Positions 1 through 64,000 of a DNA stretch of 64,000 bases are shown in pieces. Each line of letters opens with the position of its first letter. Position 1 is the stretch's first letter. Both the position numbers and the translations under genes were made by a program. The DNA is from Catenovulum sediminis (lineage in GTDB: Bacteria; Pseudomonadota; Gammaproteobacteria; Enterobacterales; Alteromonadaceae): contig NZ_CP041660.1 in NCBI RefSeq assembly GCF_007289895.1, positions 124,001 to 188,000 of the forward strand, read 5' to 3'. The notes beneath the pieces were generated by a model that was given only the letters and a program-made list of their open reading frames with translations, was not told the DNA's origin and ran no database searches.

Positions 1-191
1 AAAAGCCTTTTCACTTTGAACTTAGTTGGGATTGGTTAGTAGAGAGTATGTCAACGATAGGTCCTGCGCTGATCACTGGCAGTATCATCTGCGCTGTGAC
101 CTTTTCGACAATTGGCTATTTTCTAATGACTTACCTGTGGCGAACGTCGGTCAAAAACAACTGGAAAAAGCGCCAACAAAAACCTGAATAG
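1..191 (+). CDS. DUF2062 family membrane protein, C-terminal end only
   Basis: The window opens inside a reading frame (codons from base 3) that ends at TAG 189-191. The visible 62 residues contain one long hydrophobic segment (GPALITGSIICAVTFSTIGY and following) and then a basic tail (KNNWKKRQQKPE). This layout matches the C-terminus of DUF2062 proteins, small inner-membrane proteins of unknown function. The 5' part is outside the window, so the family call rests on the tail alone. A bidirectional terminator follows about 55 bp later, and the next gene (dps) is convergent. Confidence 0.6.
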   Translation, partial: KPFHFELSWDWLVESMSTIGPALITGSIICAVTFSTIGYFLMTYLWRTSVKNNWKKRQQKPE

Positions 192-245
192 CCCATGCTC
201 CTCTTTCGCATTGAACTGGCATAATTAAAATTTAAGCAGACAGTA

Positions 246-270
246 AAAAGGCTCCACACAGGAGCCTTTT
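246..270. terminator. Bidirectional intrinsic terminator between the DUF2062 gene and dps
   Basis: Ten-base arms AAAAGGCTCC and GGAGCCTTTT flank the loop ACACA. The A and T tracts at the ends provide a T-run on either strand, so it can serve the upstream plus-strand gene and the convergent dps gene. Confidence 0.8.
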
Positions 271-301
271 CAAAACGCAATGTTCAAAGTTCAGCTTATT
301 C

Positions 302-772
302 TTACTGCCGCGTTGCGCGCAGCATCCAAGAAGTTTTTTCATGAATTCGCATTCTATCCCCGACCAATGCTGCAGTAGATTCATCGTCGGCTTCTTGCGC
401 CAATTTCAAAACTTCGCGTGCAGTTTTGACAACTTGTTCGTGACCTTTGGTTAAGCGATCAACCATTTCTGCTGCCGCTGGCACGCCCTCAACTTCTTCT
501 ATAGAACTTAGCCGGGCAAATTCTTTGTATGTACCGGGTGCAGGAACGTCTAAAGTTCTAATACGCTCAGCAATATCATCTACAGCAACCGCGAGCTCTG
601 TATAATGCTCTTCAAACATCAAATGCAACTCTCTAAACTGCGGACCTGTGACATTCCAGTGAAAGTTATGTGTTTGTAAATAAAGCGTGTAGGAATCTGC
701 CAGTAATTTCTTTAATCCTTCAGCGATCATTACTCTATTCTTTTCGTTAATGCCAATATCTATGTCTGTCAT
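302..772 (-). CDS. dps: Dps family DNA-binding ferritin-like protein
   Basis: A 156-residue protein with the usual length and signature of Dps: a [16 protein letters not shown] block followed by [20 protein letters not shown], which carry the His, Asp and Glu ligands of the inter-subunit ferroxidase centre. Dps forms 12-subunit shells that bind DNA, oxidise Fe(II) with peroxide and store iron in starved or stressed cells. The ATG at 770-772 follows an AGGAG ribosome site on the minus strand (near 778-782). The gene is monocistronic, with a 320-bp upstream gap. No canonical OxyR site could be recognised there. Confidence 0.93.
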
Positions 773-1094
773 TTGTGTCTCCTACTTTCAATGAAAATAA
801 ATCCAATCTGTTTTAAAAATCAGACTAACGTGCTTCTAACAATCTTTCTAAATCAAATAATCGATTGAAATCATCGATTTTTTCTATTGCTTTTTCTATC
901 AATTCTTTTTATAGCTTGCTGAAATTTTTGACGTGATTAACGCTACGTATCTTTACGAAAGGGTGAGTGCGTTAGATCACAACAGCAATTATTCTGACTC
1001 TTTAGATGTTGATATCAATTTGCAGATTTCAAGCGCTTCATCAAATAATTTATCTTAGGGTTAGCGCGTGTTTGGTATAACCAGCACAAAGACG
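773..1094. other. Intergenic region upstream of dps and downstream of xerD
   Basis: About 320 bp without a supportable gene; short frames are stopped. It must contain the dps promoter on the minus strand. It holds an inverted repeat AATCGAT...ATCGATT (about 859-879) and two direct copies of TTTTTCTAT (about 878-900), but neither matches a known operator closely enough to name. No xerD terminator was recognised. Confidence 0.5.
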
Positions 1095-1985
1095 TCAGGC
1101 TCGTGGGTGATGCTTGGCATGCATCTCTTGTAAACGCGCAGTGGCGACATGAGTGTAAATTTGAGTGGTGGATAAATCACTGTGTCCTAATAAACTTTGT
1201 ACAACCCGCAGGTCGGCACCATGATTAACTAAATGCGTCGCAAAAGCGTGCCTGAGCGTGTGCGGAGAAAGTGGCGCGCTAATGCCCGCTCTGATCGCGT
1301 ATTCTTTTATGCGGTGCCAAAATGTTTGGCGAGTCATCATTGTTCCGCGTTTGCTTAAAAACAAAATATCACTGGCATGGGTGTTCAGCAAATTTCGGCC
1401 CACTTTTAGATAATTTTCAATAGCGTCTAAGGCGACCTCCCCCATCGGCACTAATCTTTCTTTATTGCCTTTACCAACAACACGAACCACACCCATATTT
1501 AAATTCACCTGCTCCATACTCAAACTAACCAATTCGGTCACGCGTAAACCTGTCGCATACAAAAGCTCCAACATGGCTTTGTCTCTCAGCTCAATGGTAA
1601 TTGAGCTATCGGGCGCCTCTAACAACAACTCTACATCCTGCTCTGTCAGTGTTTTAGGTAAGGTTTGCGGCAACTTAGGGCCATCAACATTGACAGTTGG
1701 ATCAACTTCCATTTTTTTTTCAAGTAGCAAATATTGGTACATTTTTTTCAAACTACTGAGTTTTCGAGCTGCACTACGCGCAGAAATATTCGATGCTTTT
1801 AAATAATCCAAATAATCCCTTACATCTAGCGCTGTCACCTCGAGTAATATCAAATTCTTTTGCTGGCAAAAGGATAAAAATTGCGTTAAATCTGTTCTAT
1901 AGGCTTGTTGTGTATTTTTGCTTAATCCTTTTTCCAACCAGAGAAAAGTGACAAATGATTCAACTAAGGCAGATTCTTTATTCAT
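1095..1985 (-). CDS. xerD: Site-specific tyrosine recombinase XerD
   Basis: A 296-residue protein with high similarity to E. coli XerD along its length. It has an N-terminal core-binding domain (ESFVTFLWLEKGLSKNTQQAY) and the catalytic residues R (ATGLRVTEL), HxxR (SPHTLRHAFATHL), H (LLGHSDLSTTQ) and the Tyr nucleophile (IYTHVA). XerCD resolves chromosome dimers at dif with FtsK. The frame is open further upstream, but alignment with XerD and the ATG at 1983-1985 support this start. The start overlaps the end of ogt by 8 bp, so the two are probably translationally coupled. The enterobacterial partners dsbC and recJ are not adjacent, but divergent fldB is, as in E. coli apart from the inserted ogt. 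Confidence 0.95.
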   Translation of the reverse strand: MNKESALVESFVTFLWLEKGLSKNTQQAYRTDLTQFLSFCQQKNLILLEVTALDVRDYLDYLKASNISARSAARKLSSLKKMYQYLLLEKKMEVDPTVNVDGPKLPQTLPKTLTEQDVELLLEAPDSSITIELRDKAMLELLYATGLRVTELVSLSMEQVNLNMGVVRVVGKGNKERLVPMGEVALDAIENYLKVGRNLLNTHASDILFLSKRGTMMTRQTFWHRIKEYAIRAGISAPLSPHTLRHAFATHLVNHGADLRVVQSLLGHSDLSTTQIYTHVATARLQEMHAKHHPRA

Positions 1986-2469
1986 TAATTTGCTTGTTCT
2001 TCTTTTCGTGCTGCAATAACCAGCGTTTAACATCCACTTTAACCCCCAAACGCCACTGGCCTGAATAACCACCAATGCCATTTGCGGCAATAACTCTATG
2101 GCAGGGTATCACAATAGGTATTGGATTATGCCGGCAAGCCCCACCAATCGCTCGTGCACTGGTCGAAACTTGATTAGCAAGCTCACCATATGTTAAAGCT
2201 TCACCATAAGGAATATGATTGAGCTGTGACCAAACTTTAAATTGAAAATCGGTACCGTCTAATTGTACAGGCAAATCAAACTTCGTCAGCTTGCCATTAA
2301 AATATGCTTCCAATTGCTGGCAAATTAATTTAGTAAGCGAGTTTGGCTGTGCAATTTGGTAAGGAATAGACTCAGCATGCACATCAATCTTCTTTACTTT
2401 GTCGACACTGTTAATCACCGCGACTTTTCCTATCGGCGTTATCATTACAGCCTGTGCTAGCGGACGCAT
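1978..2469 (-). CDS. ogt: Methylated-DNA--[protein]-cysteine S-methyltransferase
   Basis: A 163-residue suicide enzyme that transfers the alkyl group from O6-alkylguanine to its own cysteine. The C-terminal half holds the helix-turn-helix stretch GTDFQFKVWSQLNHIPYGE and the active-site motif PCHRV, with GIGGYSGQWRLGVK following as in Ogt/MGMT. It lies upstream of xerD and overlaps it by 8 bp, and it is divergent from fldB with a gap of about 80 bp. Whether it is closer to Ogt or to stand-alone Ada-C cannot be decided by eye. Confidence 0.92.
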   Translation of the reverse strand: MRPLAQAVMITPIGKVAVINSVDKVKKIDVHAESIPYQIAQPNSLTKLICQQLEAYFNGKLTKFDLPVQLDGTDFQFKVWSQLNHIPYGEALTYGELANQVSTSARAIGGACRHNPIPIVIPCHRVIAANGIGGYSGQWRLGVKVDVKRWLLQHEKKNKQINE

Positions 2470-2550
2470 TAAAAGCCTCGTTTATTTATCAACACTGAAT
2501 CCAATTTTTGCTAATATACCGCAATTTTTATGACAAGGTTATTGAACAAA

Positions 2551-3066
2551 ATGAAAATAGGCCTATTTTACGGCTCAACAACCTGCTACACCGAAATGAC
2601 AGCAGAAAAAATTCAACAATTTATCGGCTCAGACATAGTTGAAATCCATAATATCAAAGATACATCACTGGATAATTGTTTAAAATATGAGTTTATTATT
2701 TTTGGTATTTCAACCTGGGATTTTGGTGAATTACAGGAAGACTGGGAGTCGATTTGGCAAGATGTTTACGCGCTGGATTTAACAGGCAAAACGATAGCAC
2801 TTTATGGCCAAGGCGACCAAGTAGACTATGGTGACTGGTTTCAAGACGCGCTCGGCATGCTCTTCGACGCCATAAAGCAAAACAATGCCAACTTTATCGG
2901 TTTTTGGCCCAACGAAGGCTACGAGTTTGCAGCGTCTAAAGCACTGACACAAGATGGCACTCACTTTGTCGGGTTGAGTTTAGATGATGAAAAACAATAT
3001 GAGTTAAGCCAAGCACGTATAGAAAGTTGGTGCCTGCAAATTTTAGAGGAATACGCCAACTTATAA
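2551..3066 (+). CDS. fldB: Flavodoxin FldB
   Basis: A flavodoxin of 171 residues from this start. The FMN phosphate loop is YGSTTCYTE near the N-terminus; the flavin loops are GISTWDFGELQEDWE and YGQGDQVDYGDWFQDALG. These features and the C-terminal SQARIESWCLQILEE follow E. coli FldB closely. It is a small soluble electron carrier. An in-frame ATG at 2530 would add seven residues. The start at 2551 is preferred because it aligns with FldB (MKIGLFYGS), although no strong ribosome site marks either. It is divergent from ogt-xerD. Confidence 0.92.
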   Translation: MKIGLFYGSTTCYTEMTAEKIQQFIGSDIVEIHNIKDTSLDNCLKYEFIIFGISTWDFGELQEDWESIWQDVYALDLTGKTIALYGQGDQVDYGDWFQDALGMLFDAIKQNNANFIGFWPNEGYEFAASKALTQDGTHFVGLSLDDEKQYELSQARIESWCLQILEEYANL

Positions 3067-3146
3067 AAAATAACTTTATTCGGATAGAAAAAAAACCAAA
3101 GTGAACTAAATTGATACTAGACACTTTTTTCACAGGGAACTAGGTA

Positions 3147-4151
3147 ATGAGTAAAACCATAGGCGTATTAACCAGCGGCGGTGACGCGCCCGGCATGAAT
3201 GCTTGTATCCGAGCCATTGTGTTATCAGCGGCTCGTTTCGGTTATCAGGTAATTGGTTTTGAACATGGTTACAATGGGCTATTAAATAACGAGAAAATCC
3301 GTCTAAGCAATTTACATGTTCAACATATTATTCAACTGGGCGGCACCATATTAAAGAGCGCCCGATGTGAAGCATTTCTGAAACCAGACGGTGTAAAAAA
3401 TGCTGTTGCAAACCTCAATAGCAATGAAATTGACGCACTCATCGTTATCGGTGGAGACGGTTCTTTACGCGGTTTGCAAAAATTATCTGAAATTTGGTCA
3501 GGACAAGTGATTGGTATCCCGGGCACAATAGATAATGATCTCAACGGTTCTGACAACACGATAGGCTATCAAACTGCGATTGACACTGCATTAGATTCAA
3601 TCGATAAAATTCGCGATACTGCAGACGCTTTTGAACGCATCTTTTTAGTTGAAGTCATGGGCCGACATGCTGGATTTATTGCCTTAGCAAGCGCAGTTGC
3701 AAGCGGCGCTGAACAAGCCTTGTTTCCAGAAACCATTGAAGATCCCCACGCTGAATTAGAAAGTATAGTGCAACACGTTGAATGCCTTAGAAAAATCCAT
3801 GGTAAAACCAGTATTATTATGGTGATAACAGAGCATTTGTGGCCTGGTGGTGTCTCTGATTTAGCGGAAACCCTTACCCATCAAATAGGTATTGAGTGCC
3901 GTCCATGTATTCTTGGCCACATCCAAAGAGGGGGCGCGCCGGTTGCGTATGACAGAATATTAGCGACTAAACTAGGCGCTTATGCTGTAGAGTGCATCGC
4001 TGATCAAGCGACTGCTATTATGGTCGGTGAACACAATAATCAACCCAGCAGAATAAAGCTGGTAGATGCGTTTGGCATTCAAAAATCATTAGATCCTTAT
4101 CTTGTTAAAATTCAGCAAGATTTATTTGATGTTGTACACAGTATGCAGTAA
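3147..4151 (+). CDS. pfkA: ATP-dependent 6-phosphofructokinase
   Basis: A 334-residue PfkA-family enzyme that phosphorylates fructose 6-phosphate in glycolysis. It shows the N-terminal LTSGGDAPGMNA loop, the nucleotide motif GGDGS at residues 102-106 (Gly105 predicts ATP rather than PPi as donor), the catalytic PGTIDND with Asp129, VMGRHAG and LGHIQRGG. Length is slightly above E. coli PfkA (320). It has its own upstream gap of 80 bp and ends 75 bp before ychJ. PfkA-type enzymes are allosteric, but effector residues were not checked. Confidence 0.95.
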   Translation: MSKTIGVLTSGGDAPGMNACIRAIVLSAARFGYQVIGFEHGYNGLLNNEKIRLSNLHVQHIIQLGGTILKSARCEAFLKPDGVKNAVANLNSNEIDALIVIGGDGSLRGLQKLSEIWSGQVIGIPGTIDNDLNGSDNTIGYQTAIDTALDSIDKIRDTADAFERIFLVEVMGRHAGFIALASAVASGAEQALFPETIEDPHAELESIVQHVECLRKIHGKTSIIMVITEHLWPGGVSDLAETLTHQIGIECRPCILGHIQRGGAPVAYDRILATKLGAYAVECIADQATAIMVGEHNNQPSRIKLVDAFGIQKSLDPYLVKIQQDLFDVVHSMQ

Positions 4152-4225
4152 TTTTATGAAAAACTTTATTCATATGTGAATATAAGTCACAATAGCCATA
4201 TTGTTGATTTACGAATATAAGATTG

Positions 4226-4693
4226 ATGGAAAACTGTCCTTGTTGTTCAGGCCTAAAATTTAAAGATTGTTGTGCGGACAAAATATCTCGCAAAAATCCA
4301 GCACAAACCCCGCTAGAGCTAATGCGAGCTCGTTACAGTGCATACGCTGTAAAAGATATCGACTTTTTAGTGTTTAGCCAAGACAGTCGCACGCATAGCG
4401 AAAATATCCGACAGGAAATTGCCGACTTTGCTAACGCGGTAAAATTTATAAAACTGGAAATTCATAACCACCAGCACGACAATGAAACACAAGGCCATGT
4501 TAATTTTTCCGCTTACTATGCGTCAAATGGACAAATCCACCATTTAACTGAGAATTCACAGTTTGTTTTTAAGGATGGTGAATGGTTTTATTTATCTGGC
4601 GATACTGATTTTTCTACTCTTAAAATCAACCGCAACGAAACTTGTCCCTGCGGTTCAGGTAAAAAATTTAAACGCTGCTGTGCAAACAAATAA
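4226..4693 (+). CDS. ychJ: YchJ family SEC-C motif protein
   Basis: About 155 residues with SEC-C zinc motifs at both ends: CPCCSGLKFKDCC near the N-terminus and CPCGSGKKFKRCC at the C-terminus. Between them is an NTF2-like YchJ domain (ELMRARYSAYAVKDIDFLV). The length and order match E. coli YchJ (UPF0225), whose function is not established. The ATG at 4226 is preferred over the TTG three bases earlier. Its TAA stop directly abuts the stop of the convergent chemoreceptor gene with no base in between. Confidence 0.88.
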   Translation: MENCPCCSGLKFKDCCADKISRKNPAQTPLELMRARYSAYAVKDIDFLVFSQDSRTHSENIRQEIADFANAVKFIKLEIHNHQHDNETQGHVNFSAYYASNGQIHHLTENSQFVFKDGEWFYLSGDTDFSTLKINRNETCPCGSGKKFKRCCANK

Positions 4694-4702
4694 TTATTTG
4701 TT
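4685..4702. repeat. Perfect 18-bp palindrome centred on two abutting stop codons
   Basis: AACAAATAATTATTTGTT is a perfect palindrome whose axis falls exactly between the TAA of ychJ (4691-4693) and the stop of the convergent chemoreceptor (4694-4696). It is AT-only in its centre and so a weak hairpin; it may act as a poor bidirectional terminator or simply reflect similar C-terminal codons. Confidence 0.5.
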
Positions 4703-6325
4703 GAGCTGAAAATACTGCAAGTTACGATCTAACTCATCGGTTAATGTGACCAACTGATGAGTCGACTCTTTCCCCTGATTGCTGATCTCTGCAACTTGCG
4801 CAGCAGACTCTGATATTTGATTGATACGGCGTGAAATATCTTCGCCGACCTGATTTTGCTCTTCCGCAGCGGTGGCAATTTGATTGTTCATCTCTGTTAT
4901 CGTATTGATTGAATTAGATATTTCATCTAGAGAAGCATGCGTTTTTTTAACTTTATCGACAGCCTCATGCCCTATCGCCATACTGGCATTCATACTTTCT
5001 TGTGCTTTTTGAGCGCCCTGCTCTAACCTTGTGATCATAGACTGAATTTCCGTTGTACTGTCTTGCGTTCGTTTAGCCAGGCCACGCACTTCATCCGCGA
5101 CAACCGCAAAACCTCGACCATCTTCACCCGCTCGAGCGGCTTCAATCGCTGCATTTAATGCCAGTAAATTGGTTTGCTCGGCAATTCCCTTTATCACATC
5201 GAGTACCACCACAATATTGTTTACATCATTGCCAAGCTCGGCTATCGCTTTATGACTATCTTGAATTTGAGCAGATAACTCAGAAATCTTATCAACCGAA
5301 GTTGCCACGACTCGCATTGCTTCTACACTTTTGGCATCCGCTTGATTAGCGGCTTGTGCGGCATTGCTCGCACTCTCAGACACAGTTTGCGATGACATCG
5401 CCATCTCAGTCATAGCAGTGGCAACCATATCCGTTTCGCTGCGCTGTTTAGCAAAATTAATATTCAATCTATTAATTCGCTCTTCAGAATTATGCGTTTG
5501 CTTATGTAAGTTTTCCACGGCCAGTGCAAGACTGGTGACAATTTTACTGAGGGCGTTGCGCATTGAAATGGTTGAACCAAGAATTGAATTATCATCACTT
5601 ACCGCCATCGACCGGTTGGAACTTAAATCACCGGCGGCAACCAACCTAACTAACTTTAATACATCTTTTGGTTCGCCTCCTAACAAAGTCAACAATCCCT
5701 TCGTGGCGTACATCAATAATGCAGCAATTAAAACACTCAATGCAATACAAACCCCTAGTTGCCAACGAGCCGTACTCCAAAAACGTTGATTCACTTCGTC
5801 AAAACCAATCCCGGTACCAACATACCAACCCCATTTAGGCGTGCGCTGCGCAATTGAAAGCTTGCCTTCAACTGAACCGTCCGCTTGTCTTTGTGTCCAA
5901 TGATATTCAGCTATTTCGCCACTTTGTGAAGCCACTGCATTAAATAATATTTCACCTACCGAGTTTCCTTGGCTGTCTTTGAATGCATGAAAACTGGTGC
6001 CATGTAATTGCGGGTCTAAAGGCGTTGCCAAAAAGATAAGTTTTTCATCTGCTACATAGACGTATTCAGATTTGTGGTAGATATTATTGCGAAGCAAGTG
6101 AATCGCTATTTCTTTTGCTTGTGCCTCTGCCAATTGATTTTTGCTCACCATTTTTTCAAGCGATGTAATAGTGCTATAAGTTGATTGAAAAAGTTGCTTA
6201 ACCCGTGATTTGTTATCCGAATCACTGGCTACTTTAAGGGTGTATAACGCAATAGAGCTGAGCGCTAAAAAGCATCCCAAAATAACAATTACGAGCAACC
6301 AGACTCGGCCTTTAAGCGACAACAT
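4694..6325 (-). CDS. Methyl-accepting chemotaxis protein under NagR control
   Basis: A 543-residue chemoreceptor. An N-terminal membrane segment ([22 protein letters not shown]) is followed by a periplasmic single Cache-type sensor region ([22 protein letters not shown]...GWYVGTGI), a second membrane segment ([17 protein letters not shown]), a HAMP region and the signalling hairpin with [20 protein letters not shown]. The ATG at 6323-6325 has a perfect GGAGG ribosome site; the frame upstream of it is formed by the operator and is not coding. A NagR-type operator lies 26 bp upstream. This suggests a receptor for GlcNAc or chitooligosaccharides, as described for mcp genes in Shewanella NagR regulons. 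The ligand is inferred, not seen. Confidence 0.9.
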
Positions 6326-6350
6326 AAAACCTCCAGAAGACAACCAAAAT

Positions 6351-6368
6351 AATGACAACGCTGTCATT
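6351..6368. promoter_or_regulatory. NagR-type operator upstream of the chemoreceptor
   Basis: AATGACAACGCTGTCATT matches the palindromic consensus AATGACARCGYTGTCATT shared by five sites in this window. It has a central CG as expected for a LacI-family operator. It overlaps the last two bases of the predicted -10 element, a position suited to repression. Confidence 0.85.
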
Positions 6369-6395
6369 TATCACATTTAATTAACCTTTTGTCAA
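6367..6395 (-). promoter_or_regulatory. Predicted sigma-70 promoter of the chemoreceptor gene
   Basis: On the minus strand a perfect -35 box TTGACA (6390-6395) is followed after 17 bp by GATAAA (6367-6372), preceded by TGT as an extended -10. The NagR operator starts at the downstream edge of the -10 box. Confidence 0.65.
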
Positions 6396-6514
6396 GCTTA
6401 AACGACTTAATTTATCGACTAAGCTGTAAAAGGAGAATTAAAAGACAGTGTATAGACACGTTTGAAGTATAGAATTCGGTTCTTAATTTCGCCAGAGATG
6501 TGACTTTTAAATGA

Positions 6515-6540
6515 CAAAAATAAGCCGGCGGTTGCCGGCT
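6515..6540 (-). terminator. Intrinsic terminator of the nag operon
   Basis: Seven-base GC-rich arms AGCCGGC and GCCGGCT with a four-base loop lie directly after the symporter gene on the minus strand. They are followed by the tract TTATTTTTG (6515-6522). Confidence 0.85.
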
Positions 6541-6545
6541 AGAAT

Positions 6546-8248
6546 TTAATTATTTTTAAAACCATAACGATAAGTAAAATACCCTCCGGCAGAAGCAATT
6601 ATGGTCAGTAAAATTGCCAGTGATATTTGCCCGTATAGTAAATAACCTGTCGCGAATAAAGCTGCATATGTTGCTATCGTGGCGACCAGCGCAACCAGTA
6701 AGCCGCAAACCAGTTCTCTTTTATTAAAGCCTATTTGCCGCCAAAATTTATCCAGTGTTTCTCGTGATTCGGCTTGTGTTAATAAAGTAACCGCCATCCA
6801 GCCTAGAGTTGTCCAAGCGACACTCAATAACATTCTTTGCCAATCCAATAAGGATTCAAACGGCCCAAACTCAAAGAAGACACTAAATAAGAATGAAAAA
6901 ACCATTGCAGATATTTCAGACCATGCATTTATCTTGCTCCAAAACCAGCGTAGTAAAAACAACAATCCCGTACCTGCCCCCACTGTTAATAACAATCTAA
7001 AGCCTTGCAACGCGTTATCTAGTGCCAAAGCCATTAAACTTGCTAATAACATCAACACAACAGTCGCCAAGCGACCAACAAATACTTGTTGTTTATCCGT
7101 TGCATCGGGTTTTACAAAGCGGGCATAAAAATCATTGACAAAGTATGAAGCCCCCCAGTTTAAACTGGTCGATATCGTTGAAACGTAGGCAGAAACTAAA
7201 GAAGCAACCACCAGCCCAAGTACACCTACGGGTAAAAATGTTAACATTGCTGAGTAGGCCAAATCATCTTTGACTAAATGCTCCGGTATATTTGGAAATG
7301 CAGCTTGTAAACTTGCCATGTCCGGAAAAACAACCAATGAAGCAAGCGCAACTAAAATCCAGGGCCACGGACGCACGGCATAGTGACAAACGTTAAAAAA
7401 CGCAGAAGCCGCTAATGCATGTTTCTCATTTTTAGCAGCCAACATACGTTGTGCAACATAGCCACCACCACCTGGCTCAGCGCCCGGATACCACACACTC
7501 CACCACTGCACTAACAAAGGAATAATTAACAGCGGAATATAACTATTTGGGTCAGACATATCCGGCAAAAAGGATAGCTTTTGTGAGACAACAGGATGCG
7601 CGAACAAAGCATCTAAGCCGCCAACTTGAGGATGTCCAACCGCATAATAAGCGGCGAGTACCGAACCAATCATAGCGACAAAGAATAAAATCAAATCGGT
7701 GATCAATACCCCTAAAAAGCCCCCAAGGTACTGAAAATAACTGTGATCAGGCAAGCCGAAATAATGACAAGCTCAGGATCGATACCAAATAAAACACTGC
7801 CAATTTTAACCGCTGCCAGCGTCACATTCGCCATAATCATGACATTAAAAAACAGACCTAAATATAATGCTCTGAAGCCTCGTAAAAAGCGCGCTGGTTT
7901 ACCGGTATATCTGTGCTCATAAAATTCAACATCGGTTGTTATGCCTAAACGGCGCCATAACTTGGCATAAACAAATGTTGTTAACATGCCAGTTAACAAC
8001 ATTCCCCACCAAACCCAGTTACCGGACACACCTTGTGTTCTGACAATATCAGTGACTAGATTAGGTGTATCAGCTGCAAATGTGGTCGCAACCATAGATA
8101 CCCCTAACAACCACCATGGCATGCTCTGCCCCGCCAAAAAGTATGATGCACTATTTTTCGAAGCGCGTTTACTCACTAAAAAGCCAATTAACATGGTTAA
8201 AGCTAATATGCCGATTACAATTGCCCAATCTATGGTTGCTAATTGCAT
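6546..8248 (-). pseudogene. Sodium:solute symporter (SSS family) for GlcNAc, split by a frameshift
   Basis: Two overlapping frames together encode one SSS-family permease of about 567 residues. The 5' part (8248 to 7712) starts MQLATIDWAIVIGIL and ends ITVIFSTLGAF-stop. The 3' part resumes in the -1 frame at GGFLGVLITDL and runs to 6546 with YPGAEPGGGGYVAQRMLAAK and many membrane helices. The break falls in a run of five G (plus-strand C 7720-7724); six would restore one continuous protein reading ...STLGGFLGVLITDL. The ATG at 8246-8248 has a GGAGG site inside nagA and overlaps its end by 10 bp. Last gene of the nagK-nagB-nagA operon, so a Na+-driven GlcNAc uptake role is inferred. Either a genuine lesion or a homopolymer sequencing error. 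Confidence 0.85.
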
Positions 8249-9408
8249 GTGCTACCTCCAAAGTTATCTAGCTGAAACAATTGCTCACGTTGAGTACCTT
8301 TGATCCATACAGATGTAACTCTGAGCGCTTTATCTAACAATATCCAATCGGCGGAATAACCAGCCTTAATTTTACCGATTTGATCAGCACAATTTAAAAA
8401 TCTAGCCGCGCTTAAACTGGCCATTTTAAGCGCATCCGTTAAACTAATTTTTAAATCATGTACAGTATTCTGAACCGCTTTCTGCATTGATAAATGAGAA
8501 CCTGCTAATTGGCCTGTAGAAATTGTCAATTTGTCCCCTTTTAGCGTGACTGTTTCGCCGAACAAATCAAAAGACTGGGCTTTACTGCCAATCAGCGCCA
8601 TTGCGTCTGTGACCAATATGCTTTTATCGGCCCCTTTGACGCGGCAAGCTAACTGAGCGACTGCAGGATGCATATGATGATGGTCAACAATAATTCCACA
8701 CCAAGCTTTTTCGCTATTTAATGCTGCCCCCACCATACCGGGTGCTCTACTGGTCAATGGCGACATTGCATTAAACAAGTGAGTGAACCCTGTGGCACCT
8801 GCATCTAGCGCAGCCTCAACAACTTCATATGATGCGTTCGAATGCCCTAAACAAACAATCACATTTAACTGAATCAGTTTTCTAATATCATCAACTGACA
8901 CATTTTCAGGTGCTAAAGTAATAACCTTTATACCAATATCTTGGCGTGCAAAAATAGCAAACTCGGCATCAGTGATAGGTCGTATCTGTTGTTTAGGATG
9001 CACACCTTTTTTCTCAACAGATAAATGCGGGCCTTCAAAGTGAATACCCAAAATACCTGCCAGCTTACGCTCTCTGGCGTGTGCAACAGCATCAGCAGCC
9101 GCCTGCATTGTAGCTAAATCATCCGTAATTAAAGTTGGCAGTAATGCAGTGCTGCCATACTGGCTATGCGCAATTATCATTTTGCGCAAACTCTCTACAC
9201 TAGGTTGATTATTAAACAAGACACCGCCGCCTCCATTTACTTGTATATCAATATAGCCGGGTGCCAATAAACCCTCTAAAGGTAAAGCGGGCAAGTTTGA
9301 ATCAGCCTCAATCGAAATCACTTTGCCATTCTCAACACTAACAACAGGCTTTTCCATCAGGTGATCACCTGTAAATAGTTGATCTGGGCGGTATCTTTGT
9401 ATCGTCAT
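8239..9408 (-). CDS. nagA: N-acetylglucosamine-6-phosphate deacetylase
   Basis: A 389-residue amidohydrolase converting GlcNAc-6-phosphate to glucosamine-6-phosphate and acetate. Metal and substrate motifs of NagA are present: GYIDIQVNGGGG, GIHFEGPHLS (metal Glu), LGHSNASYE, GFTHLFNAMSPLTSRAPGMVGAAL and the catalytic Asp in LVTDAMA. Length is close to E. coli NagA (382). Its ATG (9406-9408) overlaps the TAA of nagB by one base, and its end overlaps the symporter start, so the operon is tightly coupled. Confidence 0.96.
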   Translation of the reverse strand: MTIQRYRPDQLFTGDHLMEKPVVSVENGKVISIEADSNLPALPLEGLLAPGYIDIQVNGGGGVLFNNQPSVESLRKMIIAHSQYGSTALLPTLITDDLATMQAAADAVAHARERKLAGILGIHFEGPHLSVEKKGVHPKQQIRPITDAEFAIFARQDIGIKVITLAPENVSVDDIRKLIQLNVIVCLGHSNASYEVVEAALDAGATGFTHLFNAMSPLTSRAPGMVGAALNSEKAWCGIIVDHHHMHPAVAQLACRVKGADKSILVTDAMALIGSKAQSFDLFGETVTLKGDKLTISTGQLAGSHLSMQKAVQNTVHDLKISLTDALKMASLSAARFLNCADQIGKIKAGYSADWILLDKALRVTSVWIKGTQREQLFQLDNFGGSTCN

Positions 9409-10409
9409 TATTGAGTCCGTGTAACTTTATTTAAACCTAGAGGTGCATCAGGATTGTATCCAAGTTCAACAGAAACCGCTGCAATATCAACGTAAAACTT
9501 TTGCAGTACTAACAAAGCTGACGTTCTGGGATGGCAGCTAGAAACCACCTGATGCATATGTACAACATGTGCGCCACGTGCTTTGAGATCTTCAATTTGC
9601 TGTTTATGAAATTGATTCGCTTCATCTTCAATTGTAATGTCAAGGGCGTATAGCTTCTTACCTGCTAAAGCGATAGGCCCGTGTACAAACTCAGCACTGC
9701 TGTATGCCTCAGCATGAATGCTACAGACTTCTTTCAGCTTAAGCGCGATCTCTCGGGAAACGGCATATCCTAAGCCACGACCTAAAACAACACAGTTGTG
9801 GACATTTTTAAGCGTGCTTGTTGTTAATTGAGGTGCACTTTCTACAACTTGGGTCAATTGTTTGGGTAATACATCCAGCGCCAAATGTAACGATTGATCT
9901 TGTTTCCAATGTGCAACCAATTGCAAAACAGCAGATAATGTGCATAAATAGCTTTTTGTGGCTGCAACGGCAGTTTCAACTCCTGCATTGAGCGGCAATA
10001 AAAAATCAGCATTTTGTGCCAAAGGTGAACTTTCATCATTGACCAAAGCAACAGTCAGTGCGCCAGCCGCTTTTGCCATATCAAGCTGCGCTAAAATGTC
10101 TGGACTGCGGCCAGATTGTGAGATAGCCAAGACTAACGCACCGCTAAGATCCAATTGTTTTTGATATACACTGGCGACAGATGGTGCTGCCGATGCAACC
10201 GATAATCCCGCTTCAATTTCTATTAAATATTTCGCAAATACTCCGGCATGATCGGATGATCCTCGCCCGATGATGTAAACAAACTTTGGCTTATACTCTC
10301 TAATTTTTGCGCCTAACGCTTGAGCCAATGCTTTATTTTTTTGTAATTGCTGTTTAATTCGAGTTGCGCTTTCACGTGCTTCTTGTTCCATTATGGTTTG
10401 AGTTGTCAT
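9408..10409 (-). CDS. nagB-II: Glucosamine-6-phosphate deaminase, SIS-domain type (NagB-II)
   Basis: A 333-residue protein of two SIS sugar-isomerase domains, resembling the isomerase half of GlmS. Phosphosugar-binding stretches are IIGRGSSDHAGVFAKY and AISQSGRSPD in the first domain, and VLGRGLGYAVSREIALKLKEVCSIHAEAYSSAEFVHGP in the second. In Shewanella and other Alteromonadales this type (NagB-II) replaces classical NagB and makes fructose-6-phosphate and ammonia from GlcN-6-phosphate. It sits between nagK and nagA, which fits that role. The ATG at 10407-10409 has a GAGG site four bases upstream. No glutaminase domain is present, which excludes GlmS. Confidence 0.92.
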   Translation of the reverse strand: MTTQTIMEQEARESATRIKQQLQKNKALAQALGAKIREYKPKFVYIIGRGSSDHAGVFAKYLIEIEAGLSVASAAPSVASVYQKQLDLSGALVLAISQSGRSPDILAQLDMAKAAGALTVALVNDESSPLAQNADFLLPLNAGVETAVAATKSYLCTLSAVLQLVAHWKQDQSLHLALDVLPKQLTQVVESAPQLTTSTLKNVHNCVVLGRGLGYAVSREIALKLKEVCSIHAEAYSSAEFVHGPIALAGKKLYALDITIEDEANQFHKQQIEDLKARGAHVVHMHQVVSSCHPRTSALLVLQKFYVDIAAVSVELGYNPDAPLGLNKVTRTQ

Positions 10410-10418
10410 AAAAACCTC

Positions 10419-11318
10419 TTATTTCTCACTTAAATCTAGGTGTTTTTGTGCAAAAAAAACTGCACCTATATCGGGTTGGTAAATGGGTGGTTGTATTTGA
10501 TAGGCTACATCTTCATCTAGCCAGTTTTTGATACGCTCAGACACACCACCAATCATGGACAATCGGGTTGGTTGTTCAGCCAGTAATTTTCGTGCCAATG
10601 CACTAATCTGAGCGGCACCTTGCTTGATAATGTGAGCGGCGGCTTCGTCACCAGATTCGGCTAAATCAAAGACCATAGGTGTCAATGCTGCAAACTCAGA
10701 GGGTTTAGCATGTAACATTTTTTCTGCGATTTGAGTGGCATTTTCGCAATCTAGCTGGGAAAGCACTTCAGCATTCATTTTACTGTTTTTAGCCACTCCG
10801 TCTAAAGAGCGTAAAACATAGCGTATCGCTTCAAATCCTATCCAGGCCCCCCCGGCATAATCCCCTATCGGAAAACCGTGACCACCGAGCTGCACCATTT
10901 TTTGCTGACTAACACTCAGACCACATGAGCCAGTGCCAATTATCATCACTGCGCCTTCATCTGTGTCGTTAGCACCTAAACAGGCAATGTGTAAATCTGT
11001 CGTTAAATAGCGAGATTTAAAAGGATGCGGCCAATCAAGTACCTTTTTGTTTACAGTCTCAAGGTTGACGCCGGCTAAACCTAAACCAACATGTACCTCG
11101 CTTAAAGGTAAATCTTCAATGCCTGAATTTTGAATGGCACGTTCGCATGCTTCCACTACAGAATGCATCGCATTGTTTAAGCCACGTACCGGATTTGCCG
11201 GCCCCGACAGACCTGATGCTAGGAATCCACTTTGCGAGCTATATAATCGTGCACGGCATTTAGTACCGCCACCATCTACACCAATGATATATGTTTGATC
11301 CGCCACTTTGCTTCTCAC
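10419..11318 (-). CDS. nagK: N-acetylglucosamine kinase, BadF/BadG/BcrA family
   Basis: An ASKHA-fold kinase phosphorylating GlcNAc at O6. Phosphate 1 motif GVDGGGTKCRARLY is at the N-terminus, with MIIGTGSCGLSV (phosphate 2) and IGDYAGGAWIG further in, as in alteromonad NagK of the BadF type. The frame is open to an ATG at 11354, but that ATG lies inside the NagR operator, so it cannot be the usual start. GTG codons at 11318 and 11306 are the best candidates. The first is preferred because GGGAAG lies about eight bases upstream; the call is uncertain. First gene of the nagK-nagB-nagA-symporter operon. Confidence 0.88.
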   Translation of the reverse strand: MRSKVADQTYIIGVDGGGTKCRARLYSSQSGFLASGLSGPANPVRGLNNAMHSVVEACERAIQNSGIEDLPLSEVHVGLGLAGVNLETVNKKVLDWPHPFKSRYLTTDLHIACLGANDTDEGAVMIIGTGSCGLSVSQQKMVQLGGHGFPIGDYAGGAWIGFEAIRYVLRSLDGVAKNSKMNAEVLSQLDCENATQIAEKMLHAKPSEFAALTPMVFDLAESGDEAAAHIIKQGAAQISALARKLLAEQPTRLSMIGGVSERIKNWLDEDVAYQIQPPIYQPDIGAVFFAQKHLDLSEK

Positions 11319-11337
11319 TTTCACTTCCCACCGCCAA

Positions 11338-11355
11338 CATGACAGCGCTGTCATC
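11338..11355. promoter_or_regulatory. NagR-type operator of the nagK operon
   Basis: CATGACAGCGCTGTCATC has a perfect 16-bp palindromic core ATGACAGCGCTGTCAT (11339-11354). It lies directly downstream of the predicted -10 box and about 20 bp upstream of the nagK start. Confidence 0.85.
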
Positions 11356-11356
11356 T

Positions 11357-11384
11357 ATATTACAATATTTATCAGCTTTGTCAA
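11357..11384 (-). promoter_or_regulatory. Predicted sigma-70 promoter of the nagK operon
   Basis: On the minus strand TTGACA (11379-11384) is separated by 16 bp from TAATAT (11357-11362). The NagR operator begins one base downstream, the same arrangement as at the chemoreceptor promoter. Confidence 0.6.
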
Positions 11385-11412
11385 AAAGACTTTAAAAAAA
11401 TTAATGAATTTA

Positions 11413-11450
11413 TAAAAAACCATGTCGGAGTAGCCGCCAGCGCCACTCCG
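11413..11450 (-). terminator. Intrinsic terminator of the hexosaminidase gene
   Basis: The hairpin CGGAGT...ACTCCG (11426-11450) has a GC-rich interior with minor mismatches. On the minus strand it is followed by ACATGG and a run of T (plus-strand A at about 11414-11419), just after the hexosaminidase stop. Confidence 0.75.
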
Positions 11451-11467
11451 CACTATTGATTGGAAAA

Positions 11468-14053
11468 CTAGTTTACTTGCAGTATTCGGCTATAACGTTT
11501 GCCATCAGCCGATTGTGCGCGCACTTCAATGTTACCCGACACTTTAACTGCGCTTTGATAAAGCAACCATTCCCCTTTGTCTATCCGGTAATAGAGTTGG
11601 GTACCCGGGAAAATATGATTCATACGCAATACTCCGTTACTGTCCAGTGTTGCCCCAGGGGTCGCAACTCGGTATCGAATATTTTCACGGTCTAATTTTA
11701 ATTTTTCTTTGCCCCCGACGGCATGAGAAAACAATGTCCAATCGGCTTTCATTTGCTGATGCTGAGTAAAAAACTGACTGTTCTGATTGTATACCCTGCC
11801 AGCTTGATACTTAGTTGCCCAGTCTGCTTGATGCCAAGCGCGCTCGGCTAAAGCAAGTAAACGGGGGAAAAATAAATATTCGACAGAAGCTCTGGCTCTG
11901 GTTGTTTCACTCCATAAATGAGCTTGAATACCACTATATTTTTTGCCCGCTTTTAACTGTGTTTTTTGATCCGTATCGTCAACTTGATAGCCTTTATTTT
12001 CTCTATCCCGCCAAATTTCTGCATGCACCGGCAGGTTATCAGGCATAAACTGAAATACCTGATAACTGTTGGTGGAACGTGTTCCCCAATAATAACCACG
12101 TTCTTTCGGATCAGCCTCGTACGGAAAATCAAAATAAGTCACATCCGGATGAGACAGGATCACCTCCCAGCCATTGTTGGCATGTTGCTGCGCTGTTTTA
12201 TGCCCATCCCAGGCTAAGACACTCCAGACATTACTATGTACTTTAGCTGGTAAATTTTCAGCATCTACATGGCTAAGGCCATCACTCCAAGCAGCTGGCA
12301 TTATCCCTTTATCCGCTAACAAGTGAGCAACTTTAGCGATAAAATAAGCGCCTAAATCCTCGCTTTTTTGCAATTCTGGGTTGGCTTTCATCAGCTTTTT
12401 ACACGCTGGGGAGTCTACCCAAGCCCCTGCTGTTTCATCGGCCCCCATATGATATTTAGTTAACGCCTGACCTGCTTTAATATGCAATGCTTGTAATTCG
12501 CTAACCACTTTGTCGACAAACTTGTAAGCTGAAGGCATACATACGTTTATCGTGTTATCGTTGTAAAACTGGATAGAGCTGTAGACGGTTTTATCAGCAA
12601 AATCAGACAATAAGTACGCCTCTGCTTGCTGTTTTTTTCCAGCTTGCATCAGTTTTTGATACCTAACTTCCATTGCTTTTATCGCCGCACGAGAATGCCC
12701 AGGCATATCAAATGAGGGGATCACCTGAATATGATGTTGATCGGCATACTGCACCAAATCGATATAATCCTGAACAGATAGAAAACCATTTACCTCTGTA
12801 TTTATACTAGGACCACTGCCTAGTTGAGGTTGTAAACATTTTTTATCTTGCAAATCAAAACAACGAAACGCGCCGACTTCGGTTAACTCAGGCAAACCAG
12901 GAATTTCAACCCGCCAACCCTCGTCATCACCTAAATGTAAATGGAGTTTATTTAATTTATACGCGCCCATTTGTTCAATCATGGTCATCAACAAATCTTT
13001 GCCATGAAAGTTGCGCGAAACATCGATATGTACGCCACGAAAGTCAAAATGTGGTTCATCAAAAATATTAACGACCGGTAATTGATTGGGTGTATTTAAA
13101 TCATATAAACCAGCCAAGGTTTGTAACCCATAAAACAAACCGCTTTCTGACGCAGCATTAATCTGGATTTGCTGCTGAGAAATTGCAACCTGATAAGCGG
13201 ATGGATGACTAAAACCCGATTTTTTTATAAGCTTCAGTGAAACGCCTTCTGCAGCTTGCTTGATACCAAGCTTTTGCAACCGATTTAATGCTTGTTGTAT
13301 TTTTTGGCTATCAACATTCGCACTCACAAATACAGCAATTCCTTTTTCGATATTTAACACATCACCTGTTGTTTGCAATTGTTTTACTTTAGGGATAACA
13401 CGTGTTTGTATCAGGTTTTGAGCCTTGTCTAACTCCATCAAGCGACTTTGGTTCTGAGTATATAGTACCTCACTCGTTGCCCAGCGCGTTTTATCATTCG
13501 GTGTTCTTTTAAATTGCTTTTCGTAATCTGTGTAAGGCTCAACAAAGGGTAAGATTTCTTGCTGCGTCATATCATCGATTTTTGCAACTGTCGATTTGAT
13601 TATCTGTGGTTCAACACCGTCTACTGCGACAAAATAATTGGGGATCATATCGAATTCAGAGAGATGCCAATAATCGGCTAAAAAACTGATAGTGTACGTT
13701 TGGTTTTTCGAAAAACCTGTAAAACTTGAACTTGCGGTTAAACGGTGTAAATCACCATTAATATGTTCGATATCAAAAAGTGAACTGAAATCTTTTTGAA
13801 TGGGTGCAACATGGCTAAAATAAATTGCAAAATTATCCGCCTGTAAATCATAAGGTAGGGTCAATGCCAGCTGCGCTTTAAAACAAAACCCCGAGCCCCT
13901 TTGTTCATCACAGCCTGATTCCACTCTATTGGTTAAATGTTGATAACGAATATCAAGTGTTTGACTAAATTGTTCAACTTGAGATTGTGATGTTAAGCCT
14001 TCCGCCCAACTCAAATGGCAGAAAAGTAAGCTAAATAAAATAAAACGATTCAT
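11468..14053 (-). CDS. Beta-N-acetylhexosaminidase, GH20 (chitobiase type)
   Basis: An 861-residue exported enzyme that releases GlcNAc from chitooligosaccharides. Order: signal peptide (MNRFILFSLLFCHLSWAEG), chitobiase-type N-terminal carbohydrate-binding domain (about 25-170, DIRYQHLTNRVESGC), GH20b domain (about 260-390), GH20 barrel (about 395-770) with FRGVHIDVSRNFHG, LHLHLGDDEGWR and the catalytic pair Asp539-Glu540 in HMGADETAG, and a C-terminal CHB_HEX_C-like domain. The ATG at 14051-14053 has a GAGGG site; the frame continues 60 codons upstream but without homology. No NagR site lies directly upstream. Expression may come from its own promoter or from readthrough past the receptor terminator. 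Confidence 0.93.
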   Translation of the reverse strand: MNRFILFSLLFCHLSWAEGLTSQSQVEQFSQTLDIRYQHLTNRVESGCDEQRGSGFCFKAQLALTLPYDLQADNFAIYFSHVAPIQKDFSSLFDIEHINGDLHRLTASSSFTGFSKNQTYTISFLADYWHLSEFDMIPNYFVAVDGVEPQIIKSTVAKIDDMTQQEILPFVEPYTDYEKQFKRTPNDKTRWATSEVLYTQNQSRLMELDKAQNLIQTRVIPKVKQLQTTGDVLNIEKGIAVFVSANVDSQKIQQALNRLQKLGIKQAAEGVSLKLIKKSGFSHPSAYQVAISQQQIQINAASESGLFYGLQTLAGLYDLNTPNQLPVVNIFDEPHFDFRGVHIDVSRNFHGKDLLMTMIEQMGAYKLNKLHLHLGDDEGWRVEIPGLPELTEVGAFRCFDLQDKKCLQPQLGSGPSINTEVNGFLSVQDYIDLVQYADQHHIQVIPSFDMPGHSRAAIKAMEVRYQKLMQAGKKQQAEAYLLSDFADKTVYSSIQFYNDNTINVCMPSAYKFVDKVVSELQALHIKAGQALTKYHMGADETAGAWVDSPACKKLMKANPELQKSEDLGAYFIAKVAHLLADKGIMPAAWSDGLSHVDAENLPAKVHSNVWSVLAWDGHKTAQQHANNGWEVILSHPDVTYFDFPYEADPKERGYYWGTRSTNSYQVFQFMPDNLPVHAEIWRDRENKGYQVDDTDQKTQLKAGKKYSGIQAHLWSETTRARASVEYLFFPRLLALAERAWHQADWATKYQAGRVYNQNSQFFTQHQQMKADWTLFSHAVGGKEKLKLDRENIRYRVATPGATLDSNGVLRMNHIFPGTQLYYRIDKGEWLLYQSAVKVSGNIEVRAQSADGKRYSRILQVN

Positions 14054-14176
14054 GCTATGCCCTCTACGTAAAAATATAAACAATGGGGCGCACGCTAAAC
14101 AAAACAGGCGAAAAAACGCCCTATTGCAACACTCTACCATAAAGCCCCATTGCTGGTTTTGTGTATACATGTGTGT

Positions 14177-14202
14177 AAAAAAAGGCCCGGTAAAACCGGG
14201 CC
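14177..14202 (-). terminator. Intrinsic terminator of the TonB receptor gene
   Basis: Eight-base arms GGCCCGGT and ACCGGGCC surround AAA (14184-14202). On the minus strand a run of seven T follows (14177-14183). It lies about 50 bp after the receptor stop and upstream of the hexosaminidase. Confidence 0.9.
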
Positions 14203-14250
14203 AAGTGCTACATATCAGTGTAGCCCCACACATAAAACAAGGTCATTCAC

Positions 14251-16965
14251 TTAGAAGTTAAAACTTGTGCTCAAATAAAAGCTACGACCAAAAGTATATA
14301 AACCAATTGGACGGAACTTCTCATTCTGATAATGGAATATTTCAGAGTTAGTCAAGTTTTGACCTTCTAAAGTTACACTCCAGTTATCCGAAATGTTGTA
14401 GCTGACAGAAGCATCAACCTGCGAGTACGAATCTGCGGTATTGGCCCCACCAAAAGTGAAACCTGTTAAATATTCACTTCGATCGTTATAGGCAATACGC
14501 GCTGAAAATAACTCATTTTCAAAATAGCCGGTTAAGTTAATGGTATTTTTCGAGTTACCCGCAAGCGGTATTTCAGTACCTTCAGCGTTTTCACCTGTCG
14601 CATCTGAATAAGTATAGTTAGCAATCACACCAAAGTTATCACCAATTGGCATTTGGAAACTTAATTCGACACCTTTGTTAGTAGCATTTGCCCCATTTTC
14701 AGGACGGGTCATTGCAAAAATACAGGTTTCGTCAGCACCCACTGTACCATCCTGATTACAGTCATAATTGATCGTTGCTTCACCCGTGGTGTTGAAAATA
14801 AATGAACCTATTTTCTTATGGAATAACGCTGCAGATAACAATCCTTCATCTGAGAAATACCATTCAAAAGATAAATCTATGTTAGTTGCATCGTATGGGT
14901 CTAACCCCGGGTTACCACCACTACCAGATAGGTTTGGATTTAAGGTACGGGTGGCAACTAAATCTGCATAATTTGCACGTGACATGGTTTTAGATGCGGC
15001 AAAACGCGTAATAAAACTGTCAGTAATGCTGTACGATAAGTTTAATGAAGGTAAAACATTGCTATAACTAGATTCTTCGGTAAACCAGTCGCCCGATGTG
15101 AGCTCGTAAGCAGAAGAGGTTACGTCCGTATTAACCAAACGTAGACCAACATTACCGCGTAAATCACCCATGTTAATATTTGCCTGCACGTAGGCAGCGG
15201 TAATTTCTTCTGTTAGTTCATAGACATTACCTTTGTCTAAAGTGGCTTTGCTTGGGTTAACCACTTTATCTGCTGCAGCGCGAATTTTAGCCAAATCGTA
15301 CAAAGCGTATTGAGTTAATGTATTTTCGGTTGCGACACTTTCATGTAATTCAGGCGATAATCCAGCATCAAATTCACCCGGGTTTGTTGCTAACAAAGCA
15401 GAATAATCTTGCCCTTCCGTTGTCACCCCCGTTTGTGAATGCTCTTTATCTCGATATTTTAAACCGGCTTCAACAGATGAAAACACATCACCATCTAGTT
15501 CATAAGTAACATCCGCTTGTGCGTAGAACTCTTTGTCATTTTCTGGACGTGTATTCCAGCGATATGCGCGAAAATCAAAACCATCATAACTGTCAGTTGG
15601 CTTACCATTGAGCTCCTCTGGAAATGAAAAATCAATCACGCCATTATCACTAATCGAAATTTTAGAACCCGATTCATGACCAAAGTTAACCATGTCTTCA
15701 CGATCGTAACCACCATCCGCTTCGGTGTAACCAATCTGACCATGTAACTTAAATGTATCAGCGTGATATTCAGCATCTAAATCTATTACACGCGTTTTTA
15801 GCGTAGCCACCCGTGAAAAAGATTCCTGCATTTGGTTAGTCTGGTAATCACCATAGCCATTTGCGCCAATCGTATAGTCAGTCAGTGCAGCGACACCATT
15901 TGGATCGGTAATTGAATAATCTTCAATACGCGCACATAAATCATAATCAGACTCTGAATTCCATGGTGTACATGGCATGTAAGCCGCCCAGCCATGCGCA
16001 CTAATATAGTTGTAGTTCGTATTGGTTTGTTTTAAATCAGAATTAATAATATTTAACGTTAGATCGAGATCTTCAGTCGGACGGAATTGAGTCGTCAGGT
16101 TTAGCGCTACCCGGTCACGCTCTTGATTAAAGTACGCAGACCCCATCCCCCAGTTCCAAGATGCGGTTTTACCTGTATGTGTATCATAATCCCAACCTGG
16201 CACAGATTTACCAATTGAAGAAGCGGTATCAGCTCGAGTTGCATCAAACCAACCAAACGCTTCTAAACCATCTCGTCTTTGCTCACGTCCTTGGTAAACT
16301 AACGAAGCTAATATACCGAAAGTTTCTTGCTCATTTTTCCAGCTATATAAACCAGATACCTGCGGGTCTGAGCTTTCTGTTTTATCGTTGTAACGCACAC
16401 CGGCTGATCCATACAAAGAGTTTGCATCTAAATCTAAAGGTTTACGCGTACGTAAAATAACCGTTCCACCAATGGCGCCCTCATCAATTTTAGCTTCTGG
16501 TGATTTGTATACTTCTAATGCAGAAACCAATTCTGATGGTAATAAACTATAGTTAAAACTGCGAGACGAAGGCTCTAGTGACCACCATTTAGTGCTGGCG
16601 ATGTTTTGCCCGTTGACCAAAGTTTGGTTTAATTGAGGTGCAGTACCACGTATAGAAACTTTTTCACCTTCACCAAAATCTCGGGTAATCGAGACACCTG
16701 CAATACGCTGTAATGACTCTGCAACATTTTTATCTGGGAACTTACCAATGTCTTCAGCGGTAATTGCATCAACAATGGTGTCTGAAAAACGTTTTGCATT
16801 TAAGTTAGCACGCGTACTCGCACGAATGCCTTTAACAGCGATTACTTCTACCTCGTCGTCTTGTACTGCTGACTCAGTTTCTTCTGCGTAAACTGGTTGA
16901 GTCAAACTGGCGAACAAAACAGCGCTAACAGCAATTGAGGTTTTTTTAAGTTGAATGTTTAACAT
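14251..16965 (-). CDS. TonB-dependent receptor for chitooligosaccharides
   Basis: A 904-residue outer-membrane receptor. It has a cleavable signal peptide (SIAVSAVLFASLTQPVYAEE), then a TonB box-like stretch (EVEVIAVKG), a plug domain (about 45-170: IGKFPDKNVAESLQRIAGVSITR, GEKVSIRG, DEGAIGGTVILRTRKPLD) and a long beta-barrel ending in the aromatic residue of STSFNF. Receptors of this TonB-Omp family are NagR-regulated chitooligosaccharide porins in Shewanella and Xanthomonas. Two NagR operators lie in its promoter, and it is divergent from nagR. The substrate is inferred from this context. Confidence 0.93.
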   Translation of the reverse strand: MLNIQLKKTSIAVSAVLFASLTQPVYAEETESAVQDDEVEVIAVKGIRASTRANLNAKRFSDTIVDAITAEDIGKFPDKNVAESLQRIAGVSITRDFGEGEKVSIRGTAPQLNQTLVNGQNIASTKWWSLEPSSRSFNYSLLPSELVSALEVYKSPEAKIDEGAIGGTVILRTRKPLDLDANSLYGSAGVRYNDKTESSDPQVSGLYSWKNEQETFGILASLVYQGREQRRDGLEAFGWFDATRADTASSIGKSVPGWDYDTHTGKTASWNWGMGSAYFNQERDRVALNLTTQFRPTEDLDLTLNIINSDLKQTNTNYNYISAHGWAAYMPCTPWNSESDYDLCARIEDYSITDPNGVAALTDYTIGANGYGDYQTNQMQESFSRVATLKTRVIDLDAEYHADTFKLHGQIGYTEADGGYDREDMVNFGHESGSKISISDNGVIDFSFPEELNGKPTDSYDGFDFRAYRWNTRPENDKEFYAQADVTYELDGDVFSSVEAGLKYRDKEHSQTGVTTEGQDYSALLATNPGEFDAGLSPELHESVATENTLTQYALYDLAKIRAAADKVVNPSKATLDKGNVYELTEEITAAYVQANINMGDLRGNVGLRLVNTDVTSSAYELTSGDWFTEESSYSNVLPSLNLSYSITDSFITRFAASKTMSRANYADLVATRTLNPNLSGSGGNPGLDPYDATNIDLSFEWYFSDEGLLSAALFHKKIGSFIFNTTGEATINYDCNQDGTVGADETCIFAMTRPENGANATNKGVELSFQMPIGDNFGVIANYTYSDATGENAEGTEIPLAGNSKNTINLTGYFENELFSARIAYNDRSEYLTGFTFGGANTADSYSQVDASVSYNISDNWSVTLEGQNLTNSEIFHYQNEKFRPIGLYTFGRSFYLSTSFNF

Positions 16966-17004
16966 GTTATTAACCCTTGTGTAGTGTTGAATTAACGGCT
17001 GCTA

Positions 17005-17022
17005 CATGACAGCGTTGTCATA
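17005..17022. promoter_or_regulatory. NagR-type operator 1 in the receptor/nagR intergenic region
   Basis: CATGACAGCGTTGTCATA has 14-bp core TGACAGCGTTGTCA with dyad symmetry. It lies just downstream of the likely receptor -10 region on the minus strand. Its centre is 31 bp, or three helical turns, from operator 2. Confidence 0.85.
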
Positions 17023-17035
17023 TTAATATCAAAAT

Positions 17036-17053
17036 GGTGACAACGCTGTCAAG
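17036..17053. promoter_or_regulatory. NagR-type operator 2 in the receptor/nagR intergenic region
   Basis: GGTGACAACGCTGTCAAG keeps the core TGACAACGCTGTCA. On the minus strand its outer part also forms TTGACA, a likely -35 box for the receptor gene with GATATT or TATTAA 16-18 bp downstream. Binding here would cover the -35 box. The same pair of sites could give NagR autoregulation. Confidence 0.82.
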
Positions 17054-17127
17054 TTAATTTAAAATAAATTTCTAATTAACAGAGAATAAATATAGTATGC
17101 ACCTACTAACTTTTAATGTGAGGCAAT

Positions 17128-18180
17128 ATGAAAGCAACTATCAATGACGTCGCCAAATTAGCCGGTGTCTCAATAAAAACAGTCTCCCGCGTAATAAACA
17201 ATGAGCCTAGGGTACGTGCCGACACCATAGAAAAAGTAAAAAATGCGGCGAAAGCGCTCAATTACCAGCCAAATCAATCTGCCCGGAGTTTAGCCAGTAC
17301 AAAATCTTACGTGGTTGGCTTTGTCTATGACAACCCGAATGCATACTATGTAATCGACATGCAGCACGGTATTTTAGATGCCTGTCGTAAAAATCATTAT
17401 GAGTTATTGATTCATCCAATTGACAGTAAGCAAAACAATTTAAATGATGAGCTGGCTGACATGGTGCAGCAATCTCGTGTTTCAGGATTGATTTTAACGC
17501 CGCCGCTTTCTGAAAACAGCGCTTTGATTGAGCAACTCAATAACCTAGGCATTAAAATTGTGCGCGTATTATCAGGCTCTTCTGAGGAATCTACGCAAAC
17601 CGAAGCATGTGTTTTTATAGACGACCACCAAGCAGCATTTGATGTAACTGAACACCTTGTCTTACAAGGTCATAAAAAAATTGCCTTTTTCGGCGGCGAT
17701 GAAGACCACGGTTCAAGCAATGAGCGCTTAAATGGATTTATCGCAGCACTTAAAAAACATCAAATTCATATCAATTATGATTGGATATTACCAGGCCGAT
17801 ACTCCTTTGAATCAGGCGTTGAATCTTGCAAAAAGGTCATGAAGTTAGAAGATAAACCGACCGCGATCTTTGCCTGTAATGATGAAATTGCCGCTGGTAC
17901 TTTGTTTTCTGCCCGCTTACTGGGCTTGCGCGTGCCACAAGATATTGCCATCGCTGGCTTTGAGGATAACCCATTCTCACGTCAAACTTGGCCCAAATTA
18001 ACAACTGCAGCTCAACCAACCGGAGAAATCGCCAGTCACGCCGCTGAACTCTTGTTTAAACAGTTAAGGTCTATGCAGAATAAAAACAAAGAAAGCCCCC
18101 AGTCTTTGTGTTTTAAACCTGAACTTGTCATCCGAGAGTCAACTGACCCACAATTAGACGCAGCCACAAACCAAGGTTAA
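17128..18180 (+). CDS. nagR: LacI-family repressor of GlcNAc utilisation (NagR)
   Basis: A 350-residue LacI-family regulator: N-terminal helix-turn-helix and hinge (ATINDVAKLAGVSIKTVSRVINNEPRVRADTIEKV...NYQPNQSARSLAS), then a periplasmic-binding-protein-like effector domain (VVGFVYDNPNAYYV ... IAIAGFEDNPFSRQTWPKLTT). It is divergent from the TonB receptor across a 162-bp region with two copies of the shared palindrome. By analogy with Shewanella NagR the inducer would be GlcNAc-6-phosphate or a related metabolite; this is inferred. GAGG lies five bases before the ATG. Its stop overlaps the convergent halogenase stop by three bases. Confidence 0.92.
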   Translation: MKATINDVAKLAGVSIKTVSRVINNEPRVRADTIEKVKNAAKALNYQPNQSARSLASTKSYVVGFVYDNPNAYYVIDMQHGILDACRKNHYELLIHPIDSKQNNLNDELADMVQQSRVSGLILTPPLSENSALIEQLNNLGIKIVRVLSGSSEESTQTEACVFIDDHQAAFDVTEHLVLQGHKKIAFFGGDEDHGSSNERLNGFIAALKKHQIHINYDWILPGRYSFESGVESCKKVMKLEDKPTAIFACNDEIAAGTLFSARLLGLRVPQDIAIAGFEDNPFSRQTWPKLTTAAQPTGEIASHAAELLFKQLRSMQNKNKESPQSLCFKPELVIRESTDPQLDAATNQG

Positions 18181-19688
18181 AACCATTGTATCTGTTGTGG
18201 ATGCTGTTGGCTTTTTTGCTCGCAAAATTGCAGTAGAGATTGCAACAACTGTAAACTCTGCTGCTCTTTTTTAACAACCGAAAAGAGCGCTTTTGTATTC
18301 GGAAAATAGCCCATACCATAGAGCACAAAACGATAATTAATTTCATTAAAAAGTTGACTACCAACGTCCCAAAAATCACTCGACTGAGGGACTTTGTGTT
18401 GCCACAAACTCAGTTTTTCTGACAGCTCTGGACATCGAATTAGCACGTTTTGCGCGTCACGCCAAAATGCACTGTCATCTCTGTCGGTCAGCGCATAATG
18501 CAAGACAATAAAGTCTTTTAAATCATCGTAAATTGCAGCGAACAGTTGATTATAGCGTTTTTGCAATACCGGATTTGACCACTCAAAATTGGCATGCTCG
18601 CACCAAAGTCGCACGGCCGCTTCAATTAAATAAATACCAGTCGACTCCAAAGGCTCAATAAAGCCAGACGACAAACCAACCGACACACAATTGCCCTGCC
18701 AAAACTGCCGTTTACGACCTATTTTCATTTTTAGATGGCGTACAGGATGCATCTCATCCAGCCCTAACGCGCTACGAAACTCATCCTCGGCTTGCTGTGC
18801 CGTAATATGCTTGTCGGCATAAACATAGCCATTTCCTATTCTGTTTTGCAAACCGATTTTCCAACGCCAGCCGTGCTTCATTGCTATCGCGCGGGTAAAG
18901 TTATATGGCACTTCACCTTTTTGATATTGTGTTTGGCTCACCACAGCCCGATTACAAGGCAAAACATCCTGATAACTGTGCCAATTATTTTCAGCTGAAA
19001 TTTGGTTTGATAGCAGGCTTGCAAAACCGGTACAGTCAAAAAACATATCCGCAGTAAATTCACCTTGGGTGGATAAAACAGAGCAAATTATTCCATCTTT
19101 AATATTTACTTTTTGGATATCAGCTTGGATATGTTCAACACCGCGTTGGCAGGCTACCGTTTTTAAATATTCCGCCAGTTTACCAGCATCAAAATGATAA
19201 GCATACGGTATAGGGGCTTCATAATCGGCACTGTTGTCGAGTTTTGGCGCTTTATGCAACTTGGCTAAATGCGGAGAAATAGATACAGAATGCGCATAAT
19301 CAGTCGCCAGTATTGTTTGATGTTTTAACCAGGCTGATGAAATATCCATATCCGCCGTACTGGCATTTTGAATATCAAATGGGTGCCAATATGAGTGAAG
19401 CCGTCCTTGCATATCTGGCTTTTTCCAACCATCAAAACGAATACCCAGTTTAAAAGTTGCATCACTGGCTCGCATAAACTCTTTTTCATTAAGCCCCAGT
19501 GTCTGCAAAAAATGGCGAATGCTATGCACAGTCGCCTCACCGACCCCGACCGGTGGTACGGTTGCACTTTCCAACAATGATATTTTTATTAACGGTTTTT
19601 CGCGATTAAAAAAATGCTGAAGGTAAATGGCAGTCATCCACCCAGCAGTGCCACCACCACAGATTAAAATTGAAGGCATTTTTTGCAT
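18177..19688 (-). CDS. Flavin-dependent halogenase homologue (Trp_halogenase family)
   Basis: About 503 residues of the tryptophan-halogenase family. The FAD site GGGTAGW is at residues 11-17, GVGEATV follows, and Lys80 in ATFKLGIRF corresponds to the catalytic lysine of PrnA/RebH (Lys79). FIEPLESTGIYLIEA is also conserved. The family signature WxWxIP is altered: residues 274-279 read WRWKIG, with Gly in place of Pro. Homologues occur next to TonB receptors in many sugar-scavenging loci, where no substrate is known. A NagR-type operator lies 56 bp upstream. Start ATG 19688 or 19679. Halogenation is not assured. Confidence 0.85.
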   Translation of the reverse strand: MQKMPSILICGGGTAGWMTAIYLQHFFNREKPLIKISLLESATVPPVGVGEATVHSIRHFLQTLGLNEKEFMRASDATFKLGIRFDGWKKPDMQGRLHSYWHPFDIQNASTADMDISSAWLKHQTILATDYAHSVSISPHLAKLHKAPKLDNSADYEAPIPYAYHFDAGKLAEYLKTVACQRGVEHIQADIQKVNIKDGIICSVLSTQGEFTADMFFDCTGFASLLSNQISAENNWHSYQDVLPCNRAVVSQTQYQKGEVPYNFTRAIAMKHGWRWKIGLQNRIGNGYVYADKHITAQQAEDEFRSALGLDEMHPVRHLKMKIGRKRQFWQGNCVSVGLSSGFIEPLESTGIYLIEAAVRLWCEHANFEWSNPVLQKRYNQLFAAIYDDLKDFIVLHYALTDRDDSAFWRDAQNVLIRCPELSEKLSLWQHKVPQSSDFWDVGSQLFNEINYRFVLYGMGYFPNTKALFSVVKKEQQSLQLLQSLLQFCEQKSQQHPQQIQWF

Positions 19689-19743
19689 ATCCAAACCCGC
19701 CAGACATCTCATAAGATGCTTAACTATAACCAGCAGAAATAGA

Positions 19744-19761
19744 AATGACAACGCTGCCATC
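19744..19761. promoter_or_regulatory. NagR-type operator upstream of the halogenase homologue
   Basis: AATGACAACGCTGCCATC differs from the dyad consensus by one core base (TGCCA for TGTCA). It lies between the HAD hydrolase gene and the halogenase on the minus strand. It is the weakest of the five sites. Confidence 0.72.
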
Positions 19762-19789
19762 AACAAAATTTAAAGACGTTCAGTAACCT

Positions 19790-20392
19790 TTAGATAAGTT
19801 TCAAGGCATGTAACTGGTTTTCCAGCGCGCCTTCACCGACGACTCGATAAGACTCAATACCACAATCAATGGCTGCGTCTACATTAATTTGATTGTCATC
19901 AAAAAATAAAACACGTTCAGGCGGCACATTTAAATCAGCCAACATTTTTTGATAAATTGTGGCGTCGGGTTTAACCGCCTGCATCTGAAAAGAAACATAT
20001 GCTGTTTGCATAAAATCCAAAATACCAGTCGCCTCGACTTCCGGCCAATGTATGGTGTTGGTATTACTTAAGCATACAAGCTTGTAGTCTTTTTGTAGTT
20101 TAGATAATAATGCAAACGTGCCGTTAAAAACGCCTTTGATCCAATAACGATAAGATTGCTCAAATTCAGCTTCATTAATGGGCAACTCGAACTCTTTGAC
20201 AACCCGAGCGATAAATTCATTCTCACTGCTCAATCCTGCCTCAAACGCTTTGACGGCTGGAGAATGCAACCACTTAAACCAAAACTCAGGTAGCGTTTGT
20301 TTATTACCCAACCACCCAAGAATGTCATTTACACCGGATATATCGAGCAGCACGCCACCTAAATCAAAACAGATTACGTCAAATTTTTGCAT
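19790..20392 (-). CDS. HAD-superfamily phosphatase, YihX-like
   Basis: A 200-residue HAD hydrolase. Motif I is FDLGGVLLD (Asp nucleophile, with LGG as in YihX-type enzymes), motif II is CLSNTN, motif III is the Lys of QAVKPDATIY, and motif IV is LFFDDNQINVDAA. E. coli YihX dephosphorylates alpha-glucose-1-phosphate; the substrate here is not known. It is transcribed towards the halogenase, whose operator lies just downstream of this gene, so the two are probably independent units. Confidence 0.85.
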   Translation of the reverse strand: MQKFDVICFDLGGVLLDISGVNDILGWLGNKQTLPEFWFKWLHSPAVKAFEAGLSSENEFIARVVKEFELPINEAEFEQSYRYWIKGVFNGTFALLSKLQKDYKLVCLSNTNTIHWPEVEATGILDFMQTAYVSFQMQAVKPDATIYQKMLADLNVPPERVLFFDDNQINVDAAIDCGIESYRVVGEGALENQLHALKLI

Positions 20393-20412
20393 TGTATTTT
20401 AAACACCTAAGT

Positions 20413-21279
20413 TTATGCATTTTTATTTAGGTGCGATTCTAACTCCTTTAACTTAGAATCAAAAATTTGGTTTAAGCTTCCCATGGCTTCTGTTGCCAGC
20501 GCAAAGTAAGCTTTTGCGTCAAGTTTTATGACATCACAATCAACTAATTCATGTTCAATAACCGAGCACAAATAGCGCGTTTGCTTGCTTGCGTGTTCAA
20601 CTAACTTATCTAACTGGGCATTGGCTGTAATTAAATTATGGTCTTTAAGTTGCGCATAGGTCACTTCTGCTGTTTCCGTAATTTTTTGCCGTAAAAAACC
20701 CAAACGAATTTTTTCAACTCTGCTACAGACTTTGACAGTTGCAACCCCCGTCCCCAGTGCGCGCGATTGGCCGACGCACTCTGCAACTTGCAACAATTCG
20801 CGCCACAACAAACTAATTGATGGAAATTCTCGCAGCACATCAGCCGTTAAAAAGTGACTTTCAGCAATGTCCTCTAATAAATACAACATATTGCCAATGA
20901 GCTGCGTATGCTGTTTAAAACTATTTTCAGAGCTCAAAGTTAAAGTGGCTTTTGATAGGCGGCTCCAGTGCTCACTATAACCAAACCAGCGTTCAAACTT
21001 ATTTACATTGTTTTGATGCTCTAATTGCATGCTGATTCTTTTAATTTCTTTTTGCAGGTTTTGAATATCCAATATAACAGAATGATCGCCTCGCAAATAA
21101 GCAGAGCACCAGCCTCTGTGCTTCTGTAAATTGGTAACCAGTTCTTTAACCTGAACGATCAGTTGAATACCTTTTTTTTGTTCATTTAATACTTTCTTCT
21201 TTTGTCGCAATATAAAATAAGCCAGCACAAACACAATAATCAGGCCCGCACCTATCGATAACATGTGCATTAAACTCAT
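20413..21279 (-). CDS. Membrane-anchored NIT-like sensor paired with a chemoreceptor
   Basis: A 288-residue protein with one N-terminal membrane helix ([19 protein letters not shown]) followed by RQKKK, which predicts a cytoplasmic C-terminal part. The helical body contains [19 protein letters not shown] and, 100 residues on, [27 protein letters not shown]. This pattern resembles nitrate/nitrite-sensing (NIT) domains, but the match is by eye and not firm. Its ATG overlaps the stop of the upstream chemoreceptor by four bases and it has a GGAGG site, so the two are one transcription unit. It may supply the sensor that the chemoreceptor lacks. Confidence 0.55.
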
Positions 21280-22442
21280 ACCGTTTTTCCCTCCGAGAGT
21301 GCTGGTTTTTGTGTTAGATTTTTCAAATGCTCTGCAACTTTAGCTGCTTGATCGGCAACTTCAGAATTAGCTTGCGCGCCCTCAACTACCCGCTCTATAT
21401 GTTGTGAAATTTCTTGTGTTGCAATATTTTGTTGTTCGGTATTGGCTGAAATAATATGAATTTGGTCTTGCAAGTTAGTGGTTTGCCGCGCTATTTGATT
21501 TAGCGCTTCGTTCGCTTCTTCAGCCGTTTCTGAACAAGATCGACTGCGCTCGACCACTATGGCCATTTTATCATTCACCTGATGACTCTGTTCGCGCACC
21601 TGATTAACATTATTGATGATATTATAGGCGGCGTCGTTACTGCGCTGCGCTAACGCTCTAACTTCTTCTGCCACAACCGCAAATCCACGACCAAAATCTC
21701 CGGCTCGAGCTGCTTCTATCGAAGCGTTCAATGCCAGTAAGTTGGTTTGTGCTGAAATATCCTGAATAGACTGTGACATGACTGCAACTTTTTCAGCCAG
21801 TTCATCCAGTGATACCATTTGCTCTTGGGTATGTTCAGCTTCTTGTTTAACCACTCTGATTTCATCTAATAGTGAATTGATGCATTCTCGACCATGCACT
21901 GTAACTGATTGCGCTTCATCGGAGCTATTTAGAACTGCTTTTACTTTATCAACAACCTCTTCTAACGACTGGCTCATTTCTAATATCGCAGCTGCAGTCG
22001 AGGTGGTCGAATCATATTGTTTGCGAACATTAACAGAGACTTGCTGCGCAGATTCAATTACCTGAACCGAAGAGTGCTCCACCTCATTCATACGCTCAGA
22101 AAGACTGATCTTATCACGACTCAATTCTCGTAAAATTTCAATTAAACTGATGATAGGTCTGCCTAGTGCTATAGATTGTAACTTGAGTTTTCGATAGTCA
22201 AAATCACTTTCATCTTTTTGACTGAGCTTGTTTTCCAAATTGCCAAGTTCACTTAACAACGCAATAAAAATACTTGCGTTGATGTGTAATGTGATTGCAA
22301 TAAAGATATAAAATGCGGTAGGTGGCATCCAAAAACTGCCAGATAAACTTAAACAAATCAATATCCAACAAATCCAAGCGGTCTTTTTTATGCCAATATT
22401 TCTAATCAAAAAATATGCGGGCTGCGCCATTACAGTATTCAT
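21276..22442 (-). CDS. Methyl-accepting chemotaxis protein without a periplasmic sensor domain
   Basis: A 388-residue chemoreceptor. Two closely spaced N-terminal membrane helices ([17 protein letters not shown] and [20 protein letters not shown], about residues 20-63) leave no room for a periplasmic domain. The rest is cytoplasmic, with the conserved hairpin [29 protein letters not shown]. There is no recognisable PAS, Cache or HAMP domain. The ATG at 22440-22442 has a GAGAGG site. It overlaps the NIT-like gene downstream, which may be its separate sensor subunit. Confidence 0.88.
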
Positions 22443-22487
22443 ACACTACCTCTCAGTGTCCATACTGAGACTAAAGCAAATACAATG

Positions 22488-22519
22488 CCATACCGTTAGT
22501 ATGGTATCAAGAATACCAT
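22488..22519. promoter_or_regulatory. Two overlapping palindromes upstream of the split chemoreceptor
   Basis: CCATAC-N5-GTATGG (22488-22504) overlaps ATGGTAT-N5-ATACCAT (22501-22519); they share the central half-site. Both have perfect arms and equal five-base spacing, as expected for a regulator binding in two registers. They lie 46-77 bp upstream of the chemoreceptor start. No regulator is assigned. Confidence 0.5.
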
Positions 22520-22586
22520 TAAATTGCTTTTTATTGGTCAGAATAACCTTTTGGATAAATCCAACCGACTGATTTGGCAAAATAGC

Positions 22587-22622
22587 GTGCAGCGCAATTG
22601 CGCAAGGCCAATTGCGCTGCAC
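22587..22622 (-). terminator. Hairpin after metE, probable terminator
   Basis: Perfect 14-base arms GTGCAGCGCAATTG and CAATTGCGCTGCAC enclose an eight-base loop 25 bp after the metE stop. The T-run on the minus strand is short (TATTTTG), so termination may be incomplete. The arm region also contains the self-complementary GCGCAATTGCGC. Confidence 0.7.
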
Positions 22623-22646
22623 CAAAATAAAGCAATGTTGTTTGAT

Positions 22647-24962
22647 TTAACTGACTTCAAACAAAGCTTTGCCTGAATGCCCCGCTGGCGTGAGCTCTGC
22701 GCGTACCTGTTCTGCAGCTTTTACCAAGTTATTTAAAGCAGGTAGTACTTCTTCCCATTTGCGGGTTTTTAACCCACAATCCGGGTTTACCCAACATTGT
22801 TCAATTTCAATATAGTTGAGTGACAACTCTATTTTTGCCTGCAAATCTTCCACATTGGGCACAATTGGCGAATGAATATCGTATACCCCTAGCCCAATTT
22901 CATTTTGATAGTTGGGTTTAGCAAAAGGTTTTAATAAACTCATATCGGAACGCGCCGCTTCAACCGAGATCACATCCGCATCTAAAGCTGAAATTGCGCC
23001 AACAATATCCTGAAATTCTGAGTAACACATATGCGTATGGATCTGTGTAGCATCTTTTACGCAACTGGTCGCAATTCTAAATACTTCAACAGCCCACCCT
23101 AAATAATTTTGCCAATGTGCTTTTTTAAGCGGCAATCCTTCACGGATAGCAGGCTCATCGACCTGAATAATTTTAATACCTGCAGCTTCTAAATCACTTA
23201 CTTCACCTCTCAGTGCAAAGGCTATTTGTTTAGCGACAGATTGACGCGACAAATCATCGCGTACAAATGACCAATTTAAGATGGTGACAGGTCCGGTTAA
23301 CATACCTTTTACCGGTTTATCAGTGAGCGACTGTGCGTACTGAGTTGTATCTACCGTTATCGCTTGTTTGCGCTCAATATCACCATAAATAATTGGGGGT
23401 TTTACACAACGTGAGCCATAACTTTGCACCCATGCGTATTGTGTAATTGCAAATCCATCTAACTGCTCGCCAAAAAATTCAACCATGTCGTTCCGTTCAG
23501 GTTCGCCATGAACCAACACATCTAAACCGGCTTCCAGTTGCTTCGCAATTGCATCGGCAATATAAGCTTTGATATAAGATTGATATTCTGTTTCGCTTAT
23601 CTCACCGCGCTTGAATCTGGCTCGGACATGACGCACTTGAGCCGTTTGTGGGAATGAGCCTATAGTAGTTGTTGGCAACAGCGGAAGATTTAAACTTTTT
23701 TGTGCAATTTTACGTTGATTATACTCATTGTCTCTTTGCGTATGCTCAAACCCTAACGCCTGAATTTGTTGACGTAAGCTAACGTTAAGCGTTAAATCAC
23801 TATTTAGACGTTCAGTGACCGGTTTACTGTAAGCAATCACCGGATCAACTTCATAATCAACCAAGGCAGATTTCAAAATATTAAGCTCGACTAGCTTTTG
23901 CTTGGCAAATGCCAACCAACTTCTGACTGGCTGCTGTAATTTTGTTTCCAGTTCTAAATCAACCGGCACATGCTGTAATGAACAAGAAGGCGCAATCCAT
24001 AAATTATCAGCTTTTCTGTCATAAATAGTTTGCAATGATTTAAGCTTAGCCGCTAAGTCACTGCGCCAAATATTACGACCATCAATAACCCCGACAGACA
24101 ATACTTTTTCGGAATTTAATTTAACCAGCCAATCATCCAACTTTGGCTGACCGGCAACCGCATCAATGTGGACACCATCCACGGCCAAACTATTTATCAG
24201 TTCAATATGCTCATCAACATCGGCAAAATAAGTTGTCAGTAACAACTTTACGCTGCGTTTTTGATTTAAATAGGCATAACTCAACCGCAATGCATTTTGC
24301 CAGTGGCTTTCTGGTTCGGTTGTTAAAATAGGTTCTTCTATTTGAATCCACTCAATGCCCGTCGCAGCTATTTTTTTAAATAACTCACGATAGCAAGCCA
24401 GCAGTGGCGTTAATAAATCATCCAACTGATTTAAATTGTTGATTTTTGCCAACCACAAATAGCTAACAGGGCCAATTAATTTTAGTTTAAGCTGTTGTTT
24501 AGCATTTTGACTTTTCAAAAATGTTTGAGCAGCCGCTACTTCATTCAGTAACTTTTCAGCATTGAGAGAAAATTCAGTCTCCGAATCCAACTCTGGCACT
24601 ATGTAGTGGTAATTGGTGTTAAACCATTTTGTCATATCACTGGCCGCGTGCTGGCAACAGGTATCACCACGAGCAATTGCAAACTGCTGGTCCAGTTCAG
24701 ACAAATGTTGAAATCGTTGAGGTATAGCGGAAAATAAAATGGAAGTGTCCAACACCTGATCATATAATGGAAAATCACCCACAGTAATAAAGTCTAAGCC
24801 AGCCGCTAACTGCCACGCCCAGGTTTGTTCACGCAATGCGTCTGTTTTTTGCGTTAATTCATCTAAACTGATTTTTTTATCCCAGTACGCTTCCAAGGCA
24901 AACTTTAACTCTCTTTTTTCACCGATTCTGGGTAAACCTAAATTATGTATTTTCACATTCAA
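22647..24962 (-). CDS. metE: Cobalamin-independent methionine synthase
   Basis: A 771-residue MetE that methylates homocysteine using 5-methyltetrahydropteroyltri-glutamate (E. coli MetE has 753). It has two homologous barrels. The C-terminal one holds TTTIGSFPQTAQVR, VHGEPERNDMVEFFGE, the zinc ligands in IHTHMCYSEF, and the last Cys in NPDCGLKTRKW. It is divergent from metR across 94 bp, the classic arrangement. AAGG lies just before the ATG. No cobalamin riboswitch fits in the short leader although a cobalamin-dependent MetH is also encoded in the window. Confidence 0.97.
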   Translation of the reverse strand: MNVKIHNLGLPRIGEKRELKFALEAYWDKKISLDELTQKTDALREQTWAWQLAAGLDFITVGDFPLYDQVLDTSILFSAIPQRFQHLSELDQQFAIARGDTCCQHAASDMTKWFNTNYHYIVPELDSETEFSLNAEKLLNEVAAAQTFLKSQNAKQQLKLKLIGPVSYLWLAKINNLNQLDDLLTPLLACYRELFKKIAATGIEWIQIEEPILTTEPESHWQNALRLSYAYLNQKRSVKLLLTTYFADVDEHIELINSLAVDGVHIDAVAGQPKLDDWLVKLNSEKVLSVGVIDGRNIWRSDLAAKLKSLQTIYDRKADNLWIAPSCSLQHVPVDLELETKLQQPVRSWLAFAKQKLVELNILKSALVDYEVDPVIAYSKPVTERLNSDLTLNVSLRQQIQALGFEHTQRDNEYNQRKIAQKSLNLPLLPTTTIGSFPQTAQVRHVRARFKRGEISETEYQSYIKAYIADAIAKQLEAGLDVLVHGEPERNDMVEFFGEQLDGFAITQYAWVQSYGSRCVKPPIIYGDIERKQAITVDTTQYAQSLTDKPVKGMLTGPVTILNWSFVRDDLSRQSVAKQIAFALRGEVSDLEAAGIKIIQVDEPAIREGLPLKKAHWQNYLGWAVEVFRIATSCVKDATQIHTHMCYSEFQDIVGAISALDADVISVEAARSDMSLLKPFAKPNYQNEIGLGVYDIHSPIVPNVEDLQAKIELSLNYIEIEQCWVNPDCGLKTRKWEEVLPALNNLVKAAEQVRAELTPAGHSGKALFEVS

Positions 24963-25012
24963 TCCTTACGTTTTGTGTATTTGATGTTGCTTATCTTGCC
25001 GCAAAGGATAAA

Positions 25013-25036
25013 ATGAATAAATCGCAACTTATTCAT
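25013..25036. promoter_or_regulatory. Inverted repeat in the metE/metR intergenic region
   Basis: ATGAATAA and TTATTCAT form perfect eight-base arms separated by eight bases. The arms contain TGAA and TTCA half-sites, as in MetR boxes, but with a wider spacing than the TGAA-N5-TTCA consensus. Confidence 0.5.
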
Positions 25037-25044
25037 CAAACTGT

Positions 25045-25057
25045 TGAATTTTATTCA
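25045..25057. promoter_or_regulatory. MetR box overlapping the metR start
   Basis: TGAATTTTATTCA matches the E. coli MetR consensus TGAA-N5-TTCA exactly. Its last base is the A of the metR ATG, so bound MetR could block its own expression while activating metE. Confidence 0.65.
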
Positions 25058-25977
25058 TGATAGAAATTAAACACCTGCGCACCATTAAAGCATTGGCGCA
25101 AACTGGCACTTTAGTGAAAGCTGCTGAATGGTTACATAGCACGTCTTCGGCGCTATCTCATCAAATCAAAGAGTTAGAGCAACGCATTGGACATCCGCTA
25201 TATATTCGTAAAACCAATCCACTGAAGTTTACGGCTGAAGGAGAGTTGGTTTTACAATTGGCCGAACAAGTTCTGCCAAAAATTCAGGAAACTGAATCCC
25301 GCATTCAAGATATACGCTCGCAAGGACAAGGCCAATTGCGTTTAGCCATCGAATGCCATAGCTGCTTTCAATGGCTGATGCCAGCAATCAGTCAGTTTCA
25401 TAAAACCTGGCCGATGATTGAGCTGGCGTTTAACACTGAATATATGTTTGATGCAATGCCCGGCTTAGCTGACGGGGAATTAGACTTAGTGATCACATCA
25501 GATAAATTTGAATCTAAAGATTTTCATTTTGAACCATTATTTAGTTTTGAAATGGTATTGGTCACGTCACCAGAGCACCTTTTAGCACAAAAAAAGTTTA
25601 TTTCTGCCGAAGATTTAAAACAACAAACTTTACTAACCTATCCCGTAGATGCAGCGCGCTTAGATATTTATAAATACTTACTGCACCCAGCGAATTGTGC
25701 GCCAAAACAGGTTAAACGCGTCGACCAAACACTCATGATTTTACAAATGGTAACGGCTAACTTAGGTGTCGCCGCGCTGCCGTCATGGGCCGTCGTTGAA
25801 TACCAGCAACAAGGGCTTATTTCGACTATTCCACTGGGCGCGCAAGGTTTACGTAGTAAGCTGTATGCAGCGGTTAAACAAAGGCAAAAAAACACTCCGT
25901 ATATTCGTTCTTTTTTTGAAATCAGCAAATCCACCAGTTTAAATAATTTAAGCAATGTCAGGCCGCTTAATGATTAG
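25057..25977 (+). CDS. metR: LysR-family activator of methionine genes, MetR
   Basis: A 306-residue LysR-type regulator similar to E. coli MetR throughout: N-terminal helix-turn-helix MIEIKHLRTIKALAQTGTLVKAAEWLHSTSSALSHQIKELEQR, then the effector domain with LRLAIECHSCFQWLMPAISQFH and LMILQMVTANLGVAALPSW. In E. coli homocysteine is the co-effector that activates metE. It is divergent from metE with TGAA/TTCA elements between. Confidence 0.94.
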   Translation: MIEIKHLRTIKALAQTGTLVKAAEWLHSTSSALSHQIKELEQRIGHPLYIRKTNPLKFTAEGELVLQLAEQVLPKIQETESRIQDIRSQGQGQLRLAIECHSCFQWLMPAISQFHKTWPMIELAFNTEYMFDAMPGLADGELDLVITSDKFESKDFHFEPLFSFEMVLVTSPEHLLAQKKFISAEDLKQQTLLTYPVDAARLDIYKYLLHPANCAPKQVKRVDQTLMILQMVTANLGVAALPSWAVVEYQQQGLISTIPLGAQGLRSKLYAAVKQRQKNTPYIRSFFEISKSTSLNNLSNVRPLND

Positions 25978-26011
25978 GGCGTGTGAATCTTTGTATTATT
26001 TTTGAGCAATA

Positions 26012-26153
26012 GGCTATTTTAATCATTAACAAAGCAGAATGAGTGGGGTTTAGTCATTCTAAATAAACGAATTCTAATACCGTTAAGGGTTAAAATAGCC
26101 ATTGCCCTTCGGGCTGAGGCAGTAGAAATGCCGCACAAACGCTGTCCGAAGGG
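26012..26153. repeat. Structured intergenic element of two nested inverted repeats
   Basis: In the 256-bp gap after metR there are perfect 11-base arms GGCTATTTTAA (26012-26022) and TTAAAATAGCC (26090-26100). Inside is a second pair, AGAATGA (26036-26042) and TCATTCT (26054-26060). Immediately after, CCCTTCGG (26105-26112) pairs with CCGAAGGG (26146-26153) around GGCA...TGCC. The structure suggests a mobile palindromic element or a structured RNA. No reading frame of note lies in it. The identity is not known. Confidence 0.5.
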
Positions 26154-26233
26154 TTCGTCCTAGTCAAAAATGGGCTGGAAATCGAAAAAATAACACCCAT
26201 AATTAAAACAACAATCTTTTTATTGAGGGCGTA

Positions 26234-26794
26234 ATGCAAACTTTTCAGAATCAACTACTCATCGCAATGCCATCACTAAAAGATGGATACTTTGAACGCA
26301 CTGTCACTTATGTTTGCGAACATAATGAACAGGGTGCTATGGGTATTATCGTTAATCAACCTATTGATATGAAATTACCCGAATTGCTAGCGCAAATTAA
26401 AACCAGTACTGAAGGTAAAAACATCAACCCAGAAACGCCTATTTATGCAGGTGGTCCGGTTGCCATGGAGCGTGGTTTTGTATTGCACAAACCACAGCCC
26501 AAAAAATGGAAAAGCTCAATGCAATTGTCTGAAGACATGATGGTTACCACCTCGCAGGATATTTTAGATGCTTTAGGCACCCATGAAGAACCGGAAGATT
26601 ATTTAATTTGTTTAGGCTACGCGGGCTGGGGAGCCGGACAATTAGAACAGGAAATATTAGAAAACTCTTGGATTACATTACCGGCCAGTGCTGAGCTGGT
26701 TTTTAAAACACCGATACATTTACGTTGGCAACACGCGACAGATCATTTAGGCTTTGCGACCTGGCAAATTAGCGACGATATTGGTCACGCATGA
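26234..26794 (+). CDS. yqgE: YqgE/AlgH family protein
   Basis: A 186-residue UPF0301 protein: [39 protein letters not shown] at the N-terminus, [15 protein letters not shown] in the middle, and [18 protein letters not shown] near the end, all family hallmarks. The function is unknown despite the old AlgH name. GAGGG lies five bases before the ATG. Its stop overlaps the start of ruvX by four bases (ATGA), the common yqgE-yqgF pairing. Confidence 0.93.
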
Positions 26795-27252
26795 CACAGC
26801 AAACAAATTCAAAAAAACCTAGTACACCTGATGGACAACGCACAGTTATTGCATTTGATTTTGGCTTAAAAAGCATCGGAGTTGCAGTTGGGCAAGAACT
26901 TTCCTACTCCACCCGCTCATTAAGTGCCATAAAAGCGCAAGATGGCACACCTAACTGGAACATCGTTGAAAAAACTTTAAACGACTGGAAACCAGATTTA
27001 CTGATTGTCGGCTTGCCTTTAAATATGGATGGCACTGAGCAAGAAATTACCGCACGGGCACGCAAATTTGCAAACCGACTGCACGGCCGATTTGGTTACC
27101 CGGTCGAAACTTGGGATGAAAGGCTCACGACAGTCGATGCCAAAGCCTTTCTATTTGAAACAGGTGGTTATAAAAACCTCAGTAAAGACAAAATTGATTC
27201 AAAGTCGGCCGAAATTATCTTAATGAGCTGGTTTGAAAATAAATACCTTTAA
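26791..27252 (+). CDS. ruvX: Holliday junction resolvase RuvX (YqgF)
   Basis: A 153-residue RNase H-fold protein. [14 protein letters not shown] is the first acidic motif, [16 protein letters not shown] the second, and [14 protein letters not shown] the third; [12 protein letters not shown] closes the domain. YqgF proteins act in 16S rRNA 5' end processing and are annotated as putative Holliday junction resolvases. It overlaps yqgE and ends one base before the convergent PPOX gene. Confidence 0.93.
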
Positions 27253-27253
27253 G

Positions 27254-27826
27254 TTACTCGTCAACCAAATCTGCAATGCCACTGCGCTCTACGATCTCAG
27301 TGGCAAAACCGTCAATACTCTGTTGATTCTTTTTATGCCAGTATTTTTCTATGCCTGTTTTACCTTGTTTAATTGACCAGTTCGCTAAGTCATCCCGATC
27401 CGCTTGATAATCAAAATAAGGTACTGACATACCACAGGAGGTTTGTACTAAATCAATATTTAAAAGATAGATTTGCCGAGCCGCGACACTGGCCGGAAAC
27501 AGATGATTATAAGACTGCCAAGCATCATCTGATTGATGCAAAACTTGCGCTTGTCCATAAGTTCGAAGGATCATAGGGGGGCCTTCAAAAGCACAAAACA
27601 TGATGGTCATTCTCGGATTTTTTAACACATGCGCTGCAGATTCATTACCACTACCGGTTAAGTTTAACCAGGCTATGGTGTTGCGGTCGATTACCCGCAG
27701 TGAATCGCCCCCTTTTGGGGATAAATTAACATTGCCGGTTTCAGCCGCCGTTGCGACAAAGTATATTTTTTGCTGCTGAATAAACTCTATGTGTTTATCG
27801 TTTAATTCAGTAAATTTTTTTCCCAT
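27254..27826 (-). CDS. Pyridoxamine 5'-phosphate oxidase family protein
   Basis: A 190-residue protein with the split-barrel flavin-binding fold: IYFVATAAETGNVNLSPKGGDSLRVID, then TIAWLNLTGSGNESAAHVLKNPRMTIMFCAFEGPP. This is the subgroup annotated as PPOX-class proteins, distinct from PdxH. The reaction is unknown. It is convergent with ruvX, with a one-base gap. An AGGGA sequence lies close to the ATG. Confidence 0.85.
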   Translation of the reverse strand: MGKKFTELNDKHIEFIQQQKIYFVATAAETGNVNLSPKGGDSLRVIDRNTIAWLNLTGSGNESAAHVLKNPRMTIMFCAFEGPPMILRTYGQAQVLHQSDDAWQSYNHLFPASVAARQIYLLNIDLVQTSCGMSVPYFDYQADRDDLANWSIKQGKTGIEKYWHKKNQQSIDGFATEIVERSGIADLVDE

Positions 27827-27940
27827 TTCCCTGCCCTGTAAAACCCTTATTGTGAGGCATTAGCATGCAGCATTCCTTTGCTGCTATCAAGGCATAAAAC
27901 TAAAATTAAAACTAAATTATAAATCTAAAGGTGCCGTTCG

Positions 27941-28969
27941 TTATTTTGATTCTAAACGCCAAGTTCTAACCCAATCCACGCGCATGGTATTGCGTGAATC
28001 TTCCAACAAATCACTTTTAGCTGGCAAGCCACCCACCCAAGAAGAATCTTGTGTCCATAAATCCCAAATTAGATGCTGTTCTAAAGTAAATGGTTGCTTA
28101 GTAGTTATTTTACCCGCAGGTTCACCATTTAAGTAAAACTGAACATTGTGTTCATCTTTCCACCAAGCACCGACAACATGATATTCTTCATTCCATTTCA
28201 CTCCTTTTAAGGTATTGCCCTCTGATAAGTTTCGGTTATCAAAGTTACCCTTGTTACGCTCGGTCACTCCATCTTTTACAACAAAATATTGAGAATGCAT
28301 TGTCCAAGGATATTCTGGATTAGAATAGTCTGTTGACGGGTTTGAATTATTTTCAATGATATCAATTTCATCTCGATTGTTAATATCACCATTATTTAAC
28401 CAAAACGTATTGTACGCAGATATATGCGCCGTTTTAATGCGGCTTTCTGTATACATAGGAAACTTTATTTTCGCTTTAGAACGTACTCTTGATGTTTCAA
28501 ACCACTGTGTTTCACTGTCTGCATTTAAAGTCGCTTTTATCCATAAGTGGCCGTTATCAACGCCGGAATTTTTATTCAACATATTCACCGGTGTACCACC
28601 ATAGTTCCAATTGGTTTTAACCCACTTACTGCTATCCCAAAAATCAAATTCGTCAGATAAATTGTCTACTTTTACCCAATATTTATCTTGTGGTGTGGTG
28701 TCGTTAAAAGAGACAAAACTGGGCTCTCTAGGGTCCGCTTCATTAACATTAATAACTTGGATTTCTGGTTCTGGTGTAGGTTCAGGTGTGGGTTCTGGCG
28801 TAGGTGTGGGCGTAGGTGTAGAAGGGGTTTCTATTGTAGAGCCCGTATCTATTTCTGCGCTATCTTTATCATTATTTGATGTTGAGTTACACCCTAGCAC
28901 ACACAAAACTGCAGCCGCTATTACGGTATTTCTGAAACTAAAATTACCCATAACCATTTTACACTTCAT
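27941..28969 (-). CDS. GH16 lipoprotein, agarase/porphyranase-type endo-galactanase
   Basis: A 342-residue lipoprotein. Signal peptide with lipobox VLGC (about residue 27), a flexible Thr-Pro/Glu-Pro linker (about 50-68), then one GH16 domain. The catalytic motif is ExDxxE (Glu201, Asp203, Glu206, in RDEIDIIEN), the bulged form of agarases, porphyranases and carrageenases. FWLNNGDINN precedes it, and WNEEYHVVGAWWKDEHNVQFYLNG is typical of the family. It would cleave algal galactans at the cell surface. The exact substrate cannot be read from sequence. No other galactan gene lies nearby. The ATG at 28969 lacks a ribosome site; ATG at 28960 is an alternative. Confidence 0.82.
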   Translation of the reverse strand: MKCKMVMGNFSFRNTVIAAAVLCVLGCNSTSNNDKDSAEIDTGSTIETPSTPTPTPTPEPTPEPTPEPEIQVINVNEADPREPSFVSFNDTTPQDKYWVKVDNLSDEFDFWDSSKWVKTNWNYGGTPVNMLNKNSGVDNGHLWIKATLNADSETQWFETSRVRSKAKIKFPMYTESRIKTAHISAYNTFWLNNGDINNRDEIDIIENNSNPSTDYSNPEYPWTMHSQYFVVKDGVTERNKGNFDNRNLSEGNTLKGVKWNEEYHVVGAWWKDEHNVQFYLNGEPAGKITTKQPFTLEQHLIWDLWTQDSSWVGGLPAKSDLLEDSRNTMRVDWVRTWRLESK

Positions 28970-28975
28970 ATTAAA

Positions 28976-28996
28976 TTAACAATAATTGTTAACAAT
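28976..28996. promoter_or_regulatory. Nested palindromes directly upstream of the GH16 gene
   Basis: TTAACAAT-A-ATTGTTAA (28976-28992) is a perfect 17-bp dyad, overlapping a second perfect palindrome ATTGTTAACAAT (28985-28996). It lies 7 bp upstream of the start codon, so it may be an operator overlapping the transcription start, or a leader hairpin. The regulator is not known. Confidence 0.5.
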
Positions 28997-29049
28997 ACAT
29001 TATTTTCAATTAACATCAAGTAGCTATTTAAATTTATACTCTGTCGCAA

Positions 29050-29586
29050 TTAAAAACGAGAGCCCGGCTGATTTAAAAATTCTATCTCTTGCGCAGTTGA
29101 CTGGCGGCCTAAAATTTCATTTCGGTGTGGGTATCGACCAAACTTTTCAATAATTTTTTGGTGCTTTAGTTCAAACTCCAAATTGCGCGCTGCGCCCAAT
29201 TTTTGATACAAATCAACCGCGACTTGATGAATAGCGAGTGATTCACTGTGCATAAATGGCATATATAAAAAGCTACGCTGCTCAACCGTTAACGCGCTAT
29301 CTTTACCTGCAGCGATTGCTGATTGTGCCAAAGCCAGTGCCAAGCTGTCGTAGGCAAAAGACTGCGCGCTATCTCTATACATGTTGCGCGAAAACTGATC
29401 CAATATAATGATTTCAGCTAGACAACCTAAGGCCTCACACCGCCACCCATACAGCTCACATTGCACGGCCTGTTGATGTATGCCCGCAAACCGAGCGTAA
29501 ATCAGCTGGTCAAACTCTGGGTCTTTGGTAAACCATTTGCTTTTGTCTATTTCACTAAACCAAAATTCGATAATTTCTTGATACAT
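29050..29586 (-). CDS. DUF924 family protein
   Basis: A 178-residue helical protein: IIEFWFSEIDKSKWFTKDPEFDQLI at the N-terminus, then AEIIILDQFSRNMYRDSAQSFAYD and FLYMPFMHSESLAIHQ, the signature blocks of DUF924 (TPR-like fold). Function unknown. It is monocistronic and lies between the GH16 gene and a gap containing phased repeats. Confidence 0.88.
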   Translation of the reverse strand: MYQEIIEFWFSEIDKSKWFTKDPEFDQLIYARFAGIHQQAVQCELYGWRCEALGCLAEIIILDQFSRNMYRDSAQSFAYDSLALALAQSAIAAGKDSALTVEQRSFLYMPFMHSESLAIHQVAVDLYQKLGAARNLEFELKHQKIIEKFGRYPHRNEILGRQSTAQEIEFLNQPGSRF

Positions 29587-29610
29587 TATTTTTTCCTTAT
29601 TTTTTTCTTT

Positions 29611-29680
29611 ATTGGCGCTCTATTGGCGCTCTACAACCTGTTCAATATTATTCAATTTTGCTCAATCTTGTTCATTTGTT
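29611..29680. repeat. Two short direct repeats upstream of the DUF924 gene
   Basis: An 11-bp unit ATTGGCGCTCT is tandemly duplicated at 29611-29632. Eight bases later four degenerate 10-bp units follow in exact register: TTCAATATTA, TTCAATTTTG, CTCAATCTTG, TTCATTTGTT (29641-29680). One unit per helical turn places equal bases on the same DNA face. The rest of the 243-bp gap to the EF-P-like gene shows no gene. Confidence 0.5.
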
Positions 29681-29829
29681 AGAGCATAGAACGAGCACAG
29701 CTAAAATGTGACATTTTCAACTAAAACATTGTGTTTTAAAGGCAAAATAATTAACTTTTGACGCAGCAAACTATTGGTGAGTGACAAAAAATCTGCTAAT
29801 TTGCGCTAAAATTATTACAGGACAAATCA

Positions 29830-30396
29830 ATGCCAAAAGCCAGTGAAATAAAAAAGAATGCAGCCATCGAGTTTAACAACCGAACTATGATTGTCAGAGA
29901 TATTGTGCGCTCAGTTCCCCAAGGGCGAGCTGGGGGCAGCTTATACAGAATGCGCTTATATGATGTCGTGACCGGCGCAAAAGCTGATGAAACATTTAAA
30001 GATTCTGATATGTTAAATTTAGCCGATTTAACGCGTCGAGAAGCCATGTTCTCGTATGTGGATGGTGATGAATATATCTTTATGGATGCCGAAGATTACA
30101 CGCCTTACCATTTAAATAAAGAAGCCATCGCGGACGAAATTCTCTTTATCAATGAAGAAACAAAAGGCATACATGTTGTGATCGTAGACCAGACACCGGT
30201 TGCGATTGAGCTGCCTGCAACCGTGCAGCTGGTCATTGAAGAAACCGCACCCTCAATAAAAGGCGCATCCGCCAGTGCCAGAACTAAACCTGCAACCATG
30301 ACCACGGGTTTAGTGATTCAGGTACCTGAACATATCTCAAGCGGTGACAAAATTAAAATTAATACGGTAGAGCATAAATTTACCGGACGGGTATAA
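29830..30396 (+). CDS. efpL: Elongation factor P-like protein EfpL (YeiP)
   Basis: A 188-residue three-domain EF-P paralogue, close to E. coli Yei[17 protein letters not shown] at the start, [20 protein letters not shown] in domain II, and [41 protein letters not shown] in domain III. EF-P family proteins relieve ribosome stalling; YeiP has been described as acting on proline-containing stalling motifs. The domain I tip loop reads [15 protein letters not shown], with Arg rather than the modified Lys of EF-P. AGGA lies seven bases before the ATG. Confidence 0.92.
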
Positions 30397-30525
30397 CATG
30401 CAAAATATCTGCATGCATTACATCTAGTCTGGTTAATGCGGTTAACTTTTTAAACAAAGAAAACCTAAACAGAAACAAAGCGCTTTACGAAACCTTTACA
30501 CTCGTCGAATTAAAATTCAGTTGTA

Positions 30526-30560
30526 GATAGCTTATAGTCTACTTAGGGCTATAAGCTATC
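30526..30560. promoter_or_regulatory. Large inverted repeat upstream of the RND operon
   Basis: Perfect 12-base arms GATAGCTTATAG (30526-30537) and CTATAAGCTATC (30549-30560) flank an 11-base spacer, ending 21 bp before the adaptor ATG. No T-run follows, so it is not an obvious terminator. It could be a repressor operator (TetR or MarR type) or a leader hairpin. Confidence 0.5.
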
Positions 30561-30581
30561 AATTTCACGCTGGGAATTTTA

Positions 30582-31658
30582 ATGTCTAATTCATATTTTC
30601 TAAAATCAATTATTATTGCCACGAGCGCAGTATGGATGCTTGCCGCTTGCACAGACGAGACACCGCTAGCAAAAAATGCGACATCCTTCAAAAGCGAACC
30701 TGTATTAACTCAAGCGGTTAAAATGCATCAGCAATCACTATCTATCGAAGCGGTTGGTACGTCCAGAGCGTTAAAATCAGTCGTTTTATATCCTCGCATC
30801 AATGGCATTATTGAAAGCGTCAATATTCAAGCCGGCGAATACGTCGAACAGGGTAAAACATTAATTCAGCTAGATGCCAGCGAGCAATTATTATTGCTGC
30901 AGCAGGCAAAAATTGCCTTAGAAGATGCACAGCGCACCAAACAAAGATTTCAAGCTGCGGTTGGCGCAGGTGGCGTCACCCAATCTGTATTAGATGAATC
31001 CAACACAGCGCTGGCCAGTACTCAAGTAGCATATAACAGAGCAAAAGTACTGCTTGACTATCATCAAATTAAAGCGCCATTTACAGGCCACTTAGGTATT
31101 ACTCAACTAGATCCGGGGGCTTACATTAACACCCAAACGCCGCTGGTTAGTTTAGATGACAGAAGTGCATTGTTGATTATGTTTGAAGTTGCAGAAGCAT
31201 TTTACGGTCAACTGAAAAGTGGGCAAAAAATAGCAGTTGCACCCTGGCAAAATGCCGCTCAAGTTGTACAAGCAAGTGTGGTAGATATTGATAGCCGGGT
31301 CGATCCACAAAGTCGAACTTTTACTGTACAAGCCAGATTAGATAATACGCAAGATCACTTTCGGCCAGGAATGAGCTTTAAAGTAACCCTTAACTTAACA
31401 GGCGGTGAATATCCCCTGGTACCAGAAACAGCCTTGCAATGGGGTGGCGACGGTGCCTATGTCTGGCAAATCCAAGATCAACATGCCAAACGAGTGCCTG
31501 TTGTGGTGGTGCAAAGAATTAAAGGCGAAATATTGGTTGAAGCTGATTTACCCCGCGGCAGTTTGGTAGTCAAAGAAGGCATTCAACGAATGCGTGAAGG
31601 GATGCAAGTTAAAGACGTCACCGCACAGGTTCAACAAAGGTTATTAGGCCATGAGTGA
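30582..31658 (+). CDS. RND efflux periplasmic adaptor lipoprotein
   Basis: A 358-residue membrane-fusion protein. The lipobox MLAAC (Cys about 23) anchors it in the inner membrane. A lipoyl/barrel-sandwich half (VLYPRINGIIESVNIQAGEYVEQGKTLIQLDASEQ) is followed by a short helical hairpin and the second lipoyl half (IKAPFTGHLGITQLDPGAYINTQTPLVSLDD), then beta-barrel and membrane-proximal domains. It links an inner-membrane RND pump to an outer-membrane channel; no TolC-type gene is adjacent. GGGA precedes the ATG. It overlaps the pump gene by 8 bp. Confidence 0.92.
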   Translation: MSNSYFLKSIIIATSAVWMLAACTDETPLAKNATSFKSEPVLTQAVKMHQQSLSIEAVGTSRALKSVVLYPRINGIIESVNIQAGEYVEQGKTLIQLDASEQLLLLQQAKIALEDAQRTKQRFQAAVGAGGVTQSVLDESNTALASTQVAYNRAKVLLDYHQIKAPFTGHLGITQLDPGAYINTQTPLVSLDDRSALLIMFEVAEAFYGQLKSGQKIAVAPWQNAAQVVQASVVDIDSRVDPQSRTFTVQARLDNTQDHFRPGMSFKVTLNLTGGEYPLVPETALQWGGDGAYVWQIQDQHAKRVPVVVVQRIKGEILVEADLPRGSLVVKEGIQRMREGMQVKDVTAQVQQRLLGHE

Positions 31659-34600
31659 ATATATCAAAGATGATTTGGCTTCACTAAGCGTACGCCGCCC
31701 TTTTTTAATTTTAGTGATTAACCTGCTCATAGCTTTAGCGGGTTTAGCGGCTTTGAGTTACGTTGAAGTCAGGGAGCTACCAGACGTTGACCGCCCCATA
31801 GTATCGGTGCGCGGGGTGTTGCCGGGTGCAACCCCAGAAACCATGGATGCTGAAGTAACAGGTATTATTGAAGGTGCCGTGGCCCGCGTTTCCGGAATTA
31901 AAAATATTCGCTCTTCAAGTGAAGAAAATAATTTTCGCATACATGCTGAATTTACCGCACAAACCGATTTAATGACCGCGGCTTCAGATGTACGCGAAGC
32001 CGTTAATCAGGTTCAGCGTGATCTGCCCGACGATATTGAACAAATCAGCGTAGTTAAAGCGCAGGACGATGCACACCCTATTATTAACATTGCAATTACC
32101 AGCCAAAACCTCAAACAAGAAGAGCTGACGCGCATTATCGAAAAAGACATTGTACCTGAAATTATTGGCATCAATGGTGTTGCTGACGTGCCCTTATTCG
32201 GCGATAGAAAACGCGTATTACATGTGGTGTTAAACCCTTTAAGGCTGACAAGTTATGGCCTTACCGTAAATGACTTAGCAGATGTGTTATACGAAGCACC
32301 ATTAGATGTACCAACAGGAAGTTTTCGGGCCCAAGATCAAGAATTATTAGTTCGCGCGAATGCGACAACCGTGACAGAAGAGCAGGTTAAAAACATCATT
32401 ATTCGCGATACCACTAGAATTGGCGATGTAGCACAAGTATATTTTGGACCAGAAGACGTCGAGTCATTAGTTTATCTGAATAAAAACCCAGTGATCGGAT
32501 TAGGGGTTATTCGACAAGCTCATTCAAATACCATCGAAATATCAGAACAAGTTAACAAAGTCGTCAACCGGCTCAATAATAAATACGACAATATTCAGCT
32601 GACCATTACAAACGACAGTGCGGTATTTATTAAAAGCTCTGTCACAGAAGTACTAACCAGCCTAGCGATGACAATACTGATTGTGGTTGCTTCATTATGG
32701 TTATTTTTAGGCAGTCTGCGCGCAACGCTTATTCCCAGTACGGCCATTCCACTGGCGCTCATTGGCACCTTAGCGGGTATTTGGTTAATGGGTTTTTCAA
32801 TCAATATCACAACCTTATTAGCAATTGTATTGGCCACGGGCTTGGTTGTAGATGATGCCATCGTTGTTCTGGAAAACATCCAACGTTTGAGTTTAAAAGG
32901 CTTAAAACCAAGAGCAGCTGCGGTATTAGGAACACGACAGGTTATCTTTGCTGTGATTGCAACCACTGCAGTATTGGTCAGTGTGTTTGTGCCAATTGCC
33001 CTGATACCAGGGAGTGCTGGACAAATGTTTAGAGAATTTGGCTTTGTGTTGGCTTGTGCTGTAATTATTTCATCCTTTGTTGCTTTGTCTATTGTCCCCG
33101 CTATGGCGGCTCGATTTCCGCTGGCTAAACCGCCAAAAGATGCCAAGCCGAATGTGCTGGCTCGGTTTGGCAGATCGCTCAGTGGCTTATACGCTAACTC
33201 GATTCATTTTGTGTTAAATAAAGCCATCTGGTTTTTTATGCTGGCGCTGGGCTTAGCGATTGCGGCGGCTTGGGTATACCCCAAACTGGCCAACGAATTA
33301 TTACCAAAAGAAGATCGCGGCGTTTTGTACATCAATGCCACGGGCCCTGACGGTGTTGGTTTAAATTACATTGCGCGTCAGGCAGAACAAATTGAAGCAA
33401 TTGTCGAACCCTATCTTGAACAAGGCATTATTACAGATGCATTTACCACAGTTGGACGCTATGATCCAAACCGTGCACAGGTGATGTTGCCATTTGTTCC
33501 ATGGGCCCAGCGCGAAATTAGCCAGCATCAAGTGATGGCTGAAATTAATCAAGAAATTAGCCAAATACCGGGCGCACGGGTGCGCGTTGGTAGCCCCAAT
33601 AGTTTAGCCATTCGCGGTAATGTTGGCGGGATTGAAGTCGCATTATTGGGCAATGATTACCCACAAATTTATAATGCGACTTTAGCTTTGGTTGATGCGA
33701 TCAATCAACAAAGCCAGTACATCTCCCAACCGGATATTTCGTATCGCCCTACTCAGCCGCAGTTGTCGCTGGAAATCGACAGGCGACGGGCTGCTGATTT
33801 AGGAATTTCGTTAAGCGAGATTGCCAATACATTGCGCGCCGTAGTGGATGGATGGGATTTAGTTGATTTAAGTATTGCGGATGAATCTATCCCCATCATT
33901 TTAGAAACGTCCTCGACACGCGTCTCTTCACCACAAGATTTGGCAAACTTATACGTATCCAGCGCCTCAGGCCGTCAGTTGCCATTATCCAGTGTTGTCG
34001 TGATGAAAGAAAACAGTGTCGCTGCTGAATTAGACAGGCATGCACAGCGCCGTGCGATAGAAATCAGCGCCAATATTGCAGATGGGTATCCATTGGCTGA
34101 TGCAATGGCCGAGTTACAAACCCTCGCAGATCAAGTCTTACCGGACAATGTCCACATGATATTTTTAGGTGAAGCGCAAACGCTAGAAGAAACTTCAAAC
34201 GAAGTCATTTTTACCTATGCAATTGCGTTGCTTGTGGTATTTTTGGTGTTATGTGCCCAGTTTGAAGGCATTGCCAGTGCGATTAATGTGATGACCGTAG
34301 TCCCTTTTGGTTTAGCCGCCGCGATTTATGCTTTATGGCTAACGGATACCAGCGTGAATATATATTCACAGATCGGGCTGGTTATGTTAATTGGCTTAAT
34401 GGCGAAAAACGGCATATTGATGGTCGAATTTGCCGATCAGTTACGTGATAAAGGTTTAGATATTCGCGCAGCGATTGAACAAGCGGCGAATGTCCGTTTG
34501 CGACCGATTGCATTAACCATGGTTTCAACCGTGTTAGGTGGTTTGCCACTTATATTAAGCTCGGGTGCCGGTGCTGAAGCGCGCAGCGCAATTGGCTGGG

Positions 34601-34749
34601 TGATGTTTGGTGGTTTAGGGTTAGCGGCTATGTTTACCCTGTATTTAACCCCAGTCGTATATTTAGCAACCGCTAAGTTTCATAAACCCAGAGGACATGA
34701 ACAGCAAGCCCTGGAAAAAGAATTAATGCAAGTTGACCAGCTGCATTAG
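31651..34749 (+). CDS. RND-family multidrug efflux permease (AcrB type)
   Basis: A 1,032-residue inner-membrane proton-driven pump with the usual duplicated layout: first helix (PFLILVINLLIALAGLAALSYV), large periplasmic loop, helices 2-6 including the proton-relay motif GLVVDDAIVVLENIQR, the second helix block starting at AIWFFMLALGLAIAAAW, and a C-terminal set with LIGLMAKNGILMVEFADQLRDKG. It is coupled to the adaptor gene. The substrate cannot be predicted. It ends 8 bp before a strong palindromic terminator. Confidence 0.94.
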   Translation: MSEYIKDDLASLSVRRPFLILVINLLIALAGLAALSYVEVRELPDVDRPIVSVRGVLPGATPETMDAEVTGIIEGAVARVSGIKNIRSSSEENNFRIHAEFTAQTDLMTAASDVREAVNQVQRDLPDDIEQISVVKAQDDAHPIINIAITSQNLKQEELTRIIEKDIVPEIIGINGVADVPLFGDRKRVLHVVLNPLRLTSYGLTVNDLADVLYEAPLDVPTGSFRAQDQELLVRANATTVTEEQVKNIIIRDTTRIGDVAQVYFGPEDVESLVYLNKNPVIGLGVIRQAHSNTIEISEQVNKVVNRLNNKYDNIQLTITNDSAVFIKSSVTEVLTSLAMTILIVVASLWLFLGSLRATLIPSTAIPLALIGTLAGIWLMGFSINITTLLAIVLATGLVVDDAIVVLENIQRLSLKGLKPRAAAVLGTRQVIFAVIATTAVLVSVFVPIALIPGSAGQMFREFGFVLACAVIISSFVALSIVPAMAARFPLAKPPKDAKPNVLARFGRSLSGLYANSIHFVLNKAIWFFMLALGLAIAAAWVYPKLANELLPKEDRGVLYINATGPDGVGLNYIARQAEQIEAIVEPYLEQGIITDAFTTVGRYDPNRAQVMLPFVPWAQREISQHQVMAEINQEISQIPGARVRVGSPNSLAIRGNVGGIEVALLGNDYPQIYNATLALVDAINQQSQYISQPDISYRPTQPQLSLEIDRRRAADLGISLSEIANTLRAVVDGWDLVDLSIADESIPIILETSSTRVSSPQDLANLYVSSASGRQLPLSSVVVMKENSVAAELDRHAQRRAIEISANIADGYPLADAMAELQTLADQVLPDNVHMIFLGEAQTLEETSNEVIFTYAIALLVVFLVLCAQFEGIASAINVMTVVPFGLAAAIYALWLTDTSVNIYSQIGLVMLIGLMAKNGILMVEFADQLRDKGLDIRAAIEQAANVRLRPIALTMVSTVLGGLPLILSSGAGAEARSAIGWVMFGGLGLAAMFTLYLTPVVYLATAKFHKPRGHEQQALEKELMQVDQLH

Positions 34750-34756
34750 AAATGTA

Positions 34757-34790
34757 AAAGCCGGTTATTTAAGCTTAAATAACCGGCTTT
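34757..34790. terminator. Bidirectional terminator between the RND operon and metH
   Basis: A perfect 34-bp palindrome: AAAGCCGGTTATTTAAG pairs with CTTAAATAACCGGCTTT. A and T ends allow function on both strands: 8 bp after the permease stop and about 90 bp after the metH stop. Confidence 0.85.
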
Positions 34791-34880
34791 ATTGATGTTT
34801 GATTGACCTATTTAGACGTGCTTATCTCAATTTAGATATTTTGAAAAATAACTCAACCAATGAAAGGTGTTAGAACCTAT

Positions 34881-37800
34881 TTATGCATCTGGATCATAGT
34901 CCAAGTTAGGCGCTAACCAACGCTCTGCTTCTGTTACTGTCATACCGGTGCGCTGGGCGTAACTTTCAGCCTGATCTTTTTTAATCTTGCCCACCGCAAA
35001 ATATTTAGTGTCAGGGTGTGCAAAATACCAACCACTAACTGAAGCACCCGGCCACATAGCACAGCTTTCTGTTAACTTAATACCAATGCGTTTTTCAACA
35101 TCTAACAGCGCCCACATACGTTTTTTCTCGGTATGCTCAGGGCAAGCCGCATAACCAGGTGCGGGTCGAATACCCTGATATTTTTCACGAATTAAATCGT
35201 CATTCTCTAGCGCTTCATCCGGTGCGTAGCCCCAGTAATCTTTGCGGATACGCTCATGCAAGTATTCCGCAAAAGCTTCAGCTAATCGGTCTGCGACTGC
35301 TTTTACCATGATACTGTTATAGTCATCATGTTTTGCGATAAAACTATCTGCCCATTCATCGGCGCCAAAACCCGCGGTCACCGCAAACGCACCAATGTAG
35401 TCTTCAACGCCAGAGTCTTTCGCTGCCACATAATCGCTTAAACAACGGTTATAATTGCCGTCTTTTTTCTGTGATTGCTGACGCAAATGATGTAAGCGAG
35501 TAAGCACTTCCTTACGCTCTTCATCTTGATAAACAAGTAAATCATCATCTTCCCGTGCAGCTGGGAATAAACCAAAGACCCCTTTTGCAGTGATGGTTTT
35601 TTCGTTTTCAATAACATCTAATAAATCATTAGCATCTTTAAATAGTTTACGTGCTTCTTCCCCTACTACTTCGTGTTTTAAAATAGTTGGGTACTTACCG
35701 CTTAACTGCCAAGTTAAGAAAAATGGTGTCCAGTCGATATACTTGCGAACTTCACTGATATCAACGTCTTGCAATTCAGTAATACCCAATTTTTTAGGTT
35801 TAACCGGCGTGTAATTTTCAAAACTCAATGGAAATGCGTTTTTACGTGCATCTTCCAGCGACACCAAAGTGGTTCTTGGACCACGATTAGCATGTTGTTC
35901 ACGCACTCGCACATATTCTGCGTCGATCCGCTTCATAAAGGCCGGGCGTAGCTCGTCACTTAATAAAGCCGATGCGACCGAAACACTGCGTGATGCGTTA
36001 GGTACATAAACCACCGGATTATCATATTGCTGCTCAATTTTTACTGCAGTATGCGCTTTTGAGGTTGTCGCACCACCAATTAACAAAGGCAATTTAAAAT
36101 CGCGGCGCTGCATTTCTTTAGCCACGTGCACCATTTCATCCAGTGATGGGGTAATCAAACCAGATAGCCCGATAATGTCACATTTTTCATCTATTGCGGT
36201 TTGTAAAATTTTATCCGCTGCAACCATCACACCTAAGTCAACAATTTCATAATTGTTACACTGTAAAACGACACCTACGATGTTTTTACCAATATCATGT
36301 ACGTCGCCTTTTACCGTTGCCAGCAAAATTTTACCATTGGTTTGCCCTTCGGCTTTTTCGGCTTCAATATAAGGTTCTAAATACGCCACTGCGCGTTTCA
36401 TGACTCGCGCAGATTTAACTACCTGAGGTAAAAACATTTTACCTTCACCAAACAAGTCACCAACAACATTCATGCCATCCATCAAAGGCCCTTCAATGAC
36501 ATGTAATGGTTTTTCAGCTTGCTGGCGTGCTTCTTCAGTATCGTCTTCAATAAAATCGGTAATGCCTTTAACCAATGAGTATTCAAGACGCTTTTTAACA
36601 TCCCATCCTCGCCATTCCTGCGCTGTGGTGTCCTGTGCTTTTTCACCACTGCCACGATATTTTTCGGCTAAATCGAGTAGGTTTTCAGTCGCGTTGTCAT
36701 TGCGGTTAAGTACAACATCTTCAACCGCATCTTTTAGTTCTGTTGGGATATCATCATAAATAGCAAGCTGGCCGGCATTTACGATACCCATCGTCAGACC
36801 ATTTTTAATCGCGTAGTATAAAAACACCGCGTGAATCGCTTCACGTACCGGATCATTGCCGCGAAATGAGAAAGAAACGTTAGACACACCACCAGAGATC
36901 ATCGCATGGGGTAAGTTATCTTTTATATCTTTACAGGCTTCAATAAAATCAACCGCATAATTATTGTGCTCATCAATCCCGGTCGCGACCGCAAAAATGT
37001 TTGGATCAAAAATAATGTCTTCCGGTGGGAAACCTACTTTGTTCACTAATACATCATATGAGCGTTTGCAAATTTCATATTTACGCGCGCGCGTGTCGGC
37101 TTGCCCGTCTTCGTCAAACGCCATTACAATAACAGCCGCACCATAATCACGTACCAACTGAGCTTGTTTAATAAAGTTTTCTTCGCCTTCTTTTAGGCTG
37201 ATTGAGTTAACGATGCCTTTACCTTGAATACACTTCAAACCCGCTTCTAAAATTTCCCATTTAGAAGAGTCAATCATAATAGGAACACGGGCAATATCCG
37301 GCTCGGATGCGATTAGGTTTAAAAACCGAACCATGGCTGCTTGCGAATCAAGCATACCTTCATCCATATTGATATCGATAATTTGCGCACCATTTTCAAC
37401 CTGCTGTTTGGCAACTTCTAAAGCTTCATCAAATTTGTCTTCTTTAATTAAACGCTTAAAACGCGCAGAGCCTGTGACGTTAGTTCGCTCACCGACGTTG
37501 ACAAAAAGTGATTCTTTATCAATTGTTAAAGGCTCTAAACCCGACAAACGACACGCTGTCTCTCGCTTTTTAATCTCTCTTGGCTTTTTACCTTCAACCG
37601 CTTTAGCAATTGCGCCAATATGCTCAGGCGTCGTACCACAACAGCCACCAACAATATTAAAAAAGCCAGATTCTGCCCACTCAGCAATATGCACCGCCAT
37701 CTCTTCGGGAGACAAATCATATTCACCAAACGCATTCGGTAAACCCGCATTTGGATGCACAGAAACAGCAAAATCAGATACACGCGCCATTTCTTCAACA

Positions 37801-38579
37801 TACTGGCGTAATTCTGCCGGTCCTAATGCACAGTTCAAACCAATAGACATTGGCTGTAAGTGACTCAGTGAATTATAAAAAGCTTCCGTTGTTTGGCCTG
37901 ATAAAGTGCGCCCTGACGCGTCAGTAATCGTGCCCGAAATCATAATGGGCAATTTATAGCCTTTGTTTTCAAAAGCGCGGAGCACCGCGAAACCTGCAGC
38001 TTTGGCGTTAAGCGTGTCAAAAATGGTTTCAATTAAAATAAAATCTACGCCACCTTCCATTAGCGCTTCAGTTGATTCTATGTACGCTTCTACCAGCTGA
38101 TCAAAATTAATGTTTCTAAACCCTGGATCGTTTACATCGGGTGAAATAGATGCAGTTTTGCTGGTTGGGCCTAATACACCTGCAACAAATCTAGGTTTGT
38201 CAGGATTTTGTGCGGTAAATTCATCGGCAACTTTGCGTGCTAAAATAGCCGATTCAAAATTAATTTCACGCGCCAACGACTGCATATCATAATCAGCCAT
38301 TGAATGCGTTGTGGCATTAAAGGTGTTGGTTTCAATGATATCCGCACCCGCGCCAAGATAACCGCGATAAATCTCCGCTATCAACTCAGGTTTGGTCAAA
38401 GATAATAGGTCGTTATTGCCTTTAAGATCAGATGGCCAGTCTGCAAAACGTGCTCCACGGTAATCTTCTTCCGTTAGTTTTGCATTCTGGATCATGGTAC
38501 CCATACCACCATCAAGTACTAAAATGCGTTCTTTGAGTAAAGTTTGAATACGTTGACCGACTTCACTTTGCTTGATCAT
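34881..38579 (-). CDS. metH: Cobalamin-dependent methionine synthase
   Basis: A 1,232-residue four-module MetH. The homocysteine domain (about 1-330) has [13 protein letters not shown] and the zinc cysteines in IGLNCALG and [12 protein letters not shown]. The pterin domain (about 350-620) has [11 protein letters not shown]. The B12 domain (about 640-890) carries the cobalt-ligand motif [10 protein letters not shown]. The C-terminal AdoMet-reactivation domain has [15 protein letters not shown]. The ATG at 38577-38579 has AAGG upstream; the open frame above it comes from the terminator hairpin and is not coding. It lies downstream of metA in the same direction. Confidence 0.97.
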
Positions 38580-38605
38580 TGAAAAACCTTCTTTGCGTAA
38601 AAAGA

Positions 38606-38644
38606 CAAATAGCGCCACTGAAAACATTTCAGTGGCGCTATTTG
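38606..38644 (-). terminator. 18-bp-stem terminator between metA and metH
   Basis: CAAATAGCGCCACTGAAA pairs with TTTCAGTGGCGCTATTTG around a three-base loop. On the minus strand it is followed by TCTTTTT. It lies 6 bp after the metA stop and 27 bp before the metH start. It should end metA transcripts or limit readthrough into metH. Confidence 0.8.
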
Positions 38645-38649
38645 ATTAA

Positions 38650-39573
38650 TTATTTTGACAGTTGTGACAAATCAAATGGCGTTGCTTGATATACGTAATG
38701 ATTTAACCAATTACAAAACAACAAGTTACCATGACTGCGCCACACATTGGGCGGCTCTTTGTCTGGATTATTTGCCGGAAAATAGTTTTCTGGCAGTGCG
38801 GGTTCAAGTCCGTTTTTAACGTCTCGCCAATATTCATCACTTAAAGTGGTTGCATTATACTCTGCATGGCCGGTAATAAACACACTTCTTCTGTCTTTAC
38901 TGGCAATTAAAAATGCACCACCTTCTTCACAGGTTGCCAATACATTGAGTTCTGGATGGGCAACTAGCTTTTCCAGCGGTACTTCAGCATAGCGTGAATG
39001 AGGCATGCTGAAATAATCATCAAAGCCTTGTGTCAATGGCTCCAATGCCTCTAATGTTTTATGCGTAAATACACCTGATATTTTATGCTCACGAATACGC
39101 CGCTTCAATCCGTAATGATGATACAAAGCCGCATGCGCTGCCCAACACAAATAAATGGTCGATTGCACATGTTTGCGCGCCCAATCCATTATTTCTGTCA
39201 TTTTGTCCCAGTATTTGACGTCGGTATACTCAATCAAGCCCAATGGTGCACCCGTTATAATCAAGCCATCGTAGTTTTTTTGACCTTTAATATCGTCAAA
39301 TAAATGGTAAAACGCCGACATATGCGACTCAGGTGTATTTTTAGAAACATGCATATCAATGCGCAATAAGTCTATATTTACCTGCAATGGGGTATTAGCA
39401 AGCAAACGCATTAACTGCACTTCTGTTTCAATTTTATTTGGCATCAGGTTCAGAATAGCCACTTCTAGCGGTCTGATGTCTTGGCTTGACGCGCGACTGT
39501 CAGACATCACGAAGATGTTTTCCTCGGTCAAAACTTTGATCGCAGGCAAGAGATCGGGAATTTTGATAGGCAT
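38650..39573 (-). CDS. metA: Homoserine O-acyltransferase MetA
   Basis: A 307-residue MetA, first committed step of methionine synthesis. It has MPIKIPDLLPA at the start, DGLIITGAPLGLIEYTDVKYW, the nucleophilic Cys in LCWAAHAALYHHYG, and the His/Glu pair in ITGHAEYNATTL. Homologues in this class use succinyl-CoA, but acetyl-CoA specificity cannot be excluded by eye. A ribosome site AGGAG lies seven bases before the ATG and is part of a hairpin. A tandem MetJ operator is upstream. Confidence 0.95.
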   Translation of the reverse strand: MPIKIPDLLPAIKVLTEENIFVMSDSRASSQDIRPLEVAILNLMPNKIETEVQLMRLLANTPLQVNIDLLRIDMHVSKNTPESHMSAFYHLFDDIKGQKNYDGLIITGAPLGLIEYTDVKYWDKMTEIMDWARKHVQSTIYLCWAAHAALYHHYGLKRRIREHKISGVFTHKTLEALEPLTQGFDDYFSMPHSRYAEVPLEKLVAHPELNVLATCEEGGAFLIASKDRRSVFITGHAEYNATTLSDEYWRDVKNGLEPALPENYFPANNPDKEPPNVWRSHGNLLFCNWLNHYVYQATPFDLSQLSK

Positions 39574-39580
39574 AACATAA

Positions 39581-39603
39581 GCTCCTGAACAACTGAAAGG
39601 AGC
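39581..39603 (-). promoter_or_regulatory. Hairpin that would mask the metA ribosome site
   Basis: On the minus strand GCTCCT pairs with AGGAGC around an 11-base loop. The second arm is the AGGAG ribosome site of metA, so folding would hide it. The six-base stem is modest in strength. Confidence 0.5.
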
Positions 39604-39639
39604 AAATTGTTGCTGGAAATAGGCAAATTGTCAAATTAT

Positions 39640-39663
39640 TTACGTCTAGACGTCTAAACGGCC
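39640..39663. promoter_or_regulatory. Tandem MetJ operator upstream of metA
   Basis: Three adjacent 8-bp met boxes: TTACGTCT, AGACGTCT, AAACGGCC. The middle one matches the MetJ consensus AGACGTCT in all eight positions, the others in six and five. Tandem boxes are the hallmark of MetJ binding with S-adenosylmethionine. metJ itself is outside the window. Confidence 0.8.
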
Positions 39664-39693
39664 AAAGTTAAGAGTCCCGCTAATGAATACGTT

Positions 39694-40593
39694 TTATACT
39701 GAGTTTTGCCTAAACCATTTGGTAATCACGGCTTTAAATCCTTTTTTTACGGGCTCGGCCTGATGCAGGCTATTGATGTTGCCTGTTAAGTCTGGGTTTA
39801 AACTATTCCAAATAACCGCCATACCTTGTTGCGGTTTAAAACCAATGCCTACATTTAAAAAATTGGTTTCACCACCCGCCTCAACATCATTTAGATAAAT
39901 CATCACAGTGTAAGTGCGCTGCCCCATTTTGCCGCCATGCTTTTGCAATTCATACGCTTCAAAGTAATCAGTATGCGCTTTAAATTGCTGCCCCACCTCG
40001 TAATACTGACCTTGAATAACTTCAGCGTACGTCGCAGGAATCGCCAATAAATCACAAATACGTTTATCAATACGTGCAATTAATTGATTATTAATAATGC
40101 CTAAATCACAAGTTCTACTGGTTCTAAAATTGGAATCTGAGGTTTGAGAGGCCAGCTCTGACGGTCTGAGTTTACTGCTTAGTAAATCAATCACAGCTTG
40201 GCATTCTTGTGCAGATAAAAAATGATTAAGCGTGTAAAGCTCTAGTGCATCGGACTCTAGTTTTTGCGCTTTAGATTGAGCCAGATGCTGCTGAACCCGA
40301 ATCAAGCGTTGTTGTACTTGTTTTTGCTGTTCGTTTTGTTGCTGTGCGTTTTGTTGTCTCATTAGCGGGTCGGATTGACTGACCGCAAAACTGGGATGAA
40401 AGGTGAATGGGTCAGAGGCGACATTCAGGCTTGCAGTTTGCTTGGCTTGTGTCACAACAGAAAATTGTTGTTCAATCAGATTAATATCAAAACCATGTTC
40501 TAATAAAATGGTCGTCAGCTCATTTTTATTACAACCTCGTTCGATATTGGTTTTTAACCATTGCTGCCATGATGCATCAAAAACTTTAGCCAT
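39694..40593 (-). CDS. 2OG-Fe(II) oxygenase, prolyl 4-hydroxylase-like
   Basis: About 299 residues. The C-terminal half is a P4Hc domain: iron ligands HxD in QQFKAHTDYFEAYE and a distal His in INSLHQAEPVKKGFKAVITKWFR, with the 2-oxoglutarate-binding Lys after it. QRTYTVMIYLNDVEAGGETNF lies between. The N-terminal part is helical, with a Gln-rich coiled segment (about 80-100). The target residue or small molecule is unknown. The ATG at 40593 is nine bases after AGG; ATG 40602 is the alternative. It follows the methyltransferase gene on the same strand with a 30-bp gap. Confidence 0.85.
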   Translation of the reverse strand: MAKVFDASWQQWLKTNIERGCNKNELTTILLEHGFDINLIEQQFSVVTQAKQTASLNVASDPFTFHPSFAVSQSDPLMRQQNAQQQNEQQKQVQQRLIRVQQHLAQSKAQKLESDALELYTLNHFLSAQECQAVIDLLSSKLRPSELASQTSDSNFRTSRTCDLGIINNQLIARIDKRICDLLAIPATYAEVIQGQYYEVGQQFKAHTDYFEAYELQKHGGKMGQRTYTVMIYLNDVEAGGETNFLNVGIGFKPQQGMAVIWNSLNPDLTGNINSLHQAEPVKKGFKAVITKWFRQNSV

Positions 40594-40634
40594 TGCTGTC
40601 ATCCTATTATTTTTATGTTAGTTATATTTAGATT

Positions 40635-41789
40635 TTATCCGTCACTGCGCTTTGCAATTATCATTAAATTTCTAGGTGTGGTGTGATAATCACAGAAGGC
40701 TTTAAGTTTTACTTGGTAACCCAAGTCCTGCAAATAAATGGCTTTATCCAACACCAGCCAATACTCAAGTGCCCGCTGAAAAACATGCCTTACACTTTCC
40801 AATTTTTGCGTAAATAAAGCTTTTTCCTGGCCAATTTCAAGATAATACTCATCATCAATAAAATCAGGCTGTTGCAAATTTTGATGATTGAGTCCCCATT
40901 TTGCAAATGCATTAAATTCACCACTAAACCAACTTTTATTAACTGACGGCAAAGACGCATATGCTGTTTGCCCACTGATATCAGCGCGTAGCGCCTGGTA
41001 AGCCAAACGCCAAAGCACTTCTTTTCGTCTTAATTCAGTTATGCGTTTACCACCGGTTACCTGAGCCTGTACCGCTAGCTTTAAAATATTACGTTTAATG
41101 TTTAACGAACTTGCTTGTCCTGCTTGTGAAAGCGCCGCATAACTGTCTTCAGCAATTAAGTGATAACAACAGGGTGCAAGATGCAATTGTTTAGAAGATA
41201 CCTTTTGCATGTGTTTTAATAAAGTCACGTGCAAATCACCACAGGCATGTAATGCGACAATATGTTGATCTACCTCGATAAAATTTAACGGATCTTGTAA
41301 TACATTGGTGTGTATAAATTTTTGAGGTATCTGATATTTGTGTGCCAACTCTGCACCTTGCTGGCATAAATGAGATTGCCACTCGGCACTGACAACTTTA
41401 CATTGGTGCTGAAAACTTAATAAACGCCCTAAGTGACCTTTGCCCGCACACCACTCCAAAACCGGGTAGATGGGTTTAATGTGACTACACAACTGTTTGA
41501 TCTGCTCTATTTTACGACCATGAATACCATTTGTGAGCCAAAAAGGAACTTCTTTTTGCCAATTTTCGTTAACAACGCCTGTTTGTTTTTCGCTGTTATT
41601 TAACCAGTTATGTACTTTAGGAAATATATTCTCCGCAATTTTAGAAGTTGAGTTGGTTTGCGATAATAAAGCATCCAATTGTGCGTTATTCCAAGGCACA
41701 GTAGTTTGTTCAAAAGGTACAAAATTCCAGTACGACTGATATTCAACCAATAAATCATCAAGCCGCTTAAAAGATTGTGTTAAGTTCAT
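40635..41789 (-). CDS. SAM-dependent methyltransferase (Methyltransf_32-like)
   Basis: A 384-residue protein. The SAM-binding motif I is PVLEWCAGKGHLGRLLSFQ, followed by VVSAEW, VDQHIVALHACGDLHVTLL and LAPCCYHLI. This set is typical of the Methyltransf_32 group (METTL25-like). The substrate, RNA, protein or small molecule, is unknown. Its start overlaps the stop of the upstream periplasmic-protein gene by four bases, and the oxygenase gene follows 30 bp later, so the three probably form one unit. Confidence 0.8.
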   Translation of the reverse strand: MNLTQSFKRLDDLLVEYQSYWNFVPFEQTTVPWNNAQLDALLSQTNSTSKIAENIFPKVHNWLNNSEKQTGVVNENWQKEVPFWLTNGIHGRKIEQIKQLCSHIKPIYPVLEWCAGKGHLGRLLSFQHQCKVVSAEWQSHLCQQGAELAHKYQIPQKFIHTNVLQDPLNFIEVDQHIVALHACGDLHVTLLKHMQKVSSKQLHLAPCCYHLIAEDSYAALSQAGQASSLNIKRNILKLAVQAQVTGGKRITELRRKEVLWRLAYQALRADISGQTAYASLPSVNKSWFSGEFNAFAKWGLNHQNLQQPDFIDDEYYLEIGQEKALFTQKLESVRHVFQRALEYWLVLDKAIYLQDLGYQVKLKAFCDYHTTPRNLMIIAKRSDG

Positions 41790-42976
41790 TGTCGCGAGCC
41801 TGCTTCTTTTAGCAGCAAAATACTGGCTTGCACAAAATCCGGTAAATGTTTATTTGCCGCATGATAATCAGCCCAGCCATGATAGCTGCCCACGAGCAAG
41901 TCTAGCTGAAAATAGTTATCGTCAAATGCGCCGCCTTCATCTGCTAAAATCACCAGTCGATTGACGGTTTTTAGTCTGGATTTATCATGAATTCCTGCCG
42001 GTTTGTTGTTTTTCTGTTTTTTTGGATAACTCAGCATAATCAACTTACCCAACCCCAATCCAGCGACGTTGCCAGCAACACTAACTTGCGGCACAATTTG
42101 CACTTTTGTTTCAGGCTCTAACCCGTATCCCATCACACCCGGAACTTCTTTAAAATACCAATAACGCGCTTGTTCATCTTTATTAAGTGCATAATCATAA
42201 GCAATTCCGTTGTTGCGATGCACGTTGAAATAGCGGGTTTGGTTAGCCGTTTGTACCACGGCCGTCCCCTGTAAAAGGGTGTCGTGCAGTCCTTTTTCTG
42301 TAAGATACAAAATAGGCTTTGCTAATGGCTTATTATTCGATGCCGCATCCAAAGCACCATTCATAACTGCTTGTCGGGTGTAGGTAAATCGCGTCAGCGT
42401 GTCTTTTTGCTGCTCAGCCTGCTCCATGGATAAATGCTGCTCATCAAATGGCAACTCATACAATGCATGTAGATAGGGCGATTTTTTAGTAAAACGGGCA
42501 TCGACCAACTTTGTATAGTATTTAGTCAGCAATATTTTATCTTCGGGAATACGGCTCAATAGATTTTTTTTAGCCTCATTTTGAGTTTGCGCTATCACGT
42601 TTTGCGCTTTGGCTAAATTGGGTATCCAAGGTATTATTTCAAAATTTTGCTGAATAAATTGCGCATCATGCAGACGACTTAAACGCCCTGCGCGAACATC
42701 CTGCCGATATGTTTGGCAAATAAATTTAAGCGTTTTTTTAACACGCTCTAGCGAAAACACATGGCCGTTCAGCTGTCCTCCGTGGATGGCTTTTTTGTCG
42801 TAGATTGCGCCCTTGTTTAAATACGCGAGGGTGTTATCAGCAACTAAACACAACTCCGACCCTTTAAAGTCATCCATTTGGGCATCGGCATCTAAGCTCA
42901 GTGCACTTAAACAACACATTGAAAATAGAATCAAGAAGGGCCGTTTAGTAAACCACATATTAGTGAACTGTAACAA
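41786..42976 (-). CDS. Exported protein with a possible 3D/MltA-type barrel
   Basis: A 396-residue protein of unknown function. It has an N-terminal signal peptide (FLILFSMCCLSALSLDADAQ). The C-terminal part reads GLGLGKLIMLSYP ... NRLVILADEGGAFDDNYFQLDLLVGSY, which resembles the double-psi 3D barrel of lytic transglycosylase MltA (Asp near GGA), but the resemblance is by eye. TTG at 42974-42976 has a GGAG ribosome site six bases upstream; ATG at 42958 is the alternative. It heads an apparent three-gene unit with the methyltransferase and oxygenase. Confidence 0.6.
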   Translation of the reverse strand: MLQFTNMWFTKRPFLILFSMCCLSALSLDADAQMDDFKGSELCLVADNTLAYLNKGAIYDKKAIHGGQLNGHVFSLERVKKTLKFICQTYRQDVRAGRLSRLHDAQFIQQNFEIIPWIPNLAKAQNVIAQTQNEAKKNLLSRIPEDKILLTKYYTKLVDARFTKKSPYLHALYELPFDEQHLSMEQAEQQKDTLTRFTYTRQAVMNGALDAASNNKPLAKPILYLTEKGLHDTLLQGTAVVQTANQTRYFNVHRNNGIAYDYALNKDEQARYWYFKEVPGVMGYGLEPETKVQIVPQVSVAGNVAGLGLGKLIMLSYPKKQKNNKPAGIHDKSRLKTVNRLVILADEGGAFDDNYFQLDLLVGSYHGWADYHAANKHLPDFVQASILLLKEAGSRQ

Positions 42977-43300
42977 AGTAGACTCCAGGCGACAGAAAGT
43001 GCACGCAATTATCTACCATGTTAGCGTCAATACCAAATGTTCACGAAGATAATCGCAATTAAGCCGGCATTATGTATATACCCCAAACTTAAACAAAATT
43101 TACAGAACAAAAGCAAAACAGCAATTTGTATAAATAAAGTCACATAATTGGTAGTTGTTACTTTAGATTATGTCAATTGAACGCTAAACTTTAAATAATT
43201 TAATGAGATGCCAGTTTAATTTAATATCGGTGCAATACTTTGCGCTCGATAAACAGTGTTAAATACAACTGCGTTTAGGATACTTCCACTGGGAGAAAAC
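42977..43300. other. Divergent intergenic region before the giant lipoprotein gene
   Basis: About 320 AT-rich bases between two divergent genes, expected to hold both promoters. No supportable gene, operator, riboswitch or strong promoter was recognised. A GTG at 43256 extends the giant gene's frame upstream, but a much better ribosome site precedes the ATG at 43301. Confidence 0.5.
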
Positions 43301-46300
43301 ATGTACCATCCACGCATACCTCATTTTGTTAGAATGTTGTCTTTAGTCATTGCAACAAGTTTAGTTGCTTGTGGTGATAACGACTCTGCTAAGACAAATG
43401 AGCCACCTGTATCTAAGGTTCCAGATTCTGAAAATCAAATCGTTTTGTCGAGTGCGCCATTTAGCGATATTAAATTACCGACTCTTTTTTCTAATGGCTT
43501 ACCTGTTTCACATACTAAGGTTTCACATATCAAGCCAACTGAAAACCTCGCCCAACGTGGTTTAAGTAGCAGTAACTTAGAAACATTAACGGGTGACTTC
43601 GAGAGTATTAATACTTCTCCATGGGACGCTGAGCTTAAACATCTGAATAGCCCTATAAGCGGAAACTTTTTTACCCGTTTAACCATCAACAGTAATCAAC
43701 AAAACAGGCCGCAAAAGCTGTTTTTAAGTTTTGCAAATTCAGACAAAGTGGTACAGCTCTGCAATCAATGTACCGCGGCAGATATGGATATCACGATCAC
43801 AGGTATCAACCCGCTAAATTTCGATTTATCCAGCGGTAGCTTGACGTTACAAGTTTGGGGACAAAACGCAGCCGATATTACAGCGAATACCATTCGTCTG
43901 GTGAGTAGCCAAACCTTTAACTGGCAAAATATTGAGATTACGGGTATTTCAACCAGTCGAACTGAAGAAAGCATCAACCTAAACTGGTTGGCTCTAGGTG
44001 GCAATTTTGATCGCTATAACCTGTACTGGCGAGTAGACGATGGTGAACAACAGCAAAAACTGGCCTTAAAGAGCACCAGCTATAGTATCCCAGCACAAGG
44101 CGGCAGTTTCCAAATTGAAATTCGAGGCGTCAACGCAGACGGGGAAAGTGCGCGCTCACAAACCATTTTGTTAAATAACCAAGCCCCTGTATTTGCCGCA
44201 ACACTCTTTACAACAGCAGAAGACACCCCATTAACTGGCAATATCTCCAGTTTTTTCTCCGACCCTGACGGACACACAGTCAATGCGGTTGTCATGTCAA
44301 CCGGCACTATGGCTAATGGAAGCTTTAGCTTAGCCGAAAATGGTGATTTCACTTATACGCCAGCGACCAATTTTTTTGGCGCAGACTCGGTTTCAATCGA
44401 AATAATAGATCAATTTGGTGCCACAAGCAGCGGACAAATCGACTTTAGCGTAACACCTGTAAACGATGCGCCCGTTGCACAAAACGACTCATTTAAATTA
44501 ACCGATAACGAAAGCGGTGTTTATGTTATCAATTATACTGATTTATTGGCCAATGATGCAGATGCAGACAACGACAACTTAAGCATCTTAATAGAGCAGT
44601 TTTCAACACCTGTACATGCAACCCTGAATGCTGATAATGATCAACTGAGTTTAACAACCGAGGCTGGATTCATTGGACAGGTTACTTTCAGCTATCAGGT
44701 GGCTGATACGCAAGGGTTGCAATCACAAGCTGAAGTTACAGTAGAAATCGGTGATGTCGGTGAAGCGTTACAAGCAGTCAACGACATTTTGTCAGTGGAT
44801 GAAGACACCTTACTGCAAAGTAATCTATTGCTTAATGACAATATTGCGTCAACGGTTCCTTATACACTCTCTATCGTAACGCCAGCCAATCATGGCAGTG
44901 TAATTCTCGATCAAGAAGGTAATTTAACCTACCAACCAAGTGCTAACTTTAACGGTACAGATTCTTTTACTTATCAACTACAGCAAAGTGATGGTGTCAG
45001 TAGTGCAACAGTCAGTATTGAGATAAATGCAGTAGATGATGCACCGCTGGTAATGGCCGACAGCTACTCTGTCAATAAAGGCCAACTATTGCAAATTGCT
45101 GCGCCGGGTGTATTGGCCAACGATATGGAGTTTGATGGCGATCCCACTACTTTGGCTGTAAAAACGATACCCGCTCAAGGCGCGTTAACACTTAATAATG
45201 ACGGCAGTTTTGACTATCAAGCCAATGACACCTTTGTCGGTATAGACACCTTTGTTTATACCTTATCGGATGGTGTAAATGAGCCAATTGAAGGCACTGT
45301 GACGATTCAAATTAACGAAGTCAATTTAGTGCCTAGCGTTATTAATGGTGATTTTGTTACCGACGAAGATATCAGTATTACATTGAACCTGAACAACCAG
45401 GCAACTGATCCCGAAAATGAAACTTTAGTTTATTCCATTCAAAATCAACCCATTAATGGCACTGCGAATATTAGTGGTGCGATCCTCACCTATCAACCCA
45501 ATGCAAACTATACTGGCACAGACTCTTTGACATTTGTTGCCAGTGACGGGGTGAATACATCCGCAGCCGCGACAATTGATTTAACCATAAATCCCGTTAA
45601 TGACTTACCAGAATTGACGCAAACCGAATTCGATGTTGCCGAAGATGCGAGTTATAATCTTGATTTACTCAGTATCTCATCAGATGCCGAACAAGATACG
45701 CTGACTTTTAGTATTGCTAAAAACCCTGATTTTGGCCAAGTGACCTTAACCGGCAGCCAGTTATCATATACGCCTTTAGAGAATTTTTCGGGTGTCGAAC
45801 GCATTGAAATTACCTTAGATGATGGCCAAGGTACACCTGTTACAATTGAAATCTCGTTACTCGTTGCAGTTGAAAATGATGCACCTGTGATAACAGCACA
45901 AACATTCAATACCAATGAAGATGCGGTACTGAATATCAATTTAAATGATTTCGTAACAGATGAAGATGGCGATACTTTAAGCTACAGTGTTTTTGCATTC
46001 CCATTAAACGGGCAATTTACCCTAACCAATAGCGATGCCATTTATACTCCTAATCCCGAATTTTCAGGCACCGACAAATTCCAAATCCAAGTAAGTGATG
46101 GTTTAGCAACAACCTCTGGTGAATTTATCATACAAGTAAACGCAGTAAATGATGCGCCAGAAGCGTTTGCAGGCAATGTAACGTTAAATGCCGGCCAATC
46201 CAGCATTGTTGATTTAAGCCAATACAGCACAGATATAGACAGTGAAACACTGACATATTCGGTTACAACAAATCCAACACAAGGCTCCTTTTTACTTGAA

Positions 46301-49300
46301 GGAAGTAGTCTGATTTACACGCCTAACCAAGGCTTTGAAGGGGTCGATAGTTTATCCTTTATCGCCAATGATGGCGAGCTTAACTCTGCCGCAGCGGTTA
46401 TTCAATTTGATGTCATGTCGAATGTAAATAATCAATTTACCCCGCAAGCTATTTCTTATCTGCCAATCGAGTTTAACGCCACAGATATAAAAGTGAACGG
46501 TGATGTATTGTATTTATCACACAGTACCGGTGTCAGCCTTTTCGACATAACAGACAAAAAAAATGTCAATCACATTACAACCTATACAACCAACTCGCCT
46601 GTTAAACAGATTGAGATTTTAGCAAATGTCCTCTATCTAGTTTTAGAAGGTGGCGTTTTAGTCTCACTCGACGTTAGCCAACCTCTGGCGATCACCGAAT
46701 TAAGTAATTTAAATCTTGGTGGCGAAATTAGCGATGTAACATTCGCCGGTCCCTATCTTTTGGTCACCAACGAACTTGGCGGAGCTGATTTTGTTTATAG
46801 CGAACAAGGCAAAGATTTAACGAAAGCCATTCGCTTCAACAGCGTTGATAAAATCAATACTGTCTCAACCAATGGTGATTTTTTAGCATTTTCGACAGAC
46901 AACAAAATTTTGGTTATTGATACTCAAAATGTAGTTTCACCTGATCTCTCCAACGCTGCTGAGTATCAAATTTCAAATGTAAAAAAACTCTATTTGAATA
47001 ACAATAATACTTTGTACGTCGCCTGCCAGTTATGCGGATTTAAAACCTTTAGTGTGGCATCGTCGGATAGTAGTGAACCACCGGTAATAGAGCTCATTAG
47101 CGACAGTAACCACTTTTTCCCAAGTACTTTTGCAACAACAGCAAACTTTGCGGTATTTAACGATAGTTTATTCACAAACGCGTTGCCAATTGTCGATATC
47201 AGTGACACTCAAAACCCGGTATTTAGCCAAATTATCGATCTAAGTATATTTAGTACGCAGCGCCCTATCGCACTGGATGTAGATGCACAATACGTTTACG
47301 CAACCGGCCAGAATACAATTTATATTGCGCAGTACCGACAAACGTCTGAACCAGCCAATAATGTCAGTGATAGAGTCAGCCTAGACTATTTTGCGTTTTT
47401 AAATCCGCAAGTTACCGAAAATGCGGTTTTTCAGGTAGAGGCAAATTATCAGTTTGCCAATGATAAAAACGAATACCCTATCCGCGTTGACTTTTATATT
47501 GATGAAGTGCTGCTTGGTAGCGATTCAAAATGGCCATTTCAATTAACGACAACCGCGCCAAGTACAGAGTTTACAATTGCGGCACACTATATTTTTGCCA
47601 ATCAAATGAGTGTTAACTTAACACAAACCATTGCTCCTCTCCCCGACTCTGACTCTGATGGTTTATCCGATTTAATTGAAACTGCACAATATAATTCCAA
47701 TATAAACTCAATTGACAGCGACGGTGATACGCTCAATGACAAGTTAGAAGCCATTATTTTTACCAACCTGAATTTAACCGACTCAGATAACGATTCAGTT
47801 GACGATGCCAATGAGTTTAACAATAACCAAGATCCAATAAACCCAGACAGAACTGCGCCACAAGTGGAATCGCAATCTCCGGCAGCGGATGCAAGCGATG
47901 TATGCGAATATGAAAACGTCGAAATTCACTTTAACGAACCACTTAACAATCGTTTATTTAACGCATCAAACATTATATTGACGCAAGGCGAGTCGGTTAT
48001 TCCGTCAACGGTAACGGCAAACGCCAATCATACCGCGATTATATTAAACCCAGCACAGAACCTGCAGTCTGAAACCACTTATTTCGTAACCGTGCAACCC
48101 GTTTATGATTTAGCGGGTAATGCAAGCCAGACATTTAATTTTTCGTTTTCAACGACAACTTGTACAGAATCTATTCGCCCATCAGTGGAATCATTTTCAC
48201 CTACTGCAAACAGTGACAATATTGCAACCAATACTCAAATTGCCGTTAAATTTAACGAAAAAATAGATCCTGCCAGCGTTAACTCTGATAATGTTTATTT
48301 ACTCGACTTAACAACATCAGAGCGCATTTCAGGTCAAATAATCTTAAATTCAAATAATGATGGTTTGTTATTTGCGCCTAATGAAGCGCTTAAAGCGGGT
48401 CGTAATCACAGATTATATACCACAGCTCTGATTACTGATTTATTTGGCAACTTTTTATTTCCCAACAGTGTAACATTTACAACCGGTTATCAATCGGACA
48501 CGACTGCGCCTGAAGTACTGACGTTCAGTGTACCGGATAATTATCAGTTGATCTCACCAAGTGCACCACTCGCCGTCAAATTCAGTGAAGCGATTAACCC
48601 TGAAAAAATTAGCGGCATAGAACTAACATTGGCAGGTGAAAACGTGCCTAGTACGCTAAGCTTTGATGACAATAAGCAACGCGTTATTATTCAACCGACA
48701 AACGTTTTACAAAGTGGGCAAACTTATCAAATAAGAGTATCGGATATAGCTGATTTAAGCGGCAATCTACTCACCAGCTCGCAGTCGTTAAGTTTCACGA
48801 CATCAGCTGAAGAGGTTTCGCAAGAAGCGAAATTAATCGCATGGAGTTTACATAGCAACGGACAGCAAAATTTACCATTAAATACAAAACTATCCGTACT
48901 ATTTGATCAAGCTATCGATGTGTCTTCAATTAATGAGAGCAGCGTATACCTATATGATTCAACAGGAACAAGAACGGTTAATAGCAGTGTCACCTGGTCT
49001 GCAGATCAAAAAGCACTGCATATAGAACCGCATGAAGCATTAAAACCGCAGCGAACATACCGCTTATACATCAGCTACACGGCCCCACTATATGCCATCA
49101 GTGGCATCGCAACGGATAGATTTTTAGTACGCAGCTTTACAACAACAACCACGACTGATCAAAGTGCACCGACCATTAGCGTACATACGTTACAAGAAGA
49201 GAATTTACTAGCAGTCAACAGCCAGTTAAGCGTTCAATTTGATGAGTCAGTTAATCCTTTTTGCGAAGGTGCAAGTCTCAACTTGATAGATGATAACGAG

Positions 49301-52300
49301 ACTCCGGTTGCCCACAGTTGGTCGTTAGATTCAGATAGCCGTGTTATCCACATTGTCCCCGATAGCAACTTAAATACAGATAGCAGTTATAAAGTAGTTA
49401 TTAATAACCTTTGCGATCACGCGGGCAATCAACTGACAGCAAATACCCTTGTATTTACAACTGGCTCATCGTCTGAAGAAGACACCAGTGCGCCGAACCT
49501 AATTGATATGGATCCGCCGCATCAAAGTAGTAATGCAAACTTAGATACCCCCATCACACTCACTTTTGATGAGCCGATATCTCCACTTTCCAGCATCAAA
49601 GTAACAGGTGCGGCCGGTGTAACGGTTGCTGGTTCAACGGAGTTTTCAGGCAACACTTTGGTATTCACACCGTCTGTACCATTACAAGGTGACACTCGCT
49701 ACAACGTGGCGATGAATTTCCGAATTTATGATTTAGCTGGCAACAATAAAAGTTTAAGTACTCGATACTTTAATACACTGCAACAAATTGATCAGGATAA
49801 GCCAGTAGTGGTCTTTAGCAGCCCGGCCAATGGGCAAAGTGATGTCAGTCCACAACAACAAGTTAAGTTAGAGTTTAATGAGCCGCTCAATAAATCGACA
49901 ATCACTAACGATAATTTTGCGCTGTTCCACAATGGTGAACGCTTGTCCACGACGATTTATCATTCTGACGACAATATGACAGTGACACTAGAAAGTCATT
50001 TGCCACAAACTGCATTGGTGAGTCTAGTTGTAACCGATGACGTGACGGATATATCCGGTAACACGTTAGATCCCTTTATTGCCAGTTTCACCACGGGTCT
50101 GAATAAAAATGAAATAATCAGACCTCAGATCAAACGTATGTCACCTGAGCTGACCCTTTATAGTAACCAAGCGCTCAATACCTTGTATTTATATGCCAGT
50201 GAACCCTTAGATGAAAACTCACTGACAAATAACTTATTTGTCACCCAGGATGGTGTGCTACTGAATACAACTAGTGAACTAATCGCAAACGGTTATGTGA
50301 TTAAAGTCAGTAATACCACAAACTTTGCAGAAAATAGTTTAATAGAAGTACGCTTAACATCAGATGTGACAGATGTTAATGACAACCCGTTGTTTGCCTA
50401 TCAAAACTCATTTTTTGTGAATAACGCCTCAGAGCAAAGCGGGATCAGCCCGTTTATTGTCGACGTATCCTTCAATAATTTTGCAACTTTGACACAAACT
50501 AACCCTGTGTTCAGATTAAAATTCAGCGAACCCCTGAATGCCGAAACAATAACAGACGACAACATCAATCTTAAAAATTCATTCTCAGGTACAAATATTC
50601 CGGTAGACGTTGAGCTCTCTGCATCCGAGGATATTATAATCGTTACGCCAGCTATTGAACTATCAGCTGAGCAAAATTATATCCTGCAACTGTCCACCAA
50701 CATAGAAGATAGCGATGGGGACGCCATCGCGTTTACAATCAGCCGATTTTTTAGCTTATCTGAAAACGCGATATTTGATGATAGAACACCCGAATTGTTA
50801 CTGTTTAGCCCACCTGAGGTTGCACAGGAAGTCTCGATACAACCGAATGTTGCAATGCAGTTTGATGAAGCAATTGATCTTTTATCAATAGATTATCAAC
50901 AACAAGAAATAACGGATGTAGAAATATCCGGCGATAAAAAAACGATTCGTTATCGTGTCAGTCAGCCATTTGCGCCCAAACAAACAATTAACTACAACCT
51001 GCCACGCGTCGCCGATTTTTCAGGTAACTTGACAGCCAACAAAGTAGTGGATTTCACAACCGGTGAAACACCCGACTTTATTGCACCAACCCTGACTGAA
51101 ACCAGCTTTGCGCAAAATGAAATCATCAGTAGAAACGCTACATTTTACTGGCAATTTAACGAAGCTATCGATCCGACCAGTATGACCTCAGAAAACGTCT
51201 ATTTATGGGATTATGTGACAAATGCAAAAGTAGCCTCTGCACTAGAAATCTCTAATGATTTGAAAACCGTTAAAATTATTCCAACCCAAGCGTTGGCAGC
51301 GGGCAGACGTTATGTATATTACGCTTATGGGCTACGTGATTTAAGCGGAAATTCGATATCCTATAGCTCGGTATCTGTGAAAACCAATTTTGAAGAAGAT
51401 ACCAACGCACCATTTGTAACAGCTACAACCCTGCAAGACGGTGCGACAAATGTTCCTGTTAACCTTAAATTTAATGTCCGGTTTAATGAAAAAGTTAGGT
51501 TAACAGAACAAAGCATAATTAGATTAGAAGACTCAACTGGCAATCAAATAGCGATAAATTCAACGCTAACGCGTGAACAAAACCTATTGTCGGTCGTGCC
51601 ACAACAGCTGTTGTCGGCATCAACCGAGTACACATTAACAGTTGAAAATGTCAGCGACACATACGGTAACATTCAACAAGAAACTTTACTGATCAGCTTC
51701 ACGACCGGTACACGAGCCGATTTAGCAGGCGGTCAAGTTGAAATTTGGGGCTTTGATAGCGCAAACACACAAGATTTGGCCATTAACCCGGTTATCGGTT
51801 TAGAATTTTCAGAAGCGATTGATCCGGCCACGATAGACAGTGATTCATTATATTTATGGGAAAGTACACGTGCTCGCGCAACCGCTCTGCAATACAATAT
51901 ATTGGCAGACCAACAAACTATTTTATTAACACCTGAAAATACTTTGCCTGAATATTCAAGTTTTGCCGTATATCTCTCTTACGCCCCCTATATCACTGAC
52001 TTAGCGGGTAATCGTATTAATGCATTGGTGCGTTACTTTACAACAGGCAACGAGCTAGATGAAACACCAGCAAATATCATCAACACCAGTTTTGCAAATG
52101 CTGCTAATGAAATGCCGCTTAATACTCAAATCAGCATAGAATTTGACGAACGTATTGCCAGAGCATGTGAATTGGAGTGCATCAAAATAATAGATAGTAA
52201 TAACAATACTGTTGAGTTTGCCGGCGAAATCAGTAGCGATAAAAAAACCATAACCTTAATACCCCAAAACTTACAGCCTGCTCAAAGCTACACTATTATT

Positions 52301-54955
52301 GCAGATGGTTTATTTGATTACTCTGGAAATGCTTTAAATACAGAAATTGTTAATTTCACGACTTCTTCGCAAAGCACAATAGATGATGTTGCCCCCAGCT
52401 TTGTTGAAATGATGCCAGCGCATCAATCAACAGACGTTGCGCTAGACATGTCACAAATTATCCTAACCTTTGACGAAAATATAGCGCAGACCAGTCGGAT
52501 CACCATTAGTGCAAATGGTGCCGATGTCGATGGCTCACAAAGTGTCAATGGTAATCAGTTGATATTTAATCCTGCTACACCACTATCCCCAAATACTCGT
52601 CACACGGTTCGCCTGTACAACGAAATCAGTGATTACGCTGGCAATTATAAAAATTTAAGTACTAAATACTTTGATACGGCAGACATCACAGATAACACCT
52701 CGCCGACTATTGTTTCAGTTTTACCAACCAACGGCAGTACAGCGGTTTCTGTAAAACAACCGATAGAAATTGCATTCAGTGAACCGATGAACTCAAATAC
52801 ACTTAATAGCAACAATATTGCTGTTTTTGAAAATGGTGTAAAACAAAGTGTCTCGATCAGCCGTTCTGTTGATAATAAACGTGTCCTAATTAATGCAGGT
52901 AATCTAGCTGAAAACGCAGTAATCGAGATTGCACTGCACAATTCAATTACAGATATTAGTGGTAATACAATCACCGATTTTGTCAGTAGCTTTACTACGG
53001 CAGACAATCAATATGAAACCAGTAAACCCTATGTTATCAGCCGTTATCCAGCCAACACAGAAGCATTGAATGAAGCACCAGAAAAGCTAGTCATCTATTT
53101 TTCTGAAAAGCTATCGGCGCAAAGTTTACCGGCGAGTTTTGAAATTGCGGTAAATGGTCAGCCAGTCAGCATTCAAAGTCAGTTAGACCCTAGCCAACAT
53201 GCCATATTGATTACACTACCAGATAATCTTGCAGCACCTGCTCGTATTGACTACGCATTGCCCGATACACTGACTGATTTAGCGGGTAATTATGCCTATG
53301 ATACCGAGGGTTATTTCACACTCAATGACCTTGATAATACAAACTTGTTTATAAAGGGGCATTTCCCGAACCACAATTCAATTTCATTAAACAGCAAAAT
53401 TGATATCTTGTTTAGCCACCCTCTTGACCAGTCAACTGTTAATACAAGTAGTATCATCATGACTGATACCACGGCAAACCCCGATGTAAATATCCCGATT
53501 ACTGTAGCGCTCAACGCAAATAACCCCGCATTAGTCACAGTAACGCCAGATACAATACTAAGCCCGAATACCCAGTATAGAATTAACCTAAGTACTGAAC
53601 TAGCAGCCAATAACGGCAATACATTTACATCGCAGCGCATTATTAGCTTGCAAACGTCAGATAAGTCGACAATAGATCAAGAAGTCCCCACCATTGTTGC
53701 ATTCAATCCAAGCTCTGATTTGAATAATATTGGTATCAACCCGCAGTTCGCTTTAAAATTTAGTGAAACCGTTAATCCACTTAGATTTACGCCAACTGGT
53801 GTTAATCAGGCTTCCATTCTAACGACAGAGCAAAATACAATTTTTTATTACACCCTGAAAGAACCGTTAACCACGCTGCAACAACACACATTCATTTTAA
53901 ATGATTTGATTTATGACGATGCAGGAAACGTCGCAGCCGACCATACCTTTAGTTTTTCAACGGGCGAAACAATTGATTTTAATGGGCCTATATTGCTCGA
54001 CGCTTCTATTGTAAATAACCAAATGACCATAGCGACCAATTTGGCTGCGGAATTTTTATATAACGAAGCAATTGACCCAGTGTCAATTGAAGCCGACCGC
54101 GTTTATATCTACAACCACGCTAACGGAGAAAATGTTAGCAGTAATATTCAGCTTTCTGAAAACAATCGCAGAATAACCATAACGCCAAATGATCTATTAG
54201 AAGCTGGCACACAGCATACTATATATCTAACCGGCTTACGCGATACCAGTGGCAACTCCGCGAGTGCGACTTCCAGAACTATGGTTACAGGGTTTTCAGA
54301 AGATAACGATAAACCGACTGTTATCAACACCAATATTCTAAATGGACAGCAAAACGTGCCACTCAATCCAGTTATCAATATTAAGCTGGACGAATCGATT
54401 TCCCCTATAACCTTAGATATGGTCCAATTGGTGGATAATGAAAACAAAACAATTGCAGTTTCAGTAGATTACCTACATAACCGCCAGCAAATAGCGCTAT
54501 CGCCTGCCGAGTTACTGCAACCTCAAACAACATATCAACTCACGATTGCTGAAATAACAGATAACAGCGGTAATACATTAAGCAATGCAATTAATATTAG
54601 CTTTACCAGCAGTAATACCGTTGATCTTACGATCCCCAATGATATTGAATGGAATTTCAACGCGAACCAACAAGAAATTACCACTGATTTTACGCCAACA
54701 GTTACATTTGACGAGATGTTAGACACCACCAGCATAAACAACGAAAGCTTTTATCTATTGGACAACAATAACAATCTCGTCGCCGCCACGCTAACCGTAA
54801 ATACCCAAAGAGATAAAATCACTTTGGTACCGGATAATGCGTTAGAGTTAAATACAACCTATACACTTTATGTTGGCTACAACCCGTACCTGTATGATTT
54901 ATCAGCTAATAGAGCAAATTCAACGTTTCGGCGCTTTACCACTACGGACAACTAG
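43301..54955 (+). CDS. Giant multidomain surface lipoprotein (about 3,884 residues)
   Basis: One uninterrupted 11.7-kb frame. ATG 43301 has GGGAG five bases upstream. Order: lipoprotein signal (LSLVIATSLVAC, Cys about 24); unassigned region; FN3-like domain (about 205-290); eight cadherin-like domains with DxNDAPV linkers and EDT/SDPDGD motifs (about 291-1040); LVIVD-type propeller repeats (about 1047-1347); an Ig-like domain; three TSP3-like calcium repeats (DSDSDGLSD, DSDGDTLND, DSDNDSVDD; about 1447-1513); then 22 Big_5/SbsA-like Ig domains of about 107 residues to the C-terminus. No Type 1 secretion tail, LPXTG or transmembrane anchor is seen, so the lipid would be the anchor. An extended calcium-stiffened adhesin or matrix protein is inferred. 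Neighbours give no clue. Confidence 0.9.
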   Translation: MYHPRIPHFVRMLSLVIATSLVACGDNDSAKTNEPPVSKVPDSENQIVLSSAPFSDIKLPTLFSNGLPVSHTKVSHIKPTENLAQRGLSSSNLETLTGDFESINTSPWDAELKHLNSPISGNFFTRLTINSNQQNRPQKLFLSFANSDKVVQLCNQCTAADMDITITGINPLNFDLSSGSLTLQVWGQNAADITANTIRLVSSQTFNWQNIEITGISTSRTEESINLNWLALGGNFDRYNLYWRVDDGEQQQKLALKSTSYSIPAQGGSFQIEIRGVNADGESARSQTILLNNQAPVFAATLFTTAEDTPLTGNISSFFSDPDGHTVNAVVMSTGTMANGSFSLAENGDFTYTPATNFFGADSVSIEIIDQFGATSSGQIDFSVTPVNDAPVAQNDSFKLTDNESGVYVINYTDLLANDADADNDNLSILIEQFSTPVHATLNADNDQLSLTTEAGFIGQVTFSYQVADTQGLQSQAEVTVEIGDVGEALQAVNDILSVDEDTLLQSNLLLNDNIASTVPYTLSIVTPANHGSVILDQEGNLTYQPSANFNGTDSFTYQLQQSDGVSSATVSIEINAVDDAPLVMADSYSVNKGQLLQIAAPGVLANDMEFDGDPTTLAVKTIPAQGALTLNNDGSFDYQANDTFVGIDTFVYTLSDGVNEPIEGTVTIQINEVNLVPSVINGDFVTDEDISITLNLNNQATDPENETLVYSIQNQPINGTANISGAILTYQPNANYTGTDSLTFVASDGVNTSAAATIDLTINPVNDLPELTQTEFDVAEDASYNLDLLSISSDAEQDTLTFSIAKNPDFGQVTLTGSQLSYTPLENFSGVERIEITLDDGQGTPVTIEISLLVAVENDAPVITAQTFNTNEDAVLNINLNDFVTDEDGDTLSYSVFAFPLNGQFTLTNSDAIYTPNPEFSGTDKFQIQVSDGLATTSGEFIIQVNAVNDAPEAFAGNVTLNAGQSSIVDLSQYSTDIDSETLTYSVTTNPTQGSFLLEGSSLIYTPNQGFEGVDSLSFIANDGELNSAAAVIQFDVMSNVNNQFTPQAISYLPIEFNATDIKVNGDVLYLSHSTGVSLFDITDKKNVNHITTYTTNSPVKQIEILANVLYLVLEGGVLVSLDVSQPLAITELSNLNLGGEISDVTFAGPYLLVTNELGGADFVYSEQGKDLTKAIRFNSVDKINTVSTNGDFLAFSTDNKILVIDTQNVVSPDLSNAAEYQISNVKKLYLNNNNTLYVACQLCGFKTFSVASSDSSEPPVIELISDSNHFFPSTFATTANFAVFNDSLFTNALPIVDISDTQNPVFSQIIDLSIFSTQRPIALDVDAQYVYATGQNTIYIAQYRQTSEPANNVSDRVSLDYFAFLNPQVTENAVFQVEANYQFANDKNEYPIRVDFYIDEVLLGSDSKWPFQLTTTAPSTEFTIAAHYIFANQMSVNLTQTIAPLPDSDSDGLSDLIETAQYNSNINSIDSDGDTLNDKLEAIIFTNLNLTDSDNDSVDDANEFNNNQDPINPDRTAPQVESQSPAADASDVCEYENVEIHFNEPLNNRLFNASNIILTQGESVIPSTVTANANHTAIILNPAQNLQSETTYFVTVQPVYDLAGNASQTFNFSFSTTTCTESIRPSVESFSPTANSDNIATNTQIAVKFNEKIDPASVNSDNVYLLDLTTSERISGQIILNSNNDGLLFAPNEALKAGRNHRLYTTALITDLFGNFLFPNSVTFTTGYQSDTTAPEVLTFSVPDNYQLISPSAPLAVKFSEAINPEKISGIELTLAGENVPSTLSFDDNKQRVIIQPTNVLQSGQTYQIRVSDIADLSGNLLTSSQSLSFTTSAEEVSQEAKLIAWSLHSNGQQNLPLNTKLSVLFDQAIDVSSINESSVYLYDSTGTRTVNSSVTWSADQKALHIEPHEALKPQRTYRLYISYTAPLYAISGIATDRFLVRSFTTTTTTDQSAPTISVHTLQEENLLAVNSQLSVQFDESVNPFCEGASLNLIDDNETPVAHSWSLDSDSRVIHIVPDSNLNTDSSYKVVINNLCDHAGNQLTANTLVFTTGSSSEEDTSAPNLIDMDPPHQSSNANLDTPITLTFDEPISPLSSIKVTGAAGVTVAGSTEFSGNTLVFTPSVPLQGDTRYNVAMNFRIYDLAGNNKSLSTRYFNTLQQIDQDKPVVVFSSPANGQSDVSPQQQVKLEFNEPLNKSTITNDNFALFHNGERLSTTIYHSDDNMTVTLESHLPQTALVSLVVTDDVTDISGNTLDPFIASFTTGLNKNEIIRPQIKRMSPELTLYSNQALNTLYLYASEPLDENSLTNNLFVTQDGVLLNTTSELIANGYVIKVSNTTNFAENSLIEVRLTSDVTDVNDNPLFAYQNSFFVNNASEQSGISPFIVDVSFNNFATLTQTNPVFRLKFSEPLNAETITDDNINLKNSFSGTNIPVDVELSASEDIIIVTPAIELSAEQNYILQLSTNIEDSDGDAIAFTISRFFSLSENAIFDDRTPELLLFSPPEVAQEVSIQPNVAMQFDEAIDLLSIDYQQQEITDVEISGDKKTIRYRVSQPFAPKQTINYNLPRVADFSGNLTANKVVDFTTGETPDFIAPTLTETSFAQNEIISRNATFYWQFNEAIDPTSMTSENVYLWDYVTNAKVASALEISNDLKTVKIIPTQALAAGRRYVYYAYGLRDLSGNSISYSSVSVKTNFEEDTNAPFVTATTLQDGATNVPVNLKFNVRFNEKVRLTEQSIIRLEDSTGNQIAINSTLTREQNLLSVVPQQLLSASTEYTLTVENVSDTYGNIQQETLLISFTTGTRADLAGGQVEIWGFDSANTQDLAINPVIGLEFSEAIDPATIDSDSLYLWESTRARATALQYNILADQQTILLTPENTLPEYSSFAVYLSYAPYITDLAGNRINALVRYFTTGNELDETPANIINTSFANAANEMPLNTQISIEFDERIARACELECIKIIDSNNNTVEFAGEISSDKKTITLIPQNLQPAQSYTIIADGLFDYSGNALNTEIVNFTTSSQSTIDDVAPSFVEMMPAHQSTDVALDMSQIILTFDENIAQTSRITISANGADVDGSQSVNGNQLIFNPATPLSPNTRHTVRLYNEISDYAGNYKNLSTKYFDTADITDNTSPTIVSVLPTNGSTAVSVKQPIEIAFSEPMNSNTLNSNNIAVFENGVKQSVSISRSVDNKRVLINAGNLAENAVIEIALHNSITDISGNTITDFVSSFTTADNQYETSKPYVISRYPANTEALNEAPEKLVIYFSEKLSAQSLPASFEIAVNGQPVSIQSQLDPSQHAILITLPDNLAAPARIDYALPDTLTDLAGNYAYDTEGYFTLNDLDNTNLFIKGHFPNHNSISLNSKIDILFSHPLDQSTVNTSSIIMTDTTANPDVNIPITVALNANNPALVTVTPDTILSPNTQYRINLSTELAANNGNTFTSQRIISLQTSDKSTIDQEVPTIVAFNPSSDLNNIGINPQFALKFSETVNPLRFTPTGVNQASILTTEQNTIFYYTLKEPLTTLQQHTFILNDLIYDDAGNVAADHTFSFSTGETIDFNGPILLDASIVNNQMTIATNLAAEFLYNEAIDPVSIEADRVYIYNHANGENVSSNIQLSENNRRITITPNDLLEAGTQHTIYLTGLRDTSGNSASATSRTMVTGFSEDNDKPTVINTNILNGQQNVPLNPVINIKLDESISPITLDMVQLVDNENKTIAVSVDYLHNRQQIALSPAELLQPQTTYQLTIAEITDNSGNTLSNAINISFTSSNTVDLTIPNDIEWNFNANQQEITTDFTPTVTFDEMLDTTSINNESFYLLDNNNNLVAATLTVNTQRDKITLVPDNALELNTTYTLYVGYNPYLYDLSANRANSTFRRFTTTDN
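48170..54952 (+). repeat. Nine-domain super-repeat within the giant lipoprotein gene
   Basis: The last 21 Ig domains repeat with a period of nine domains: block A 48170-51070, block B 51071-53973, and three domains of block C 53974-54952. Equivalent codons are 2,901 or 2,907 bp apart (for example Pro codons at 48179, 51086 and 53987; Ala codons at 49490 and 52391). Equivalent domains share private signatures, such as SLSTRYF and NLSTKYF in the fifth domain, or NVYLLD, NVYLWD and RVYIYN in the first. Neighbouring domains do not share these. DNA identity is low, so the duplication is old. Confidence 0.85.
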
Positions 54956-55001
54956 CAAACAAAACAGTGCTATCGACGGCTTTAAACTTAAATAAATCAA
55001 G

Positions 55002-55033
55002 GGTTTTATTAACATCAAAATGTTAATAAAACC
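55002..55033. terminator. AT-rich hairpin after the giant gene
   Basis: Perfect 14-base arms GGTTTTATTAACAT and ATGTTAATAAAACC around CAAA, about 45 bp after the giant gene's stop. GC content is low and no clear T-run follows, so termination is likely but weak. Confidence 0.5.
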
Positions 55034-55132
55034 TCAATATTATGTAACGATTTAAGCAAAAATACTCTATAATCTTTGTAAGAATTATCCTCAATTGCAC
55101 GGATGCCCTGCGAATGATGAGAGAAGGCGAGC

Positions 55133-55969
55133 ATGAAAATAGAAGACTATATTGTCGAAGCAGGTTCGCTCTGCGCCCTACCTGATACCTGTCAGCGCAT
55201 TCAGGAATTGTTAGAATGTGAAAAGTCGAGTATGGATGATATCGCAGAGGTATTGTCATACGACCCGTTATTAACCAGCCATGTTTTAAAACTAGCAAAC
55301 AGTGCCCTTTATAATTTTTCCTTTCAAATAGATACAGTCAACAAAGCGGTTAGCGTTTTGGGTATTGACGCTATCTATAATTTGGTTTTAGCCAGTGGTA
55401 CCACAGAAGCACTCGGAAGATTAGATACCAGTGCAATCGACTTAGACAGGCATTGGCGCAACAGTATTAATGCAGCATTAATTTTTAAACGCTTCGCTAA
55501 ACAAGCAAAGTTTAAAAATGCAGACAGCTTGTTTGTCGTTGGTTTACTGCATAACGTGGGCGAATTAATCGTTGCACAAGTTATGCCTGACTTAGCGGCT
55601 AAATGTCAAAGTTATACCGACAATATTTTACCGCATGATAAACAGCTAGAAATACTCGGATTTACCTATGCCGAATTAGGTTCTTCACTGTTTCAATACT
55701 GGAAACTGCCCAAGTTCATGGTTAATCTGACACTCAATCAACATATACCCGGTTATTCGACCGAGCAACAAATGATGCACCTAGCAACCCGCTTGGCGTT
55801 ACTGAGTACACACCCAGATATGTATGTTCAAGAACAGTTACTAGAAGAAGACGTGATAAAAAAATTGGGATATTCACAAACCGAGATAGATGCAGCAATC
55901 GACTGGGCAAACATAGGCGCATTCAGCGTTTTTGCGATTGTAAACCCAGTCAGTAATTCAATTTATTAA
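55133..55969 (+). CDS. HDOD domain protein
   Basis: A 278-residue single-domain HDOD protein (metal-lacking HD relative): LPDTCQRIQELLECEKSSMDDIAEVLSYDPLLTSHVLKLANSALY, then VNKAVSVLGIDAIYNLVLASG and ADSLFVVGLLHNVGELIVAQ. Such proteins take part in signalling and stress or motility control in gammaproteobacteria, without known catalysis. No output domain is fused. GAAGG lies before the ATG. It is monocistronic and convergent with argJ. Confidence 0.9.
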   Translation: MKIEDYIVEAGSLCALPDTCQRIQELLECEKSSMDDIAEVLSYDPLLTSHVLKLANSALYNFSFQIDTVNKAVSVLGIDAIYNLVLASGTTEALGRLDTSAIDLDRHWRNSINAALIFKRFAKQAKFKNADSLFVVGLLHNVGELIVAQVMPDLAAKCQSYTDNILPHDKQLEILGFTYAELGSSLFQYWKLPKFMVNLTLNQHIPGYSTEQQMMHLATRLALLSTHPDMYVQEQLLEEDVIKKLGYSQTEIDAAIDWANIGAFSVFAIVNPVSNSIY

Positions 55970-55995
55970 GCGCTGCATCCGGTTTTATTAATCTA

Positions 55996-57237
55996 TCAGG
56001 TTCTGTAGTCCGCGTTGATGCGGACATACTCATAGCTAAAATCACATGTCCATACGGTAATAGATTCTAAGCCACGATTTAACTTAACGGTTATATCAAT
56101 CTCTGCTTCATTCATTACATTCTGACCATCAGACTCCTGATAACTCGCAGCACGTCCACCGTTTTCAGCAACTAAAGTGTCACCCAGATATAAAGCAATC
56201 GTGTTTGTATCCAAATCCTCTAAACTTTCGCATTCACGTGAAGCATAACCAATTGCCGCTAAAATTCTGCCCAGATTGGGATCAGATGCAAAAAATGCGG
56301 TTTTGACAAGCGGGCTTTTACCAATGGCAAAACCAACCGCCTTCGCTTCTTGTCGTGACAAGGCACCCTCAATGGTAATAGACATAAACTTAGTTGCGCC
56401 TTCACCATCTCTCACAATTGCCTGCGCCAAGCTTTGTGCAGATTTCAACAAGCTTTGATAAAACGCATCAAAACCTTCGTCTTCTTTAGAAGAAAAAGAC
56501 ACTCCACTTTTCCCACTTGCCATCACAATAAAAGAATCATTGGTCGAAGTATCACCGTCAACTGAAATACAGTTAAAAGACAAATCGCCGATTTCTCGCG
56601 TAATTTCATCTAACAAGGGCTGAGCAATACCGGCATCTGTTGCTAAATATCCGAGCATTGTCGCCATATTTGGATGGATCATACCAGCACCTTTAGAAAT
56701 ACCGGTTATCACCACATTTTTACCTGCAATATCTAAGGTTGAAGAAACTGCTTTGGGCGCAACATCAGTTGTCATAATAGCACGCGCAGCATCCGCCCAA
56801 TTGTCCGCTTTTAAATTCTCTTTCGCCTTTGGTAAAGCAGCCAACAATTTATCCATTGGCAAATGTTCTAAAATAACGCCTGTCGAAAATGGCAAGACAG
56901 ACTCGGCTGGAATATTAAATAACTCAGCAACAGACAAACAAGTCGAAACAGCATCTTGCATGCCTTTGTCACCTGTTCCTGCATTCGCGCAACCCGTATT
57001 AACCACTAAAGCCCGAATTGCTTGCCCATTTTTTAGATGTTTGCGGCATAAAGTAACAGGGGCTGCACAAAAACGGTTTTGGGTAAAAATTCCCGAAACC
57101 GTGCAACCTTCTTCCAGCTCAATCAACAAAACATCTTTGCGATTTGTTTTTTTAATTCCACCTTCAGCCCAACCTAAACGAATTCCGTTTACCGGTTGTA
57201 ATGCAATAGATTCAATGGAGGGTAAGTTAACAGGCAT
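55996..57237 (-). CDS. argJ: Bifunctional ornithine acetyltransferase/N-acetylglutamate synthase
   Basis: A 413-residue ArgJ. The precursor self-cleaves before the nucleophilic Thr in [23 protein letters not shown]; upstream is [17 protein letters not shown]-like [16 protein letters not shown], and downstream [20 protein letters not shown] and [16 protein letters not shown]. It recycles the acetyl group from N-acetylornithine to glutamate in arginine synthesis. It stands alone, away from other arg genes. Mono- versus bifunctionality cannot be decided from the sequence. Confidence 0.94.
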
Positions 57238-57337
57238 GCGTATCTCAACATTAATTAATTTTAACGGATTTTAGCGGTAGCGACTTTTTGATGCAAAGAT
57301 AAAACCGATAAAATTTCCTCAGTTGCTTTAAATTTAA

Positions 57338-57353
57338 TCTAAAACCTTTTAGA
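57338..57353. promoter_or_regulatory. Palindrome upstream of the sucrose regulator gene
   Basis: TCTAAAACCTTTTAGA has seven-base perfect arms around CC, 35 bp before the likely start. The lack of a central CG makes a LacI operator less likely; it may overlap the promoter. Confidence 0.35.
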
Positions 57354-57387
57354 ATGATCGACCAACATTTACAAATTGATACGTTTC

Positions 57388-58431
57388 GTGAAAAATAACA
57401 ACAAACCACTTACATTAAAAAAAGTCGCGGAAATATTAAACTGCTCAACCGCTACCATCTCAAATGCATTTAATCGGCCCGACCAGCTGTCTGCGGCGTT
57501 AAGGGAAAAAATATTAACTGAATGCAAACGCATTGGTTATCATGGCCCAAACTTAACGGCCCGCTCGTTGCGTAAAGGTGAATCTGGCGTGATCGCCGTA
57601 TTACTGACAGACTCTTTGGCCTATCATTTCACCGATCCAGTCGCTAATCAGCTACTACAAGGCATTTCTGAAGTATTAGAGAAAAATAACAAACAACTAC
57701 TTATGCTATCCAGTGCGACCAACGCACAACAAACCAGTGGAATTGAAGCACTGCCAGATGGTTTTATTGTTTATGGCTCGCAAGATCACAACCCACTTTT
57801 TGAGCGGGTCGTGCAGCAAGGAAAACCGATCATTACCATTGACTTTGATATCGATGAATACCCGTCTGTTAACATCGATAACCAGCAGGCCGCTTTTGAT
57901 ATTGCTAACCATGTGTTAGAAAAAAAACCTGAATCACCTGCAATATTGGGCTTAAGACTGATACACAGTGACCGCGTATGCCGCATAACCGATGACGAAC
58001 TCTTTGACGAAAATGAATCAATCTCACGTCGCAGACTAGACGGCTATCTTAAAGCGGCCGAGCAACATAACTACCAGATAAAGTCGAATAGAATCTGGCA
58101 TGTCCCCAAAAATACATACGAATTGGCAAAACAAGCGGCCCATGAAGCGCTTACCTCACACCCATTGCCCGATTGTTTAATCTGCATGAGTGACAATATT
58201 GCGTCAGCCGCGCTAAATATTGCCCGCGAGATGAATATTCGCGTACCTGAACAATTAAAAATAGTTGGATTTGACGATATTCCAGAAGCCTCCAGATTAT
58301 CTCCCCCACTAACCACTATATGCCAGAAGAGTCGTGAAAAAGGTAAAACCGCCGCGTTAAAATTGATTCAAGGGAAACTCCAAGACAAAACAATCCTCCC
58401 GTCACAATTAGTCATCCGCTCTAGCAGTTAG
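57388..58431 (+). CDS. scrR: LacI-family regulator of sucrose utilisation
   Basis: About 347 residues. Helix-turn-helix LTLKKVAEILNCSTATISNAFNRPDQLSAALREKI, a divergent hinge (GYHGPNLTARSLRKG), and a sugar-binding domain (SGVIAVLLTDSLAYHFTDPVANQLL ... LKIVGFDDIPEASRLSPPLTTI). It is followed on the same strand by an MFS permease, an amylosucrase and a fructokinase, so control of sucrose use is inferred. Start codon uncertain: GTG 57388 or TTG 57376, neither with a good ribosome site. Confidence 0.85.
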   Translation: MKNNNKPLTLKKVAEILNCSTATISNAFNRPDQLSAALREKILTECKRIGYHGPNLTARSLRKGESGVIAVLLTDSLAYHFTDPVANQLLQGISEVLEKNNKQLLMLSSATNAQQTSGIEALPDGFIVYGSQDHNPLFERVVQQGKPIITIDFDIDEYPSVNIDNQQAAFDIANHVLEKKPESPAILGLRLIHSDRVCRITDDELFDENESISRRRLDGYLKAAEQHNYQIKSNRIWHVPKNTYELAKQAAHEALTSHPLPDCLICMSDNIASAALNIAREMNIRVPEQLKIVGFDDIPEASRLSPPLTTICQKSREKGKTAALKLIQGKLQDKTILPSQLVIRSSS

Positions 58432-58570
58432 CAATACGAGCGGAAGCTTTTCTATTTAATCGATTTAGTTCAAGCAGTTGTAAACAACAACTGATAAAGC
58501 AGGTTAATATTTAACATATTTTTTTCATATTCTACTTTACAAAGCGTAAATTGCTATCTATCATTAACAC

Positions 58571-58588
58571 AACTTAATCGTTTAAGTT
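58571..58588. promoter_or_regulatory. Candidate LacI-type operator upstream of the sucrose genes
   Basis: AACTTAATCGTTTAAGTT is an 18-bp dyad with a central CG, symmetric except for one position on each side, the form expected for a LacI-family operator. It lies in the 293-bp gap between the regulator and the MFS gene, 137 bp before the permease start. The gap has no supportable gene. The assignment to ScrR is inferred from position. Confidence 0.55.
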
Positions 58589-58724
58589 AGTTTATTTAAC
58601 AAGACTAAATTGTGAGCTAAACTGATAAATGATTAACGCGATTAACCCTTAGTGCCTTTGGGTAATGTGTTCAATGGGAAGCTTTACTCGAATGCATTGC
58701 CCCTTTTTTACTTTTGGATAACTT

Positions 58725-59948
58725 ATGACAACACCTACACACAACTTAACTTTAATAAAGTGGCTGACATTTATGATGTTTATGATGTTTGCTATGACGA
58801 CAGATGCTGTTGGGGTTATTATCCCAGTCATCATCGAAGAATTTGATTTAAGCATGACAGCGGCTGGTGCATTTCACTATGCCCCTATGGCGGCCATTGC
58901 ATTAAGTGGCATTTTATTGGGTTTTTTAGCCGACAAATTAGGCCGTAAAAAAACCATTATTATTGGCTTATGTGTTTTTGCCATTGCTTGTGGCTTATTT
59001 GCAATTGGCAACACATTTTCATTCTTCTTATTTCTACTCATCTTATCCGGTTTAGCCATTGGCATATTCAAAACTGGTGCATTGGCTTTAGTTGGTGATA
59101 TTTCAAGATCCACCGGCGAGCATACACGCACCATGAATGCAGTAGAAGGTTTTTTTGGCGTTGGCGCAATCATAGGCCCGTTTATCGTAACTTACTTATT
59201 AACTGCCGGAATATCATGGAAATATCTTTACATTATTGCAGGGGTTATCTGCTCTGCGTTATGTATTATCGCAGCATTGGTGCAATACCCGCACACCCAG
59301 AAAAAAGCCGAAGAGCCAATTAACCTAAAGCGCACCATGAAAATGATGAACAATAAATTTGCATTGGGTTTTTCAACGGCAATCGCATTATACGTTGGTA
59401 CCGAAGCGGCCATCTATGTGTGGATGCCAACTTTATTATCAAAATATGAAGGCTCAGCAGTCTGGCTAGCTACTTATGCCCTGACTATATTTTTTGTACT
59501 GCGCGCCAGTGGTCGCTTTTTAGCAGTCTGGATATTGAAAAAAATCAGTTGGGAAGTCGCTATGTTAACCTTTAGCGGTGCGATTTTTATCTGTTACCTA
59601 TTCAGCATGATATTTGGTTTAGAAGTCGCAGTATATCTACTGCCTTTATCAGGCTTATTTATGTCGATGATCTATCCCACTTTAAATTCTAAAGGCATCA
59701 GTTGTTTTCACAAATCAGAGCATGGCGCGGTTGCTGGTGTGATTTTATTTTTTACGGCGGTCGCGGCGTCAGTCGGGCCTTTGGTCATGGGTGCATTTAG
59801 TGATTTGATGGGTGGTCATGCAAAATATGGTTTTTACATTGCGACGTTATTTGCAGCATTACTCTTTGTCGGCATGCTTTACAACTGGTTACGCAAACCG
59901 GCAGAAGCTATTTTACTTGCACAAGATTACAGTGAATACGAACACTAA
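58725..59948 (+). CDS. scrT: MFS transporter, probable sucrose permease
   Basis: A 407-residue, 12-helix major facilitator protein. The loop 2-3 signature reads GFLADKLGRKK; helices include WLTFMMFMMFAMTTDAVGVIIPVI near the N-terminus and FFTAVAASVGPLVMGAFSDLMGG in the second half. The overall pattern resembles FucP/sugar-proton symporters. It is placed between a LacI regulator and an amylosucrase, as for ScrT in sucrose loci of Shewanella and relatives. The substrate is inferred from context. It ends 18 bp before the amylosucrase. Confidence 0.82.
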   Translation: MTTPTHNLTLIKWLTFMMFMMFAMTTDAVGVIIPVIIEEFDLSMTAAGAFHYAPMAAIALSGILLGFLADKLGRKKTIIIGLCVFAIACGLFAIGNTFSFFLFLLILSGLAIGIFKTGALALVGDISRSTGEHTRTMNAVEGFFGVGAIIGPFIVTYLLTAGISWKYLYIIAGVICSALCIIAALVQYPHTQKKAEEPINLKRTMKMMNNKFALGFSTAIALYVGTEAAIYVWMPTLLSKYEGSAVWLATYALTIFFVLRASGRFLAVWILKKISWEVAMLTFSGAIFICYLFSMIFGLEVAVYLLPLSGLFMSMIYPTLNSKGISCFHKSEHGAVAGVILFFTAVAASVGPLVMGAFSDLMGGHAKYGFYIATLFAALLFVGMLYNWLRKPAEAILLAQDYSEYEH

Positions 59949-59966
59949 AACTAGGCGGATATACCA

Positions 59967-61907
59967 ATGAACCTTACATTAGAATGCAAACGTAGTTTAA
60001 ATCGCATTTTGTCACGCGTAGATCTGAGTAAACTCAGTAAAAACGACTCGAAAATCTTTCATGAAAGATTAACGCAACACTTTCCGCGTTTATTTGAGCT
60101 TCTAGTGACAGTTTATAACGAACGCTATGATATGCACTACCAGTTAGAACAGTTAGTGCAGCAACTCGCAGACAGCTTTAAAGCGCGCCCGGCCGCGCAA
60201 AAGAAAAAAGACAAGCAACGCCTAAATAACCCACACTGGCATCAATCAGAAGATATGTTGGGGATGGCTTGTTACGTTGATTTAATTGCGGAAGATTTAG
60301 CCGATTTACAAACAAAAATCCCCTACTTTAAAGATTTGGGGATCACCTATTTACATTTAATGCCGCTCTACAAATCACCAGAAGGTGACAGCGACGGGGG
60401 TTATGCAGTATCAGATTACCGCTGCGTGAACCCCAAATTAGGTACGGTTCAAGAGCTGAATAACCTTGCTAAAGCGCTTGATAAAGCGGGTATCAGCTTG
60501 GTGTTAGATTTTGTATTTAATCATACCTCAGACGAACATGAGTGGGCGCTCAAAGCACGTGCCGGCGATGAAGATTTTGCCGAGTACTATTATTTATTTG
60601 AAGATAAATCAATTGTCGACGAATATGAAAAAACACTGCGAGAAATATTCCCACAAGTGCGCAGAGGCAGTTTCACCTACCTTGAAGACAGTAAAAAATG
60701 GGTTTGGACGACATTTAACAGTTTCCAGTGGGACTTAAATTATTCGAACCCAACCGTATTTACTGCCATTGTCGGTGAAATGTTATTTTTAGCCAATTTA
60801 GGGTGTGATGCCTTGCGTTTAGACGCACTTGCGTTTATCTGGAAAGAAATGGGCACCACATGTGAAAACCAACCGAAAGCACATAAATTAATACAAGCAT
60901 TTAATGCCTGCTTGCAAATAGCGGCACCTGCGGTTGTGTTTAAATCAGAAGCAATCGTGCACCCCGACGAAGTAGTTAAATACATCGCACCAGAAGAATG
61001 CCAACTTTCATACAACCCGTTAACCATGGCGTTAATTTGGAATAGTTTGGCAACACGTAAAACGCGTTTAATTACACAATCATTATCGCACCGCTTTGCC
61101 ATCAATCCAGATTGCACATGGGTCAATTATGCCCGTTGTCACGACGATATCGGCTGGACATTTGACGATGGTGACGCAGGCATCTTAGGGATCAATGGTT
61201 ACGACCATCGACTCTTCTTAAACAAATTTTTTACCGGACAGTTTGAAGGTAGCTACGCAACCGGTATGGGATTTCAGTTTAATCCTGAAAATGGTGATTG
61301 TCGTGTATGTGGCTCGTTAGCGTCATTGGCTGGTTTAGAGCAAGCTTTAGAGCAACAAGACCCGCACTTGCTAGAAATGTCGATTGGTAGAATACTCTTA
61401 ATTCACAGCATTTTATTAAGTATCGGTGGCATCCCTCTACTCTATGCCGGCGATGAGTTAGGTATGTTAAATGATTACAGCTTTTTGCAAGACGATCATA
61501 AAAAGCATGATTCTCGCTGGGTGAATCGTCCCGCCATTAGCAATGAAGATGTTGTACTAGCTCATACACCCGGCACAGTGCAAAACCGTATCAATCAAGG
61601 TATCAGGCACTTAATTAAAATACGTAAAACCCATCCGGTGTTAGGTCGCGCAAAAACGCAAGTTATTCATACCGGTAGTGATCACTTGTTTGGTTATCAG
61701 CGCATCCATGAAAATGGCGACAAATTGCTGGTATTGTGTAACTTCAGCGAAAACGAACAAACAGCTCACGCCAGTGTATTTGAACACCTATTACCTGCTT
61801 CTCAAGCGTATGACTTAATCAACGATGAAATTATTACGTTTGATTTTAATCTGGGCAAAACACTCACCGCATATCAAGTGAGTTGGTTGTATGTTAAAGC
61901 TCAATAA
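59967..61907 (+). CDS. Amylosucrase (GH13)
   Basis: A 646-residue GH13 enzyme that transfers glucose from sucrose to alpha-glucan and releases fructose. It aligns with Neisseria polysaccharea amylosucrase without a shift at the active site: the nucleophile Asp286 (LRLDAL), acid/base Glu328 (KSEAIV) and Asp393 (CHDDIGW) fall at the same numbers as in that enzyme. The helical N-terminal domain and ALGL-type insert (GINGYDHRLFLNKFF) are present. This separates it from sucrose phosphorylase and hydrolase. AGG precedes the ATG. It is followed by a fructokinase, which would use the released fructose. Confidence 0.93.
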   Translation: MNLTLECKRSLNRILSRVDLSKLSKNDSKIFHERLTQHFPRLFELLVTVYNERYDMHYQLEQLVQQLADSFKARPAAQKKKDKQRLNNPHWHQSEDMLGMACYVDLIAEDLADLQTKIPYFKDLGITYLHLMPLYKSPEGDSDGGYAVSDYRCVNPKLGTVQELNNLAKALDKAGISLVLDFVFNHTSDEHEWALKARAGDEDFAEYYYLFEDKSIVDEYEKTLREIFPQVRRGSFTYLEDSKKWVWTTFNSFQWDLNYSNPTVFTAIVGEMLFLANLGCDALRLDALAFIWKEMGTTCENQPKAHKLIQAFNACLQIAAPAVVFKSEAIVHPDEVVKYIAPEECQLSYNPLTMALIWNSLATRKTRLITQSLSHRFAINPDCTWVNYARCHDDIGWTFDDGDAGILGINGYDHRLFLNKFFTGQFEGSYATGMGFQFNPENGDCRVCGSLASLAGLEQALEQQDPHLLEMSIGRILLIHSILLSIGGIPLLYAGDELGMLNDYSFLQDDHKKHDSRWVNRPAISNEDVVLAHTPGTVQNRINQGIRHLIKIRKTHPVLGRAKTQVIHTGSDHLFGYQRIHENGDKLLVLCNFSENEQTAHASVFEHLLPASQAYDLINDEIITFDFNLGKTLTAYQVSWLYVKAQ

Positions 61908-61954
61908 AGAAGAGTAAAGAAGATTAAAGAAGCGTAAAGAAGATTAAAGAAGAG
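61905..61954 (+). repeat. Five 10-bp tandem repeats between amylosucrase and fructokinase
   Basis: TAAAGAAGAG, TAAAGAAGAT, TAAAGAAGCG, TAAAGAAGAT, TAAAGAAGAG in perfect tandem. The first TAA is the amylosucrase stop, and the array ends 8 bp before the fructokinase ATG at 61963. Each unit carries the purine-rich AAAGAAG, which resembles a weak ribosome site. Confidence 0.9.
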
Positions 61955-61962
61955 TAAAAGTG

Positions 61963-62853
61963 ATGTCAGAATATTATGCAGCGATTGAAGCCGGCGGCAC
62001 AAAATTCAACTGTGCCCTGATGAACAGCAATAGAGAAATTATTGAGCTAACACGTATCGCCACCACAACACCACAAGAAACAATATCTCAGGTGTTGGCT
62101 TTTTATCGCCCGTTGCAGGCCCTGTACAAGATTAAATCGCTTGGCTTGGCAAGCTTTGGCCCGATGGATTTAAATGCGAATTCAGGCAACTATGGGGGCA
62201 TAGCGAAAACCCCAAAACCAAGCTGGTCATACACGCCATTATCTCAAAAGCTGAATGCCGAGTTGGGTTTACCGGTTTTTTTTGATACTGATGTAAATGG
62301 CGCGATACTGGCTGAGTATCTATGGGGCAAAGCGCAAAACAGCAAAGTAGCAGTTTACGTGACGATAGGGACAGGTGTAGGCGGTGGTATCATTGTGAAT
62401 GGTCATATTTTAAACGGCTTACATCATCCAGAAATGGGCCATATGTTGCTACCAACAAAAGAGGATAACAACGGCCACTGCCCTTTTCACGGCAATTGTT
62501 TAGAGGGGCTAGCGGCTGGGCCTTCAATCCAGAAAACATGGCAAGAAAAAGCTGAGAATCTAGCGGATGATCATCCAGCCTGGCAACAACAAGTAGATCA
62601 CATCGCGGCTTTTTGCCACAACCTGATTGTCACTTTAGGGCCGGAGAAAATCATTTTAGGGGGTGGTGTATTACAAAAGCCCGGCTTATTAGAAAAAATC
62701 GCGCCGCAATGCGAAGAAAAGTTAAACCAATATTTAACTTTACCACAAACCTTAGACGAGATAATTGTCGCCCCGGGATTAGGCGACAAATCGGGATTGT
62801 ACGGCGCGCTAGCACTCGCCATGGGGCATGGTTCACACCAGATTAACCGTTAA
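61963..62853 (+). CDS. scrK: ROK-family fructokinase
   Basis: A 296-residue ROK kinase. The ATP motif is AAIEAGGTKFNCAL; DTDVNGAILAEYLWGKA holds the catalytic Asp; VTIGTGVGGGIIVNG is the second phosphate motif; the zinc site is HPEMGHMLLP...HCPFHGNCLEG. ROK enzymes of this form (YdhR/ScrK) phosphorylate fructose. It follows the amylosucrase, which releases fructose. ATG 61963 is preferred to GTG 61960. It is convergent with the lactonase gene, 17 bp apart, without a visible terminator. Confidence 0.9.
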   Translation: MSEYYAAIEAGGTKFNCALMNSNREIIELTRIATTTPQETISQVLAFYRPLQALYKIKSLGLASFGPMDLNANSGNYGGIAKTPKPSWSYTPLSQKLNAELGLPVFFDTDVNGAILAEYLWGKAQNSKVAVYVTIGTGVGGGIIVNGHILNGLHHPEMGHMLLPTKEDNNGHCPFHGNCLEGLAAGPSIQKTWQEKAENLADDHPAWQQQVDHIAAFCHNLIVTLGPEKIILGGGVLQKPGLLEKIAPQCEEKLNQYLTLPQTLDEIIVAPGLGDKSGLYGALALAMGHGSHQINR

Positions 62854-62870
62854 CGTGAACGATAAAAAAT

Positions 62871-64000
62871 TTATTTTATGACCCATGGTTGGATAAATTT
62901 AGCGGTCGCCAGCGGAATACTAAAATCAGTATGTACTAATAAACCGGTTTTAGTATTTCGTTCAAACACCTCGATATTGCCACTGCGCAAATTGGCAACC
63001 AACAAATAGTTTTCTTCTAGATTAAAATTAAAATCTCTCGGCCAGTCGCCTGCTGTACTGATGCTTTGAATCATTTCGACTTTACCGTTAGGCTGCGTTT
63101 TGAAAACAGCAATCGAATTTTCACCGCGGTTACTGACATAGACAAAACGTCCGTCACTTGAAAGCCGAATGGCAGCTGAACTTGTTGGTTTATCCGATTG
63201 CAAAGTACCCACACGCTGAATCTGTTTAAGGGCGCCCGATTTTAAATCTTGCTGGTAAACAACTAGAGTATTTGACAGCTCATTCAATAAATAGGCAAAG
63301 TTACGGGTTGGATGAAAAGCCAAATGTCTAGGACCGTCGCCTGCCTGCAATTTAGCAGCCGTGCTGACTAACCATTCACCATCTTGTTGCTGATACTGTT
63401 TAACTTCATCTATACCTAAATCAACGGCATACAAAAACTTTCCATCCGGCGACCACCCCATCCAATGCGGATGAGGCGCTTCTTGTCTTTGATGTACGCT
63501 TTTACCACTATTACCACTATGTTTAAAACGCGTTACTTCGGTCAATTTTCGGTTATCTGCATTGTAATCCAGCAACAAAGTATGAGGCGAAACGTAATTC
63601 GCTATACTCACCAATCCGCTTTGTTCGTTATAACTAATATGGCAAGGGTAATCGCCTAATCCAGTCAGCGAAGTAACAGCTTGCCAACCATTCTGTTGAT
63701 TTTGATAGTTAAAAACAAACGCGCCTGAGTTTGCCTCTTCGTTAACGGCAAATAAAGTTCTACCATCTTCAGATAAAGTGATATAAGAGGGGTCTTGTGT
63801 GTCAATGACGCGCTTTAAACTATATTGCTGCTTTTCAAATGAGTCTATCTGCAAATGATAAACACCACTTTTATCCGGCTTAGCATCAGCCCCAATAATA
63901 AACTGAGCAGATTGCGCATAAACATTGGGTAAAGACAAAACGATCCCGGCAGCTGTTAACAATCGAGTTAAAATAGATTTGTGCGTGCGTACTGTAGATT
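62871..64000 (-). CDS. Lactonase-family beta-propeller protein, 5' end outside the window
   Basis: At least 376 codons in frame. The seven-bladed propeller of the lactonase family (6-phosphogluconolactonase/YbhE type) shows repeated SPDGKFLYAVDLG, HPTRNFAYLLNELSNTLVVY, SSDGRFVYVSNRGENSIAVF and ENYLLVANLRSGNIEVF. A signal peptide (SILTRLLTAAGIVLSLPNVYAQS) suggests a periplasmic protein, so a cytosolic 6-phosphogluconolactonase role is doubtful. A TTG at 63962 could be read as start, but the frame stays open to the window edge with no ATG, GTG or TTG between. The real start is therefore likely beyond base 64000. Confidence 0.8.
   Translation of the reverse strand, partial: STVRTHKSILTRLLTAAGIVLSLPNVYAQSAQFIIGADAKPDKSGVYHLQIDSFEKQQYSLKRVIDTQDPSYITLSEDGRTLFAVNEEANSGAFVFNYQNQQNGWQAVTSLTGLGDYPCHISYNEQSGLVSIANYVSPHTLLLDYNADNRKLTEVTRFKHSGNSGKSVHQRQEAPHPHWMGWSPDGKFLYAVDLGIDEVKQYQQQDGEWLVSTAAKLQAGDGPRHLAFHPTRNFAYLLNELSNTLVVYQQDLKSGALKQIQRVGTLQSDKPTSSAAIRLSSDGRFVYVSNRGENSIAVFKTQPNGKVEMIQSISTAGDWPRDFNFNLEENYLLVANLRSGNIEVFERNTKTGLLVHTDFSIPLATAKFIQPWVIK

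Follow-up and report, generated by a model that had tools for sequence, protein, structure and literature searches.

How a bacterial surface protein lengthens an array of Ig-like domains without setting similar domains side by side is the question raised by a giant frame in the 64,000-nucleotide stretch of Catenovulum sediminis DNA analysed here (the window). The product of this frame, protein A, ends in 22 Big_5-like domains, and an earlier note had proposed that this array grew by copying a block of nine domains as a unit rather than by adding single domains. Growth by nine-domain blocks was borne out, both by the period found in A and by its relatives, and we consider it likely that A is a giant surface lipoprotein with a 22-domain Ig-like stalk in a nine-domain repeat, whose blocks arose by unequal recombination in registers 3 and 4 of the repeat.

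Protein A carries a diverged nine-domain super-repeat

Protein A corresponds to frame 43256-54955 of the window (3,899 aa). Its GTG start at 43256 is probably too early: by eye, an ATG at 43301 is preceded by GGAG, and the plus-strand interval 43301-43372 probably holds the true start and a lipoprotein signal ending in LVAC (residues 36-39, Cys codon 43370-43372, also by eye), which fits the lipobox rule and makes A a putative lipoprotein. On the same strand, domain matches place eight tandem-95 / Big_9 / cadherin-like domains at about 44210-46390, and these are followed at 46400-47845 by a propeller-like region with an Asp-rich linker, homologous to the LVIVD-bearing region of a paralogue (B) described below. 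The two proteins are 28% identical over 483 columns of their pre-array regions (E 5e-40), LVIVD scoring over its cut-off in B only and A's propeller-like region remaining below it. Elsewhere in the window, 2OG-Fe(II) oxygenase and methyltransferase genes lie upstream of A on the minus strand (39694-41789), and a short tandem repeat of unit TAAAGAAGAG occupies an intergenic position at 61894-61958.

As the earlier note had counted, 22 domains lie above the 23.6-bit cut-off of Big_5 (PF13205) in this frame, the whole protein scoring 760.5 bits; hmmscan counts 21 Big_5 stretches. Domain 1 (47846-48166, plus strand, as are all the following) stands outside the period and its closest match in B is B domain 1. 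Copy 1 of the super-repeat comprises domains 2-10 (48167-51073), copy 2 comprises domains 11-19 (51074-53974), and copy 3 has registers 1-3 only (domains 20-22, 53975-54952), which form the C-terminus. The starts of the three copies are thus 2,907 and 2,901 bp apart, within the 2,901-2,907 bp previously claimed.

The claimed period was recovered quantitatively, since the mean score of domain pairs was 129.4 at offset 9 (n=13) and 123.6 at offset 18 (n=4), as compared to 46-92 at the other offsets. When the domain order was shuffled, none of 20,000 permutations reached the offset-9 value at any offset leaving at least 8 pairs, and 4 of 2,000 did so in a looser test that covered more offsets. 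Using the first domain boundaries, 16 of 21 domains had their best partner 9 or 18 positions away (17 of 21 with HMM boundaries); the exceptions with the first boundaries, domains 8, 9, 17, 18 and 19, belong to registers 7-9, the weakest part of the repeat, where the two copies are merely 23-28% identical. Growth by single domains was rejected, 20 of the 22 domains having a best partner that is not a neighbour; domains 15 and 17 are exceptional in having domain 16 as best or runner-up partner, and 17-16 is the sole first-ranked neighbour pair. Immediate neighbours (offset 1) average 26% identity. Across the 25 arrays described below, A and B among them, position-equivalent domains are more alike than neighbours, as in a higher-order super-repeat.

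The shared motifs that had been named were also located, SLSTRYF/NLSTKYF in domains 6/15 and YISYTAPLY/YLSYAPYI/YVGYNPYLY in domains 4/13/22. Sharing of Cys-containing domains within a register held in part: the register-4 domains 5 (49157-49480) and 14 (52058-52381) each carry a Cys pair whose first Cys aligns (column C365), but the second is placed differently in the two. Another Cys pair lies in domain 1, outside the period. The predicted DNA dot-plot line at 2.9 kb was not confirmed for the A gene, which has no direct repeat of at least 40 nt and no exact repeat of at least 24 nt; a tandem-repeat run on the window covered periods of up to 500 only and was blind to this spacing. Since the copies are 43-44% identical in codon-aligned DNA (31-32% in protein) and lack any such exact repeat, the block event must be old in A.

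A paralogue and relatives share the same register

The same genome (G000, 4.87 Mb, 2 contigs) encodes paralogue B (L011:4926-15260, 3,444 aa), which carries LVIVD repeats and 24 Big_5 domains and has a stronger +9 band than A (254 versus 43-96 at offsets that are not multiples of 9). For 20 of the 22 domains of A, the best match in B was in register (0 modulo 9), and the mean A-B score was 152 in register versus 41-74 in the eight other shifts. Because A and B match in the same register, the register predates their split, although each may have gained its blocks on its own. In B, offsets 2, 7, 11 and 16 are also raised, a weaker +2 signal that hints at an older two-domain duplication. Two other frames of this genome have Big_5 matches: a 12,393-residue open frame on the minus strand of G000:C2 (about 499573-512505) with three weaker ones, and a 4,049-aa protein (L012:651-12800) with one.

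Searches with the B block matched 12 of 40 relatives (E<=1e-3), 6 of 394 genomes of the order (E<=1e-20), 21 of 395 genomes of the family and 4 of 369 of the class, in samples of one genome per species that overlap and include the own genome. With the G752 block (E<=1e-40), matches were found in 5 of 59, 4 of 4 and 1 of 7 genomes of three further sets. The distribution of the gene is patchy rather than universal. We studied 25 arrays carrying ten genus labels; the second array of G490, the weak matches in G622, G992, G1016, G035 and G039, and L046 (G720, interrupted frame) were left out, and L043-L045 served solely for their contig ends. Offset 9 was best in all 25 arrays and was reached by at most 9 of 2,000 shuffles per array, L034 with 173 of 2,000 being the exception.

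We then ran ten register HMMs, built from A and its own B alone, on the domains of other proteins. Every domain was assigned in 14 of the 22 other proteins with at least 14 domains. Twelve of these gave the reading 0,1-9,1-9,1-5, the A-type L026 gave 22 domains and the A-type L027 gave 18, its last four domains lying on a separate piece. One domain was split in L029, one was missed in L024 and two in L028. The reading was partial for L034, for L037 and for L025, L035 and L036, which form a second subfamily (B2) from one genus; an extra HMM match in register 8 of L029 and one fragment of L023 were merged. A 70-N assembly gap (L027:5533-5602) splits the A-type gene of G003, so this gene is not thereby shown to be broken.

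Domain numbers were 24 in 18 arrays, 22 in three (A, L026 and L037), 18 plus 4 in L027, 15 in L028 and G1124, and 14 in L034, and none of the 25 arrays was longer than 24. Once the three A-type proteins and L037 are set aside, 21 B-type arrays remain, of which 18 have 1+9+9+5 = 24 domains. The A-type length is 22 domains in two species and is split into 18 and 4 in the third.

The middle block of relatives is a chimera

Per-register identities linked the head of copy 2 to copy 3 and its tail to copy 1. Of the 18 proteins with 24 domains, 17 had copy 2 nearer copy 3 at register 1 and 17 did so at register 2, with L029 and L023 deviating by less than 1 percent; at register 5, copy 2 was nearer copy 1 in all 18. 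Between these, nine proteins were nearer copy 3, one tied and eight were nearer copy 1 at register 3, and the corresponding numbers at register 4 were six, two and ten. The head being nearer copy 3 and register 5 nearer copy 1, with a split at registers 3-4, the join lies in registers 3-4. In A itself, where copy 2 is 36% identical to copy 3 and 32% to copy 1 at register 1, 28% to both at register 2, and where copy 3 has no register 5, the copies are too diverged for this join to be read.

This pattern revises two parts of the earlier proposal. Domains 2-10 had been described as copied to 11-19, but in the readable relatives the middle block is the added one, with the head of copy 3 and the tail of copy 1, and by homology domains 11-19 of A would be the added block as well. 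The C-terminal partial copy had been described as a truncated third copy, but it is the original terminus, which has five domains in most B-type proteins and three in A. Using X1-X9 for the full block and Y1-Y5 for the tail, the ancestral stalk was probably one odd domain followed by X1-X9 and by Y1-Y5, the latter akin to X1-X5. If register-3/4 domains of X and Y recombined unequally, Y1-3 and then X4-9 would be inserted, giving 24 domains, and the reverse event would remove the block. Stalk length would thus change by nine domains per step while neighbours stay unlike. The counterparts in A of the relatives' recombination patch are the register-3 domains 4 (48818-49156), 13 (51722-52057) and 22 (54623-54952).

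A candidate parent and a candidate product of block gain

A recent case was found in G752 (L033): DNA identity is 100% between copies 2 and 3 in registers 1-3 and between copies 1 and 2 in registers 5-9, and the match runs unbroken for 2,777 nt at a spacing of 2,904 bp. G1124, of the same genus and with a block 96% identical, has 15 domains and no middle block. Best matches from G752 to G1124 linked domains 1-3 to 1-3, 5-10 to 5-10, 11-12 to 11-12 (Y1-Y2), 14-19 to 5-10 (X4-X9), 20-21 to 11-12 and 23-24 to 14-15, the register-3 domains 4, 13 and 22 of G752 matching domains 4 and 13 of G1124 equally. One unequal crossover in registers 3-4 would convert the layout of G1124 into that of G752, which is the simplest account for G752. 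G752 has identical copies, yet its genome and that of G1124 are several percent apart (93.7% nucleotide identity before the array); the gain therefore happened after their split, if the length of G1124 is right.

The G1124 array contains a 593-nt exact repeat, its two copies 2,904 bp apart, in registers 3-4, together with one of 39 nt there, and no further exact repeat of at least 24 nt. Both in G1124 and in L028 (G103, of another family), the sole direct repeat of at least 60 nt lies in register 3 with a spacing of 2,904 bp. The register-3 domains of these two are just 55-57% identical in protein, so each must have been homogenised separately. Between orthologues, register 3 shows no unusual conservation (mean identity 45.6-47.4%, within a 24-domain range of 38.6-52.0), and the identity of the patch therefore reflects recombination.

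These same features bear on a different reading, in which assembly collapse produced the 15-domain forms, every B-type gene has 24 domains and nothing but the homogenisation is real. Fifteen-domain forms with an identical patch, as in G1124 and G103, are what a short-read collapse of a 24-domain gene with identical blocks is expected to give, excerpts of PMC6868369 describe repeats that collapse in assemblies, and two contigs of G664 and one of G709 break off within register 3 (L044 right, L045 left, L043 left), as expected if a near-identical patch lies there. Against this, G1124 is a single 4.97 Mb contig (G103 is in about 30), and L034 (G430), a third short form with 14 domains, has no identical register-3 patch, though its +9 signal is weak (173 of 2,000 shuffles). 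We find this reading rather unlikely. Gain of a block as a unit is seen in the G752/G1124 pair, where the short form may be a collapse, and in A by homology only; the B-type lengths of 15 and 24 domains in two species hold if the 15-domain form is not a collapsed assembly.

Trees point to repeated remaking or to conversion of the copies

We built a tail tree (registers 5-9, 40 rows, 21 proteins) and a head tree (registers 1-2, 61 rows, 21 proteins), both without B2_G440, C_G895, B_G430 and G1124. In the tail tree, G283, G669 and G016 each had their first and second copies as sisters; the two copies were identical in G752 and fell together in G490+G020, in B2 and, with weaker support and long branches, in A. 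Most Catenovulum B copies grouped with the same copy of other species. In the head tree, the first-copy heads of 19 of 21 proteins formed one group, the two stragglers being B2 heads; copies 2 and 3 paired in G669, G016 and G752, grouped in G490+G020 and B2, and were unpaired in A and G283. AU tests, on groups picked after the trees were seen, rejected one clade of all first-copy tails (p 1.4e-41) and one of all third-copy heads (p 5e-76), mildly rejected one of all first-copy heads (p 0.0075), and left standing a clade of both tail copies of Catenovulum B (p 0.25). The block may thus have been made more than once, or its copies homogenised later; repeated remaking and long-term conversion are both compatible with the trees.

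If a single ancient nine-domain duplication had made all copies, later likeness would come from gene conversion at constant length. The grouping of most Catenovulum B copies by position fits this, as do the 24 domains of 18 of 25 arrays with none longer, and so does L023, whose high identity between copies 1 and 2 is confined to near-identical registers 6-9 and looks like conversion outside registers 3-4. However, a single crossover accounts for G752, whereas conversion would need two tracts that meet in the same patch; the block is missing from its close relative G1124; and a single origin of first-copy tails is rejected, though conversion could cause that too. We regard such a history as unlikely for the arrays as a whole, and length-constant conversion could still be the source of part of the tree pattern in older lineages. 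The chimeric block and the G752/G1124 pair together argue for unequal recombination in registers 3-4 as the source of the blocks. A has kept no readable DNA trace or chimeric pattern, so the same growth route is extended to it by homology, and its blocks could have been added independently of those of B.

Cysteines, gene neighbourhood and predicted structure

Among arrays of at least 20 domains (thus without L027, L028, L034 and G1124), Cys pairs occur at domains 5, 14 and 23 in all 15 of the 24-domain B arrays outside B2, at 5 and 14 in A and L026, and at 4, 13 and 22 in the three B2 arrays; L037 has a single Cys. Further pairs lie in domain 1 in 9 of the 15 B arrays and in domains 6/15/24 in three, with one odd pair each in L019, L029 and L023 and an extra pair in domain 24 of B2. 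Such a recurring pair suggests a nine-domain functional period. That the period itself is a convergent constraint, every ninth domain doing the same job (binding or a disulphide) with no duplication involved, is hardly credible despite these pairs, because all nine registers correspond rather than one and near-identical DNA at nine-domain spacing in some relatives largely refutes it.

The B-type gene sits in a conserved cluster: in the 21 non-A loci, a large upstream gene (F1) is present in 19, a gene of 127-173 aa (F3/F8) in 17, and a downstream gene in 19, of family F2 (16) or F13 (3). Pfam found thioredoxin-type domains in two F2 proteins and one F13 protein, all those searched, and one disulphide per super-repeat may be formed by this oxidoreductase of the operon. 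In the genome studied here, F1 has 1,676 aa, a lipoprotein-like start, and Glucodextran_B and carboxypeptidase-regulatory-like domains. None of these neighbours is found at the A locus; families F9, F10 and F11 come after A in 3 of 3 A loci, the F9 and F10 members of the window being HDOD and ArgJ. Beside the B cluster, divergent genes at L038:8205-13897 and L040:5318-10925 encode an FG-GAP protein, which exceeds the ASPIC/UnbV cut-off only in L040, and a cytochrome that matches MtrC/MtrF-type and c554 domains; G752 has an FG-GAP neighbour too (L039:12308-15655). Identities with CglD, MtsC and MtsD were rejected, as the NCBIfam matches were far below cut-offs.

AlphaFold2 modelled domains 11-19 of A as all-strand domains (pLDDT 80) whose packing is unsure (pTM 0.43). 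Foldseek against the PDB returned many Ig-type chains and other beta proteins, the best by E-value being the algal flagellar glycoprotein FMG1B; with model-normalised TM-scores of at most 0.16 among the 50 matches listed and this pTM, these are fold-level leads only. A sequence profile gave three weak matches to PDB sequences, two to the S-layer protein Sap and one to a SLAM family member. The stalk may keep the N-terminal domains at a fixed spacing that serves adhesion or cell contact.

Relation to known repeat proteins

Super-repeats are already known. Blocks of non-identical domains, with equivalent domains alike, recur in the A-band super-repeats of titin and in the seven-domain units of nebulin, and growth by multi-domain units, often mid-array, is reported or proposed there, according to excerpts of PMC10665226 and PMC1553488. 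A-type and B-type blocks of unlike domains likewise repeat as a unit, but here in a bacterial, exon-free gene, within one domain family, and with a copy number changed by a join in one register. It is this route of block gain that is a new variant.

Periscope Proteins, as presented in passages of PMC8201768 and PMC9704523, are bacterial surface stalks whose repeat number varies, with intragenic recombination at identical DNA proposed, and their adjacent domains are near-identical, against the rule that neighbours diverge. Protein A does not have the highly identical tandem domains that define them (26% at offset 1, no exact repeat of at least 24 nt), and the identical patch of its relatives lies nine domains away. 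Titin misfolds vanish faster when identity between neighbours is low (PMC4660218), and the divergence of neighbours presumably protects folding here. The Acinetobacter BAP is, like A, a giant Ig-like surface protein with a repeated multi-domain unit (an EFG module in 2 or 4 copies), but its modules are others and the account of it used here, part of PMC4647330, has no nine-domain register. A match to Big_5, which A and B share with Pfam Big_5 (PF13205) proteins, B also resembling LVIVD proteins, is by itself silent on a super-repeat. Among the matches listed from the open-access literature searched (titles, abstract starts and passages), we found no bacterial case of the mechanism and no combination of unlike neighbours with an identical patch nine domains off, and among the papers listed on Catenovulum, its genomes and adhesion, none was by title on this protein.

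What these arrays may mean for stalk length

These arrays form a bacterial, intron-free counterpart of titin-like super-repeats in which a probable parent and a probable product of block gain can be aligned base by base. With 18 of 21 B-type arrays at 24 domains, stalk length becomes a trait open to testing. We also entertain, tentatively and while leaning against it, that the self-homogenising register-3 domain serves as a recombination cassette, switching the B-type stalk from 15 to 24 Ig domains and back. If true, a cell line would change its fibre length by one fixed step, with neighbours too different to misfold together, which would bring the Periscope idea into line with the divergence rule for neighbours. 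More generally, unequal recombination in registers 3-4 suggests how a repeat protein may change length without similar Ig domains adjoining, a conflict raised in the passages of the Periscope papers cited above.
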